Below the pieces are notes generated by a model. It was given only the letters and a program-made list of their open reading frames with translations, did not search any database and had not been told where the DNA came from. Below are positions 1-45,487 of a stretch of DNA of 45,487 nucleotides, one piece after another. Source of the DNA: Candidatus Kapaibacterium sp. (lineage in GTDB: Bacteria; Bacteroidota; Ignavibacteria; Kapaibacteriales; JAEUSM01); assembly GCA_016788785.1 (NCBI GenBank), contig JAEUSM010000010.1, positions 1 to 45,487 of the forward strand. Reading direction: 5' to 3'. How positions within the stretch are numbered: the stretch's first letter is position 1; each line of letters starts with the position of its first letter. The translations under genes were made by a program, and so were the position numbers.

Positions 1-1077
1 TACGTTGACTGCTTCGATACGATATTTAAAGAAGAATTGTGTGTTCTCTTGTGCTCTGAAACTGAAATATGGTGCCGGTTCTTGATTTGCTAAACTCCAT
101 ACTCCTGCATCATCATACACTGGTGCTTCGTTTAAACCTGCCAAACCTTCGTTTGATAACGTGTTTTTTCCTGTTACATCATCCGGGAAAATATCTTCCA
201 AACCTAATGGACGATACGTTAACTGCATTACCGCTCGTTGGGTAGTTGCAGTATTAGAAGTTAAGAGTACTCCATTTGGATCAGGAAGTGTTCCGTTTGC
301 ATTCCATCCATCAGTTCTACCTCGAGCACCCGTAAATGACAAGTTACTTTGAGAAGTTCCAATAGAAACTGTAAAGAATCCTCCGAAACCACTAGCTAAA
401 TTTGTTCTAGTATAAATGTCAACAATTAGATTCTCGGTTCCATTCCATTGAACACCGTTTTGGACATCTGTTGTTAGGGTTGCGGTATTTGCAAATCCAC
501 CAGAAACACCTGTTTGACCAAAATCATATTTTTGCCAACCGTTTCCTGGTCCTCCAACAACGTTGTTCTGGGTTCCTGCTGCATTAATAAAATGTCCACC
601 ATTTGTTCTATACGCTCCAACAAAGTTTGACAATGGATTATAAGCTCCCATTGACGCAGCTGTTGTTGCATTATCAAAGGTTGTCCAAGAAGCAGCAGGT
701 ACCGTAGTGGTTCTAAAGCGTAAATAATACGCATAAGGTAAGTCTGCACCACCACCTGTACCATCCAACCATGATGGATTTCCTGATGTAGTATTTGTTC
801 TAAAAGCAACAGAGGTAATTAACCCAGGAGTCAAACCTGCAGTTGTTAACTCAGCAGCAGTATAGAACAATTGCACTCTACCAGCTGAAACCAATTGGTT
901 AAAATTGTGATTATGAGCCGTGAAAGGGGTAAAAAACCCAGCTTCTCCAAAGAAGGTGGTGGCACCCCCTACGGTTACGGTAATTTGAGATAAGGATGGT
1001 GAGGCTCCAATAAGAAAGAGTGTACTCACCAAGGTCAAAAGTAACGTACTTTTTAGAACGTTGTACATGTAGTACAT
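1..1077 (-). CDS. Secreted surface protein, 3' part outside the window
   Basis: Reading from the ATG at 1077, the frame is open for 359 codons to base 1, so the C-terminus is missing. The start is supported by AAAGGA seven bases upstream; a second ATG lies at 1068. The first ~31 residues form a signal peptide (basic start, Leu-rich core, cut near SLSQ|ITVT). The rest is rich in Gly, Asn, Thr and aromatic residues, with a beta-strand-like composition and no membrane segments, as in extracellular or cell-surface proteins. I recognise no domain. In this group such proteins often end in a T9SS sorting domain, which would lie in the missing part. A long leader with a strong hairpin precedes it, and the dnaA terminator separates it from dnaA, so it is probably its own transcription unit. 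Seen: signal peptide and composition. Inferred: surface location. Confidence 0.8.
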   Translation of the reverse strand, partial: MYYMYNVLKSTLLLTLVSTLFLIGASPSLSQITVTVGGATTFFGEAGFFTPFTAHNHNFNQLVSAGRVQLFYTAAELTTAGLTPGLITSVAFRTNTTSGNPSWLDGTGGGADLPYAYYLRFRTTTVPAASWTTFDNATTAASMGAYNPLSNFVGAYRTNGGHFINAAGTQNNVVGGPGNGWQKYDFGQTGVSGGFANTATLTTDVQNGVQWNGTENLIVDIYTRTNLASGFGGFFTVSIGTSQSNLSFTGARGRTDGWNANGTLPDPNGVLLTSNTATTQRAVMQLTYRPLGLEDIFPDDVTGKNTLSNEGLAGLNEAPVYDDAGVWSLANQEPAPYFSFRAQENTQFFFKYRIEAVNV

Positions 1078-1133
1078 ATTAAGATCCTTTTAATTATAGA
1101 TTATATTTACTTTAATTTTAACATTAATATCAG

Positions 1134-1180
1134 TATAAGAGTTCCTCAACAGCTAAACCAGAGCTGAACGGAACTTTATA
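1134..1180 (-). promoter_or_regulatory. Large hairpin in the leader of the truncated surface-protein gene
   Basis: The outer arms TATAAgAGTTCC (1134-1145) and GGAACTTTATA (1170-1180) pair over 11 bp with one bulged base. Inside them CAGCT (1150-1154) pairs with AGCTG (1162-1166). The element lies 57-103 bases before the ATG at 1077 and has no U-run after it on the minus strand, so it does not look like a terminator. It could be a 5' UTR regulatory structure or an mRNA-stabilising hairpin. Function is unknown. Confidence 0.5.
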
Positions 1181-1303
1181 CATTCTGCAACGCTTAAAGG
1201 GAATTTTTATTTTCCTTTTTAAGGATTTAAGTGCAATTTAACGTAAAAATTTGAAAAAAGGAAATTTTTGGTGAAATTTTTCTGATATTTCTGCATTTTA
1301 GAC

Positions 1304-1349
1304 AAAAAAAAAGACAAAATAGAACACAAATCAGGTGTTTTCTTGTCTT
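1304..1349 (-). terminator. Rho-independent terminator after dnaA
   Basis: On the minus strand, 24 bases after the dnaA stop, an imperfect stem joins AAGACA and AACAC to GTGTT and TGTCTT, followed by a run of nine T. It ends the dnaA transcript before the surface-protein gene. Confidence 0.7.
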
Positions 1350-1373
1350 GGAGAATAATTTCCTTTGATGAAA

Positions 1374-2888
1374 CTACTGTCTTAAAATTTGGTTCAGTTT
1401 CATTAAGGCGTTCTTTACTTGTGCGTCGTTTTGCTTGTAATTTTCAATCATTTGCACTGCGTGAAGAACAGTCGTGTGATCGCGACCACCAAATGCCGCA
1501 CCAATTGCTTTGAGTGATTTTTGCGTATGTTCTTTCGAAAGGTACATTGCAATCTGGCGTGCCAACGCAATTTCTTGTTTTCGAGATTTTCCTTCTAATA
1601 CTTCTATTGAAATATTATAGAAGTCTGAAACGGCTTTTTTGATTTCATTAGTGTCTATGCTGTGAACAACAACCTTTGTAGCTATTGATTCTATGACATC
1701 TTTCACTAACTCCAAAGAGACTTTCTTTTGTCCTAAGGTATAGTTCGCTACGATACCAATAAGTACTCCCTCTAATTCACGTACGGAAGAGGTGACATTA
1801 CGAGCAATATATTCAATGATTTCTTTAGGAAGTTTTATTCCTTGAGATTCACATTTTTTCTCTAAAATTGCCATCCTCATTTCCAATTGAGGTGGTTGTA
1901 TGTCGGTTACTAACCCCCATTGGAAACGAGAGATTAGTCTATCTTCTATATTAGAAAGGTCTTTGGGCGGTTTGTCCGATGTGAGAATTAGTTGTTTTCC
2001 GTTTTGATGCAATTCATTGAAGATATGGAAAAACATATCTTGCGTACCTGGACGATGGGAAATAAATTGAATATCGTCAATAATCAATAAATCTATTGAA
2101 CGATAGAATGAATTGAATGCTTGAACAGTTTGATTTACGATAGAATTGACATAGTCAGTAGTAAACCTATCACAACTTGCATATAATACTCTTACTTTTG
2201 GATATTTGGCTAAGGCGAAATTACCAACAGCTTGTATAAGATGAGTTTTACCGAGTCCGGATTGACCGTAAATCATTAATGGGTTAAATCTTGATTTACC
2301 AAGATTTTCCGCAACAGAAAGTGCCGCAGAATGTGCTAATTGATTACTTTCGCCACTGACAAAACTTTCAAAAGTATGATTTGGTTTCAGATTATAAGGA
2401 ATTTCCTCTTTACCTTTATTCGAAGAAAAACCAGAAATTGATTCTTTTGCGACTTGATTTCGTTGAGAAGATGTCGTTTTTTTGCCATTATGTGGAACTC
2501 GAACAGCTCTTTCTTCTAAACTTAGCTCGGTTTCACCTTTGAGATATTTATAGATAACATTTGCATCTTCTCCCAAGATAGAAGAAAATGCAGTTTGTGT
2601 TTCCGTTAAATAGTTTTCCTGAACCCATTGGATATGTAATTTAGTGGGGGCTTGAAGGTAAAGGGTACTACCATCCCACCCCAATGCAATTATGGGTGCG
2701 AACATCGTTTTAATCACAGGAGCTGGTACAGAAGCCTCCTCTATGTGTTTTTTCACATTTTCCCAGATTTCTTGTGCAGTTTCCTGATTTTGGAATACAA
2801 TTGTTTCTTCGACTTTGTTTTCAGATTTGGTGTTTACTTTCGGTAATTCTTCATCTGAAAACATTTCAAAGTTGTCACTTTTATGCAT
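1374..2888 (-). CDS. dnaA: Chromosomal replication initiator protein DnaA
   Basis: DnaA is the AAA+ protein that binds DnaA boxes at oriC and opens the duplex to start replication. All four domains are visible in 504 residues: N-terminal helicase/DiaA-interaction domain (~37-115), a poorly conserved linker (~120-165), AAA+ domain with Walker A GQSGLGKT (208-215), Walker B LLIIDD (267-272) and arginine-finger region RLISRF (317-322), and the C-terminal DNA-binding domain with the signature GRDHTTVLHAV (468-478). The start has a good ribosome site, AGAGGA, five bases before the ATG. The first ~35 residues are an acidic extension before domain I. dnaN is not adjacent. The leader holds two hairpins (2912-2955) that could bear on expression. 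Identity is certain. Confidence 0.98.
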   Translation of the reverse strand: MHKSDNFEMFSDEELPKVNTKSENKVEETIVFQNQETAQEIWENVKKHIEEASVPAPVIKTMFAPIIALGWDGSTLYLQAPTKLHIQWVQENYLTETQTAFSSILGEDANVIYKYLKGETELSLEERAVRVPHNGKKTTSSQRNQVAKESISGFSSNKGKEEIPYNLKPNHTFESFVSGESNQLAHSAALSVAENLGKSRFNPLMIYGQSGLGKTHLIQAVGNFALAKYPKVRVLYASCDRFTTDYVNSIVNQTVQAFNSFYRSIDLLIIDDIQFISHRPGTQDMFFHIFNELHQNGKQLILTSDKPPKDLSNIEDRLISRFQWGLVTDIQPPQLEMRMAILEKKCESQGIKLPKEIIEYIARNVTSSVRELEGVLIGIVANYTLGQKKVSLELVKDVIESIATKVVVHSIDTNEIKKAVSDFYNISIEVLEGKSRKQEIALARQIAMYLSKEHTQKSLKAIGAAFGGRDHTTVLHAVQMIENYKQNDAQVKNALMKLNQILRQ

Positions 2889-2911
2889 TTTTTCCTCTAA
2901 TTACACATCAC

Positions 2912-2962
2912 GTTCATGATTAGAATGAACTCTTTTCTTGATGCTAACCATCAAGTTTTTTT
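2912..2962 (-). promoter_or_regulatory. Two tandem hairpins in the dnaA leader
   Basis: Two perfect stems lie between dnaA and the divergent Rieske gene: GTTCAT/ATGAAC (2912-2917 with 2925-2930) and CTTGATG/CATCAAG (2937-2943 with 2949-2955). The second is followed on the plus strand by seven T (2956-2962), so it has terminator form in the plus direction, while in the dnaA direction both are leader hairpins just before the ribosome site. Either reading is possible. Confidence 0.45.
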
Positions 2963-3124
2963 CGGAAGTTATGGTTCTTTTAAAATTTGTGGACTGCAAA
3001 TTTGCAAAAGAATACCCTAATTTTACAAATCTTTTTTCGATTTAGTGAAAATAATTTAGAATTTTCGTCATTACCATTCGTTATATGGGGGAGAAATATT
3101 TTTCCATTCAGGTAAAATTTACAC

Positions 3125-3508
3125 TTGGAAGCTTCAACAGAACTTAAACTTTTTGAAGAAAATTCTCATTTGTATCGTAAAGTCTGTGAATCAGAATCTA
3201 TTCGAGATACAAAGGGATTTTATTATCAGTTTGAAAATGATATTGAAATTGCGATTTTTCGCGACAATGGTTTATTATATGCAATTACAAATATTTGTCC
3301 TCACCAACATTCCTCAGTTTTACACAAAGGTTATATTGAAGATTGTACTATCACCTGCCCATTACATGGTTGGATGTACTCGTTGAAAACTGGCAAGGCA
3401 TTGGGAGGTGGTGCGTCATTAAAAACGTTTAAAGTTTTTGAACGTGAAGGTTTTGTTTATGTTGAAATTCCTTCAGTTGAAGAGCCTTCTTGGGCAAAGA
3501 ATCTCTAA
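3125..3508 (+). CDS. Rieske [2Fe-2S] ferredoxin-like protein
   Basis: This is a small cytoplasmic Rieske protein of 127 residues with no signal peptide or membrane anchor. The cluster ligands are plain: C58-P-H60 and C78-P-L-H81, the C-x-H ... C-x2-H pattern with a 17-residue gap. It resembles the single-domain Rieske proteins related to NirD and biphenyl-dioxygenase ferredoxins, which carry electrons for a partner enzyme; the partner is not known here. The start must be TTG at 3125: an in-frame stop lies at 3113 and the next Met is inside the Rieske fold. Its stop overlaps the queG start by one base (TAATG), so the two are translationally coupled. It might feed electrons to QueG, but that is a guess from position only. 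Confidence 0.88.
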   Translation: MEASTELKLFEENSHLYRKVCESESIRDTKGFYYQFENDIEIAIFRDNGLLYAITNICPHQHSSVLHKGYIEDCTITCPLHGWMYSLKTGKALGGGASLKTFKVFEREGFVYVEIPSVEEPSWAKNL

Positions 3509-4485
3509 TGGAACAACTTTCTAATACAAATAGTACCTTTCTTTTGAAAGATTTTTGTCTGAACAGTGGTTTTACTTCTGTGGGAATAGCACCTGTCGAG
3601 GTGCTGACAACTGAATTTGAACGATACCAAGATTGGATTAATTTGGGATATCATGGAACTATGAGTTATCTCGAAAAAGCTTCTCAACGACAAAACATAT
3701 TGGAATTACTTCCTGAAGCACGATCAGTTATCGTTACTACGACCAATTACTACACACCTTACAAACATTCACCTCAATCTGAAAATGAAGCTACAACTTC
3801 TACAACAGGTAAAATTTCACGATATGCTTGGGGGGAAGATTATCACATACTTGTTAAAGAACGGTTGAAGCTTGTCGAAGAATTTCTTCAAACTTCATTT
3901 CAAGGGTCAACTTCCAAATCGTATGTTGACACAGGACCAATATTGGAGAAAGTATGGGCTGTTAAAGCGGGAATTGGTTGGCAAGGAAAACACTCAAATG
4001 TAATTTCAAAGGCTTTTGGTTCTTGGTTTTTTATTGGGATTGTTTTATCTTCTGTAGAATTTGACTATGATTCACCTATTTCAGACTTTTGTGGAACTTG
4101 TACTGCGTGTATTGATGCATGTCCAACGAGTGCAATAGTTGAACCTTATAGGGTTGATGCAACGAAATGTATCTCCTATTGGACTATCGAAACAAAACCA
4201 GATATTTCAATTCCTGAAGAAATTGCCGTCAATTTAGATAATTGGGCTTTTGGTTGTGATACTTGTCAAGATGTTTGTCCTTGGAATAGATTCCAACAAG
4301 AATCAAACGAAGAACAATTTGCTCCAAAGTTTGAAGAAACAGTACTTTCATCTGAAACTGTGATGTTAATGAATCAAGAAGAATTTAGCCAACGGTTTCG
4401 TAAAAGTCCTGTAAAAAGAACTAAATTAGCAGGATTACAACGTAATTTTCTAGCGTTACAATCGGACTCTAATACCAAAATTTAA
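3508..4485 (+). CDS. queG: Epoxyqueuosine reductase QueG
   Basis: QueG reduces epoxyqueuosine to queuosine at tRNA position 34 using a cobalamin cofactor and two [4Fe-4S] clusters. From the ATG at 3508 the protein has 325 residues. An N-terminal DUF1730-type domain (around MSYLEKASQRQNILELLPEA, 52-71) contains VDTGPILE (140-147) with the likely catalytic Asp141. A ferredoxin-like domain follows with C195-x2-C198-x2-C201-x3-C205 and C250-x2-C253-x3-C257. It is shorter than the E. coli enzyme because the C-terminal HEAT-like part is lacking, which I believe is usual in Bacteroidota. A TTG 18 bases upstream is in frame, but the TAATG overlap with the Rieske stop favours 3508. The last 30 bases overlap the end of the convergent gene at 4456. 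A BtuF-like cobalamin-binding protein lies at 37855 in the same window. Confidence 0.95.
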   Translation: MEQLSNTNSTFLLKDFCLNSGFTSVGIAPVEVLTTEFERYQDWINLGYHGTMSYLEKASQRQNILELLPEARSVIVTTTNYYTPYKHSPQSENEATTSTTGKISRYAWGEDYHILVKERLKLVEEFLQTSFQGSTSKSYVDTGPILEKVWAVKAGIGWQGKHSNVISKAFGSWFFIGIVLSSVEFDYDSPISDFCGTCTACIDACPTSAIVEPYRVDATKCISYWTIETKPDISIPEEIAVNLDNWAFGCDTCQDVCPWNRFQQESNEEQFAPKFEETVLSSETVMLMNQEEFSQRFRKSPVKRTKLAGLQRNFLALQSDSNTKI

Positions 4486-6822
4486 TTGGAGTTGTTGAAA
4501 GTTCCAATCCGCTCCACCTGAAATACTTGTGAGGTTTCGCACATAATTTGCCTCAAAAACACCACTATAGGTATATGTTATTGGCAACAAAGCACCTATT
4601 CCAAGATTCGCGGTAAATGTTGTTCCAAATGCACCAATTGTGGATATATTGACATCCGTTATTTTGGAATTATTAGGATAGTTAAATGAAGCAGGAGCGT
4701 CGATTCGTTGTTGGATGTTGACTGATTCTTTCAAAGGAATTGCAGCATTGATACCAGCTTTTATGTACATAGGCTGAGCAAAATACCATTCGCCGGAAAT
4801 GCCGATGTTAGAATACAAGGAAGTATTTGTCAATAATGTAGATTCTTGTAATGGAACTACATTTCCAGATACTTGATCAAATACTGAGGATGTACTTGAA
4901 TCTGGAGAGTTAAATGTACCACCTAAAGAAGTAAATGCAAGATTAGCAGTAACGGAAAATTGCTGTGAAAGTCTTTTGCCAAAAAACACTGTTCCAAATC
5001 CTCCAAACCCACTTGCATCACCAAAGGAAGGTCCGACTCGAGGTAGAAGTGAATTGGTACTAAAATTTGTTGATTGCATTGTATACCCCAAGGAAGCCAA
5101 TGCACCGTAATAATACGTTGAACGTGGTAAGCACTCTTCTTTATCCCCAGTGCAAGTGGTATAAGTCAAACCACCTTTGTCATCTTCTGAAGTATAACAA
5201 ACAGTAAATAAAGACATATTTCCTTTAACATCAACTGCTTGAATGATCATTCTACCTATTTCATTAGGATTTATAGCTTCTACATTAAAAGATGCTTGAG
5301 ACATACCAGAAATAATCGTTGGCAGTTTGGTTTGTAAATTTGAAGCAAACACAATTGATACTTTTTCTAATCCCAAGTCTGTAGACCGGTCATCTTTGAC
5401 GATAACATCAATACCTTTTTTCCCAATTCTATCTTGCAACAATGGAGGGTCTTCATCATTGAGTGAATCTATTTCTAAAAATGATTGACCACCAATATTG
5501 CCATACGCATCATAGTTATCTTCATTGAATCCAGATCCATAACTATACAATCCAAATGGAACATCTGCTGAAATGTTATGCGTTCCATAAGGTATTTGAA
5601 TTGCTCCAAAGGAATAATTACTCATACCAATTTGTTTGAATTGTCTTTCATCAACTTTAGCACTGTCTAATCGTAAGCTCGCAAGTCCAGCAGTTGGAAC
5701 AACTACATTGATAAAGTGTTTCCAAGAACCAGAGACTGGTGTAGCAAAACGATATTTTTTCAAAAATTGTTGTGTTGGAGAAACTAAAAGCATCATGGGG
5801 TCACCAAGTGAATCTCCATTTCTCATTCCTTGAGAATATTGCGTTACAAGAATTGGCTTTGTAGCATTAACTTGTACAACATTACGTAGATTATTATTCT
5901 CGTAAAATTGACCTGCTTTTAAAATCGCAACTTGTTTATTGTCTTCAAAAACAACAGTATTATTTTCATTTGCTAAGATTCTATACGAAGATTTTGAACG
6001 ACCTTGAAATTGACCAACATAAAACTGTTTTCCCCAAGAGCTAATAGGTGGTAATTGTTCAACAAGGTGATTACAAGTACCAACAGCTACTGGTACATTC
6101 GCACATTGATGCCCAGAAAACACAGCAATTGGTTTGTTTGAAACTATTAAAGTTCCTGTCAAATCATTACGCGAGGAAATCTTATCATCAGAGCAGAATT
6201 GATATGCCTCACCTTTTTGCAAAACAATGGTAAATGGAACATTAGAAGGTCTGCCACTTAACAACGTATATGTAGGAACAATTTCCACTTTCGTAGAATC
6301 TTCCGTTGCCACAATCCCTATTTGAGAAACAAATTCACCAATTACCGTCATAGCAACAGCTCTATAGGCATTACCCAATACTTTCACTGGTAAGCCTAAA
6401 TAGGTGTCTGTGGACATTTTTTTGTGATTTAACCCATAAACCATAATCGGTAAATTCGATTCAATGTGGACTGCCATTTTTCGAACAACTTCCATTTCTA
6501 AAAATTGTGCTTGGTTGGGCAAGGTGATCGTTTGAACGATATTCTTTTTAATTACATATCGCTGCAAATAATTTATTTCATCGATGGTAACAGTGATTGT
6601 ATCATCATAATCAGATGTGATGAATAATTGCAAGGTTTGCTTATCTGTTTTATTACGTTCTGGGCGTTGAAAGTTTTGTTGAAACAACAACCAAAATTCA
6701 GTGCCTTCAGGATTTTTTTTGATATATTGAATATCATCGTCATTTCCTTGAGCAAATGTTGAAGTAGCTTCAAATAAAGCGAAAAAACAGATTAGTAAAA
6801 CAAACGCAATGGATTTGTTCAT
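4456..6822 (-). CDS. IgGFc-binding-like domain fused to outer-membrane beta-barrel domain
   Basis: A 788-residue envelope protein. A signal peptide (1-24, ending ATSTFAQG) is followed by a domain of ~35-440 that resembles the IgGFc-binding N-terminal family (GTEFWLLF near the start, PIMVYGLNH, KPIAVFSGHQC, and a later KPILVTQYSQG). In bacteria that family is found on surface or adhesive proteins. Then comes an Ig-like segment (~455-545), and from ~568 a beta-barrel-like domain (YYYGALASLGYTMQ onward) of alternating polar/hydrophobic strands to the C-terminus (FGIRVRL). The barrel resembles the N-terminal barrels of the two OmpA proteins in the window but lacks their NCC loop. It is last in the dcd operon, one base after the preceding stop, and overlaps queG convergently by 30 bases. 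Domain names are from recall of the families; the fusion is seen. Confidence 0.75.
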   Translation of the reverse strand: MNKSIAFVLLICFFALFEATSTFAQGNDDDIQYIKKNPEGTEFWLLFQQNFQRPERNKTDKQTLQLFITSDYDDTITVTIDEINYLQRYVIKKNIVQTITLPNQAQFLEMEVVRKMAVHIESNLPIMVYGLNHKKMSTDTYLGLPVKVLGNAYRAVAMTVIGEFVSQIGIVATEDSTKVEIVPTYTLLSGRPSNVPFTIVLQKGEAYQFCSDDKISSRNDLTGTLIVSNKPIAVFSGHQCANVPVAVGTCNHLVEQLPPISSWGKQFYVGQFQGRSKSSYRILANENNTVVFEDNKQVAILKAGQFYENNNLRNVVQVNATKPILVTQYSQGMRNGDSLGDPMMLLVSPTQQFLKKYRFATPVSGSWKHFINVVVPTAGLASLRLDSAKVDERQFKQIGMSNYSFGAIQIPYGTHNISADVPFGLYSYGSGFNEDNYDAYGNIGGQSFLEIDSLNDEDPPLLQDRIGKKGIDVIVKDDRSTDLGLEKVSIVFASNLQTKLPTIISGMSQASFNVEAINPNEIGRMIIQAVDVKGNMSLFTVCYTSEDDKGGLTYTTCTGDKEECLPRSTYYYGALASLGYTMQSTNFSTNSLLPRVGPSFGDASGFGGFGTVFFGKRLSQQFSVTANLAFTSLGGTFNSPDSSTSSVFDQVSGNVVPLQESTLLTNTSLYSNIGISGEWYFAQPMYIKAGINAAIPLKESVNIQQRIDAPASFNYPNNSKITDVNISTIGAFGTTFTANLGIGALLPITYTYSGVFEANYVRNLTSISGGADWNFQQLQLNFGIRVRL

Positions 6823-6823
6823 C

Positions 6824-7597
6824 TTATTTTAAATAGAGAAAATTTTGAAAATAAACGCCCTCATTTGTTTCCATTTGAAGACTGTAAGTACCTGATGAAA
6901 ATTGAGTTGGATCCATACCTAAAACAAAGGTATATTCACCTCTATCGCGTTGAATGGAAGGGAAGGTAAGTATTTTTTGTCCTTTGGAATTATACACAGA
7001 AAAAATTATATCCGTTTGATTGTTGATGCTATAAGGAAAAGTAGTTCTGTATGGCTCTTTTGTATCTACTGAGACAGGATTTGGATAATTTTGACCCAAA
7101 AATTCAGGGAAATTCTGCACCACTTGCTTGTTATTACGAATCGTAATTGTTCCAGAAATTGGAGAAATTATTGGGAGTGATTGTCCATTTTCAGAAATTG
7201 ATTCCACTTCTACCACTGTCTGTGAATCTTTACCTGCCAAAGCTAAAAATGAGAACTGAATTGATTGATTTGAAGCTCCAACAAATGAATTTTTACATTC
7301 AATCAATACCTGCATAGTATTTGGAGGAGTATAGAGTGAATTACTTAGTAGTGAATCACAAGGTATAACAGAATTACCATCCACCGTTGCAGAAATCAAT
7401 GATACAACTTGTGGGTTAAATTTTAGAGTTATAATAAATGAGTCAATTGATTTTCCTGGTTCGAATGATATTGGTACATCTACAGTGAAATTTTCATTTT
7501 TATCAACAATCACAGATGGTATTGACAAAGAAATCTGACTTTGTAAGGGTGTGAATACTATACAAACACTGAAAATTGAAACGATAAGGAAACGAAT
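6824..7597 (-). CDS. Cohesin-like secreted protein with T9SS sorting domain
   Basis: From the ATG at 7597 the protein has 257 residues beginning with a clean signal peptide (MIRFLIVSIFSVCIVF, cut near LQSQ). A TTG 33 bases further upstream is in frame but would only add residues before the signal peptide and overlap the previous gene. Residues ~20-145 look like a cohesin-type beta-sandwich (VDKNENFTVDVPISF, then a strand pattern ending in a VVEVESI segment). Residues ~165-257 form a type A T9SS C-terminal domain (QNYPNPVS opening, SVYNSKGQKI, FSSGTYSL, ending in YLK). It should cross the outer membrane by T9SS and be attached or released at the surface. It lies 13 bases after the previous stop and one base before the barrel fusion gene, so the two may act together. 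Confidence 0.85.
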   Translation of the reverse strand: MRFLIVSIFSVCIVFTPLQSQISLSIPSVIVDKNENFTVDVPISFEPGKSIDSFIITLKFNPQVVSLISATVDGNSVIPCDSLLSNSLYTPPNTMQVLIECKNSFVGASNQSIQFSFLALAGKDSQTVVEVESISENGQSLPIISPISGTITIRNNKQVVQNFPEFLGQNYPNPVSVDTKEPYRTTFPYSINNQTDIIFSVYNSKGQKILTFPSIQRDRGEYTFVLGMDPTQFSSGTYSLQMETNEGVYFQNFLYLK

Positions 7598-7610
7598 CAT
7601 ATAGGTAAAT

Positions 7611-8279
7611 TTAGAATAAGGTTGTTGCAAGTATTGTTTGAAATAATTGCAATGTCTCTTTGTCGGTCAAAGGTGTTGCACTGGTAAAATCTAATGGAAT
7701 CAAAGCAAATTCGTATAATTTATTTGTCGTTGTTTTCAATAGGGCAATTCGAACTTTTTGGGTGTTTCCCATAGAAGTAAATGCATAGATTGGAATCTCT
7801 TTTTGACCATACGGCATCAAATCAATATCACTTGCGATAAAAAGTTGTTCAGTAGCTTTTTCTTTTTTCTGTTCAAAATGAAGTCGAGCTACATCAATCA
7901 TTTCATCATTTTCCATAAGTTTTGTCATCGCCATAGGCATTTGTACCTTACTTACCAGAAAAGCCATTGTGTAGTCTTTATTTGCTGCAACTGATACAAT
8001 TTCTGAAGAACTTTCATTCTTTTTCAATTCTTTCGTATTGATAAAGAACCAATCTTTTGGTTTGTAGGTAACTATTTCTGAATCTGGCGTAACAATCATA
8101 TCATTGGAAAGCAATGAAGTCGCCTCTGCACGAAGTTTGGACATTTCTATCCGTTGTTCCGTTTGTGGAGGCGGTGCTTTTTCTTTAACAATGATACAAC
8201 TTTGAAGAACTATCAATGAAAAGAATACTGTTACTATCCAAAGATTTTTTTTAGAAATCAGGTTTTTTCTCACCAGCAT
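7611..8279 (-). CDS. Hypothetical lipoprotein
   Basis: A 222-residue protein with a lipoprotein signal: basic start, hydrophobic stretch, lipobox LQSC with the lipidated Cys at 28, then charged and Pro-rich residues (KEKAPPP). It should be anchored by lipid in the periplasm or outer membrane after LspA processing; lspA is at 22200 in this window. The body has no motif I recognise. The hydrophobic pattern of the middle part and the phrase YTMAFLVSK suggest a small alpha/beta domain. The ATG at 8279 lies 29 bases inside the end of the upstream DUF1684 gene, and there is no better in-frame start downstream, so overlap and coupling are likely. Function unknown; it shares the surface-protein operon. 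Confidence 0.8.
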   Translation of the reverse strand: MLVRKNLISKKNLWIVTVFFSLIVLQSCIIVKEKAPPPQTEQRIEMSKLRAEATSLLSNDMIVTPDSEIVTYKPKDWFFINTKELKKNESSSEIVSVAANKDYTMAFLVSKVQMPMAMTKLMENDEMIDVARLHFEQKKEKATEQLFIASDIDLMPYGQKEIPIYAFTSMGNTQKVRIALLKTTTNKLYEFALIPLDFTSATPLTDKETLQLFQTILATTLF

Positions 8280-8895
8280 TAATTTCTATCGGTAAAACAT
8301 TTTCTTTCGGAACTAACGGACAACTGTAATTATCATTATACGCACAGTATGGATTATACGCCAAATTGAAGTCAATGATATAATCTCCATTTGGAACGAC
8401 TGGTATATCTAAATACCGACCAACATCGTAGGTAAGTTTGCCACTTGTTGCGTCTTTGAAAGGCACAAAGAGTAATTCCTTATTCTCATCATTGGAATAG
8501 TAAAAAGCAGTAAGTGAATATGATTTCTCATTCACTACAAAAGAGAGGATTCCAGCTTTGATGTATGTTCTTGTTTCTCCAAATTTCGTTGTTCCAACAC
8601 TGGAAGTCTCTTTCGTTTTGGATGCAACAAATGTTGCTGGAACAGAAAAATCCTCAGTAGGGTTGTAATATTTCAAACCTTGAAAAGTTGCTCTTTTTGC
8701 TTCAGGTATTGGCGATTGATCGCTTGTTTTGAAATTAGTATTTTTATATTCTCTGTACTTTAAAATTTCAGAAGCATTAAAATTTGGATCTTCCGCATTA
8801 GGCAATTTATCTGATAATTCCTCTTCAGAAGAACAAGAAACCATGAGTACTAAAATTGATAAAAGAAGTATATTGAAAATAAACGATTGTTTCAT
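8251..8895 (-). CDS. DUF1684-family lipoprotein
   Basis: The 214-residue protein starts with a lipoprotein signal (lipobox LMVSC, Cys at 21, then SSEEE). The mature part matches DUF1684 as I know it: FSVPATF, a beta-rich middle, then the diagnostic end with YLDIP, DFNLAYNPYCAYND, SCPLVP, ENVLPIEI and AGEK. DUF1684 proteins are widespread in Bacteroidota and Actinobacteria and their biochemical role is not established. The YNPYCAY and SCPL cysteines could form a disulphide or bind a ligand (inference). Its ATG is one base after the dcd stop, and its end overlaps the next lipoprotein gene by 29 bases. Confidence 0.9.
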   Translation of the reverse strand: MKQSFIFNILLLSILVLMVSCSSEEELSDKLPNAEDPNFNASEILKYREYKNTNFKTSDQSPIPEAKRATFQGLKYYNPTEDFSVPATFVASKTKETSSVGTTKFGETRTYIKAGILSFVVNEKSYSLTAFYYSNDENKELLFVPFKDATSGKLTYDVGRYLDIPVVPNGDYIIDFNLAYNPYCAYNDNYSCPLVPKENVLPIEINAGEKKPDF

Positions 8896-8896
8896 A

Positions 8897-9430
8897 TTAA
8901 AAATTCTTCCACATCATTGATTCAACTGGATTTGGAGTTTTTGCATTATATTTTGCATTTGACTTTTGAGAATACAAGGTTTTCACATCACCTTCAGTTG
9001 TAAAGTATATTAACTGAGCAATTGGCATATTTGCATACACTCGGACAGGCTGTTTAACGGAAATTTCTAACGTCCAATAATTACAAAAACCAACATCACC
9101 TTTTCCAGCAGTTGCATGAATGTCAATTCCTAATCTTCCAACACTAGATTTACCTTCCAAAAACGGCACATGTTTGTGTGTTTCCGTATATTCTTTTGTT
9201 ACACCAAGATAGAGAACATTTGGAAGTAAAACAAAGCCTTCTTCTGGAATGGTAAACATCTCAATTTGATTGTGTTTTTTTGCGTCTAAAATTTCATCTT
9301 TATAGGTTGCAAGAGTTGCACCAAGATGAACATCATAACTATTGGAGCCTAAACAAGAGACATCATAAGGCTCAATAACAATACTTCCAGCCTTGATTTC
9401 CTCTAAAATTTGGGTGTCGGTTAATATCAT
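8897..9430 (-). CDS. dcd: dCTP deaminase
   Basis: Dcd converts dCTP to dUTP, feeding dTMP synthesis. The 177-residue length is normal. The trimeric dUTPase-like fold is shown by GSNSYDVHLG (28-37), the nucleotide-binding EGKSSVGRLG (92-101) with the conserved Ser and Arg, HATAGKGDVGF (105-115), and the catalytic Glu in WTLEIS (Glu122). The family also contains bifunctional deaminase/dUTPases; I cannot tell them apart safely here, though HATAGKGDVGF differs from the E. coli sequence at this loop. The gene is first in a five-gene operon whose other members are surface proteins and lipoproteins, which have no evident link to nucleotide metabolism. Confidence 0.95.
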   Translation of the reverse strand: MILTDTQILEEIKAGSIVIEPYDVSCLGSNSYDVHLGATLATYKDEILDAKKHNQIEMFTIPEEGFVLLPNVLYLGVTKEYTETHKHVPFLEGKSSVGRLGIDIHATAGKGDVGFCNYWTLEISVKQPVRVYANMPIAQLIYFTTEGDVKTLYSQKSNAKYNAKTPNPVESMMWKNF

Positions 9431-9467
9431 TGGTTTAAAAATTAGTAATTATTTCTACTGAATTTGA

Positions 9468-9498
9468 TTTGAAAACTTACAAAAATACAGTATATTAC
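9468..9498 (+). promoter_or_regulatory. Bacteroidota-type promoter for ispD
   Basis: TTTG at 9468-9471, exactly 19 bases, then TATATTAC at 9491-9498. The Bacteroidota housekeeping consensus is TTTG-N19-TAnnTTTG; the -7 box differs only in its last two bases. The start of transcription would be near 9505, giving a leader of about 40 bases. Confidence 0.55.
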
Positions 9499-9542
9499 GG
9501 TATACAACAAAAAAACATCAAAAAAGATTGAGAAAACAACAA

Positions 9543-10229
9543 ATGGTTCATAGCATTATTCCCTGTGGAGGAAAAGGTTTACGACTTGGAAGTGATACTC
9601 CTAAACAATATCTTCCATTACAATCTATCCCAATCGTTGTGCATACTATGCTCAAATTTCAGAATGAACTCGAAGTTTCTCATATTCATATTGCAGCAGA
9701 AGAGCAATACCATTCTCATTTTTGGCAATGGAAAGAACAGTATGGAATTTCAAAACTTTCAACCGTCATCAAAGGCGGAAGTGAGCGACAATTGAGTATA
9801 TATGAGGTCTTGCAACATATTAAAACAGAAGCTGATGACATCATTTTGGTTCATGATGCTGTTCGACCTTTTGTTAGTTCTGCGTTGATTCGTCGTGTTA
9901 TTTCCGATACAAAAAAACACTCTGCAGTTATTCCTGCTATTCCAATTTCCGATACAATTAAACGGAAAGACTCTCAAAATTTTATCATTGAAACAGTCGA
10001 TAGATCATCATTAGTTTCTGTACAGACTCCTCAAGGTTTTAGTGCATTAGTTATTCAAAAAGCGTATGAATATGCAATAACAACATCATTTTTGGGAACT
10101 GATGATTCCTCTCTTGTTGAAAATATAAACGTTCCAGTTTTTTGTACAGAAGGTGAACAATCAAATATGAAAATCACTACAAAAGAAGATATTGTAAAAG
10201 CTGAATTTATACTATCCTCGTTATCTTAA
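9543..10229 (+). CDS. ispD: 2-C-methyl-D-erythritol 4-phosphate cytidylyltransferase
   Basis: IspD joins MEP with CTP to make CDP-ME, the third step of the non-mevalonate isoprenoid pathway; ispG of the same pathway is at 26864. From the ATG at 9543 there are 228 residues, the usual length. Motifs: the CTP-binding loop IPCGGKGLRLG with PKQYLPL shortly after, GGSERQLSIYEVL, VHDAVRPF, PISDTIK, the Arg-containing DRSSLVSVQTPQGF, TDDSSLVE and the C-terminal MKITTKED. The glycine loop is unusual, reading PCGG where most family members have PAAG. An upstream TTG at 9528 is in frame but adds only five residues. The gene stands alone, divergent from dcd and convergent with the TPR gene nine bases downstream. 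Confidence 0.96.
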   Translation: MVHSIIPCGGKGLRLGSDTPKQYLPLQSIPIVVHTMLKFQNELEVSHIHIAAEEQYHSHFWQWKEQYGISKLSTVIKGGSERQLSIYEVLQHIKTEADDIILVHDAVRPFVSSALIRRVISDTKKHSAVIPAIPISDTIKRKDSQNFIIETVDRSSLVSVQTPQGFSALVIQKAYEYAITTSFLGTDDSSLVENINVPVFCTEGEQSNMKITTKEDIVKAEFILSSLS

Positions 10230-10238
10230 TTCGAGCCA

Positions 10239-11150
10239 TTACGTCGAGCGAGCATTCTTTGATTTTGTTGCTTTTTTTTGCTCAGGAACCTTTTTGTTCA
10301 ACATCAATTCCAATTCATTTCTGAGAAGCTCAATTTGTTGTTTCAATTCGTTGTTTTCACGTTCCAAATTTTGAAGTTTCGTGTCTATTTCATTGTCAAT
10401 TGGTGGTGATACCTTTGTACTTTTCGGTGTTGTCGGTTTTCCACTTATGACATCTTCTACCATTTTATCAAATTCATTTTCATCAATGCCAATAGATTCT
10501 TTTGGCGTTGTTAGTGGTGAAGTAGGGTTAGGTTTTTGGGAGGTATTTGGAGAACTCTGCAGTTGTGGCAAAGCAGGTTTTGGTGATGATGGTATTTCCA
10601 ACAAATCATCAAATTCAGATGATTCTTGTGGGATTTTTGGAAGTTCATCTTCGGTTTCAACAGAAGATTCTATTTCCTCTTCAGACTCTTGAAGTTCTAA
10701 GATTTTACCTTGGAATTTTTTCGTTTTAGTTCTCGGAGAATTAGATAAAAATTGTTGAGACGGATTGAGTAAATGCATAGTTGCTTCTAACGAAGATCCT
10801 GTCGGCGGTAAAATTTTATCATACAACTTTATTGCTTCGATAAAGTGATTTTCTGCTGCTTTTGCATCGCCTTGATCTGATTCCAATAAGCCCAAATATT
10901 CCTCACTCACCGCTAACCAATAGGTGTTTTTATGGTTCGCAACGATACTTTTACCCATTCGCAAATATTCTTTAGCTTCATTGTAAAAACCTATCTCACG
11001 GTAAGAATTTCCCAATTTCAAGTAACGGATACCCATTTCCATATCATTACCTTTCCCTACCAATATTTGTGGTAAATAGGCAAAAATAACAAACAGTAAC
11101 AACATCACCATTCGAGAAGAAATCATGGATTTTGGCAAGAAATCATTCAA
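10239..11150 (-). CDS. TPR protein with C-terminal coiled coil
   Basis: A 303-residue protein with an N-terminal hydrophobic segment (~14-30), either a signal peptide or a membrane anchor; starts at 11150 or 11126 both fit. Residues ~38-115 hold about two TPR units (GIRYLKLGNSYREIGFYNEA; YLGLLESDQGDAKAAENHFI). A long low-complexity stretch rich in Ser, Pro, Glu and Thr follows (~130-255). Residues ~258-290 form a heptad coiled coil (LQNLERENNELKQQIELL), and the end is basic. This looks like a periplasmic or membrane-tethered scaffold; I do not recognise the family. It follows the pnp terminator and is convergent with ispD. Confidence 0.75.
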   Translation of the reverse strand: MNDFLPKSMISSRMVMLLLFVIFAYLPQILVGKGNDMEMGIRYLKLGNSYREIGFYNEAKEYLRMGKSIVANHKNTYWLAVSEEYLGLLESDQGDAKAAENHFIEAIKLYDKILPPTGSSLEATMHLLNPSQQFLSNSPRTKTKKFQGKILELQESEEEIESSVETEDELPKIPQESSEFDDLLEIPSSPKPALPQLQSSPNTSQKPNPTSPLTTPKESIGIDENEFDKMVEDVISGKPTTPKSTKVSPPIDNEIDTKLQNLERENNELKQQIELLRNELELMLNKKVPEQKKATKSKNARST

Positions 11151-11205
11151 AATTTTTTACTAATACCTATAGACTATTTCAATATCGGAAATATTGATTT
11201 TTGAC

Positions 11206-11235
11206 AAAAAAAAAGCAGTGTTTCCACTGCTTTTT
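11206..11235 (-). terminator. Terminator after pnp
   Basis: On the minus strand, GCAGTG-GAAA-CACTGC (11215-11230) forms a perfect stem closed by a GAAA tetraloop, followed by nine T. Extra A/T pairs extend the stem. It begins 16 bases after the pnp stop. Confidence 0.9.
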
Positions 11236-11250
11236 GTCTCAAATATAATT

Positions 11251-13473
11251 TTATCTACCGCGACGATTGTCGTAAGGACGTCTATCATTTCGGTCATTTC
11301 TGTCGTTTCTATCACCTTGTGGAGGACGTGGACGACGTTCTGGCTCAACATATCCCTCTGGTTTTGGGAATAAAATTTTGCGAGATAAACGGAATTTTCC
11401 ATCTGATTGAATTTCAACCAATTTCACTTCTACTTTCTCACCGACTTTCAACACATCACCCACATTTTCGTATGGTTCCCATTGAATTTGGCTCAAGTGA
11501 AGCAGACCTTTTGTTTTCGGTAAAAATTCGACAATTGCTCCCAAACCTTCACGTACTTCTTTGACAGTTGCCAAATAGATTGTTCCTTCTGTTGGTGGCG
11601 TTGTAATCAATTTGATACGACGAACCACTTCATCGGCAGACTCTTTCGACATCGCAGCGATAACGACTTTTCCATCATCTTCGATAGAAATTTCGGTATT
11701 CGTTTCTTTTGTCATTGCACGAATATTTTCTCCACCAGAACCAATAACTGCACCAATATATTCCACTGGAATCATGATAGTTGTTAGTGATGGTGCATAT
11801 GGAGAAAGTTCTGGGCGATGAGTATCCAATGCTTTATTCATCTCATTCAAAATATGCATTCTACCTTCTTTTGCTTGAAGTAAGGCAGTTTTCATCGTTT
11901 CAAAGGAAAGTCCTTGGATTTTCATATCCATTTGACAAGCAGTAATACCATCTTTTGAACCAGCAACCTTGAAATCCATATCGCCGAGATGATCTTCATC
12001 TCCTAAAATGTCACTTAATATTGCAACTCTATCGCCTTCTTTGATTAGTCCCATTGCAATACCAGAAACAGCCTTTTTGATTGGTACGCCTGCATCCATC
12101 ATCGCTAATGAACCTGCACATACTGTTGCCATTGATGAAGAACCGTTTGACTCTAAAATATCTGACAGTACTCGAATGGTGTACGGAAATTCCGTTGCAT
12201 CTGGAATGAAATATTGCAAAGCACGTTCTGCCAAATTTCCGTGACCAACCTCACGACGTGAAGTACCAGTCATTCTACCTGCTTCACCAACGCTAAATGG
12301 AGGGAAATTGTAATGTAACATAAAACGACGATCGAATGTAGGCATCAAACCATCAATCATCTGTTCATCAGTTTTTGTTCCCAAAGTGATGGTTGTCAAC
12401 GATTGTGTTTCTCCACGAGTAAACAATGCAGAACCATGTGGACGAGGTAAAACAGCTGTTTCGATAGTTATCGGGCGAACTTGTGTGGTAGATCTACCGT
12501 CTAAACGGATACCATCTTGTAAAATCATTTCACGCATTTCTTCTTTTTCAATGGAAGAAACTACTTTTTTCACAATTGATTCTAAGTTCACTCCAGCGAA
12601 TTCTTCACGTACAGCAAATTGTTGGTTTATTTTTTCAATCGTTGCAGTACGTATTTCTTTAAATTGTTCTTTACGAATTTCTTTTGTCGATGTAGTTCGG
12701 ATTTGTTTTTTGATTGGCTCACGGCAAGCATCGGAAATTGCCGCAAATAGCTCAGAATCAACTTCTGTGGCTTTAATTTCTTTTTTCGGCTTTGTACCAG
12801 CTTGAGCAACCAAATCACGTTGTAGTTGATTTAAAACGCGAATTTGATCGTGTGCGAATGCAATAGCTTCCAAAAATGTGTCTTCACTAATTTCTTTGGA
12901 AACACCTTCCACCATTACTAAAGAATCATCTGTTCCAGCAACGGTAATTTCTAATTCCGATTCTGCCAATTGTGAATACGTTGGATTAACAATATATGTG
13001 TCGGCAATTTTTGCAATTTTTACTTCAGAAACAGGACCTTCAAATGGGAATCCACCAAGCATTAATGCAGCGGATGCACCTGTTGTTCCCATTACATCTG
13101 GGTCGATGTCGCTGTCAGCTGAATACACAGAAGCAACGATTTGTGTTTCGTTGTACCAACCTTTTTCGAACATCGGGCGAATTGGTCGGTCAATTAGACG
13201 TGCGGATAAAATCTCTTTATCGCTTGGTTTTCCTTCTCTTTTGAAAAATCCACCAGGGATTTTACCGGCAGCAGACATTTTTTCACGATACTCAATAGTC
13301 ATCGGTAAAAAATCAATATCTGTTTTGGGTTCGGCATTCGCACAAACGGTTACTAAAACCATTGTGTCGCCATGACGTACCATAACGGCACCATCAGCTA
13401 ATTTTGCAAAACGACCAGTTTCCAAAGAAAACTCGCGTTCGTTGAGCATTGTGTTTACGGTTACTTTTGACAT
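11251..13473 (-). CDS. pnp: Polyribonucleotide nucleotidyltransferase (PNPase)
   Basis: PNPase is a trimeric 3'-5' phosphorolytic exoribonuclease that degrades mRNA. The 740 residues carry the full architecture: two RNase PH-like domains (first ~1-220, second ~300-540) with an all-helical linker between them, a KH domain with IGSGGE in its GxxG loop (~560-615), and an S1 domain (~625-695, GAIVEFLPKTKGLLHLSQI). The active-site region of the second PH domain, DILGDEDHLGDMDFK, is intact. The C-terminus is a basic Arg/Asp/Asn tail (RNDRNDRNDRR and similar), likely an extra RNA- or protein-binding tail. AAAGG before the ATG supports the start. It lies downstream of rpsO, the classical rpsO-pnp order, with a terminator between them. 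Confidence 0.98.
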   Translation of the reverse strand: MSKVTVNTMLNEREFSLETGRFAKLADGAVMVRHGDTMVLVTVCANAEPKTDIDFLPMTIEYREKMSAAGKIPGGFFKREGKPSDKEILSARLIDRPIRPMFEKGWYNETQIVASVYSADSDIDPDVMGTTGASAALMLGGFPFEGPVSEVKIAKIADTYIVNPTYSQLAESELEITVAGTDDSLVMVEGVSKEISEDTFLEAIAFAHDQIRVLNQLQRDLVAQAGTKPKKEIKATEVDSELFAAISDACREPIKKQIRTTSTKEIRKEQFKEIRTATIEKINQQFAVREEFAGVNLESIVKKVVSSIEKEEMREMILQDGIRLDGRSTTQVRPITIETAVLPRPHGSALFTRGETQSLTTITLGTKTDEQMIDGLMPTFDRRFMLHYNFPPFSVGEAGRMTGTSRREVGHGNLAERALQYFIPDATEFPYTIRVLSDILESNGSSSMATVCAGSLAMMDAGVPIKKAVSGIAMGLIKEGDRVAILSDILGDEDHLGDMDFKVAGSKDGITACQMDMKIQGLSFETMKTALLQAKEGRMHILNEMNKALDTHRPELSPYAPSLTTIMIPVEYIGAVIGSGGENIRAMTKETNTEISIEDDGKVVIAAMSKESADEVVRRIKLITTPPTEGTIYLATVKEVREGLGAIVEFLPKTKGLLHLSQIQWEPYENVGDVLKVGEKVEVKLVEIQSDGKFRLSRKILFPKPEGYVEPERRPRPPQGDRNDRNDRNDRRPYDNRRGR

Positions 13474-13599
13474 TCAAAGACCTTTCATTTGATTTGCACA
13501 CGCTGTGTGCTATATATTTAAACTTGTAATTAATTCTCTTTATCAATCAATTTGGAGATTACGACATTGGAGGTGAAATAGCAGATTCATAGCGGTAGT

Positions 13600-13634
13600 A
13601 AAAAAAATGGTGTACCATTTTGCAACAGTACACC
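13600..13634 (-). terminator. Terminator between rpsO and pnp
   Basis: On the minus strand GGTGTAC (arms 13609-13615 and 13628-13634) forms a perfect 7-bp stem with a 12-base loop, followed by ATTTTTTTT. It starts 13 bases after rpsO and would make read-through into pnp partial. Confidence 0.85.
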
Positions 13635-13646
13635 AAATTTACTGAA

Positions 13647-13913
13647 TTACTTACGTAAATTGAGAGCTTGTAAAATAGCACGATATCGTTGGATATCAAC
13701 ATGCTCCAAATATTTTAACAATTTACGGCGTTTTGACACCATCATGATAAGACCACGTTTGTTATGGTTATCTTTTTTGTTTGTCAACAAATGTTCTGAA
13801 AGTTGTTTCATATGTTCAGTTAGCATTGCAATCTGAACTTCTGGTTTACCAGTATCTTGGTCGTTTGCACCGAAGCGTTTGATTAACTCTAATTTTTTCT
13901 CTTTTGACAGCAT
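13647..13913 (-). CDS. rpsO: Ribosomal protein uS15
   Basis: S15 binds 16S rRNA early in assembly of the 30S platform. The 88-residue length is standard. Conserved parts are present: the N-terminal KEKKLELIKRFG helix, DTGKPEVQIAMLTE, HNKRGLIMMVSKRRKLLKYL (rRNA-contact region) and the C-terminal helix ending in LNLRK. It is transcribed toward pnp with a terminator in between. Confidence 0.98.
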   Translation of the reverse strand: MLSKEKKLELIKRFGANDQDTGKPEVQIAMLTEHMKQLSEHLLTNKKDNHNKRGLIMMVSKRRKLLKYLEHVDIQRYRAILQALNLRK

Positions 13914-14011
13914 TATTTCAGTCTTTTATCGTATATGATTGATGTATTTTCTTCTATAGTCAACAAAAATACCATTATTTTTTCATTTTACCAAATATTT
14001 TGACTGTATTC

Positions 14012-15553
14012 TTAAAATTCTTTGACAAATGTGGTAGTTTGAATTCCTGATTTTGTGTGCATTTTGAGTAAATACACGCCAGATGGCAATGATTGAATGT
14101 TGATGTTCCCATATCCAGAAAACACTGTTTGCACAATCTGTCCATGCACCGAAACAATCTCAATTTTATCGCAAGAAGGTGGCACTGAAGATAGTGAAAT
14201 AGTATTATTTGCAGGATTAGGTGATACCAACAATTGAACATTTGAAGTGTTTTCATCAGATACAGACGTAGGAATAAAAGCTGGTATTTGCATAATAAAA
14301 TCATCTAACATACACCAAAGATTTCCACTCCCATCTAAACGAATTTTATAGATTTCCTGTTTTGGGATGGCAATTCCATAGTCATTCGTACTAATTGCTT
14401 GTATAATTTTTGAAAACATAACTTTTGAAACACCATTTACAAAATTCCTTCTTGGGAAAATTCGTGCATTTGTTAATTTGTTATCCAAAGGTATGAGCGT
14501 TAACATATTACTTATGTTCAAATTAAAAAGTTGCCCATATAATCCTACGGGATTATTAGCATACATTGCAACGATATGTCCTCCATTAGGGTTCGGAATG
14601 ATACTTCTAGGAGAATAGTAATTATTTCGAATATTTCTCCATAATCCATTTTGTTCATTGAACACAGTCCATTTGTTTCTATTTTCTAGGATAAAAATAC
14701 CTGAACAACAAGCAGGACTCGCAGGAACTGCATCGGTTGAAAGATCAGTCAAAATAATAAGCTTAGAGTCTCCAATTGGTAGGATTTGTCTTATCTGTAA
14801 ATTACTAGTTAAGTTACCTCTATTTCCTGGAAATTCTGTTGAATCAATAGTACTATCAGGATTAACAAAGAATATCGTTCCATTGGGTTTATAAACAACA
14901 ATTGTATCATCAATAACAGTCATTTTACTTTCATCAGCCATAAATTGGGAAGATGCTTTTACATTATAAACATTCTGCTCGAAATTTGTATGGCGTAATG
15001 TATCATTCAACAACGTAAACATTTCAAAAAAACCTATTCTAAATCCGTTATATTTTGGTCCTAACGTTGTTATAAGTGATGATATTAATGGAGATTTATT
15101 CTTTAAAAAATATAGCTCATGAAACTGTGCATAAAACAGTGAATCAAATCCATCGGTTTTTCTTGGTGGTTTATAACTGTACCAAACTTTGTTTTTTCTA
15201 TGATAAACGGCACTACCAGTAACCCACAAATCGTTATTTTCATCAATATATATTCTTGGATTGTTTTGAGGTTCTCTATCGTTTTTTGGTTCTGTAGTTA
15301 TTCTCCTATTTATCCCAATTTCAAAAACAACATTAGAAATTTCTTCCCAGTTTGATTCCCTATATTGATAAATAGAGATAACCTTTGTAAACTGTCCGTG
15401 ACTGCCAATCATATAAACTTGATCACCTTTGACTGCCATATCAAAGAAAGTAAAGTTATTATTATCAACTTCAAATGGTTGTTCAATAATTTGTGCAACA
15501 AGAGTGTTAGAGGATATTAAACAGACAAAAACAAGTGTAAAAAGTAGTTTCAT
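14012..15553 (-). CDS. Secreted propeller-like protein with T9SS sorting domain
   Basis: A 513-residue protein with a signal peptide (MKLLFTLVFVCLISSNTLVAQ). The middle (~25-430) is beta-rich with repeats of the type YIDENNDLWVTGSAVY and RLDGSGNLWCMLDD, recalling the regulator-propeller repeats of beta-propellers; the repeats are divergent and I cannot count blades. A type A T9SS C-terminal domain follows (SPNPANNTISLSS, IEIVSVHGQIV, SLPSGVYLLKM, ending VKEF). It should be exported to the cell surface. A promoter close to the Bacteroidota consensus lies just upstream (15585-15615), so it is expressed apart from the OmpA operon before it. Function unknown. Confidence 0.85.
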   Translation of the reverse strand: MKLLFTLVFVCLISSNTLVAQIIEQPFEVDNNNFTFFDMAVKGDQVYMIGSHGQFTKVISIYQYRESNWEEISNVVFEIGINRRITTEPKNDREPQNNPRIYIDENNDLWVTGSAVYHRKNKVWYSYKPPRKTDGFDSLFYAQFHELYFLKNKSPLISSLITTLGPKYNGFRIGFFEMFTLLNDTLRHTNFEQNVYNVKASSQFMADESKMTVIDDTIVVYKPNGTIFFVNPDSTIDSTEFPGNRGNLTSNLQIRQILPIGDSKLIILTDLSTDAVPASPACCSGIFILENRNKWTVFNEQNGLWRNIRNNYYSPRSIIPNPNGGHIVAMYANNPVGLYGQLFNLNISNMLTLIPLDNKLTNARIFPRRNFVNGVSKVMFSKIIQAISTNDYGIAIPKQEIYKIRLDGSGNLWCMLDDFIMQIPAFIPTSVSDENTSNVQLLVSPNPANNTISLSSVPPSCDKIEIVSVHGQIVQTVFSGYGNINIQSLPSGVYLLKMHTKSGIQTTTFVKEF

Positions 15554-15584
15554 AGTTGAATTGATGAAATGAATGAATACTTTG

Positions 15585-15615
15585 CTAAATTACTAATTAA
15601 TTGCGTATTTACAAA
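15585..15615 (-). promoter_or_regulatory. Bacteroidota-type promoter for the T9SS cargo gene
   Basis: On the minus strand TTTG (15615-15612), exactly 19 bases, then TAATTTAG (15592-15585), one mismatch from TAnnTTTG. It ends 31 bases before the ATG at 15553. Confidence 0.6.
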
Positions 15616-15622
15616 AAATTTC

Positions 15623-17119
15623 CTACTTTTTCAGTTCTAAGCGGAATTGAACTCGTCGGTTTGCTGCACGACCTTCTTCGGTGTCGTTTGAGGAAACTGG
15701 TTTTCGTTTCCCAAAACCTTTTTCGGTGATACGTTTTGCAGCAATGGAATTTGTGACCAAATACTGCTGCACAGCTTTTGCTCGTCGCAAGGACAAATCG
15801 TCGTTGTATTTGTCGCTACCTATATTGTCGGTGTGTGCCTCAAGAATCACGTGGATATTAGGGTATTTGTTCAATATTTGTATCAATTTATCCAATTCCA
15901 AAAATGACTCTTTAAGCAGATCTGCCTTATCCGAATCAAAGAAGATATTATTGATACGTATTTCTTCACCTGATGCGAGTATTTCCTCAATCGATTTCAC
16001 TACAACATCCTCTTCATTCAGCGAATTTTTCGCTGGTTTTGTCCGTAAATCAATACGTTTTGATGGTGGATAAAATCCATCCGCTTGAAATGAATATGAA
16101 TAGTATCTACCAAAATCTAAGGAAAATTTATATGCTCCTGTGTTCGGATTGGACTCGCTTTTTCCTATTGTTTCACCAGTTTGCAAATCCTCAATGATGA
16201 TGGAAGTTTGTAATGGTGATCCGTCACTTTTGAGTGTTCGTCCTGTAATCGTGAATTTTTCGTCAACTTCTTCCTTTTTCTCTTCTATGACAGTTGGTGG
16301 TGGTTGTTTAACTTCTTCTGTTTTAGTTTGCGGAGTTTCTATTGCTATAATTGGTGAAACGTCTTTTCCTTGCATTTGACGATAGAGGATGGAAATACCC
16401 ACTTGAAATGCTGTTGCATTCCACGAAACCGTTGATGCGTAAGACGTGAGTGGAATTCGTATCGATACTTCTGGTCGTGCCAGTAGCGAGGTAGATGCAT
16501 TCAGTGGTATGGTATATCCCATTCCTGCCATTACACCAAGTTGTAGAGGATTTGCATCTGGCAATGCACCGGAAAATTGATTGCGAATACGTTGATTGCT
16601 GTTGTTTCCATTCGAATCGGCAAAGGTTGAGCCGAATTCAGGTACGGCTATCGTTTCGCGTTGGTTGAATGTTGGGCTCAATTGAATTCCAGCAGAAACT
16701 CCCGCAAAGACAGACAGTTTGCCAAAAAGCGTATAATGGGGAAGAATATCAATCATTATTTGAGGGTTGTTCAGTTCCATGGTGTGGCGAAAAACACCAT
16801 TTGATGGCTGATTATTCACAAAGAGCGTTGTAGATTCATCTTTTTGCAATGTACCCGAACGTACAGTGTAGCCTATACGCGTTGCAAGAAAAAATTCGGA
16901 AGAAAACGGCACTTCTACCACTCCTTGCACTTGAAACCCATTGCCACTACCACCCTCAAAGACAGGACAACAATTCGGCACACCTCTGAGCGAGGTAAAG
17001 TTAGCGGAATGGATATCATACCCACCACCCAAAAACCCACCAAACCGAATTGGGTTTTGTACCTGAGCAAAAGCAACAGAACTAACCAAAATCAGCAAGA
17101 ATATATAGAGTTTCATCAT
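15623..17119 (-). CDS. OmpA-family outer membrane protein
   Basis: From the ATG at 17119 the protein has 498 residues. The start is firm: AAGGGG lies just before it, and ATGATG overlaps the stop of the upstream cyclase by four bases. A signal peptide (MMKLYIFLLILVSSVAFAQ) leads into an N-terminal barrel-like domain (~22-245) with the loop GVPNCCPVFEGG. A linker rich in Pro, Glu and Lys follows, then a carboxypeptidase-regulatory-like beta-sandwich (~290-360, ITGRTLKSDGSPLQTSIIIED). The C-terminus is an OmpA peptidoglycan-binding domain (~375-498): IFFDSDKADL, EAHTDNIGSDKYN, LSLRRAKAVQQYL, GFGKRKPV, NRRVQF. It should span the outer membrane and hold the peptidoglycan. Similar architectures occur in the PorE/PG-linking proteins of T9SS, but that assignment is not proven. 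Coupling to two cyclase genes is unusual. Confidence 0.9.
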   Translation of the reverse strand: MMKLYIFLLILVSSVAFAQVQNPIRFGGFLGGGYDIHSANFTSLRGVPNCCPVFEGGSGNGFQVQGVVEVPFSSEFFLATRIGYTVRSGTLQKDESTTLFVNNQPSNGVFRHTMELNNPQIMIDILPHYTLFGKLSVFAGVSAGIQLSPTFNQRETIAVPEFGSTFADSNGNNSNQRIRNQFSGALPDANPLQLGVMAGMGYTIPLNASTSLLARPEVSIRIPLTSYASTVSWNATAFQVGISILYRQMQGKDVSPIIAIETPQTKTEEVKQPPPTVIEEKKEEVDEKFTITGRTLKSDGSPLQTSIIIEDLQTGETIGKSESNPNTGAYKFSLDFGRYYSYSFQADGFYPPSKRIDLRTKPAKNSLNEEDVVVKSIEEILASGEEIRINNIFFDSDKADLLKESFLELDKLIQILNKYPNIHVILEAHTDNIGSDKYNDDLSLRRAKAVQQYLVTNSIAAKRITEKGFGKRKPVSSNDTEEGRAANRRVQFRLELKK

Positions 17120-18750
17120 TTCCCCTTTTCCAACCAAAAGGTATTCATACTTCCTTTGCCCTTTATGTTTATTTCTCCACGTGGGATAAGTGAAAATTCT
17201 GGGAATGATTCGATTGATTTAGCAAAAGCTTCGCTGACGTTGATTCTTCCTGCCTCTGAGTTGGATTCCATTCGTGAAGCTATATTCACGGCATCACCCC
17301 ACACATCGTAAGCAAATTTTTTCTCGCCGATAACTCCTGCGACGACACTTCCACAATGTAAACCAATGCGGATTTGTAAATTCTTAAAATCTTCTCCAAG
17401 TCCTAATGTATCTAAGACTTCAATTGCCTCGAGGGCAAACTTAGTAGCTCTTTGTGCATGATCTGCAAAAACTTCTGGAACGCCACAGACAGCCATATAG
17501 GCATCACCTATGGTTTTGATTTTTTCTAAACCGTATTTGGTTCCGATTCTATCAAATGCAGTAAATATGGTATTGAGTCCTTGTACTAATTCTGAAGGTT
17601 CGATATTTGAAGAAAGTGTTGTAAAACCCACTATATCTGAGAAGAAGATACTAACGTTTTCAAAAGATTCTGCGATTGTTTGTTCACCTTCAATTAATCG
17701 GTCGGCAATAGAAATAGGTAATATGTTATGAAAAATCCGTTCTTGTTCTTGGAATCTTGATAATTTAATTTGTCTATCTTTTTCAGCTTCTTCAATTTTA
17801 CGTCGATTTTCCATCATTTGAGACTTTTTCAATGCATCTTGTGACAGTACTTCTTTTTCCATTTCATAGAATTTTCTGAAATGATTATCAGATTCTTCCC
17901 ATCTTTTTTGTTGTCTATATAGTTCTGAAATTTCTTTGTGAAATAGAAATTGATACTTTTTATTTCCATTAGCCTCAAAGATAGACTTTGCTAAAAAAAA
18001 ATACTCTTCCGCTTTGGAGGGATTATATCCTAAGTAATTGACATTTGCAAAAATTTTACCTAAATTTCCATAATCAATTGCTATATCCATTGTATGATTA
18101 TTGCTAATGTCTTTTTCCAAAGCTTTTTCGTTATATTCAATAGATTTTTCAAACTCTTCTAATTCAAAGTAACAGTTAGCAATATTCGTATAAATTGGAG
18201 TAGAATTTATTGAATTATTTTCAATTTTTTCCCACAATGCAAGAGCTTTAAAATGGTATGATAATGCTTCAAGATAATTTTTTTGGGAATAATGAATATC
18301 GCCAATATTTGTAATCCATACAGGAATCAAATTGGTAAATTTTTCATTTTCGTAAATTTCAATTGCTTTTGAATAATAAAGAATAGAAGTGGTGTAATCT
18401 CCTAAATTTTTATAAATGTTACCACAATTGCCAATTATTGCACCCAACCAATACCCATTGTAATTAGATTCTAAGAGTTTGATGGCATTTTGAAAACTAT
18501 CAATTGCAGAAGAAAATTCCCCTATATCAGCATAGATATTTGCAAATGTATTTAGAATTATGGCTTCCTCTAAAGAAAAATTATGCTCTTTTGCTATTTC
18601 AATAGCATTATTGCAAATATTAAATGACTGTTCATATTGTGATTGAAGCCGTAAATTCCAAGCTAAGGAGTTAAGTGCCAATATTTTCTGTGGAATATCT
18701 ACAATTTTAATAGCATTATCATATTGATTTTGTATTTCTTCTGAAATCAT
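17116..18750 (-). CDS. TPR-containing class III adenylate cyclase (second of pair)
   Basis: The protein makes cyclic AMP by its C-terminal class III catalytic domain. From the ATG at 18750 it has 544 residues. About seven divergent TPR units occupy ~25-300, a coiled coil (~300-340) follows, then the cyclase domain (~360-544). Catalytic residues are complete: metal Asp372 (FFSDIVGFT) and Asp416 (TIGDAYMA), substrate-selecting Lys412 and Asp482 (adenine rather than guanine), and transition-state Asn489 and Arg493 (NIASRMES). No membrane segment or signal peptide, so it is cytoplasmic. The start overlaps the stop of the preceding cyclase as ATGA, with GAAAGGGAA as ribosome site; a longer frame to 19032 only reads the upstream gene out of frame. 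Its own end overlaps the OmpA start in the same way. Its last ~60 residues are nearly identical in pattern to the upstream paralogue. Confidence 0.93.
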   Translation of the reverse strand: MISEEIQNQYDNAIKIVDIPQKILALNSLAWNLRLQSQYEQSFNICNNAIEIAKEHNFSLEEAIILNTFANIYADIGEFSSAIDSFQNAIKLLESNYNGYWLGAIIGNCGNIYKNLGDYTTSILYYSKAIEIYENEKFTNLIPVWITNIGDIHYSQKNYLEALSYHFKALALWEKIENNSINSTPIYTNIANCYFELEEFEKSIEYNEKALEKDISNNHTMDIAIDYGNLGKIFANVNYLGYNPSKAEEYFFLAKSIFEANGNKKYQFLFHKEISELYRQQKRWEESDNHFRKFYEMEKEVLSQDALKKSQMMENRRKIEEAEKDRQIKLSRFQEQERIFHNILPISIADRLIEGEQTIAESFENVSIFFSDIVGFTTLSSNIEPSELVQGLNTIFTAFDRIGTKYGLEKIKTIGDAYMAVCGVPEVFADHAQRATKFALEAIEVLDTLGLGEDFKNLQIRIGLHCGSVVAGVIGEKKFAYDVWGDAVNIASRMESNSEAGRINVSEAFAKSIESFPEFSLIPRGEINIKGKGSMNTFWLEKGK

Positions 18751-20600
18751 TTCCCTTTCTCCAGCCAAAACGTATTCATTGTTCCTTTTCCTTTGATGGT
18801 GATTTCTCCACGAGGGATGAGTGTAAATTCTGGATGTTTTTCGATTGATTTTGCGAATTGTTCGCTGATATGAATTCGACCAGCTTCTGAGTTGGATTCC
18901 ATTCGTGAGGCTATATTCACGGCATCTCCCCATAGGTCGTAGGTGTATTTGTGTTTGCCGATGATTCCTGCAACCACTTCTCCAGTGTGAATCCCTATAC
19001 GAATTTCTATATCGTTCATTTCCTTTATCCAATTGGTATCGCCTAAGTCAGATGGAATATTAACAGTAAAGTCTCGCATCGTTTCGAGAAGTTGGAGTGA
19101 GGCAAGAGCCGAAGCATTTTGGTGGTGTTCGAGAGGAGATGTTACATTCGCCACAGCCAAATACCCATCGCCAATGGTTTTAATCTTTTCTAAACCAAAA
19201 GTTTCAACCACTTCATCTGCCTTTTGGAAGATTGCGTCCAGTAAATAGACAAGTTGTTTTGGTGGGGCAATGGAAGCAAGTGTCGTAAACCCTACTAAAT
19301 CCATAAAGAGTACTGATGCAGAATCGAAGTGATCGGCGATTGGATTTTCTCCTTTCACTAAACGGTCGGTTACTGAATCAGGAAGTATATTTCGAAGGAT
19401 ACTTTCACGTTCTAACAAACGACCTTGTTCAAAAGCAAACTGTTTCTCTCTTTCAGCAATTTTACGTTCACTGTCAAATTGTTGTGCTTTGTTTTTGGCA
19501 TCTTCAGATTGAATTTCTTTTTCGAGAGCAATTTGTTTTAATTTATATTCTAATGCTTCTTCAAATTGTTTTTCTTTGTGTCTTAGCTTATGTAAATTTT
19601 CATAAGTTTCTTTAATTATATCTCTTGCACCTATTTCCTCTGCTAAAACTAACGTTTTTTGAAAATACTCTTCTGCTTTTTTTAAGTCGTATAAAGATGA
19701 TTCTTTCGTTGAGTAAACAACCCCAATATTTCCAAAAGAAACAGCAATACCTTTTTTATTCCCAATTTCTTCATTGATTTGTAATGTTTTAAAGTAATTT
19801 TTTAAGGCTTTTGGGTATTCAGATAGATTAAAGTAAACAACCCCAATATGCATAAGATTATTAGCAATACCTTTTTTATTCCCAATTTCTTCACAGATAT
19901 GTAATGCCTTTGAAAAATACTCTAATGCTTTTGGGTATTCAGAAAGATTATGGTAAACAAGAGCAATATTCCCAAGAGGAGTAGCAATACCTTTTTTATT
20001 CCCAATTTCTTCACAGATATGTAATGCCTTTGAAAAATACTCTAATGCTTTTGGGTAGTCAGAAAGATTAAAGTAAACAAGACCAATATTCCCAAGGCTA
20101 CTTGCAACACCTTTTTTGTTTCCAATTTCTTCATCAATTTGTAGTGACTTTGAGTTATATTCTAAAGCCATAGCATAGTCAGAAAGATAATAGTAAACAA
20201 GACCAATATTCCCAAGGCTACTTGCAACACCTTTTTTGTTTCCAATTTCTTCATCAATTTGTAGTGACTTTGAATAATACTCTAATGCATTAAAGTAGTC
20301 AGAAAAACTTAAGTAAGCATTTCCAATACTAATAAGATTTATTGTAATACCCTTTTTGTTTCCAATTTCTTCATTGATGTGTAATGCCTTTGTGTGATAC
20401 TCTAATGCTTTTGGGTAGACTGAAAGATTATGGTAAACAATCCCAAGAATATTATAGACCCTTGCGTGAGATTCGAGGTCTTCTTGTATTGCACGATTTT
20501 CTAAGAGTTCGTAAGCAAATGCCTTTGCATCTTGATATAGCGAAGTATTCAACAAATTATCTAATTGTTCAATTGCTTGTTTGATTTCTTCGGGAGTCAT
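18747..20600 (-). CDS. TPR-containing class III adenylate cyclase (first of pair)
   Basis: The 617-residue paralogue of the next gene. Residues 44-283 are six exact 40-residue TPR units, each ending EEIGNKKG, with one more longer unit to ~325; the underlying DNA is strongly repetitive. A charged coiled coil (~340-400) leads to the cyclase domain (~425-617): ILRNILPDSVTDRL linker, Asp434 (FMDLVGFT), Lys474 and Asp478 (IKTIGDGYLA), Asp555 (YDLWGDAVN), Asn562 and Arg566. Lys474 with Asp555 predicts ATP as substrate. Cytoplasmic by absence of membrane segments; the TPR part presumably binds a partner that sets activity. No good Shine-Dalgarno is seen before the ATG at 20600. Upstream lies the repeat island 20601-21079, so this is the first gene of a three-gene coupled operon ending in the OmpA gene. 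Confidence 0.94.
   Translation of the reverse strand: MTPEEIKQAIEQLDNLLNTSLYQDAKAFAYELLENRAIQEDLESHARVYNILGIVYHNLSVYPKALEYHTKALHINEEIGNKKGITINLISIGNAYLSFSDYFNALEYYSKSLQIDEEIGNKKGVASSLGNIGLVYYYLSDYAMALEYNSKSLQIDEEIGNKKGVASSLGNIGLVYFNLSDYPKALEYFSKALHICEEIGNKKGIATPLGNIALVYHNLSEYPKALEYFSKALHICEEIGNKKGIANNLMHIGVVYFNLSEYPKALKNYFKTLQINEEIGNKKGIAVSFGNIGVVYSTKESSLYDLKKAEEYFQKTLVLAEEIGARDIIKETYENLHKLRHKEKQFEEALEYKLKQIALEKEIQSEDAKNKAQQFDSERKIAEREKQFAFEQGRLLERESILRNILPDSVTDRLVKGENPIADHFDSASVLFMDLVGFTTLASIAPPKQLVYLLDAIFQKADEVVETFGLEKIKTIGDGYLAVANVTSPLEHHQNASALASLQLLETMRDFTVNIPSDLGDTNWIKEMNDIEIRIGIHTGEVVAGIIGKHKYTYDLWGDAVNIASRMESNSEAGRIHISEQFAKSIEKHPEFTLIPRGEITIKGKGTMNTFWLEKGK
19752..20471 (-). repeat. Six tandem 120-bp coding repeats (TPR units)
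   Basis: The DNA repeats with a 120-bp period, in frame with the 40-residue TPR units of the cyclase. Neighbouring units share long near-identical blocks (for example 19867-19938 with 19987-20058, and 20097-20150 with 20217-20270). This points to recent unit duplication or gene conversion. Confidence 0.9.
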
Positions 20601-20689
20601 GGTGGTTATGGAAGGTTGTATTGGATTTTGTCACACGAATATACGAAAATATAGGTGAAAATTGATTATTGTAGAGACGTTTCATCCAA

Positions 20690-21060
20690 CGTCTCAGTGG
20701 TGTTAAAGAATGCCCCCTCTCCCCGTACCCTCTCCCCAAAGGGGCGAGGGGGTTGTTGTGTTATTGCATAGACGCACGGACGAGCGTCTATACGTTGGTG
20801 TTATTCTGTCTTGACCACGGAGTGGTCACATATTTATAGAATCGGGAATTCAAAGAATATTCGACCCCGTAGGGGTAGTATCTCTTTTTTGCAACGTCTA
20901 TTCTATAAATATGTTATCCCTACGGGATAAAGAAAATAAATGCCTCCCAACCTCTCCCTGACCAATCCCCATAGGGGCGTGAGTGTTGTGTTATTGTATA
21001 GACGCTATGCTTTGCGTCTCTGAAAAAGCCACCCCGACCTACGGTCACGCCTCCAAAGGA
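20690..21060. repeat. Gene-free island of GC-rich palindromic repeats
   Basis: The gap 20601-21079 has no gene I can support. It holds: a C-rich/G-rich block at 20714-20751 that recurs inverted at 45148-45186; a hairpin ATAGACGC/GCGTCTAT (20768-20775 with 20784-20791); a perfect 15-bp inverted repeat at 20828-20842 and 20900-20914; the palindromes around 20863-20876 (CCCCGTAGGGG) and 20914-20930 (TTATCCC-TAC-GGGATAA); a second AGACGC/GCGTCT hairpin near 21000-21022; and CCTCC-AAA-GGAGG just before 21064. Base composition is far richer in GC than the genes around it. The look is that of dispersed intergenic repeat elements. Confidence 0.75.
20828..20914. repeat. 87-bp element bounded by perfect 15-bp inverted repeats
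   Basis: ACATATTTATAGAAT at 20828-20842 is exactly inverted at 20900-20914. The interior holds the palindrome CCCCGTAGGGG, and the right arm runs into the palindrome TTATCCC-TAC-GGGATAA. There is no open reading frame inside. It could be a small non-autonomous mobile element or a REP-like element. Confidence 0.6.
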
Positions 21061-21079
21061 GGGGAATTTGAGGTTTTAA

Positions 21080-22207
21080 TTACGATTGCAACACTGCTTC
21101 TTTTCGAAGGAAATCGAGGGTTTGTTGGAAATCGAGTGGTGGTTCGGTTTCCCATTCGATGAATTCTTTTGTGATGGGGTGGGTTACACCCAAAAGTCGT
21201 GCGTGAAGTGCGTGTCGTTTGATGAGTTCAGTTACTTTATTGGCGGTGGATTTGGTTTTTGAGTCCAAATAACCTCGGTGAATATACATTTCTCCACCGT
21301 AGAGTACATCGGAAACTAATGGGTGATTGTTCTCTGAAAAATGAACACGAATTTGGTGGGTGCGACCAGTTTTGAGTCGAACTTTGAGTAGGGTTGCAAT
21401 AGTAAATCGTTCGACAACTTCAAAGTCAGTTCGAGCATATTTGCCACCTTTTTTGGAAATTGCAAATTTTTTCCTGTCTCTTGGTGAACGATCGATATTC
21501 CCTTCTATGGTACCACTATCGTCTTGAACCTTTCCCCATACCAAGGCAAGATACTCACGAGTAGAAGTGCGTTCTTTGAATTGATTTGCTAAAAAATTAT
21601 GAGCAACAGGATTTTTTGATACAACCATCAATCCACTGGTATCTTTATCTAATCTGTGAACAATCCCCGGACGAATAAGCTCTGAAGCTAACAATTTGTC
21701 ATCATTTGGTTCTAAAAATGTCGATGAATCAGTTTCGTCATCATTTTCCACTTCATTTTCATCCTCATCCTCGTCATCAATAGTAGCTTTGATGGGTATA
21801 GATTCTCTATGACCAAGATGATATAAAATAGCATTGACCAATGTACCATAACGATTGCCTACTCCGGGATGGGTAACCATTCCAGCAGGTTTATTGACCA
21901 CTATCATCTCAGAATCTTCAAAAGCAATATCCAATGGAATATTTTCCGGTAACAACTCCAAAGGAGGTGCTTTCATTATCGTACATTTGATTAGGTCGTT
22001 CGGCTGGATTTTTTTACTAGATTTGGCGACTTTTCCATTGACAAGTACTCTCCCAGCTTCGATGGATTTGTGAATTTTCGTTCTTGTGGCATTCTCGATA
22101 TTACGAGACAAAAAGAGGTCAATTCGCTCAGCACCTTGACCTTTAGGAATAAGAAAGGTAAACTCTTTCTCTATATACCCCGGATATTGATCTCGTTCTT
22201 CACTCAT
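21080..22207 (-). CDS. rluD: RluA/RluD-family 23S rRNA pseudouridine synthase
   Basis: The enzyme isomerises uridines in large-subunit rRNA. The 375 residues hold an N-terminal S4 RNA-binding domain (~28-75, RIDLFLSRNI ... GRVLVNGKV) and the catalytic domain with NKPAGMVTHPG (105-115), HRLDKDTSGLMV (184-195, catalytic Asp187), and the substrate-binding GRTHQIRVHF. Between them is an extra, very acidic insert of ~35 residues (~142-177: DDEDEDENEVENDDETD), which is not typical and lengthens the protein. Its ATG lies inside the last codons of lspA (8-base overlap); the lspA-rluD pairing is common in Bacteroidota and Firmicutes. RluD is the best guess; another RluA-family member is possible. Confidence 0.92.
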   Translation of the reverse strand: MSEERDQYPGYIEKEFTFLIPKGQGAERIDLFLSRNIENATRTKIHKSIEAGRVLVNGKVAKSSKKIQPNDLIKCTIMKAPPLELLPENIPLDIAFEDSEMIVVNKPAGMVTHPGVGNRYGTLVNAILYHLGHRESIPIKATIDDEDEDENEVENDDETDSSTFLEPNDDKLLASELIRPGIVHRLDKDTSGLMVVSKNPVAHNFLANQFKERTSTREYLALVWGKVQDDSGTIEGNIDRSPRDRKKFAISKKGGKYARTDFEVVERFTIATLLKVRLKTGRTHQIRVHFSENNHPLVSDVLYGGEMYIHRGYLDSKTKSTANKVTELIKRHALHARLLGVTHPITKEFIEWETEPPLDFQQTLDFLRKEAVLQS

Positions 22208-22850
22208 TGCCAGAAACTGGTTTTTCTAAAGACTGTTCTGAGGAAGTAGGAACAACTTCTTGATCGTAATAACCTTGTTTCACTTCATGAAATGAAGGAA
22301 TTTTTGATGTGAAAAACATCATTAATACAACACCTATAAACACACAAGAGTCAGCTATATTAAATACAGGCCAAGAAGTATATTGATAACCAAATACATT
22401 GACATCGGGAATATTGACTTCTATAAAATCAACAACATATCCATAAAACAAAGGATTTTCGTTGAAAATTACTCCATAAAAACATCTGTCAATCAGATTC
22501 CCTGTCGCACCCGCAAATATGAGCATCACACCTATTCGAACGACAATGTGCGTAAAGGAAACCTTTTTAATGAGATATGCCAAGCCTATTGAGGCAACAA
22601 CAGAAAAAAGACTTAAAAATATTTTTCCCCAACCAAAAGATATCCCAAATGCCATTCCTGGGTTTTCTACAAAGGTGAATTTGACATAATCACCGATGAC
22701 TTGAAAACTTTCTCCTAATTCCATTCCTTTATGGTTGATGCCGAAAAATGGGAAGCCTTTTACCATGAATTTTGTAACTTGGTCCGAAAGGATAAGCAAA
22801 ACTGCAATGATATAATAGATTGTTGGCGATTTTGATGGTGTATTTTGCAT
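22200..22850 (-). CDS. lspA: Lipoprotein signal peptidase (signal peptidase II)
   Basis: LspA cuts the signal peptide from prolipoproteins at the inner membrane; at least two lipoproteins in the window (7611, 8251) are candidate substrates. Four membrane segments are apparent (~10-30, ~70-95, ~100-118, ~160-182). The catalytic Asp pair lies in VVDFI (Asp141) and FNIADS (Asp167), with the conserved VENPGMAFGI (61-70) and GATGNLIDR (114-122). The protein (216 residues) is longer than E. coli LspA, by an insert before VVDFIE and a hydrophilic C-terminal tail rich in Ser and Glu. Its end overlaps the pseudouridine synthase gene. A terminator at 22862 separates it from the DksA-like gene upstream. 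Confidence 0.97.
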   Translation of the reverse strand: MQNTPSKSPTIYYIIAVLLILSDQVTKFMVKGFPFFGINHKGMELGESFQVIGDYVKFTFVENPGMAFGISFGWGKIFLSLFSVVASIGLAYLIKKVSFTHIVVRIGVMLIFAGATGNLIDRCFYGVIFNENPLFYGYVVDFIEVNIPDVNVFGYQYTSWPVFNIADSCVFIGVVLMMFFTSKIPSFHEVKQGYYDQEVVPTSSEQSLEKPVSGNE

Positions 22851-22861
22851 TATAAACTAAG

Positions 22862-22896
22862 AAAAAAAAAGGCAGTCTTTACAAAACAAGACTGCC
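22862..22896 (-). terminator. Terminator after the DksA-like gene
   Basis: On the minus strand GGCAGTCTT pairs perfectly with AAGACTGCC (arms 22871-22879 and 22888-22896, 8-base loop), followed by nine T. It lies 16 bases after the stop at 22913. Confidence 0.93.
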
Positions 22897-22912
22897 AATC
22901 TAAACGATTACA

Positions 22913-23383
22913 TTACTTTTGAATTGGCATTACTCTATCGATTCCATCTTCAGGGCATTGCTTTTGCAGTTTCCATGAAGCAGATTGGGTTGTAATAGGT
23001 ACAGCCAACAAACGTTCTTTGGCAATAAGACAATTGCAATGTTTACAAATGCCATAAGTTTTGTCTTTGATTCTATCCAATGCATCTTCCAACTTTTGCA
23101 AGTATTCATTTAAACGTTGCATTTGTGTATAAGCTTTTTCTTTTTCCAAAGCCTCAGAGCCTTGCTCAGCCATGTGCATTGAGTATACCATGGTTTCTGA
23201 AGAAAAATCGAAAGAAGAAAGATCTTCAATTCGCTCTTTTACCATTCTAATCTCATCAAGCGTCTCGTTCATAGCTGCTTCTATGACCACACGAAACTCT
23301 TGCAAATCTGCGTCAGAATAGCGTAATGTATTCTCAGTCGTTGTATCGTTAGAACTTTGAGAAGGTTGTGTTGACATTGCCAT
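22913..23383 (-). CDS. TraR/DksA-family protein with half a zinc finger
   Basis: The 156 residues follow the DksA plan: an N-terminal disordered Ser/Thr stretch, a long two-helix coiled coil (~25-105), and a C-terminal zinc-finger region (~108-145: YGICKHCNCLIAKERLLAVP). DksA proteins enter the RNA polymerase secondary channel and help ppGpp regulate rRNA and other promoters. Only the first Cys pair (C-KH-C) is present. Where the second pair should stand after LLAVP the sequence reads TTQSASWK, with Ser and Trp in place of Cys, so a normal four-Cys site cannot form. Start supported by AAAGGG eight bases before the ATG. It lies after ileS and before lspA, a frequent neighbourhood in Bacteroidota. 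Confidence 0.9.
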   Translation of the reverse strand: MAMSTQPSQSSNDTTTENTLRYSDADLQEFRVVIEAAMNETLDEIRMVKERIEDLSSFDFSSETMVYSMHMAEQGSEALEKEKAYTQMQRLNEYLQKLEDALDRIKDKTYGICKHCNCLIAKERLLAVPITTQSASWKLQKQCPEDGIDRVMPIQK

Positions 23384-23453
23384 ATTGCTGCCCTTTCTAT
23401 AAAAAATCTATTTTGCTAAGGTTATGCTCTTGCGAGCAAATGTATATTTTTAT

Positions 23454-26400
23454 TTATTGTTTTGTCAATTGTAACTGAAGTTCAGCACCGTTAATGTCCA
23501 AACTTTGCGTTTCAAGAGAAGATTCCTGTTGACAAGAAATTGCTAAGGTTTCAGAGCAAATATATTCTGACATTGTTTGAAAAGCAGTCAGCAATGTTGC
23601 ATCTGAGGTGGCAAATTGAATTGCAATTCTATCAGTAATTTCAAATTTCAACTCTTTTCGCAAGGTTTGAATTCTGTTGACAATCTCACGAGCAGTTCCC
23701 TCGATAACAAGTTCTTGAGTTAAGGTCGTATCCAAAGCAACGGTTACGACGCCTTGATTTGCGACCAACCAACCTTCGATATCTTCATGGATAATATCAA
23801 CATGGTCTGAAGTAATCTCTGCATTCTCATTCTCATCGATTTTCAATTGCAACGAACCATTATGCTCCAAAGATTTCAATTGAGCGTTTGTCAAATCTTT
23901 AATAGCATTGGCAACCTTTTGTGTGTTTGTACCAAACACTTTGCCTAATGTTTTGAAATTAGCTTTAGCACTTCGTTTTACTATTCCAGAATCATCGCTA
24001 ATAAATTCAATTCCTTTAACATTCAATTCTTCGCAAATGATATCTTGGACTACTGAAATATCTCTTCTTTCTTGTGGATTGGAGATAGGAATGAGTATTT
24101 TCGATAACGGTTGACGAATTTTAATTTTCGATTTTTCGCGTAAGGATCTTGCTAATGAAACTATTATTTGAGCTCGTTCCATTCTTCGCTCTAAATCGAC
24201 ATCTTGAAAACCTTGTTCTGTTGGAAACACTAACAAATGTATGGATTCTGGGTCAGAATCTACACGAAGTTTTTGGAAAAGATTTTCAGCCAAAAATGGT
24301 GTAAATGGAGCAATCATGGATAAAACAGAATGCAATACTTCACGCAAAGTTTGATAAGCAGCTATTTTTTCAGAATCGGTGATTCCTTTCCAGAATCGAC
24401 GTCTGTTACGACGAACATACCAATTGGATACATCATCAATGACAAATTGTTGAACCATACGAGTAGCTTTTGTCAACTCGTATTTGTCCATAAAATCCAA
24501 ATAGTTGCTTACAACTGTATTCGTTTTCGAAAGTATCCATCGATCAATTTCGAGTCTTTCTTCAATTGGGATATATTTTTCATTCCCATCAACTCCATCA
24601 ATATTTGCATATTGAGCATAAAATTGATAGATATTTGTTAATGAACGGAAAAAGTCAGCTAATACCGTATTCTGTATATCCTCTACATTGAATTTGGTTG
24701 ACATCCATGGTGGATTGTTCACCATAAAATACCATCGAATGGCATCAGCACCATAGAGTTCCATTAGCTCGAATGGGTCAAGCACATTGCCCAATTTTTT
24801 GGACATTTTAACACCATGTTTGTCAAGAATCAATTCATTGACAATCACAGATTTATAAGCTGGTTTACCAAATAATGCTGTTCCGATATTGTGGAGCGTA
24901 TAGAACCAACCACGAGTTTGGTCAATACCTTCAGCAATAAAATCACCCGGATATGTTTTTTCAAAAAGCTCTTTATTTTCAAAAGGATAATGTAATGAAG
25001 CAAATGGCATTGCACCCGAATCATACCAAACATCGATTACTTCGTGGACTCGTTTGTATGTTTTTCCATTCTTTTTGAAAATGACATTATCTACAAATGG
25101 ACGGTGTAAATCAATTTCAACTCCACTCAAAGGAACTGGAACTTCTTCACCATTTTCTTTGACATAGATTCCTTGTTTCAACATTTCTATTGAACCAACA
25201 GCAAAAATATCAGAACCATCTTCAGACACCCACAAAGGAAGTGGAGTTCCCCAATAACGATCGCGAGATAGTGACCATTCTTTTGCATCAGCTAACCAAT
25301 TTCCAAAACGACCAGTCCCAATTTCAGGTGGTTGCCAAGTAATTTCTTTGTTAAGCTCAACCATTTTATCACGATAATCTGGAGTTTTGATAAACCACGA
25401 TTCGCGTGCATAGTAGATTACAGGATTACCAGTTCTCCAACAATGAGGGTAATCATGTTCATAATCCATTGAGGATTTGTATATTTTACCTGCTTTTTTC
25501 AGTGCGATGATAATATCCTTGTCAGCACCTTCTTCAGTATGAGATGCGTAAGTGAATGTTTTTACTGCACGACCTGCAAACTCTTTAATCTCATTGGTAA
25601 AATGACCATTTGGTAGAACTGGTTGTGGAAAAGGAAGCCCATTCGCTTTACCAAGTTCAAAGTCATCTTGACCAAATGCAGGTGCGATGTGAACAATTCC
25701 TGAACCATCACTATCGGTTACAAATGATGCTGGGAAAACAGTTAAAGCTGTTGGAAATTCACTACTTTCAAATGGAACATCAGAAAAGATTTGCTCATAA
25801 GCCGTACCAATCAATTCGCTACCGCTAAATTCTTCAATAACTTCATAGGTACCATCCAAGATGCTCAAACGATTCGTTGCTAAAACAACACGTTCTTCTG
25901 AGCCATCTTTTCGAACATTATGAACTAATGAATACATAATAGTTTCGCTAACTGCTAAAGCAACGTTTGCAAACAATGTCCAAGGAGTAGTTGTCCAAAC
26001 GATAATTGAGGCACCAATGAGAGAATCTTTTGGTGAGTTTTCAATTTTAACCTTTATGTAACAATTTGGATCACGTACTTTTTTATATGCTTGAGAAAGT
26101 TCATGAGAAGAAAGTGGCGTTTCGATAGTGGGAGATTGAGGAATAACTTTGTATCCTTTATATATCAATCCTTTATCGAAAAATTCTTTCAACGACCACC
26201 AAAGTGACTCAATGTATTCATTTGTACAAGTGATGTATGCTTTTTGCATATCCACCCAATAGCCAGAACGTTTTGTGAATGCATTCCAACCATATTCCTG
26301 TTGGTTAATGGTTTTGTATACATAATCTTTACATTCTTTGTTGAATTTGTCAACGCCAAATTTTTCAATCATTGGCTTGTTTGTAAGACCAAGCGTTTTC

Positions 26401-26690
26401 TCAACAGCTATTTCTACAGGCAATCCGTGAGTGTCCCAACCTGCAATACGGGGAACATAATATCCACGCATTGTTTTGTAGCGACAAATCAAATCCTTTA
26501 TCGAACGTGCCATCAAGTGGTGAATTCCTGGACGTCCGTTTGCAGTTGGGGGACCTTCGTAAAAACTAAATATCGGACTTTCTTTCCGTTGTTCAATTGA
26601 TTTTTCGAAAATAGAATGTTCTTCCCAAAATTTAAGGACTTCCTTTTCTAATTCGGCATAATTGATACGGTCAGTAAATACTTTGTACAT
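23454..26690 (-). CDS. ileS: Isoleucyl-tRNA synthetase
   Basis: IleS charges tRNA-Ile. At 1078 residues it belongs to the longer, eukaryote/archaea-like type rather than the ~930-residue E. coli type. The class I signatures are the HIGH equivalent PGIHH (54-58) in GPPTANGRPGIHH, and KMSKKLG around 628-634 after ILDKHGV. The large editing domain (~200-400) holds VWTTTPWTL and DGSGIVHIAPAFGQDD. WDTHGLPVEIAVEK and IDQTRGWFYTL are further family motifs. The anticodon-binding part begins near 690. The C-terminal zinc ribbon of the E. coli type is not seen. No strong ribosome site precedes the ATG at 26690. Confidence 0.98.
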   Translation of the reverse strand: MYKVFTDRINYAELEKEVLKFWEEHSIFEKSIEQRKESPIFSFYEGPPTANGRPGIHHLMARSIKDLICRYKTMRGYYVPRIAGWDTHGLPVEIAVEKTLGLTNKPMIEKFGVDKFNKECKDYVYKTINQQEYGWNAFTKRSGYWVDMQKAYITCTNEYIESLWWSLKEFFDKGLIYKGYKVIPQSPTIETPLSSHELSQAYKKVRDPNCYIKVKIENSPKDSLIGASIIVWTTTPWTLFANVALAVSETIMYSLVHNVRKDGSEERVVLATNRLSILDGTYEVIEEFSGSELIGTAYEQIFSDVPFESSEFPTALTVFPASFVTDSDGSGIVHIAPAFGQDDFELGKANGLPFPQPVLPNGHFTNEIKEFAGRAVKTFTYASHTEEGADKDIIIALKKAGKIYKSSMDYEHDYPHCWRTGNPVIYYARESWFIKTPDYRDKMVELNKEITWQPPEIGTGRFGNWLADAKEWSLSRDRYWGTPLPLWVSEDGSDIFAVGSIEMLKQGIYVKENGEEVPVPLSGVEIDLHRPFVDNVIFKKNGKTYKRVHEVIDVWYDSGAMPFASLHYPFENKELFEKTYPGDFIAEGIDQTRGWFYTLHNIGTALFGKPAYKSVIVNELILDKHGVKMSKKLGNVLDPFELMELYGADAIRWYFMVNNPPWMSTKFNVEDIQNTVLADFFRSLTNIYQFYAQYANIDGVDGNEKYIPIEERLEIDRWILSKTNTVVSNYLDFMDKYELTKATRMVQQFVIDDVSNWYVRRNRRRFWKGITDSEKIAAYQTLREVLHSVLSMIAPFTPFLAENLFQKLRVDSDPESIHLLVFPTEQGFQDVDLERRMERAQIIVSLARSLREKSKIKIRQPLSKILIPISNPQERRDISVVQDIICEELNVKGIEFISDDSGIVKRSAKANFKTLGKVFGTNTQKVANAIKDLTNAQLKSLEHNGSLQLKIDENENAEITSDHVDIIHEDIEGWLVANQGVVTVALDTTLTQELVIEGTAREIVNRIQTLRKELKFEITDRIAIQFATSDATLLTAFQTMSEYICSETLAISCQQESSLETQSLDINGAELQLQLTKQ

Positions 26691-26784
26691 TATAAATTTA
26701 TCTGTTGTTTATCTTACTAATTTTGGGGTACATTCTTGCATTTCAGTGTACCTACAACTTCAACTTTTCATCAAAAAATAGAAA

Positions 26785-26821
26785 GAAAAAAGGAACTATA
26801 GTTACAATAGTTCCTTTTTTT
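26785..26821. terminator. Terminator after ispG (usable in both directions)
   Basis: GGAACTAT (26792-26799) pairs perfectly with ATAGTTCC (26807-26814). T-runs follow on both strands; the biological direction is minus, ending the rhomboid-ispG transcript before ileS. Confidence 0.88.
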
Positions 26822-26863
26822 AAACCGCAAATATAACACTATTTTTTATAACAGAATGAAAAT

Positions 26864-28003
26864 CTACTCTTCGATGGGTTGAAAATCTAAGACTTCTTGA
26901 ACCACTGCTTGAACTATTTCGTGTTCTTTGACTCTACGAACCACTTCACCTTTGCGATATAGAATGCCGACACCACGACCTGCAGCAATTCCAATGTCAG
27001 CTTCAGAAGCTTCACCAGGACCATTCACAACACACCCCAAAAGTGCAATTTTCACAGGTTTTTTGATTCCTTTGAGAGCAGTTTCTAATTCGTCAGTTAT
27101 TTTAAACAAATCAACTTCCAATCTACCACATGTTGGGCAAGAGATGATTTCGATAGAACGCTGGGTCAAGCCTAAAGACCGTAAAATTTCTTTTCCAACT
27201 TCTACTTCTTTTTCTGGTTCGTCAGTCAATGACACACGAATAGTATCTCCAATTCCTTCGGCTAATAAAGTTCCAATACCCACTGAAGATTTGATGGTAC
27301 CAACTCGAGTTGTTCCTGCTTCGGTTACTCCCAAATGCAATGGAAAATCTGTTCGTTCTGCTAACATTCGATAGGCTTCAATCATCAATCGAACATCAGT
27401 AGATTTGACAGAAATGATGATATCATCAAATCCATAATCAGCAGCAATTTCAACGTGTCGAATAGCTGATTCGAATAATGCTTCTGGAGTTGGATATCCG
27501 TGCTTTTCTAAAATATCCTCTTCTAAAGAACCAGAGTTCACACCAATTCTTATAGGAATAGAACGCTCTTTTGCCTTTGTAAGAACTTCTTTGATTCTAT
27601 CTTTAGAACCAATATTCCCTGGATTGATTCGAACTTTCGCCACACCTGCTTCAATAGCCTTTAAAGCAAAAATGTGATTAAAATGTATATCAGCAACAAT
27701 TGGTACAGTTGTTCTTTTGACAATTTCTTTAATACCTTCAGCTGCTTCCCAATCGTTAATAGTAATTCTGACTATATCAACACCTGCTTCAACACAACGT
27801 TCAACTTGTGCAACAGTGGCATCAACATCACCCGTTTTGGTTTTGGTCATTGTTTGCACACTTATAGGTGCATTTCCACCTACAGGCACAGATCCTACCA
27901 TCACTTGACGGCTAACTCTACGACGAAAAGGACGAACTGCATACGGTTGTTCTGCAGGTTTATTTGTATCTATAATTGGAAATAAATCGGAATTTGTATT
28001 CAT
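26864..28003 (-). CDS. ispG: 4-hydroxy-3-methylbut-2-en-1-yl diphosphate synthase IspG
   Basis: IspG, a [4Fe-4S] enzyme, makes HMBPP in the sixth step of the MEP isoprenoid pathway; ispD is also in the window. The protein (379 residues) is the short bacterial type without the plant-type insert. A TIM-barrel N-terminal part (VGSVPVGGNAPISVQTMTKT, VRINPGNIG, RIGVNSGSLEEDIL) is followed by the iron-sulphur domain with SCPTCGR (C-x2-C) and LLGCVVNGPGEA holding the third Cys and the Glu ligand region. It lies 18 bases after the rhomboid gene, probably on the same transcript. The ATG at 28003 follows a T-rich leader without a Shine-Dalgarno, as is common in this group. Confidence 0.97.
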   Translation of the reverse strand: MNTNSDLFPIIDTNKPAEQPYAVRPFRRRVSRQVMVGSVPVGGNAPISVQTMTKTKTGDVDATVAQVERCVEAGVDIVRITINDWEAAEGIKEIVKRTTVPIVADIHFNHIFALKAIEAGVAKVRINPGNIGSKDRIKEVLTKAKERSIPIRIGVNSGSLEEDILEKHGYPTPEALFESAIRHVEIAADYGFDDIIISVKSTDVRLMIEAYRMLAERTDFPLHLGVTEAGTTRVGTIKSSVGIGTLLAEGIGDTIRVSLTDEPEKEVEVGKEILRSLGLTQRSIEIISCPTCGRLEVDLFKITDELETALKGIKKPVKIALLGCVVNGPGEASEADIGIAAGRGVGILYRKGEVVRRVKEHEIVQAVVQEVLDFQPIEE

Positions 28004-28021
28004 AAAAAAATGATTGTGTAG

Positions 28022-28903
28022 TTATAATTTTTTGCTTACTTCTGTTAAAATTCTTCGTTCTTTGTCAGTTATATTTTGATAACCATAGCGAGAAATTCGC
28101 TCTAATATTTCATCTATTTGACGCTGAGTTACAACCTCTCCATCAACAGTGTAACTTTTTGTATTTGAGTCAATATGTTGAGATACTTCATTGGATCTTT
28201 TCTCCACCCAATTTGCATTAACAACATTTGAGCGACCAGAAAACGTTCGTTTTGGTTTTTTACTAAAAAGTTTTTGAATAAAAGAGTATAATCTATCACC
28301 AGTTAAGAGCAATATATAACCAGTTGCAGCACCACCTAAATGAGCAAAATGAGCAACACCCGATCGAGTATTCGTTAACCCCATTATTAAGTCAATCCCA
28401 GCGTAAATCAACACAAAATATTTTGCTGGAATCGGAATAAAAAACGGAAACATCATCACTGGTCTATCTGGGAATGTAAAACCATACCCAATTAACACAC
28501 CCATTATTGCACCTGATGCACCTACTGTAGGAACATATGCTCCATTTGCGGTTAGTAATGGTGATACTATCATATGAATAATACCCGCTCCAATTCCACA
28601 AAGGATATAATAAAAGATAAATCGTTTCGAACCCCAATGTCGCTCCATTTCAGAACCAAACATCCAAAGTGCTAACATATTGAAAAGAATATGGGTAAAA
28701 CCGTTTGCATCATGAATAAATTGGTAGGAAAGCAATTGCCAAGGTAAGAAATTGCCAGATTGTAAAGGCCATAATCCTCCAAACACTAATGAGAGGACTC
28801 GAAATTCACCAATAAATATTGATAGAAGGAAGATCGAAACATTTGAAATCAACAACCATTTTATGACTGAAGGAAATGTTTGATTATCTGAGTAATATGA
28901 CAT
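28022..28903 (-). CDS. Rhomboid-family intramembrane serine protease
   Basis: The 293-residue protein has six membrane segments between ~15 and ~205 and a soluble C-terminal tail. The catalytic dyad is present: Ser130 in GASGAIMG and His188 in AHFAHLGG, plus the HILFNMLALWMFG segment (71-83) with the conserved His and Asn. The tail (~235-293) ends in DEILERISRYGYQNITDKER, a C-terminal module I know from Bacteroidota rhomboids. It should cut membrane proteins within the bilayer; substrates are unknown. It is the first gene of the rhomboid-ispG unit and is divergent from the rpmE-rpsR operon. Confidence 0.95.
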   Translation of the reverse strand: MSYYSDNQTFPSVIKWLLISNVSIFLLSIFIGEFRVLSLVFGGLWPLQSGNFLPWQLLSYQFIHDANGFTHILFNMLALWMFGSEMERHWGSKRFIFYYILCGIGAGIIHMIVSPLLTANGAYVPTVGASGAIMGVLIGYGFTFPDRPVMMFPFFIPIPAKYFVLIYAGIDLIMGLTNTRSGVAHFAHLGGAATGYILLLTGDRLYSFIQKLFSKKPKRTFSGRSNVVNANWVEKRSNEVSQHIDSNTKSYTVDGEVVTQRQIDEILERISRYGYQNITDKERRILTEVSKKL

Positions 28904-29012
28904 CTGTTTAATTTTTGTAGTTAATACATAAGCATTGACGTACCTCTTAAATGGTAATTGCTTAGAAAAAGTTCCTTACTAAAGCTTTTAGAAAAGAAAA
29001 AAGTAAAAATAC

Positions 29013-29043
29013 TTTGTAGATTCGAAAAATTTCTCTATATTTG
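29013..29043 (+). promoter_or_regulatory. Exact Bacteroidota housekeeping promoter
   Basis: TTTG at 29013-29016, exactly 19 bases, then TATATTTG at 29036-29043. This equals the TTTG-N19-TAnnTTTG consensus of the Bacteroidota primary sigma factor. It drives the small-protein, rpmE, rpsR operon; transcription should start near 29050. Confidence 0.82.
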
Positions 29044-29098
29044 TAATCCTATTGGAAAAATAGAAATTGTTCAACCCAAATAATTATTGGTAACCACA

Positions 29099-29272
29099 AT
29101 GGCAAAAGCACAAACCTTTGGTGATAAATTTAAAAAGAAATCCGCTGATACTCGTATTAACATTAAAGTTATTAAAGGGTACAATTCTGAACGCGGTACA
29201 CTACGTTTTGTTGAGAGATTCGTGAAAATTAACGACCTTAATGAAGTAGAAACAGTCGATATAACTAAATAA
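29099..29272 (+). CDS. Small basic protein before rpmE-rpsR, possibly ribosomal
   Basis: A 57-residue protein starting MAKAQTFGDKFKKK. The ATG at 29099 is preferred to an in-frame TTG at 29087. It is basic in its first half and more acidic at its end. I do not recognise it with certainty. The pattern KVIK...S...G...F.E..V....V resembles what I remember of the DUF4295 small proteins of Bacteroidota, which begin MAK and also sit among ribosomal-protein genes; that is recall, not a search result. It is the first gene after an exact consensus promoter and is followed 20 bases later by rpmE, then rpsR. This implies high, growth-linked expression and a role in or near the ribosome (inference). Confidence 0.8.
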   Translation: MAKAQTFGDKFKKKSADTRINIKVIKGYNSERGTLRFVERFVKINDLNEVETVDITK

Positions 29273-29292
29273 CTTACTATATACTTTACAAC

Positions 29293-29529
29293 ATGAAAAA
29301 AGATATCCACCCACAGTACAAGCCTGTGGAAATTCAAATGACAGACGGTTCCATTTTGAGAACACGTGCATGTTATAAGAATGACCGTGTGGTTCTTGAT
29401 ATTGATTCAAAATCTCACCCCTTCTTTACTGGTCGTCAAATGCTTGTTGATACAGCTGGGCGTGTAGAACGTTTCAATAAGCGCTTTTCTAAATCTCAAT
29501 CTATTAAAGATGCGAAAGGACAACAATAA
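29293..29529 (+). CDS. rpmE: Ribosomal protein bL31, zinc-free form
   Basis: L31 bridges the large and small subunits. The 78 residues begin MKKDIHPQY and hold HPFFTGRQMLVDTAGRVERF, the hallmark of the family. All four Cys of the zinc-binding form are replaced: MTDGS stands where the usual CSCG is, and DSKSHPF where CSKCHPF is. This is therefore a C-minus L31 that does not bind zinc through Cys. The C-terminal extension is Ser/Lys/Gln-rich. Its stop overlaps the rpsR start as TAATG. Confidence 0.95.
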   Translation: MKKDIHPQYKPVEIQMTDGSILRTRACYKNDRVVLDIDSKSHPFFTGRQMLVDTAGRVERFNKRFSKSQSIKDAKGQQ

Positions 29530-29831
29530 TGAAACCATCAAATTCATCTCGCGGTAATTCTCCATTCGGTGGCGGTCCTAATGGACGTGGAGGACAAAAC
29601 TCTCCGTTCAAACGCAATCAAAACAAAAAGAAAAATAACCCTATGGGTCGTTCTCGTTTTGTTGATTATTTAGATGCTAAGTTTTTATCTCGTTTTACAA
29701 ACGATCAAGGGAAAATCCTTCCTCGTAGAATTACTGGGTTAAATGCGTTCCAACAGCGTCAAATTTCTACTGCTGTCAAATACTCTCGTCATTTGGCATT
29801 AGTACCATTTGTTGCTCAAGATTTGAAATAA
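29529..29831 (+). CDS. rpsR: Ribosomal protein bS18
   Basis: S18 lies on the 30S platform beside S6. The 100 residues begin with a Gly/Asn/Ser-rich basic extension (~1-42, GGGPNGRGGQN, then NKKKNNP), longer than in most species. The conserved core follows: FVDYLDAKFLSRF, GKILPRRITGLNAFQQRQI, KYSRHLALVPFV. The start overlaps the rpmE stop by one base. rpsR is not next to rpsF, its frequent partner. Confidence 0.96.
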   Translation: MKPSNSSRGNSPFGGGPNGRGGQNSPFKRNQNKKKNNPMGRSRFVDYLDAKFLSRFTNDQGKILPRRITGLNAFQQRQISTAVKYSRHLALVPFVAQDLK

Positions 29832-29854
29832 ATTTCCACTTTCATGGATTTTTT

Positions 29855-29888
29855 AAAGGTTACAACGGCGTTGTAACCTTTTTTTTTG
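29855..29888 (+). terminator. Terminator after rpsR
   Basis: AAAGGTTACAA (29855-29865) pairs perfectly with TTGTAACCTTT (29871-29881) around a 5-base loop, and the T-run continues to 29888. It starts 24 bases after the rpsR stop. Confidence 0.95.
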
Positions 29889-29926
29889 TATTTTGCTATA
29901 TTCATGTACAATTTTCTCTTAATTCA

Positions 29927-32218
29927 ATGAAAGTTTTTTTTCTAATTATCTCCTTTTGCTGTGCTTTTAGTGTTTCGCTTCACACATCCAATGCACAAAG
30001 CAATCAAGACTGTCGAAATGCCATTCCTGTTTGTCAAGGAATTTTTGATCAAGTAAATTCATTTGTTGGAGTAGGTGAGGTAAATGATGTATTTCCTCTC
30101 AATACTTGTTTTACTTCAGAACGAAATTCTGTATGGTATGTATTTACTGTTCTTTCTGATGGATTTTTAGGTTTTGAATTGACTCCTTACAAACTTGATA
30201 ATGATTACGATTGGGCAGTATTTAATCTCACTGGAATATCTTGTAGTGATCTAAATAAACCTATCAATGCAAACAGAGTCGTATCTTGTAATTATTCTTC
30301 AACAAAGGGAGTAACTGGTGCCACACCTGACGGAACTTCGAATAATCAATTAAATTCTGGTAATCCCATTAATGCACTTATTCCAGTAAAATCTGGTGAA
30401 AGTTATACTATTATTATTAGCAATTTTACCTCAGAGGCAATTGGACAAGGTGGATATAAATTAGACTTTCTTAAATACTCAACGGCTCAAATCATTGACA
30501 ATATTCCTCCTTTTATTACAGATGTAAAAAAGTTCTCCGATTGTAAGATTGATTCGTTAGAAGTCAATTTCTCAGAGAATGTACAATGCTCATCAGTAGA
30601 AGTTAGTGATTTTGTTCTGAGAACACCTACGAATTCTACAGTAATTCCAACTAGTATTTCCAGTAATTGCTCTCAGACAACAACTTTTGAAAAAAAGTAT
30701 ATTTTATATTTTTCTCCACCACTGGTTAATGATGGTTCCTATAAACTAGAAGTTGTTGGTACCATGTCTGATATATGTGACAATGTAACAGCAGGAAATT
30801 TTTCTTCTGACTTTGAATTAAATTCTATTGGACTTTCTGCAATTGCTGACAAAACCTTTCTTTGTAATGGAGAACAAACAAATATTCAAATTTCCTTTTT
30901 AACTCCACAAAGTAATTTGAAATTCAGCGTTACCCCAATGGATGGAATCAGTGGAGATTATACAAATGGTTTTATAACTGCTGCTCCAACTGTTACAACG
31001 CAATATACCATTGTTGCTGAAAATCAAGATAGTTGTGTCAGCTCAAGAATTGTAACCATTGAAGTCAATCCACAATTGTCTGTTTCTACAATTCAAGATG
31101 ATTCTGTTTGTTCTGGTAGTCCTTTTGTATTATCAACAACCGTGAATGGTGGTAAGGCTCCATACTTATACTCTTGGAATCCTCCAGTAGAAATTTCCAA
31201 TACTTCTATTTTAGAACCTGAAGTTGATCCAACTTCAACGAGAAAGTATTACATTACAGTTACAGATTCTTCCGGTTGTACAGCTACAGACTCTGTTGAA
31301 ATAGTTGTTAAAGGAGTTGGTATAATTAACGTAAGTTCTTTTGATTCTGTTTCTGTGTGTGAATGTGATTCGTTTTTTTTAGATGCTGGAACAGACTTTG
31401 ATACGTTTTTATGGCATCCAACAAATGAAACAACACAACGCATTTATCCAAAGGTAACAGGTACGTACTATGTTGATGCAAGTTCTTCTGGTGGTTGCAG
31501 AGCAATTTCAAAACCAGTTTTTGTTGATGCTCAGTCGAACAATTCCATCGTATCGATAGTGTCGCCTACAACAACTTCTATTGGAGATACCATTGACATT
31601 GTTGCAACAATTGCTACTGCAACAAATGGAGAGTGTATTAAACCAAGAACTCTTACTGGTTCTTTTGAATTTAATCCAACAGTATTACATCCATTAAATC
31701 AACAGAGCTTAGGTACAGCATTACCAAATGGAAACAGAACCATTCTCATTGAAGATACTATTCGTTCTGGCAAAAATGTCTATCCTTTTAAATATATCGT
31801 TACTTTTGGTAATGAAGAACTAATACGATTTAGAACTAATCCAACTTATGTAAGCGAATGTATGGTACCATCAGCAATAGTCAATGAAGTGCAAATTCCT
31901 ATAAATGACATTTGTTTTGAAGGTGGAGTTCCACGATTATTCTTACATGGTTCTACTGGAGTTGGTATTCTATCGGTTTCTCCAAACCCAAGTAGCAATG
32001 TATCGACAATTCGTTATCAACTTCGTGAGCAAGGTTTGACTTCTTTGAAAGTGTACTCAATGTTAGGAAACGAAGTGAGTACTATTATGGAACAACAACA
32101 AAAATCTGGCACCTATGATATTGATATTCAAACTCGCCAATTCGCAAACGGCAAATACTTTTTGCAATTAGTAACCCCAACCAAAACTACCGTCTATCCA
32201 TTTGAGGTGATTCGTTAA
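29927..32218 (+). CDS. Multidomain secreted protein with T9SS sorting domain
   Basis: A 763-residue surface protein with a signal peptide (cut near SNAQ|SNQD). Domain order by eye: a jelly-roll-like domain with Cys pairs (~25-190; VWYVFTVLSDGFLGFELTP, DYDWAVFNL); an SbsA-like Ig domain (~192-300; SLEVNFSENVQCSSVEVSDF); two or more PKD-like domains (~305-540; TQYTIVAENQDSC, YLYSWNPPVEIS, KYYITVTDSSGC); a cohesin-like region (~550-670); and a type A T9SS C-terminal domain (~685-763; SVSPNPSSN, LKVYSMLGNEV, FANGKYFLQL). The many Cys suggest extracytoplasmic disulphides. The next gene, a double-OmpA protein, starts two bases after its stop, so the pair is co-translated. The first ~190 residues resemble modules in Bacteroidota gliding or adhesion proteins (inference). 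Confidence 0.87.
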   Translation: MKVFFLIISFCCAFSVSLHTSNAQSNQDCRNAIPVCQGIFDQVNSFVGVGEVNDVFPLNTCFTSERNSVWYVFTVLSDGFLGFELTPYKLDNDYDWAVFNLTGISCSDLNKPINANRVVSCNYSSTKGVTGATPDGTSNNQLNSGNPINALIPVKSGESYTIIISNFTSEAIGQGGYKLDFLKYSTAQIIDNIPPFITDVKKFSDCKIDSLEVNFSENVQCSSVEVSDFVLRTPTNSTVIPTSISSNCSQTTTFEKKYILYFSPPLVNDGSYKLEVVGTMSDICDNVTAGNFSSDFELNSIGLSAIADKTFLCNGEQTNIQISFLTPQSNLKFSVTPMDGISGDYTNGFITAAPTVTTQYTIVAENQDSCVSSRIVTIEVNPQLSVSTIQDDSVCSGSPFVLSTTVNGGKAPYLYSWNPPVEISNTSILEPEVDPTSTRKYYITVTDSSGCTATDSVEIVVKGVGIINVSSFDSVSVCECDSFFLDAGTDFDTFLWHPTNETTQRIYPKVTGTYYVDASSSGGCRAISKPVFVDAQSNNSIVSIVSPTTTSIGDTIDIVATIATATNGECIKPRTLTGSFEFNPTVLHPLNQQSLGTALPNGNRTILIEDTIRSGKNVYPFKYIVTFGNEELIRFRTNPTYVSECMVPSAIVNEVQIPINDICFEGGVPRLFLHGSTGVGILSVSPNPSSNVSTIRYQLREQGLTSLKVYSMLGNEVSTIMEQQQKSGTYDIDIQTRQFANGKYFLQLVTPTKTTVYPFEVIR

Positions 32219-32219
32219 A

Positions 32220-34196
32220 ATGATTAGATTACTCATTATTTGCTTTATAATCTCATATTCATTCACATTTGCTCAATTTGGAATCGATACGAACTACTCT
32301 CGATGGAGAATAGGAACAATGGTAAATTTTGGTTATAATTCCCATACAGCAGAATTTGGAGCATTACCGGGAGTTCCCAACTGTTGTCCTCAATTTACTG
32401 GTGGAACAAGTACTTCAATGTCTCATATAACCCAAATACAGTACCGTTTGAATCAAGATTGGACGTTAGGACTTCGCGGTGGACTGTTTGAACAACCCGT
32501 CATTATGACTGCACGACAACGGTCGTTAGCTTCTGTTTCAGGTCAATTGCGTGATGTAGAAATAGAATACGAAATAAATGCAGATATTCAAACAATCGCA
32601 GCACAACCATTTATATCGTATCATCTAACAGATCCTTTCCAAATTAAAGTTGGATTGTGGACTGGGATATTATCGACAAAACAGTTTTCTCAAAAAGAAG
32701 AATTAGTGCAACCAGAAACGGGTACGTTTGAAAATAATCGGCGTACTCGATTTGAACAAAGTGGTGATATTCAACAAACTTCTTCATTAATGTTAGGCTC
32801 TGTTGTTGGTATTTCGTACGATTTACCTCTCAATGCAACAAAAACCTTGTTATTAGTTCCAGAAATATCGTATCAATATAATCTTACAAACTTTATACAA
32901 ACAAATACTTGGAGAGCTTCAACTCTTTGGGCAGGTATTTCAGCAATGTACAATTTTCGTTCTGAGCCGTATGTTCCACCACCACCAGCTCCTCCACCTG
33001 CTGTAGTGTACGTACAACCCAATCCAGAACCACCAAAAACTACCATTAAATTACTTGCATTAGCATCGTTGGATGCAACGAAAGAACCAAAAGAAATAAC
33101 GGTAATTCCAATAACTCAAGAAGTAACTAAGACAATTTTACCATTGTTACCATATATTTTCTTTGATGCAAATTCTGATCAAATTCCTAATCGATATGTT
33201 GAACCATCGCATGTATACAAAAATTCTTCCTTAGAAGCGTATGAAGGGATTTTTCCTCTTTTAGCTCAACGATTAACACAAAATCCTACATCGACAATTA
33301 CTCTTAAAGGATGTGAAAATCAGAATGAATTTACTCAGTTCAAAGGAAGTTTAGCAAAGAAAAGAGCAAATGCAGTCAAAGAACGGTTAGTTTCAAATTT
33401 TGGAATTAGTGCAAATCGCATTACTATTGTAGAAAACTCCATTGCTTCAAAAAAATCGAATGAAAATAGTGTCGAAGGTTCAGCAGAAAATTCCCGTGTT
33501 GAAATTTATTCCACATCAACAATTGTTTTAGTACCAATTGAAATAGCAGATACGGTATCAAAAAGTACCTTCACTGGATTTCAAGTAAGCCCTACAATTG
33601 TTTCTGAAGATAATGACATTTCTTGGAATGTTACCACCGAAACTTCCAAAAAAGTATTGACAAATTCCAAAGGAAGTATGCCCGTATCACCAATTACAAT
33701 TCCTTTAACAAAAGATGCTATCGATGAGCTTTCAAAAACTTCCTCTTACAAAATTACCGTTAAAGGTGAAGATAGCTATAACCAAACCTTTGAATCAACT
33801 TTAGAAGTACCTGTTGAAAAAACATTTGTTCTACGCCAAAACGAAGAAACAATGACAACAACGAATGTTACCAAAGAGGTTTACAATCTATTGTTGTTTG
33901 ATTATAATTCTTCACAGTTAACGGAAGAGCAAAAAAAATCTTTGTCAATTATCAAAGATAGAATATCTCCAACTTCAACCGTTGTAATAAAAGGATATAC
34001 TGACAAATCTGGTTCAGAGGAAGTGAATAAAACTTTGTCGTTGAATAGAGCAAAAACAGTAGCAACTGTATTAGGAGTTTCAAATCGTGCTCAAATTCTT
34101 GGAGTTGGAAGCAGTGAACAATTGTTCCCTAATGACATCCCAGAAGGAAGATTTTACTCAAGAACTGTCGTCGTAGAAATCAGTAATACACCGTAG
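32220..34196 (+). CDS. OmpA-family outer membrane protein with two OmpA-like domains
   Basis: 658 residues: signal peptide (MIRLLIICFIISYSFTFAQ), a barrel-like domain (~20-245) with the loop GVPNCCPQFTGG, then a Pro-rich linker (VPPPPAPPPAVV). A first, degenerate OmpA-like domain (~305-435; YIFFDANSDQIPNRY, LAKKRANAVKERL) is followed by an Ig-like spacer (~445-540), and a second OmpA-like domain (~555-658; LLLFDYNSSQL, IKGYTDKSGSEEVN, LSLNRAKTVATVL). The first domain reads LKGCENQNE where a peptidoglycan-binding domain has xGHTDxxG, so its binding site is probably lost; the second keeps TDKSG. It is a paralogue of the OmpA protein at 15623. It follows the T9SS cargo gene by one base, suggesting a shared role at the outer membrane. 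Confidence 0.9.
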   Translation: MIRLLIICFIISYSFTFAQFGIDTNYSRWRIGTMVNFGYNSHTAEFGALPGVPNCCPQFTGGTSTSMSHITQIQYRLNQDWTLGLRGGLFEQPVIMTARQRSLASVSGQLRDVEIEYEINADIQTIAAQPFISYHLTDPFQIKVGLWTGILSTKQFSQKEELVQPETGTFENNRRTRFEQSGDIQQTSSLMLGSVVGISYDLPLNATKTLLLVPEISYQYNLTNFIQTNTWRASTLWAGISAMYNFRSEPYVPPPPAPPPAVVYVQPNPEPPKTTIKLLALASLDATKEPKEITVIPITQEVTKTILPLLPYIFFDANSDQIPNRYVEPSHVYKNSSLEAYEGIFPLLAQRLTQNPTSTITLKGCENQNEFTQFKGSLAKKRANAVKERLVSNFGISANRITIVENSIASKKSNENSVEGSAENSRVEIYSTSTIVLVPIEIADTVSKSTFTGFQVSPTIVSEDNDISWNVTTETSKKVLTNSKGSMPVSPITIPLTKDAIDELSKTSSYKITVKGEDSYNQTFESTLEVPVEKTFVLRQNEETMTTTNVTKEVYNLLLFDYNSSQLTEEQKKSLSIIKDRISPTSTVVIKGYTDKSGSEEVNKTLSLNRAKTVATVLGVSNRAQILGVGSSEQLFPNDIPEGRFYSRTVVVEISNTP

Positions 34197-34214
34197 ATGA
34201 AAAATAATACTGAC

Positions 34215-34246
34215 AAAAAAAGCGATGAAATTCATCGCTTTTTTTG
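34215..34246. terminator. Bidirectional terminator between convergent genes
   Basis: AGCGATG (34221-34227) pairs with CATCGCT (34233-34239), flanked by six A on one side and seven T on the other. It serves both the double-OmpA gene (plus) and the kinase gene (minus). Confidence 0.92.
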
Positions 34247-34266
34247 TTTTAGTAGAGATGCTAAAA

Positions 34267-35220
34267 TTACGCATCCAGATTTTCAAGGAGGTTGACACCC
34301 AAATTCACTGCACCGTCCAGAGCAGTTAAGGTTGGCTGAACAATTTGATAACGTGTGTCGTGGGATATTTTTTCTAAAAACAGCTTACGTAACAATGTAT
34401 CATTTTCCATTATACCGCCCATTAATGCTAATTTGATAGGAACATTTGAAGGGAAATGTTTTGCTAAGGCATTTGGTGTTTCAACCAAATGATCAACTGC
34501 ACGTTCTATAATATCCATACAAACAGTATCACCATTGGCTGCACATTCCATTACATGAGGCGTTAATGCAGCATATTCAAATGCACCTTCAATATAGGCA
34601 GAAACAATTGTTCTTGGTTTTTCTAATGAGATTGCAGGAATGAGAGAGACTAATTTTTCTGTTAGGCTGGTTGGTTTTCCTCGTCCATCGATTCCTCGAA
34701 CTATTCCAGTCAAACCTTCACGACCAATCCATGCTCCAGAACCTTTATCATCTAATTCGATACCCCAACCACCACAACGTTCATAACGACCATCTTCTAC
34801 TTTAGCAATTCCAATCGTTCCAGTACCGACAATAAGTACAATACCATTATCTCCAGCAAAAGCACCTTCCAAAGCAATAGCGGCATCTGAAATGACAATC
34901 AGATCATTAAGTGTAATACCCTCACTTCGAGCAAGCATTTTGAGAAGCGAAACTGCACGTTGTTGTTCGTCAGGAAGCCAAATACCAGCTAATCCAACAA
35001 CAACCGCATCAATTTCTTTACTTTCTATCTCTGCGGTACGTAATAAGTCCTTTATTACATTCAACAATCGTTCTGCAGATTCAGTAAACCCAACAGTACC
35101 AACCCTTGTAGTTCCAGCTGTAGCAGTTGCAAGAGTTTCACCGTTTTTAGAAATAATTCCTCGTGTTTTCGAGCCACCACCATCTATACCAATAATCGTG
35201 AAATCGTTTTGAGTACCCAT
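34267..35220 (-). CDS. BadF/BadG-type kinase, N-acetylglucosamine-kinase-like
   Basis: A 317-residue ASKHA-fold kinase. Motifs: phosphate 1 IGIDGGGSKTRGII (10-23), the second phosphate loop IVLIVGTGTIGIA (~125-137), and the adenosine region with LALMGGIMEND (~265-275). GGWGIELDDKGSGAWIG (~148-164) is typical of the BadF/BadG/BcrA/BcrD family members that phosphorylate N-acetylglucosamine, used in recycling cell-wall or chitin-derived sugars. The substrate is therefore likely GlcNAc but not certain. The ATG comes directly after a hairpin and seven T; the only Shine-Dalgarno-like sequence (GGGG) lies in the hairpin arm. Confidence 0.88.
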   Translation of the reverse strand: MGTQNDFTIIGIDGGGSKTRGIISKNGETLATATAGTTRVGTVGFTESAERLLNVIKDLLRTAEIESKEIDAVVVGLAGIWLPDEQQRAVSLLKMLARSEGITLNDLIVISDAAIALEGAFAGDNGIVLIVGTGTIGIAKVEDGRYERCGGWGIELDDKGSGAWIGREGLTGIVRGIDGRGKPTSLTEKLVSLIPAISLEKPRTIVSAYIEGAFEYAALTPHVMECAANGDTVCMDIIERAVDHLVETPNALAKHFPSNVPIKLALMGGIMENDTLLRKLFLEKISHDTRYQIVQPTLTALDGAVNLGVNLLENLDA

Positions 35221-35257
35221 AAAAAAACCCCAGAAGATAAAATCAATAATCTGGGGT
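35221..35257 (-). promoter_or_regulatory. Terminator-form hairpin abutting the kinase start codon
   Basis: On the minus strand ACCCCAGA (35257-35250) pairs with TCTGGGGT (35234-35227) around a 15-base loop, followed by a T-run (35227-35221) that ends exactly at the ATG (35220). It has the form of a terminator for the DUF3108 gene. The same 3' arm holds GGGG, the only ribosome-site-like sequence for the kinase gene, so the hairpin could also block translation. Confidence 0.7.
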
Positions 35258-35301
35258 TATAATTCTCAATTTATGTGCCACAAAATTTGTGTGCCACAAA
35301 A

Positions 35302-36087
35302 TTAACCAGCTTTTGGTGGTTGCCAATTACCTGCACGTTTCCAAGAAATCAACTCAATATCAGCACTTCCAACAATGAGTTTCATTTTAGCTTTGATTGG
35401 AACTGAGGCAGCATCATCTGAAAACCAACCCTCAAATTTTCCAGTAATCCCATAAATTCCTGTCCAAGAAGCTGCACCATTAAAATAGACAGTTTTTATT
35501 GGATAGGAAGATGCTCCAATTTCTGTAACTTCCTTTTTATTCGAGAAGAAAAAATTCGTATGAGATGGATCACCATATACAACAGTTGGAACTTTTACGT
35601 TTTTCCCACTTTTGATAAATTGTCTTGCAAAAAAGAAGATTGAAGAACCGTCATTCCATTTTTTGTCAGATTCAAAAGTCTTCGCTTCAATTTGTTTTTT
35701 TCCAATGAATTTAGACATATTATGTTTATTCGTCGCATAATCAAATTCATATTTTGTATATGCCCATCCTTCTTCACCTTCTTTTGCATTTGCAACAAAT
35801 TGGTAGGAATATTTTGCACTTGGATCAACCATTGATTCGAATGTTGCATGTAAATCAGCAAATGGAATTCCTGGATTAGAATCCATTTTAACAATTACTT
35901 TTACTGCATCTTGTTCATTGTACTTAGTTTTTTTATCAGTTTTGATAACTACTCTTCCAATATCAATACCTAATACTGAAACCTTATACGTTAGTTCTTC
36001 TCCTGGAGAAAGTACTTGAGCAGTAGCTGTAAAAGGAGACATTAAAATAATGAGGACTAAAACAATAGTCGCTGTTAGTTTTGTCAT
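35302..36087 (-). CDS. DUF3108-domain periplasmic protein
   Basis: 261 residues with a signal peptide (cut near TATAQ). The mature part fits DUF3108: LSPGEELTYKVSVLGIDIGRV at its start, FADLHATFESMVDPSAKYSYQF, then DGSSIFFFARQF, and the C-terminal KFEGWFSDDAASVPIKAKMKLIVGS. The family consists of periplasmic or outer-membrane-associated beta-rich proteins of unknown function. The ribosome site ATAGGAAAACA before the ATG is fair. A terminator (36114) separates it from the S41 protease gene, and the end of the gene is followed by a short direct repeat (GTGCCACAAAATT twice, 35275-35303). Confidence 0.9.
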   Translation of the reverse strand: MTKLTATIVLVLIILMSPFTATAQVLSPGEELTYKVSVLGIDIGRVVIKTDKKTKYNEQDAVKVIVKMDSNPGIPFADLHATFESMVDPSAKYSYQFVANAKEGEEGWAYTKYEFDYATNKHNMSKFIGKKQIEAKTFESDKKWNDGSSIFFFARQFIKSGKNVKVPTVVYGDPSHTNFFFSNKKEVTEIGASSYPIKTVYFNGAASWTGIYGITGKFEGWFSDDAASVPIKAKMKLIVGSADIELISWKRAGNWQPPKAG

Positions 36088-36113
36088 TGTTTTCCTATAA
36101 CAAGGATAGTGGT

Positions 36114-36156
36114 AAAAAATCAGGCTTCAAATACTGACGGAGTATTTAGAAGCCTG
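36114..36156 (-). terminator. Terminator after the S41 protease gene
   Basis: CAGGCTTC and AAATACT (36121-36135) pair with AGTATTT and GAAGCCTG (36141-36156) with one bulged base; six T follow on the minus strand (36119-36114). Confidence 0.9.
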
Positions 36157-36180
36157 AGTAGAACGAATACACCGATATGA

Positions 36181-37794
36181 TTATTTCAATTTCGAAATTT
36201 TTTGTGCTTCAGGAAACAATGTCGCTGCAACACGTGCTTTTTTATTTAGGGTAAAAAATACTCTCTCTGATGCCTCATTGCCAAAGGTAAATTTGCCAAT
36301 TGTCATTCGTAAGAGTGTCAGTATCGTTTCATCATCAGTTTTAGCATCTTTCTCTTCCCATTTGATTTCTTTTTTTGCTGCCAAAGCTTTAAAATCTTCT
36401 AAATCTTTTTTTGATAAAGTAAATGAACGTGCAAAATCAGCAGCATCTTTATATTTTGATTTAATAGTCGATTGATTTTTTTGCAAAAATTCTTGCGAAA
36501 ATTCCCAGAAGAGATTTTTTGCACGTAGATTTCTTGTCAACATTGTCAAGGTATCGTATTTGACGATATAATCAGGAGTGATTCCACCTCCACCATATAA
36601 TGTTCTTCCACCGGAAGTTTTAAATGTCGGTCTTGCAGAGTCTCTTTTATCTTTGTCAGCATCCTTTGTATGATCTAGATTTAATCCTTCCTCCAAATCT
36701 TCCAATGAGCCTCTATAGTTTTTCTTATCGTCATACGGACGTTGAATCAAACGACCAGTAGGTGTATAGTAACGAGATATTGTTAATCGGAACGCAGAAC
36801 CATCAGCTAATGGATATTGACGCTGTACTAATCCTTTTCCAAAAGAAGTTTCCCCAACAATCATACCTCTGTCGTGATCTTGAATAGCACCAGCCACAAT
36901 CTCCGAAGCTGAAGCTGAACCACCATCTATAAGAACAATTAATGGGATTTTTTCATATTCACCTACTCCTGGAATTGCAGTAAAATCATCATCAAACTCT
37001 GGACGTTTTCCTTTTGTATAGACAATCATTTTACCTGCAGGAATGAATTCATCTGCCAATTTGAATGCTTGATCCAAAAATCCACCAGGATTTTGTTGCA
37101 AATCCAATATCATTTTTTTCATACCCATTGAACGCAATTTATTCGCTGCAGCTTTAAACTCATCGTGTGTAGTTGCAGCAAAACGGTTCATTTTGATATA
37201 TCCAATATCAGTACCTTCAATGATAAAACTAGCATCAATTGAGTATAATGGTATTTTATCTCTAGTTATAACAAAATCAATTGCTTCTTTATTGCCAGAA
37301 CGAAGTACGCTGATTGTAACCTGAGTTCCTTTAGGACCACGAAGTTTTTTTGGTACATCTTCTCGAGTAAGGCCAATAGCAGATGTTCCATCAATTTTGA
37401 CAATTTTGTCACCAGATTGGACGCCTAAAGCCTCTGAAGGTCCACCAACTATTGGTGTAACTATGGTAATAGTATCTTTTACAATATCAAATTCAACTCC
37501 AATCCCATCAAAACTACCTTGGAAATCTTCGTTGACTTTTTCCATAGATTTTGCAGTAATGTAGCGTGAATGTGGGTCCAATTCTTCCAACATCTTCGAA
37601 ATTGCTGTCTCTCCGAGCTTATTCAAATCGGCAGGTTCGAAATAATTTGCTTGAATCAAATTGAGAACATCGGCAAATTTTTTCGATTGATCGTAAACAC
37701 TGTTTCCAGAAATGAGTGGCTGGAGAAAAACTCCTAAGAGTATTCCGAAGACCAATGTGGATGCAGTTAGGACAATTTTATTACTTGATTTCAT
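36181..37794 (-). CDS. S41-family C-terminal processing protease
   Basis: 537 residues: one N-terminal membrane anchor (~7-28), a conserved helical region (~40-95; LDPHSRYI), a PDZ domain (~95-175; GIGVEFDIV, GVQSGDKIVKIDG), the protease domain with GGSASASEIVAGAIQDHD (291-308) and SFGKGLVQ (317-324), and an extended C-terminal part to 537. The likely Ser295/Lys320 dyad has the 25-residue spacing found in plant D1 processing protease. It is anchored in the inner membrane facing the periplasm and should trim the C-termini of envelope proteins. ctpA/ctpB-like names apply, but the exact orthologue is not decided. Transcribed alone, with a terminator before DUF3108. Confidence 0.95.
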   Translation of the reverse strand: MKSSNKIVLTASTLVFGILLGVFLQPLISGNSVYDQSKKFADVLNLIQANYFEPADLNKLGETAISKMLEELDPHSRYITAKSMEKVNEDFQGSFDGIGVEFDIVKDTITIVTPIVGGPSEALGVQSGDKIVKIDGTSAIGLTREDVPKKLRGPKGTQVTISVLRSGNKEAIDFVITRDKIPLYSIDASFIIEGTDIGYIKMNRFAATTHDEFKAAANKLRSMGMKKMILDLQQNPGGFLDQAFKLADEFIPAGKMIVYTKGKRPEFDDDFTAIPGVGEYEKIPLIVLIDGGSASASEIVAGAIQDHDRGMIVGETSFGKGLVQRQYPLADGSAFRLTISRYYTPTGRLIQRPYDDKKNYRGSLEDLEEGLNLDHTKDADKDKRDSARPTFKTSGGRTLYGGGGITPDYIVKYDTLTMLTRNLRAKNLFWEFSQEFLQKNQSTIKSKYKDAADFARSFTLSKKDLEDFKALAAKKEIKWEEKDAKTDDETILTLLRMTIGKFTFGNEASERVFFTLNKKARVAATLFPEAQKISKLK

Positions 37795-37854
37795 TCTTTA
37801 ATAATGAGGATACGTTTGAAAAAACGTGAAATTACTTTTAAGAATTGAAGTATT

Positions 37855-38670
37855 TCAAGCGTTTTTATTGTGAAATTTATTATACCAATCTTGCAAAATT
37901 TGGCTTATTTGCATAGCTCCTTCTGTTATAGCTGCAGGTCCGGGTTGCAAAATTATAGAGGAGTGTATTTCAAACATCTGATTATTTCTAATTGCATTGA
38001 TTGTGTCCCAATGCTCTCGTTTCAGTACTTTTTCTTTTTTGAATGCTTTTCCACACCAAGAGGCGATAAGAATGTCAGGATTTTTTTCTACGACAATATT
38101 CATATCTGGAATTATTCTTCGTTTAGCATCCGGAAAATGCCTATTTTCCTCAAAAATATCCTCTCCACCACATAATTCAATCAGTTCCGAAACCCATGTT
38201 ATGCCCGATATTAACGGATCATACCATTCTTCAAAATATACTTTTGGTTTTTGGGAAAATGATTGTCCAATTTTATGAACTTCATGTAATGAATTTCTTA
38301 ATGATTGGCAATATTGTTTTGTTTTTTCTTCAATGCGTAGTAATGCACCAATGGTTTCAATCATAGTGAAAACACCTTCAATTGAACGATGATTGAAACA
38401 CAAAACAGGAATTCCTTCTTTGATGAGTTTCTCGCATATCCCTGCTTGCAAATCAGACCAAGCGAAAACTATATCGGGTTGTAGTTCTTTGATAAGTGGA
38501 ATATTTGCATCTAAATAAGTAGAAACTTTCGGTTTAGTTTTTCGTGCAATTTTAGGTCGAACAGTGAATCCTGAAATACCTACAATTCGTTCATCTTCGC
38601 CTAATGCATACAACGTCTCAGTTGTTTCTTCTGTTAGACAAATAATCCTTTTGGGTGGAAAGGAAAGCAT
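37855..38670 (-). CDS. BtuF-like cobalamin/metal-chelate-binding protein, no signal peptide
   Basis: The 271 residues have the two-lobed fold of class III substrate-binding proteins: RIICLTEETTETLYALGEDERIVGISGF (8-35), IKELQPDIVFAWSDLQ (~60-75), a bridging helix, and a second lobe with PKVYFEEWYDPLISG, ELIELCGGEDIF and KNPDILIASWCG. Such proteins deliver vitamin B12 or iron chelates to ABC importers. No signal peptide is present: it starts MLSFPPKRIICL, so as read it is cytoplasmic, as in the COG0614 'cobalamin-binding' proteins found in several phyla. It lies three bases after an SDR gene, with no BtuC/BtuD in the window. The ligand is not determined; QueG at 3508 is a B12-dependent enzyme. 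Confidence 0.85.
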   Translation of the reverse strand: MLSFPPKRIICLTEETTETLYALGEDERIVGISGFTVRPKIARKTKPKVSTYLDANIPLIKELQPDIVFAWSDLQAGICEKLIKEGIPVLCFNHRSIEGVFTMIETIGALLRIEEKTKQYCQSLRNSLHEVHKIGQSFSQKPKVYFEEWYDPLISGITWVSELIELCGGEDIFEENRHFPDAKRRIIPDMNIVVEKNPDILIASWCGKAFKKEKVLKREHWDTINAIRNNQMFEIHSSIILQPGPAAITEGAMQISQILQDWYNKFHNKNA

Positions 38671-38673
38671 GGA

Positions 38674-39429
38674 TTACAGCTTTTTGTTAACTATCGTTGC
38701 TGTTGCTTGAGCTTTTGGTAGAATCATCATATCCGCAATGACGACATTTGGAGGTGCAGAGACTGCAAAGTCTATACATTCTGCGATATCCTCACCTGTT
38801 AATGGTTCATACCCTTCATAGACTTTCTTTGCTCTTTCTGTATCACCGTGAAATCGAACTTCTGAAAATTCTGTCTCAACCAAACCTGGGTCAATATTTA
38901 TTACACGAAATCCCAAAGAATTCAAATCTACCCGCATAGATTCTGATAACACCTTTGCTGCAGATTTTGATGCACAATATACATTTCCATTTGGATACAC
39001 CCAACGACCTGCTATCGAAGAAATATTAACTATGGTTGGGTTGGATGAGCTCTTTAAAAATGGAATTGCCTCTTTTGTAACATACAACAAACCCTTCACA
39101 TTAGTATCAATCATTTCTTCCCAATCTTGAAGCAAACCATCTTGGATAGGCTCTAACCCTCTTGAAAGACCGGCATTATTGATGAGAACATCTACTCCCA
39201 AGTTTGCATTCTTTAGTTTTGTGAATACATTTTCAACCTGCTGTTGGTTTTGCACATCACATTGAAAAAAGATATTATTGTTTTTGTATGTGTATTGCAA
39301 AGATGCAGAAATTTCTTTGAGTTTTTCTAATCTTCTAGCAATTAAAATGAGTGTATAGCCTTTTGATGCAAACAATCTTGCTGTTGCTAATCCAATTCCA
39401 CTTGTTGCACCGGTAATGAGAATATTCAT
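38674..39429 (-). CDS. Short-chain dehydrogenase/reductase, YdfG-like
   Basis: 251 residues of a classical SDR. The NAD(P) motif TGATSGIGLATA (6-17) is followed by basic residues at ARRLEK, which favours NADP. Further motifs: NNAGLS, the catalytic Ser and Tyr-x3-Lys in ISSIAGRWVYPNGNVYCASKSA, and RVINIDPGLVETEF. It is closest by eye to the YdfG / 3-hydroxy acid and serine dehydrogenase group (the GRWVYPNGNVYCASK and the PPNVVIADMMILP end), so the substrate is probably a small hydroxy acid. It precedes the BtuF-like gene with three bases between and follows the S1 terminator. Confidence 0.93.
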   Translation of the reverse strand: MNILITGATSGIGLATARLFASKGYTLILIARRLEKLKEISASLQYTYKNNNIFFQCDVQNQQQVENVFTKLKNANLGVDVLINNAGLSRGLEPIQDGLLQDWEEMIDTNVKGLLYVTKEAIPFLKSSSNPTIVNISSIAGRWVYPNGNVYCASKSAAKVLSESMRVDLNSLGFRVINIDPGLVETEFSEVRFHGDTERAKKVYEGYEPLTGEDIAECIDFAVSAPPNVVIADMMILPKAQATATIVNKKL

Positions 39430-39440
39430 ACTAATTTCTA

Positions 39441-39469
39441 AAAAAAAACACTCTTGAAACAGAGTGTTT
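39441..39469 (-). terminator. Terminator after the S1 gene
   Basis: On the minus strand AAACACTCT pairs with AGAGTGTTT around a 6-base loop (39446-39469), followed by a run of T to 39441. It lies 27 bases after the stop at 39496. Confidence 0.9.
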
Positions 39470-39495
39470 GATTGTGTTTATTTTTACCTCAAAAT

Positions 39496-41079
39496 TTATT
39501 TCGATAATTTTGAAATCTTGTTCATTTGAGACTCGTCTAACATATCAAAAAAAGTCACAGCACTTTGTTCAGTAGATTCGAGTGATACTGATGAATCTGA
39601 GTCTTGTTGAGATTGATTTTTTTGACGAGAATACGAACCCTTTTCACGGTCACGACCTTGTTCTTGACGTTTAGGTCTGTCTTGATCATTGTTGTATTGA
39701 GGAGCTACATATCCTTCTTGACAAAGTACAATTGAATTATTCTTAGGAACAATATCAAGTATTTTCACTGATAATGTGTCGCCAATATTAATTGATTTAG
39801 CGGTATCAGGTGTTAATTTTGATTTCGGGATAAACGCTTCAATTTGATCTTCTAATTTAACGATATATCCTTGGTTGATGGTTCTGCTAACAACACCAGA
39901 ATATGTATCTTCTTTGTTGTATTTAGTTTCAATAGTTTCCCAAGGATTTGGACTAAATTGTTTAACCCCTAAAGAAACTTGTTGTTTTTCTTCAGATACA
40001 TCAATTATAAAGACATCAATTTTATCACCTACAGTCAAAACCTCATTCAAATTTCTCACTCGTTGAGTCCAAGAGTAATCTATATTTCGAAGTAAACCTA
40101 ATACATTTGGGAATAATTCGATGTATGCACCAAAATTGATAATTGATTTCACTGTTCCAGTTGCTTTTGAACCTACAGGAAGTTTTTCTGTGATACCGTT
40201 GAATGGAGAGCTTTCAAATTCTTTCATTGACAATGAAATTTTGCGAGTTTCTTTATTCACCGATACAATTGAAGCTTTGACTTTTTGTCCTACTTTATAG
40301 ACATTTGCTAATTCATTTGGACGAGAAAATGCTAGTCTGGAGTAATGTACTAAACCATCGACATTGTTAAAGTTTACAACTATACCAAACGGTAAAATGG
40401 TAGTTATTGTACCATCAACAACTTTGTTTTCTGTTAATTCTGACCAAAATTTTTCTCTCATTATTTTTTTTCGAGTCAAAATTATGGCAAAACGTCCTAA
40501 CTCATCGATAGTTGCATCTAATACATTTACTTCGATGTCTTGACCTACACTTGCATTTAATTCAGCTTCTGGAGTATTGGGATAAACTCCAAAATGAGAA
40601 GCTGGTAAAAACAACGGCATTGTTTTATATGTACATCGTAAACCACCTTTGACTCGAGAAGTTATATTGACCGTGATAGTACCATTGTTAGATTTAACGG
40701 CAGTTAACTCATCATAAATAACTTGATATTTTTTCAGTTGTTCAGCTCTTCGTTGTTCAAATTCACGTTTCTTGCTCTTTTTAGACTCTGAAGTGATTTG
40801 TTCAGTTTCTGAAGAAGTTCCTTCAACTGAAGTTTCGGTGGGTTCTCCAGAAGAATAATTTGGAACTTCATCGATAACAGCCTCAGTTGTAGGCTCATTC
40901 GATGTAACAACTTCCTCAACAAGTGTAGTTGCTTCTGCAATCACTTCTGTTTCAATTGTTGTTACTTCGGCATTGTTTTCTGTCGCTGTTTCGGTGTTTT
41001 CTTGTGTTTCTGGCACTACTACAACTTCTTCATTTGTCAGTTCTTGTTGTTCAGAAACTGGTAATTCTTGGTCAACCAT
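39496..41079 (-). CDS. rpsA: Ribosomal protein S1-like, four S1 domains
   Basis: S1 binds mRNA on the small subunit and matters most where Shine-Dalgarno sequences are weak, as here. The 527 residues start with a ~105-residue acidic, Glu/Thr/Val-rich extension, then a basic helix (KKSKKREFEQRRAEQL). Four S1 domains follow at about 130-210, 218-292, 300-378 and 388-460; the second has GTITTILPFGIVVNFNNVDGLVH, and the third GTVKSIINFGAYIELF. A basic Gln/Arg/Ser-rich tail ends it. E. coli S1 has six domains; four with a long acidic N-terminus is a reduced form. A likely promoter (41128-41159) lies just upstream. Confidence 0.92.
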   Translation of the reverse strand: MVDQELPVSEQQELTNEEVVVVPETQENTETATENNAEVTTIETEVIAEATTLVEEVVTSNEPTTEAVIDEVPNYSSGEPTETSVEGTSSETEQITSESKKSKKREFEQRRAEQLKKYQVIYDELTAVKSNNGTITVNITSRVKGGLRCTYKTMPLFLPASHFGVYPNTPEAELNASVGQDIEVNVLDATIDELGRFAIILTRKKIMREKFWSELTENKVVDGTITTILPFGIVVNFNNVDGLVHYSRLAFSRPNELANVYKVGQKVKASIVSVNKETRKISLSMKEFESSPFNGITEKLPVGSKATGTVKSIINFGAYIELFPNVLGLLRNIDYSWTQRVRNLNEVLTVGDKIDVFIIDVSEEKQQVSLGVKQFSPNPWETIETKYNKEDTYSGVVSRTINQGYIVKLEDQIEAFIPKSKLTPDTAKSINIGDTLSVKILDIVPKNNSIVLCQEGYVAPQYNNDQDRPKRQEQGRDREKGSYSRQKNQSQQDSDSSVSLESTEQSAVTFFDMLDESQMNKISKLSK

Positions 41080-41127
41080 ATCAATTTATTAGTCTAAATA
41101 AAACGTGTACACTTTTGTTAAGAACTC

Positions 41128-41159
41128 GAAATTTAAGTAAAAAATACTATGTTTGCAAA
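41128..41159 (-). promoter_or_regulatory. Possible Bacteroidota-type promoter of the S1 gene
   Basis: On the minus strand TTTG (41159-41156), 20 bases, then TAAATTTC (41135-41128). It differs from TTTG-N19-TAnnTTTG by one base in spacing and one in the -7 box. It ends 48 bases before the ATG. Confidence 0.45.
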
Positions 41160-41172
41160 TTTATTATTCAAA

Positions 41173-41565
41173 TTATTCATTTGTAACTGATTCTTCTGAT
41201 GTAGTCTCTGGTGTTTCGTCGGTTTCTTCGGAACTATTCTCAGTTATTTCTTCATATAAAAATTTGATAACATGCTTTTTACTACAACTACATACCAATT
41301 CAATTCTTACAATATCATCATTGTCATTTCGGTGAATCATCAAGGTAGTATTTTGGTGTTCTTGTTCCTCAGGTGGAATCTCTATAATAACCGTTTCCCC
41401 ACTTTCTTGAACGATGTCTCTGGGAATCAAGTCGGTTTTATGTTTCCGTTGTAATTCTCCTGAAATTCGTTTAAGTACGAGAAAATCTTTAAAGGCAGCT
41501 TCCTTGCGTTCAACTTCTTTATCAGGGGTAAAGTCTTCCGGTACAAATTCTTTGATAGTATTCAT
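41173..41565 (-). CDS. Unknown acidic protein with a CxC motif, third gene after cheR
   Basis: From the ATG at 41565 the protein has 130 residues; a TTG six bases upstream is also possible. I do not recognise it. The first ~60 residues are helical and charged (EFVPEDFTPDKEVERKEAAF, then VLKRISGELQRK). A beta-like region follows (ETVIIEIPPEE, TTLMIHRNDND, IVRIELVCSCSKKHVIKFLYEE) that holds the only two Cys as C-S-C, near residue 95. The end is a Glu/Thr/Ser tail. No signal peptide or membrane segment. The CSC pair could bind a metal or be redox-active (inference). It lies 19 bases after the CheY-like gene and appears to share its transcript with cheR, so a role in that pathway is plausible. 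Confidence 0.8.
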   Translation of the reverse strand: MNTIKEFVPEDFTPDKEVERKEAAFKDFLVLKRISGELQRKHKTDLIPRDIVQESGETVIIEIPPEEQEHQNTTLMIHRNDNDDIVRIELVCSCSKKHVIKFLYEEITENSSEETDETPETTSEESVTNE

Positions 41566-41584
41566 ATGCAAATTGTTCTAATTG

Positions 41585-41953
41585 TTACAACATAAAAAGA
41601 ATTGTGTCGATTTTTTCTTTTAATGTTTGTGGAGTGAATGGACGAACCAAGTAATTACTTACTTTTGCTGCCATCGCTTCTAAGATATTTTCTTTTAATG
41701 TCCTTGAAGAAACTAATAATACAGGTAAACTTTGCAAGCTTACATCGTTTCGTATATATTTAGTAAGTTCTAAACCATCAAAACCAGGCATATTCCATTC
41801 AGTGATAACAAACTCTATTTTTTCTGTATTGAGTTTTACGATAGCATCTTGACCGTCAATTGCTTCTATAATGTTTTTATGTCCTAATGATTTCAGAGAA
41901 TTTATTATTATTCTTCGCATTGTAGCAGAAGAATCCACGATTAGAAAAACCAT
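41585..41953 (-). CDS. CheY-like receiver with altered phosphorylation site
   Basis: 122 residues, a single receiver domain clearly related to CheY (VDSSATMRRIIINSLKSLG, WNMPGFDGLELTKYIR, LPVLLVSS, YLVRPFTPQTLKEKI). The catalytic set is changed. The acidic pair is Asp7-Ser8 instead of Asp-Asp; the phospho-acceptor Asp is Glu52 (ITEWNMPG, codon GAA); the conserved Lys is Arg104 (codon CGT); the switch Thr is Ser82. A Glu at the acceptor position often mimics the phosphorylated state, so the protein may be locked on and not phosphorylated. No output domain. It starts 16 bases after cheR ends, which ties it to that gene. No CheA or receptors are in the window. Confidence 0.92.
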   Translation of the reverse strand: MVFLIVDSSATMRRIIINSLKSLGHKNIIEAIDGQDAIVKLNTEKIEFVITEWNMPGFDGLELTKYIRNDVSLQSLPVLLVSSRTLKENILEAMAAKVSNYLVRPFTPQTLKEKIDTILFML

Positions 41954-41969
41954 CTTTAACCCCTTTTTT

Positions 41970-42956
41970 TCAAGAACGTGCAGTACTATTTACTTCATAC
42001 AAATTACGAATGTTAGTAGAACTTTTGAATTGAGTTAATTCATTCTTTTTGTACGCCAATGAATTTAGTTCATAATTTCGTGCAAAAAGATGTTCAATTC
42101 CATACAAAGATTCGGAATATCCAACAAAAAGATATCCGAGCATATTTATTTGTTTGTAAAATGAATGGATGACATTCTTTTTTGACTGCTCATCAAAGTA
42201 AATAAGAACATTACAACAAAAGATACAATCTAAAAGTGGTAATTGTCTCCAATCATCTTGATTATATAAATTCAAGGTTGTAAATCGAACCATTGATCGT
42301 ACATCTTCTGACAGTTGAAACGAAGAACCCTCTTTATGAAAGTATTTTGAGAAATAAATAGCTGGTACATGCCTAACAGAATATTCTGAAAATAGTCCAT
42401 TTCTTGCTACATTTAAAACCTTTTCATCAATATCTGTGGCAATTATTTCAAATTCAATATGAGGATATAAATGCTGGATTTCTTCTTTAATTATTATTGC
42501 CAACGTATATGCTTCTTCACCACTTGAACATCCTGCACTCCAAATTGTAATCTTTTGCTCTAACGCACTTTTTTGTTTGTGAAATATTAAATCAGGAATA
42601 ACTATTTCACGAAAGGTATCTATATGTTCTGGACAACGGAAAAAATACGTCTCATTTATTGTGATTGCTGTATAAAGTTTTGGCAACTCAATATGCAAAA
42701 ATTCTTCATTATTTAATTGTGTTATATACGACTCAAAGCTGATGTTTCCTAATTCAATCAATCGTTTGGTAATTCTTGCTTCCAGAAGATATTTTTTCTC
42801 ATTGATAAAGTATATTCCAGTCCAATTGTAGATTTTACTACGCAGAATTTCAAAAGCACTATACGTCATTTCACCAATTTCTTGATGAATCATAGAGCGT
42901 TCTTTGAATATATTCATTACCTCTTGCAGCAAATGATTTGACGTCTTTATGGTCAT
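41970..42956 (-). CDS. cheR: CheR-type chemotaxis protein methyltransferase
   Basis: CheR methylates glutamates of chemoreceptors with S-adenosylmethionine. The 328 residues start with a short helical stretch, then the CheR N-terminal domain (~30-90) and the methyltransferase domain with NETYFFR (101-107), IWSAGCSSGEEAYTLA (138-152), ATDID (173-177) and CNVLIYFD (~264-271). A ~45-residue C-terminal tail follows. The start at 42956 has no clear ribosome site; ATGs at codons 14 and 22 are alternatives. It leads the cheR / CheY-like / unknown gene cluster and is divergent from the DUF4153 gene. No receptors, CheB or flagellar genes are nearby, so its target is unknown. Confidence 0.93.
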   Translation of the reverse strand: MTIKTSNHLLQEVMNIFKERSMIHQEIGEMTYSAFEILRSKIYNWTGIYFINEKKYLLEARITKRLIELGNISFESYITQLNNEEFLHIELPKLYTAITINETYFFRCPEHIDTFREIVIPDLIFHKQKSALEQKITIWSAGCSSGEEAYTLAIIIKEEIQHLYPHIEFEIIATDIDEKVLNVARNGLFSEYSVRHVPAIYFSKYFHKEGSSFQLSEDVRSMVRFTTLNLYNQDDWRQLPLLDCIFCCNVLIYFDEQSKKNVIHSFYKQINMLGYLFVGYSESLYGIEHLFARNYELNSLAYKKNELTQFKSSTNIRNLYEVNSTARS

Positions 42957-43044
42957 TTATGAAGTATTTTCTCTGAAACTACTTCTAATTTACAAAAAAC
43001 TTCTTATTTTAGCCATTATAAAAACAAAATTTATTGGAAATATC

Positions 43045-44952
43045 ATGAATCTTCCTTCAATTACAAATATGTTTTCCTCTGTAAAAGAAATCTTGCAACG
43101 GTTTCCTTTTGCTGTTTTGAATGCCTTTGTTCTTTTAGTTATTTCTGTCATGTTTGTTCATCAAACTGACTTAGACCTTTCTGAAAATGTTCGAGAAATC
43201 CTTTTAAAATCTTCATTTATTTTATCACTGGGAATTGCATTTCATTTTGCCATTCATACTTTCAGAGAAAGAAAGAATCTTTCAAGTATGTTTGGACTTT
43301 TGCTTCATGGTTTTGGCATTGTTGGATCTGTAACTTTGTACTTCCTCTACCCAAAACCAAACACAGAATTTGCCATTCTGTTAGCTTGTTATGGGCTATT
43401 TTCTCATCTCATTGTCGCTTTTTTGGCGTTTTGGGATGATAATGACTCGATGGCTTTTTGGAAATTCAACAAAGATCTTTTCCTTCGATTTCTGCTTGCA
43501 GCATTATTTTCTAGTGTTTTATTCGGAGGGATTGCAGGTGCAATAGGCTCATTCGATTTGCTTTTTTCTATAAATGTCAAATCTGAAATTTATGGAGATT
43601 TGTTTTTATGTATTTCATTGATATTTAATACGCTCTTTTTTCTCAGTGGTGTACCAAAGCTCAACGAAGAAACCAACGAAGTAGAACCCAACTACCCAAA
43701 AAGTCTCAAAATTTTCACACAATTTGTACTATTACCTTTGGTGGTTATCTACCTTTTGATTATGTATGCATATACTATCAAAATTATCTTTTTATGGGAT
43801 TGGCCTCGAGGAATACTCACCTATATGATTTTAGGCTATTCCATTGCAGGAATGTTGGCGTTGTTGCTTCTCTATCCAATACAAAATTTGGCGGAAAACA
43901 AATGGATTAAAATATTCAGTACATGGTTCTATCGTGCGTTATTGCCATTAGTGGGGGTTTTGGGAATTGCCATCTTTAAGCGTGTAAGTGATTACGGTAT
44001 TACAGAAGAACGCTACTTCGTTATTATACTCTCGGTTTGGTTGCTTGGTATTTCTTTGTACTATTCGTTTTCTAAAGCAAAAAACATCAAATACATTCCC
44101 ATTACTTTAGCAGTTTTGGCATTTATCACTACTTTTGGACCATGGGGAGCATTTTCCGTGTCCAAAAATTCTCAATGGAATCGCTTGGAACATACGCTTG
44201 TTAGTAACAAACTTCTCATAGACGGAATGCTCAAAAAAGGTGAATATAAAATTCCTCAAAAAGAATATGACAATCTTGTTTCTATTTTGAGCTATTTCAA
44301 CCGTGATTATGATACTGTCAGCAGTGGTTACCAGCAGTTTTTGTGGTCAAAAGTATCCTTACCTGATAGCATCAAAAACATTTGCAAAACTAGTCCATAT
44401 AATCTTGTTGATGAACTTGGTATCAAGCCAATACCAGATAGTACCTCTGCAAATTACAAAAATGGAAATTATTCTTACTTAGGATTAAACAATGCATCCT
44501 TATTGCGAACCGATAGTATTCCATTTGTATTATCAACTAAAGAATTTAATAATGTAGTAAAAACGAATTTTTATGTGTCATATATTGATACTTTTGCAGT
44601 TATTACTAAACGAATTCAAACAGAAAACGATGTCATTTTTGCAACCTACGTTGCAAATACAGGAATAATGACATTTATGCGACAGTCTGACTCAGCAACA
44701 TGCACATTTGATGTCAAAACCTACTACAAAGAAACATCAACAATAGTAGAAAACAACAAATTACATGACAGAATTGGAGCAGATAAAACATACGAATCTC
44801 AACGATTGATGCTCCAACAGCTGTACACCGTTGAAAAAGCAAACGCAGAAAAAACCTTTACCGTCAAAATGTACATCAATACCATCAACGGAAGGCAGAT
44901 AGGCAAAACCATTGAAATATACGACATCGATCTCACCATCCTTCTCAAATAA
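43045..44952 (+). CDS. DUF4153-family membrane protein
   Basis: From the ATG at 43045 the protein has 635 residues; GGAAA eight bases before it supports this, and a longer in-frame start at 42949 would overlap cheR. About 11 or 12 membrane segments fill ~20-395, with FLLAALFSSVLFGGIAGAIG and the family-typical YPKSLKIFTQFVLLPLVVIYLLIMYAYTIKII ... DWPRGILTYMI region. This matches DUF4153, a multi-pass family of unknown function common in Bacteroidota. The last ~240 residues are soluble and hold a Tyr/Asn/Ser-rich beta domain (NGNYSYLGLNN). A strong terminator follows. Quoted motif is split here by position: residues ~245-285 carry it. Confidence 0.88.
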   Translation: MNLPSITNMFSSVKEILQRFPFAVLNAFVLLVISVMFVHQTDLDLSENVREILLKSSFILSLGIAFHFAIHTFRERKNLSSMFGLLLHGFGIVGSVTLYFLYPKPNTEFAILLACYGLFSHLIVAFLAFWDDNDSMAFWKFNKDLFLRFLLAALFSSVLFGGIAGAIGSFDLLFSINVKSEIYGDLFLCISLIFNTLFFLSGVPKLNEETNEVEPNYPKSLKIFTQFVLLPLVVIYLLIMYAYTIKIIFLWDWPRGILTYMILGYSIAGMLALLLLYPIQNLAENKWIKIFSTWFYRALLPLVGVLGIAIFKRVSDYGITEERYFVIILSVWLLGISLYYSFSKAKNIKYIPITLAVLAFITTFGPWGAFSVSKNSQWNRLEHTLVSNKLLIDGMLKKGEYKIPQKEYDNLVSILSYFNRDYDTVSSGYQQFLWSKVSLPDSIKNICKTSPYNLVDELGIKPIPDSTSANYKNGNYSYLGLNNASLLRTDSIPFVLSTKEFNNVVKTNFYVSYIDTFAVITKRIQTENDVIFATYVANTGIMTFMRQSDSATCTFDVKTYYKETSTIVENNKLHDRIGADKTYESQRLMLQQLYTVEKANAEKTFTVKMYINTINGRQIGKTIEIYDIDLTILLK

Positions 44953-44953
44953 C

Positions 44954-44983
44954 AAAAAGCCCCATTTGGGGCTTTTTTTTTTT
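44954..44983 (+). terminator. Terminator after the DUF4153 gene
   Basis: GCCCC (44959-44963) and GGGGC (44968-44972) form a GC-rich stem around ATTT, extended by A/T pairs, with eleven T after it. Confidence 0.95.
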
Positions 44984-45020
44984 GCAAAGCGATTAAACCC
45001 AACGATGAAACGCTGGGTGG

Positions 45021-45190
45021 AATCTTCGAATCCCGTAGGGATGACCCATATTGTAGCCCCCGATTTCAATCGGGGGTGATAGGTAGCGTAACCCCCTCTC
45101 CCCTTGAGCGGAAGAGGCGAATGGGGTGAGGGGAAAGAGAAATATATCTCCCTCGCCCCTATGGGGAGAGGGTAAGGGGAGAGGGGTAAA
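45021..45190. repeat. Second GC-rich repeat island
   Basis: Between the DUF4153 terminator and the DUF559 gene: ATCCC-GTA-GGGAT (45030-45042); a perfect hairpin CCCCCGATT/AATCGGGGG (45057-45065 with 45068-45076); a C-rich then G-rich pair of tracts (45092-45136); and a block at 45148-45186 that is the inverse of 20714-20751. It is the same repeat family as the island at 20690-21060. No gene is seen. Confidence 0.8.
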
Positions 45191-45194
45191 TAAA

Positions 45195-45487
45195 CTACAA
45201 CCTTTCCAACCGTATCCTATCAATTTCTTTCAGCAATTCGCTCGGGTCCCAATGTAACATCGTATTGGTTACTCGAATGACAGTATAACCCTTGGAACGT
45301 AAAAATTCATCTCGTTTTTTGTCATAAACAATCTGTTGAGGAGTACCGTGAACATCACCATCAAATTCTATGATTAAATCTAACGAAGGACAATAGAAAT
45401 CAACAATATAAGGTTCAATGACAACTTGACGTTTAAATTTTAGCCCAAAATACTTTTTAGTTCGTACAAAATGCCAAAATTTTTTCT
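45195..45487 (-). CDS. DUF559 endonuclease-like protein, 5' part outside the window
   Basis: The open frame runs from the window edge to the TAG at 45197-45195, 96 residues plus stop. It matches the DUF559 / very-short-patch-repair-like fold: FGLKFKRQV, YIVDFYCPSLDLIIEFDG with the acidic residues of a PD-(D/E)xK-type active site, DGDVHGTPQQIVYDKKRDE, FLRSKGYTVIRVTN. Such proteins are presumed nucleases; their role is mostly unknown. The N-terminus, and any Cys or extra domain there, is not visible. It sits against the repeat island, which is notable because DUF559 genes are often present in many copies in this group (recall). Confidence 0.88.
   Translation of the reverse strand, partial: KKFWHFVRTKKYFGLKFKRQVVIEPYIVDFYCPSLDLIIEFDGDVHGTPQQIVYDKKRDEFLRSKGYTVIRVTNTMLHWDPSELLKEIDRIRLERL

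Follow-up and report, generated by a model that had tools for sequence, protein, structure and literature searches.

Three adjoining genes in the 45,487-nucleotide stretch of Candidatus Kapaibacterium DNA analyzed here (the window), encoding CheR, a CheY-like protein and an undescribed CxC protein, are, as judged from gene order in related genomes, survivors of a once complete chemotaxis operon. The predicted active site of the CheY-like protein indicates that it is no longer a substrate for ordinary phosphorylation. On the reading that we prefer, this former chemotaxis output persists independently of phosphorylation and probably still acts on the motor; slow decay is a serious rival.

A three-gene cluster with an altered CheY

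The initial annotation placed cheR first, the CheY-like gene second and the CxC gene third in one cluster, and we confirmed this order in three intact, tightly packed minus-strand ORFs.

41970..42956, minus strand: cheR, 328 aa; PF01739 at 183.6 bits (E 4e-54) and PF03705 at 39.4 bits
41585..41953, minus strand: CheY-like gene (cheY1 remnant) for a pseudo-receiver of 122 aa; PF00072 at 72.9 bits (E 3e-20)
41173..41571, minus strand: CxC gene, with a CSC motif and an acidic tail; no match in Pfam or NCBIfam
41798..41800, minus strand: Glu52 codon GAA, aligned with the phospho-acceptor (E. coli Asp57) and read directly
41642..41644, minus strand: Arg104 codon CGT, aligned with the conserved lysine (E. 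coli Lys109) and read directly

Only 16 bases separate cheR from the CheY-like gene and 13 bases the CheY-like gene from the CxC gene, and given these gaps, the three are probably co-transcribed. A sigma-70 promoter scan gave fewer matches than in shuffled sequences. The CxC ORF is listed with a TTG start at 41571, but the ATG at 41565 is the likelier one. The cluster is contiguous in its contig, with an S1-like gene on one flank and a DUF4153 gene on the other. The latter (window positions 42949-44952) is divergent and encodes a membrane protein; taken from its first ATG, it shares eight bases with the start of cheR, and its true start likely lies later.

Against the receiver profile PF00072, the CheY-like protein scored well above the cut-off of 30.2 bits, and NCBIfam CheY was its best model, yet below cut-off (130.9 vs. 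189). The changes that alignment revealed, D13S, D57E, T87S, and K109R in E. coli numbering, replace four of the five phosphorylation-site positions, while D12 and the switch residue Y106 are retained. The Ser8, Glu52, Ser82, and Arg104 initially reported are thus correct, the Glu (GAA) and Arg (CGT) codons having been read on the reverse strand. T87S is a common and permissible receiver variant, but by what is established for receivers, D13S, D57E, and K109R abolish the ordinary phosphorylation chemistry. The protein therefore has Glu, Ser, and Arg where the active site of a phosphorylated CheY would have other residues (Ser for Thr being acceptable) and fits the description of a pseudo-receiver: it matches the receiver profile without the acceptor Asp and without further catalytic residues.

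All 19 CheY1 orthologues of relatives have Asp, Asp, Thr, and Lys at these sites. The Glu/Arg substitutions, whose conservation across related genomes the initial annotation had asked about, are thus not shared by these orthologues. Asp at position 52 in close relatives had been expected to mark a sequencing error or a one-off change. Every orthologue of the taxonomic order does carry it, but all 19 are from other families, the window's own family having no other genome among the relatives, and Glu52 is no one-off error, since CheA is lost from the whole genome, which accounts for the replacement. We rejected sequencing error, a poor explanation because Lys (AAA/AAG) to CGT and Asp (GAT/GAC) to TCT need two base changes each, and four sites are altered. 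A paralogue in place of the CheY1 orthologue was rejected as well, with identity at 55-59% to CheY1 and at most ∼37% to CheY2-type proteins. Relatives' CheY sequences have 62 columns that are at least 95% conserved; the window's protein keeps 46 and differs in 16, and these 16 contain four of the five catalytic positions (hypergeometric p ∼0.014). A CheY1 profile search of genome contigs matched named Kapabacteria/Ignavibacteria loci; its pattern VVDDSPTM would miss a degenerate CheY, so further Glu variants may exist unseen. Searching genome contigs with CheR patterns returned no close relatives of the window's genome, and the CxC profile is too variable for a scan of this kind.

It had also been suggested that the Glu imitates phosphorylation. 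Glu is indeed the commonest substitute for the acceptor Asp in aspartate-less receivers, but CheY is cited as a case where Asp-to-Glu alone is insufficient (PMC4395418). The proposed mechanism of a phosphomimetic Glu runs through the Thr and the Lys (PMC12632262). Given that both of these are altered here, a phosphomimic effect of Glu52 is doubtful.

The operon of origin and the CxC family

Many genomes of the same order carry a full chemotaxis operon, and in related Kapabacteria/Ignavibacteria the complete operon runs cheR-cheY2-cheY1-cheZ-cheA-cheB-CxC. One genome (G017) has the order cheR, cheY1, CheZ (PF04344), cheA, cheB, CxC, and in most other full operons of the order, cheR and cheY1 are separated by a second CheY gene. 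The window's cluster has no cheY2, cheZ, cheA, or cheB between its three survivors, and none of the receivers examined in its genome (G000) was a CheY2 orthologue. In relatives, CxC is the last che gene, after cheB; in the window, where the operon has lost cheB, it follows cheY. With a full che operon in relatives and CxC as its regular member, the initial proposal of a free-standing methyltransferase module was not supported. In Ignavibacteriales and Melioribacter, the operon runs on past CxC into flgB-flgC-fliE-fliF-fliG (flagellar genes named by eye), and CxC homologues of 81-90 aa sit between cheB and these flagellar genes.

L143:14081-14326: CxC homologue
L141:4632-4877: CxC homologue
L146:14049-14321: CxC homologue

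Homologues of CxC are thus found in Ignavibacteria as well as in 26 of the 61 genomes of the order, G000 included. The gene is present in 25 of 38 FliM-positive genomes vs. 1 of 23 FliM-negative genomes (Fisher p 2e-6, a value that overstates the case since the genomes are related). The exception, G013, has CxC without FliM, and its genus-mates have FliM. Within family f7, the FliM-negative genomes carry cheA, cheY1, and cheR and lack CxC, and the single FliM-positive genome, G060, has CxC. The presence of CxC tracks flagella rather than CheA. The core of the protein is F..D(F/Y) ... I.G ... C.CG, with both cysteines invariant in 28 aligned sequences; the window's CxC has this core and the CSC, and Ser replaces the nearly invariant Gly after the CxC. 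No Pfam model covers the homologue at L143, the one tested, and the two CxC models obtained with AlphaFold2 were of low confidence (pTM 0.28 and 0.31). The family is a conserved member of che/flagellar operons that has no Pfam or NCBIfam model.

Flagellar and chemotaxis genes across the genome

G000 comprises 2.97 Mb in 18 contigs and is 99.45% complete. Neither the CheW domain (PF01584) nor the MCP signaling domain (PF00015) had a match in it, and control genomes and many relatives matched both. The CheW domain is common to CheA, at its C terminus, and CheW, so G000 has no recognizable CheA or CheW. Its CheY-like protein thus has no CheA kinase and its CheR no MCP substrates in the genome, in agreement with the earlier view that this is not classical chemotaxis. 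The flagellar genes found encode FliM, FliL, FliN, and FliO, along with two flagellins above cut-off, a third, weaker flagellin match, and FlgK-, FlgL-, FliD-, and FliS-like ORFs (named by eye). The remark that no CheB or flagellar gene is visible holds near the cluster but not genome-wide, where a CheB methylesterase and flagellar genes lie elsewhere. The genome-wide look for cheA, mcp, and flagellar genes that had been recommended accordingly had a divided outcome: no CheW domain or MCP, but flagellar genes present.

The genome encodes a predicted target for CheY, a FliM with a docking motif.

C15:448605-449177: FliM, match over the whole profile

The FliM N terminus MADVLSQHEIDSLL (LSQHEIDSLL) fits LSQxEIDxLL, a widely conserved CheY-binding motif of FliM (PMC5677366). 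On its FliM-binding side, the CheY-like protein retains Y106, K92, V108, F111, T112, L116, and K119; on or near this face, it differs from relatives by G90T, V/I107L, and M85L.

The window's CheR matched both the CheR_N and the CheR domain, contains the stretches WSAGCSSGEEAYT, TDID, and CCNVLIYFD, and shares 38-45% identity, across the alignment, with its counterparts in relatives. The textbook role of CheR and CheB is in the adaptation of chemoreceptors. The CheB of G000 lies far from cheR.

L082:9152-9757 (contig C6): lone CheB methylesterase, 201 aa, no receiver

It keeps the ASSTGG, QHG, and GYDG motifs (Ser, His, Asp) and is nearest to the second CheB type of the order, which carries a receiver in other genomes. 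Its neighbors are a proline dehydrogenase-like gene on one side and an endonuclease/exonuclease-like gene on the other. That CheR and CheB are kept with intact active-site motifs and without recognizable receptors or CheA suggests either another substrate or a decay of chemotaxis in a set order. A literature search that covered few subscription journals found no published case of CheR/CheB kept without CheA.

Comparable states occur elsewhere in the order. FliM without a CheW domain was found in 13 of the 61 genomes, nine of which have a CheR match. Two genomes with flagellins, G025 and G057, have no CheW domain and no MCP, and in each, a CheB with a phosphorylation-dead receiver adjoins the CxC gene.

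L085:8357-9496: CheB of G025, acceptor Asp replaced by Gly
L131:995-2140: CheB of G057, acceptor Asp replaced by Asn

The Thr/Ser and the Lys of these receivers are also lost, and the methylesterase motifs are intact. By these residues, the two CheB proteins show, apart from the window's CheY, that a Che receiver has turned phosphorylation-dead where CheA is gone. The CheA-less flagellated genomes G002, G025, and G057 have no CheY1 orthologue, so there is no general need for a fixed CheY. In the CheA-less family f6, genes for CheR, a FapA-like protein, and a sigma-54 response regulator adjoin (L125:9552-12891, L126:9542-12833, L239:9205-11591); in G000, the orthologous sigma-54 regulator is likewise paired with a FapA-like gene, but no CheR gene adjoins them.

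Evolutionary rates, explanations, and known systems

Only the che genes are fast in G000. Identity of the window's protein to relatives was 0.57 vs. 0.73 among relatives for CheY and 0.42 vs. 0.53 for CheR; the corresponding values were 0.67 vs. 0.69 for the FliM control (only five relatives) and 0.64 vs. 0.62 for the sigma-54 response regulator control. In maximum-likelihood trees, the terminal branch was 1.45 for CheY (median 0.093) and 2.9 for CheR (median 0.27), and CheR branches were also long in G002, G033, G059, and G025, which are without CheA or without the full operon beside cheR. The branch lengths and identities together indicate that the constraint on the window's CheY and CheR has changed. 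When we simulated the extra divergence as neutral, in a rough model of point mutations without indels, CheR stayed stop-free in 0.7% of runs and CheY in 27%. On the CheR figure, constraint on this gene did not vanish.

The explanation that we favor, tentatively and at slightly under an even chance, is an operon remnant in which CheY docks on the flagellar switch independently of phosphorylation. The operon of this flagellated lineage has lost cheY2, cheZ, cheA, and cheB, and the genome is left with no CheW-domain or MCP gene. Four catalytic replacements have deprived CheY1 of its phosphorylation chemistry, but its switch tyrosine is retained, as is most of the surface that docks on FliM, and FliM retains the motif that binds CheY. 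The protein may still dock on the switch, with motor bias either fixed or set by the amount of the protein (that is, by its expression) and not by a relayed, sensed signal. CheR, the detached CheB, and CxC would have been retained for a flagella-tied role that needs no chemoreceptor. Against this explanation weigh the changed residues on or near the FliM face and the absence of CheY1 from G002, G025, and G057. A bolder and distinctly unlikely extension is that, in several flagellated Kapabacteria, CheR (with or without CheB) and CxC form a receptor-free, kinase-free unit for control of the motor or its assembly, with the dead CheY as the fixed output here.

The cluster could instead be a decaying relic, in which che genes drift under weak selection after the loss of kinase and receptors and the active-site changes are signs of decay. 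Branches of ∼10 times the median or more in both CheY and CheR, the long CheR branches of the other genomes without a full operon, and the loss of the nearly invariant Gly in CxC fit such a history, as does the survival of a stop-free CheY in over a quarter of the neutral simulations; Glu for Asp and Arg for Lys are, moreover, common replacements in pseudo-receivers (PMC12632262). We regard decay as a serious rival, though less likely than docking on the switch. The three ORFs are intact and tightly packed, an intact CheR would rarely survive neutral change, the motifs of CheR are preserved, as are those for Ser, His, and Asp in the lone CheB, and about three-quarters of the conserved CheY columns remain. 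CheR also persists in several CheA-less flagellated lineages.

A self-contained methyltransferase module, with the fixed CheY acting on CheR or CxC and not on the motor, would account for the adjacency and probable co-transcription of the genes and for G059, where CheR and CxC adjoin without CheY. In its extreme form, Glu52 itself would be methylated, as has been proposed generally for a Glu at the acceptor site of aspartate-less receivers (PMC4395418). However, the genes stand in an order passed down from a normal che operon, so adjacency is no new evidence for interaction, and CheR and CxC persist in other CheA-less relatives that have no CheY1; this module is improbable. Lower still is the probability that cheA, cheW, and mcp are present in the organism and missing from the assembly. 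The assembly is split into contigs, and the cluster is near the end of one of 45 kb, but completeness is high, and the cluster itself is contiguous between its S1-like and DUF4153 neighbors. Many relatives have several CheW-domain genes and MCPs, scattered, yet G000 has none, and a phosphorylation-dead CheY and a lone CheB without a receiver also speak against a gap of this kind.

The window's CheY is a natural example of phosphorylation being lost from a CheY whose motor and docking motif persist, and one can use it to ask how a CheY functions when it cannot be phosphorylated. The cluster is of interest mainly because CheR and CheB have outlasted the receptors and because the flagellum-linked CxC family is undescribed.

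Compared with known systems, the CheR and CheB of G000 resemble the usual methylation pair, as each retains the domains of its family and its active-site motifs, but differ in that there is no MCP gene for them to act on and in that CheB stands alone, far from cheR. The Cle proteins of Caulobacter are, like the window's CheY, CheY-like single receivers; they reach the flagellar motor without needing a phospho-acceptor and bind c-di-GMP via a C-terminal arginine-rich extension with the motif [YF]xGP[DE][RK]R (PMC5677366). We rejected a c-di-GMP-binding CheY of the Cle type, as the 122-aa protein ends in ...EKIDTILFML, with no C-terminal extension. With CheY of the E. coli type and CheY1 of the Kapabacteria/Ignavibacteria che operon, the protein shares the single receiver domain, the identity to orthologues of the order, the switch tyrosine, the WNMPGFDGLEL signature, most of the FliM-binding face, and the inherited place in the che operon; it departs from them in its replaced phosphorylation residues and in having no CheA partner found in the genome. 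The Glu for Asp and Arg for Lys are shared with pseudo-receivers and aspartate-less receivers, and as in these, the output must be independent of phosphorylation (PMC12632262, PMC4395418). Unlike the pseudo-receivers described there, the window's protein is a stand-alone CheY from an operon whose kinase gene is gone.
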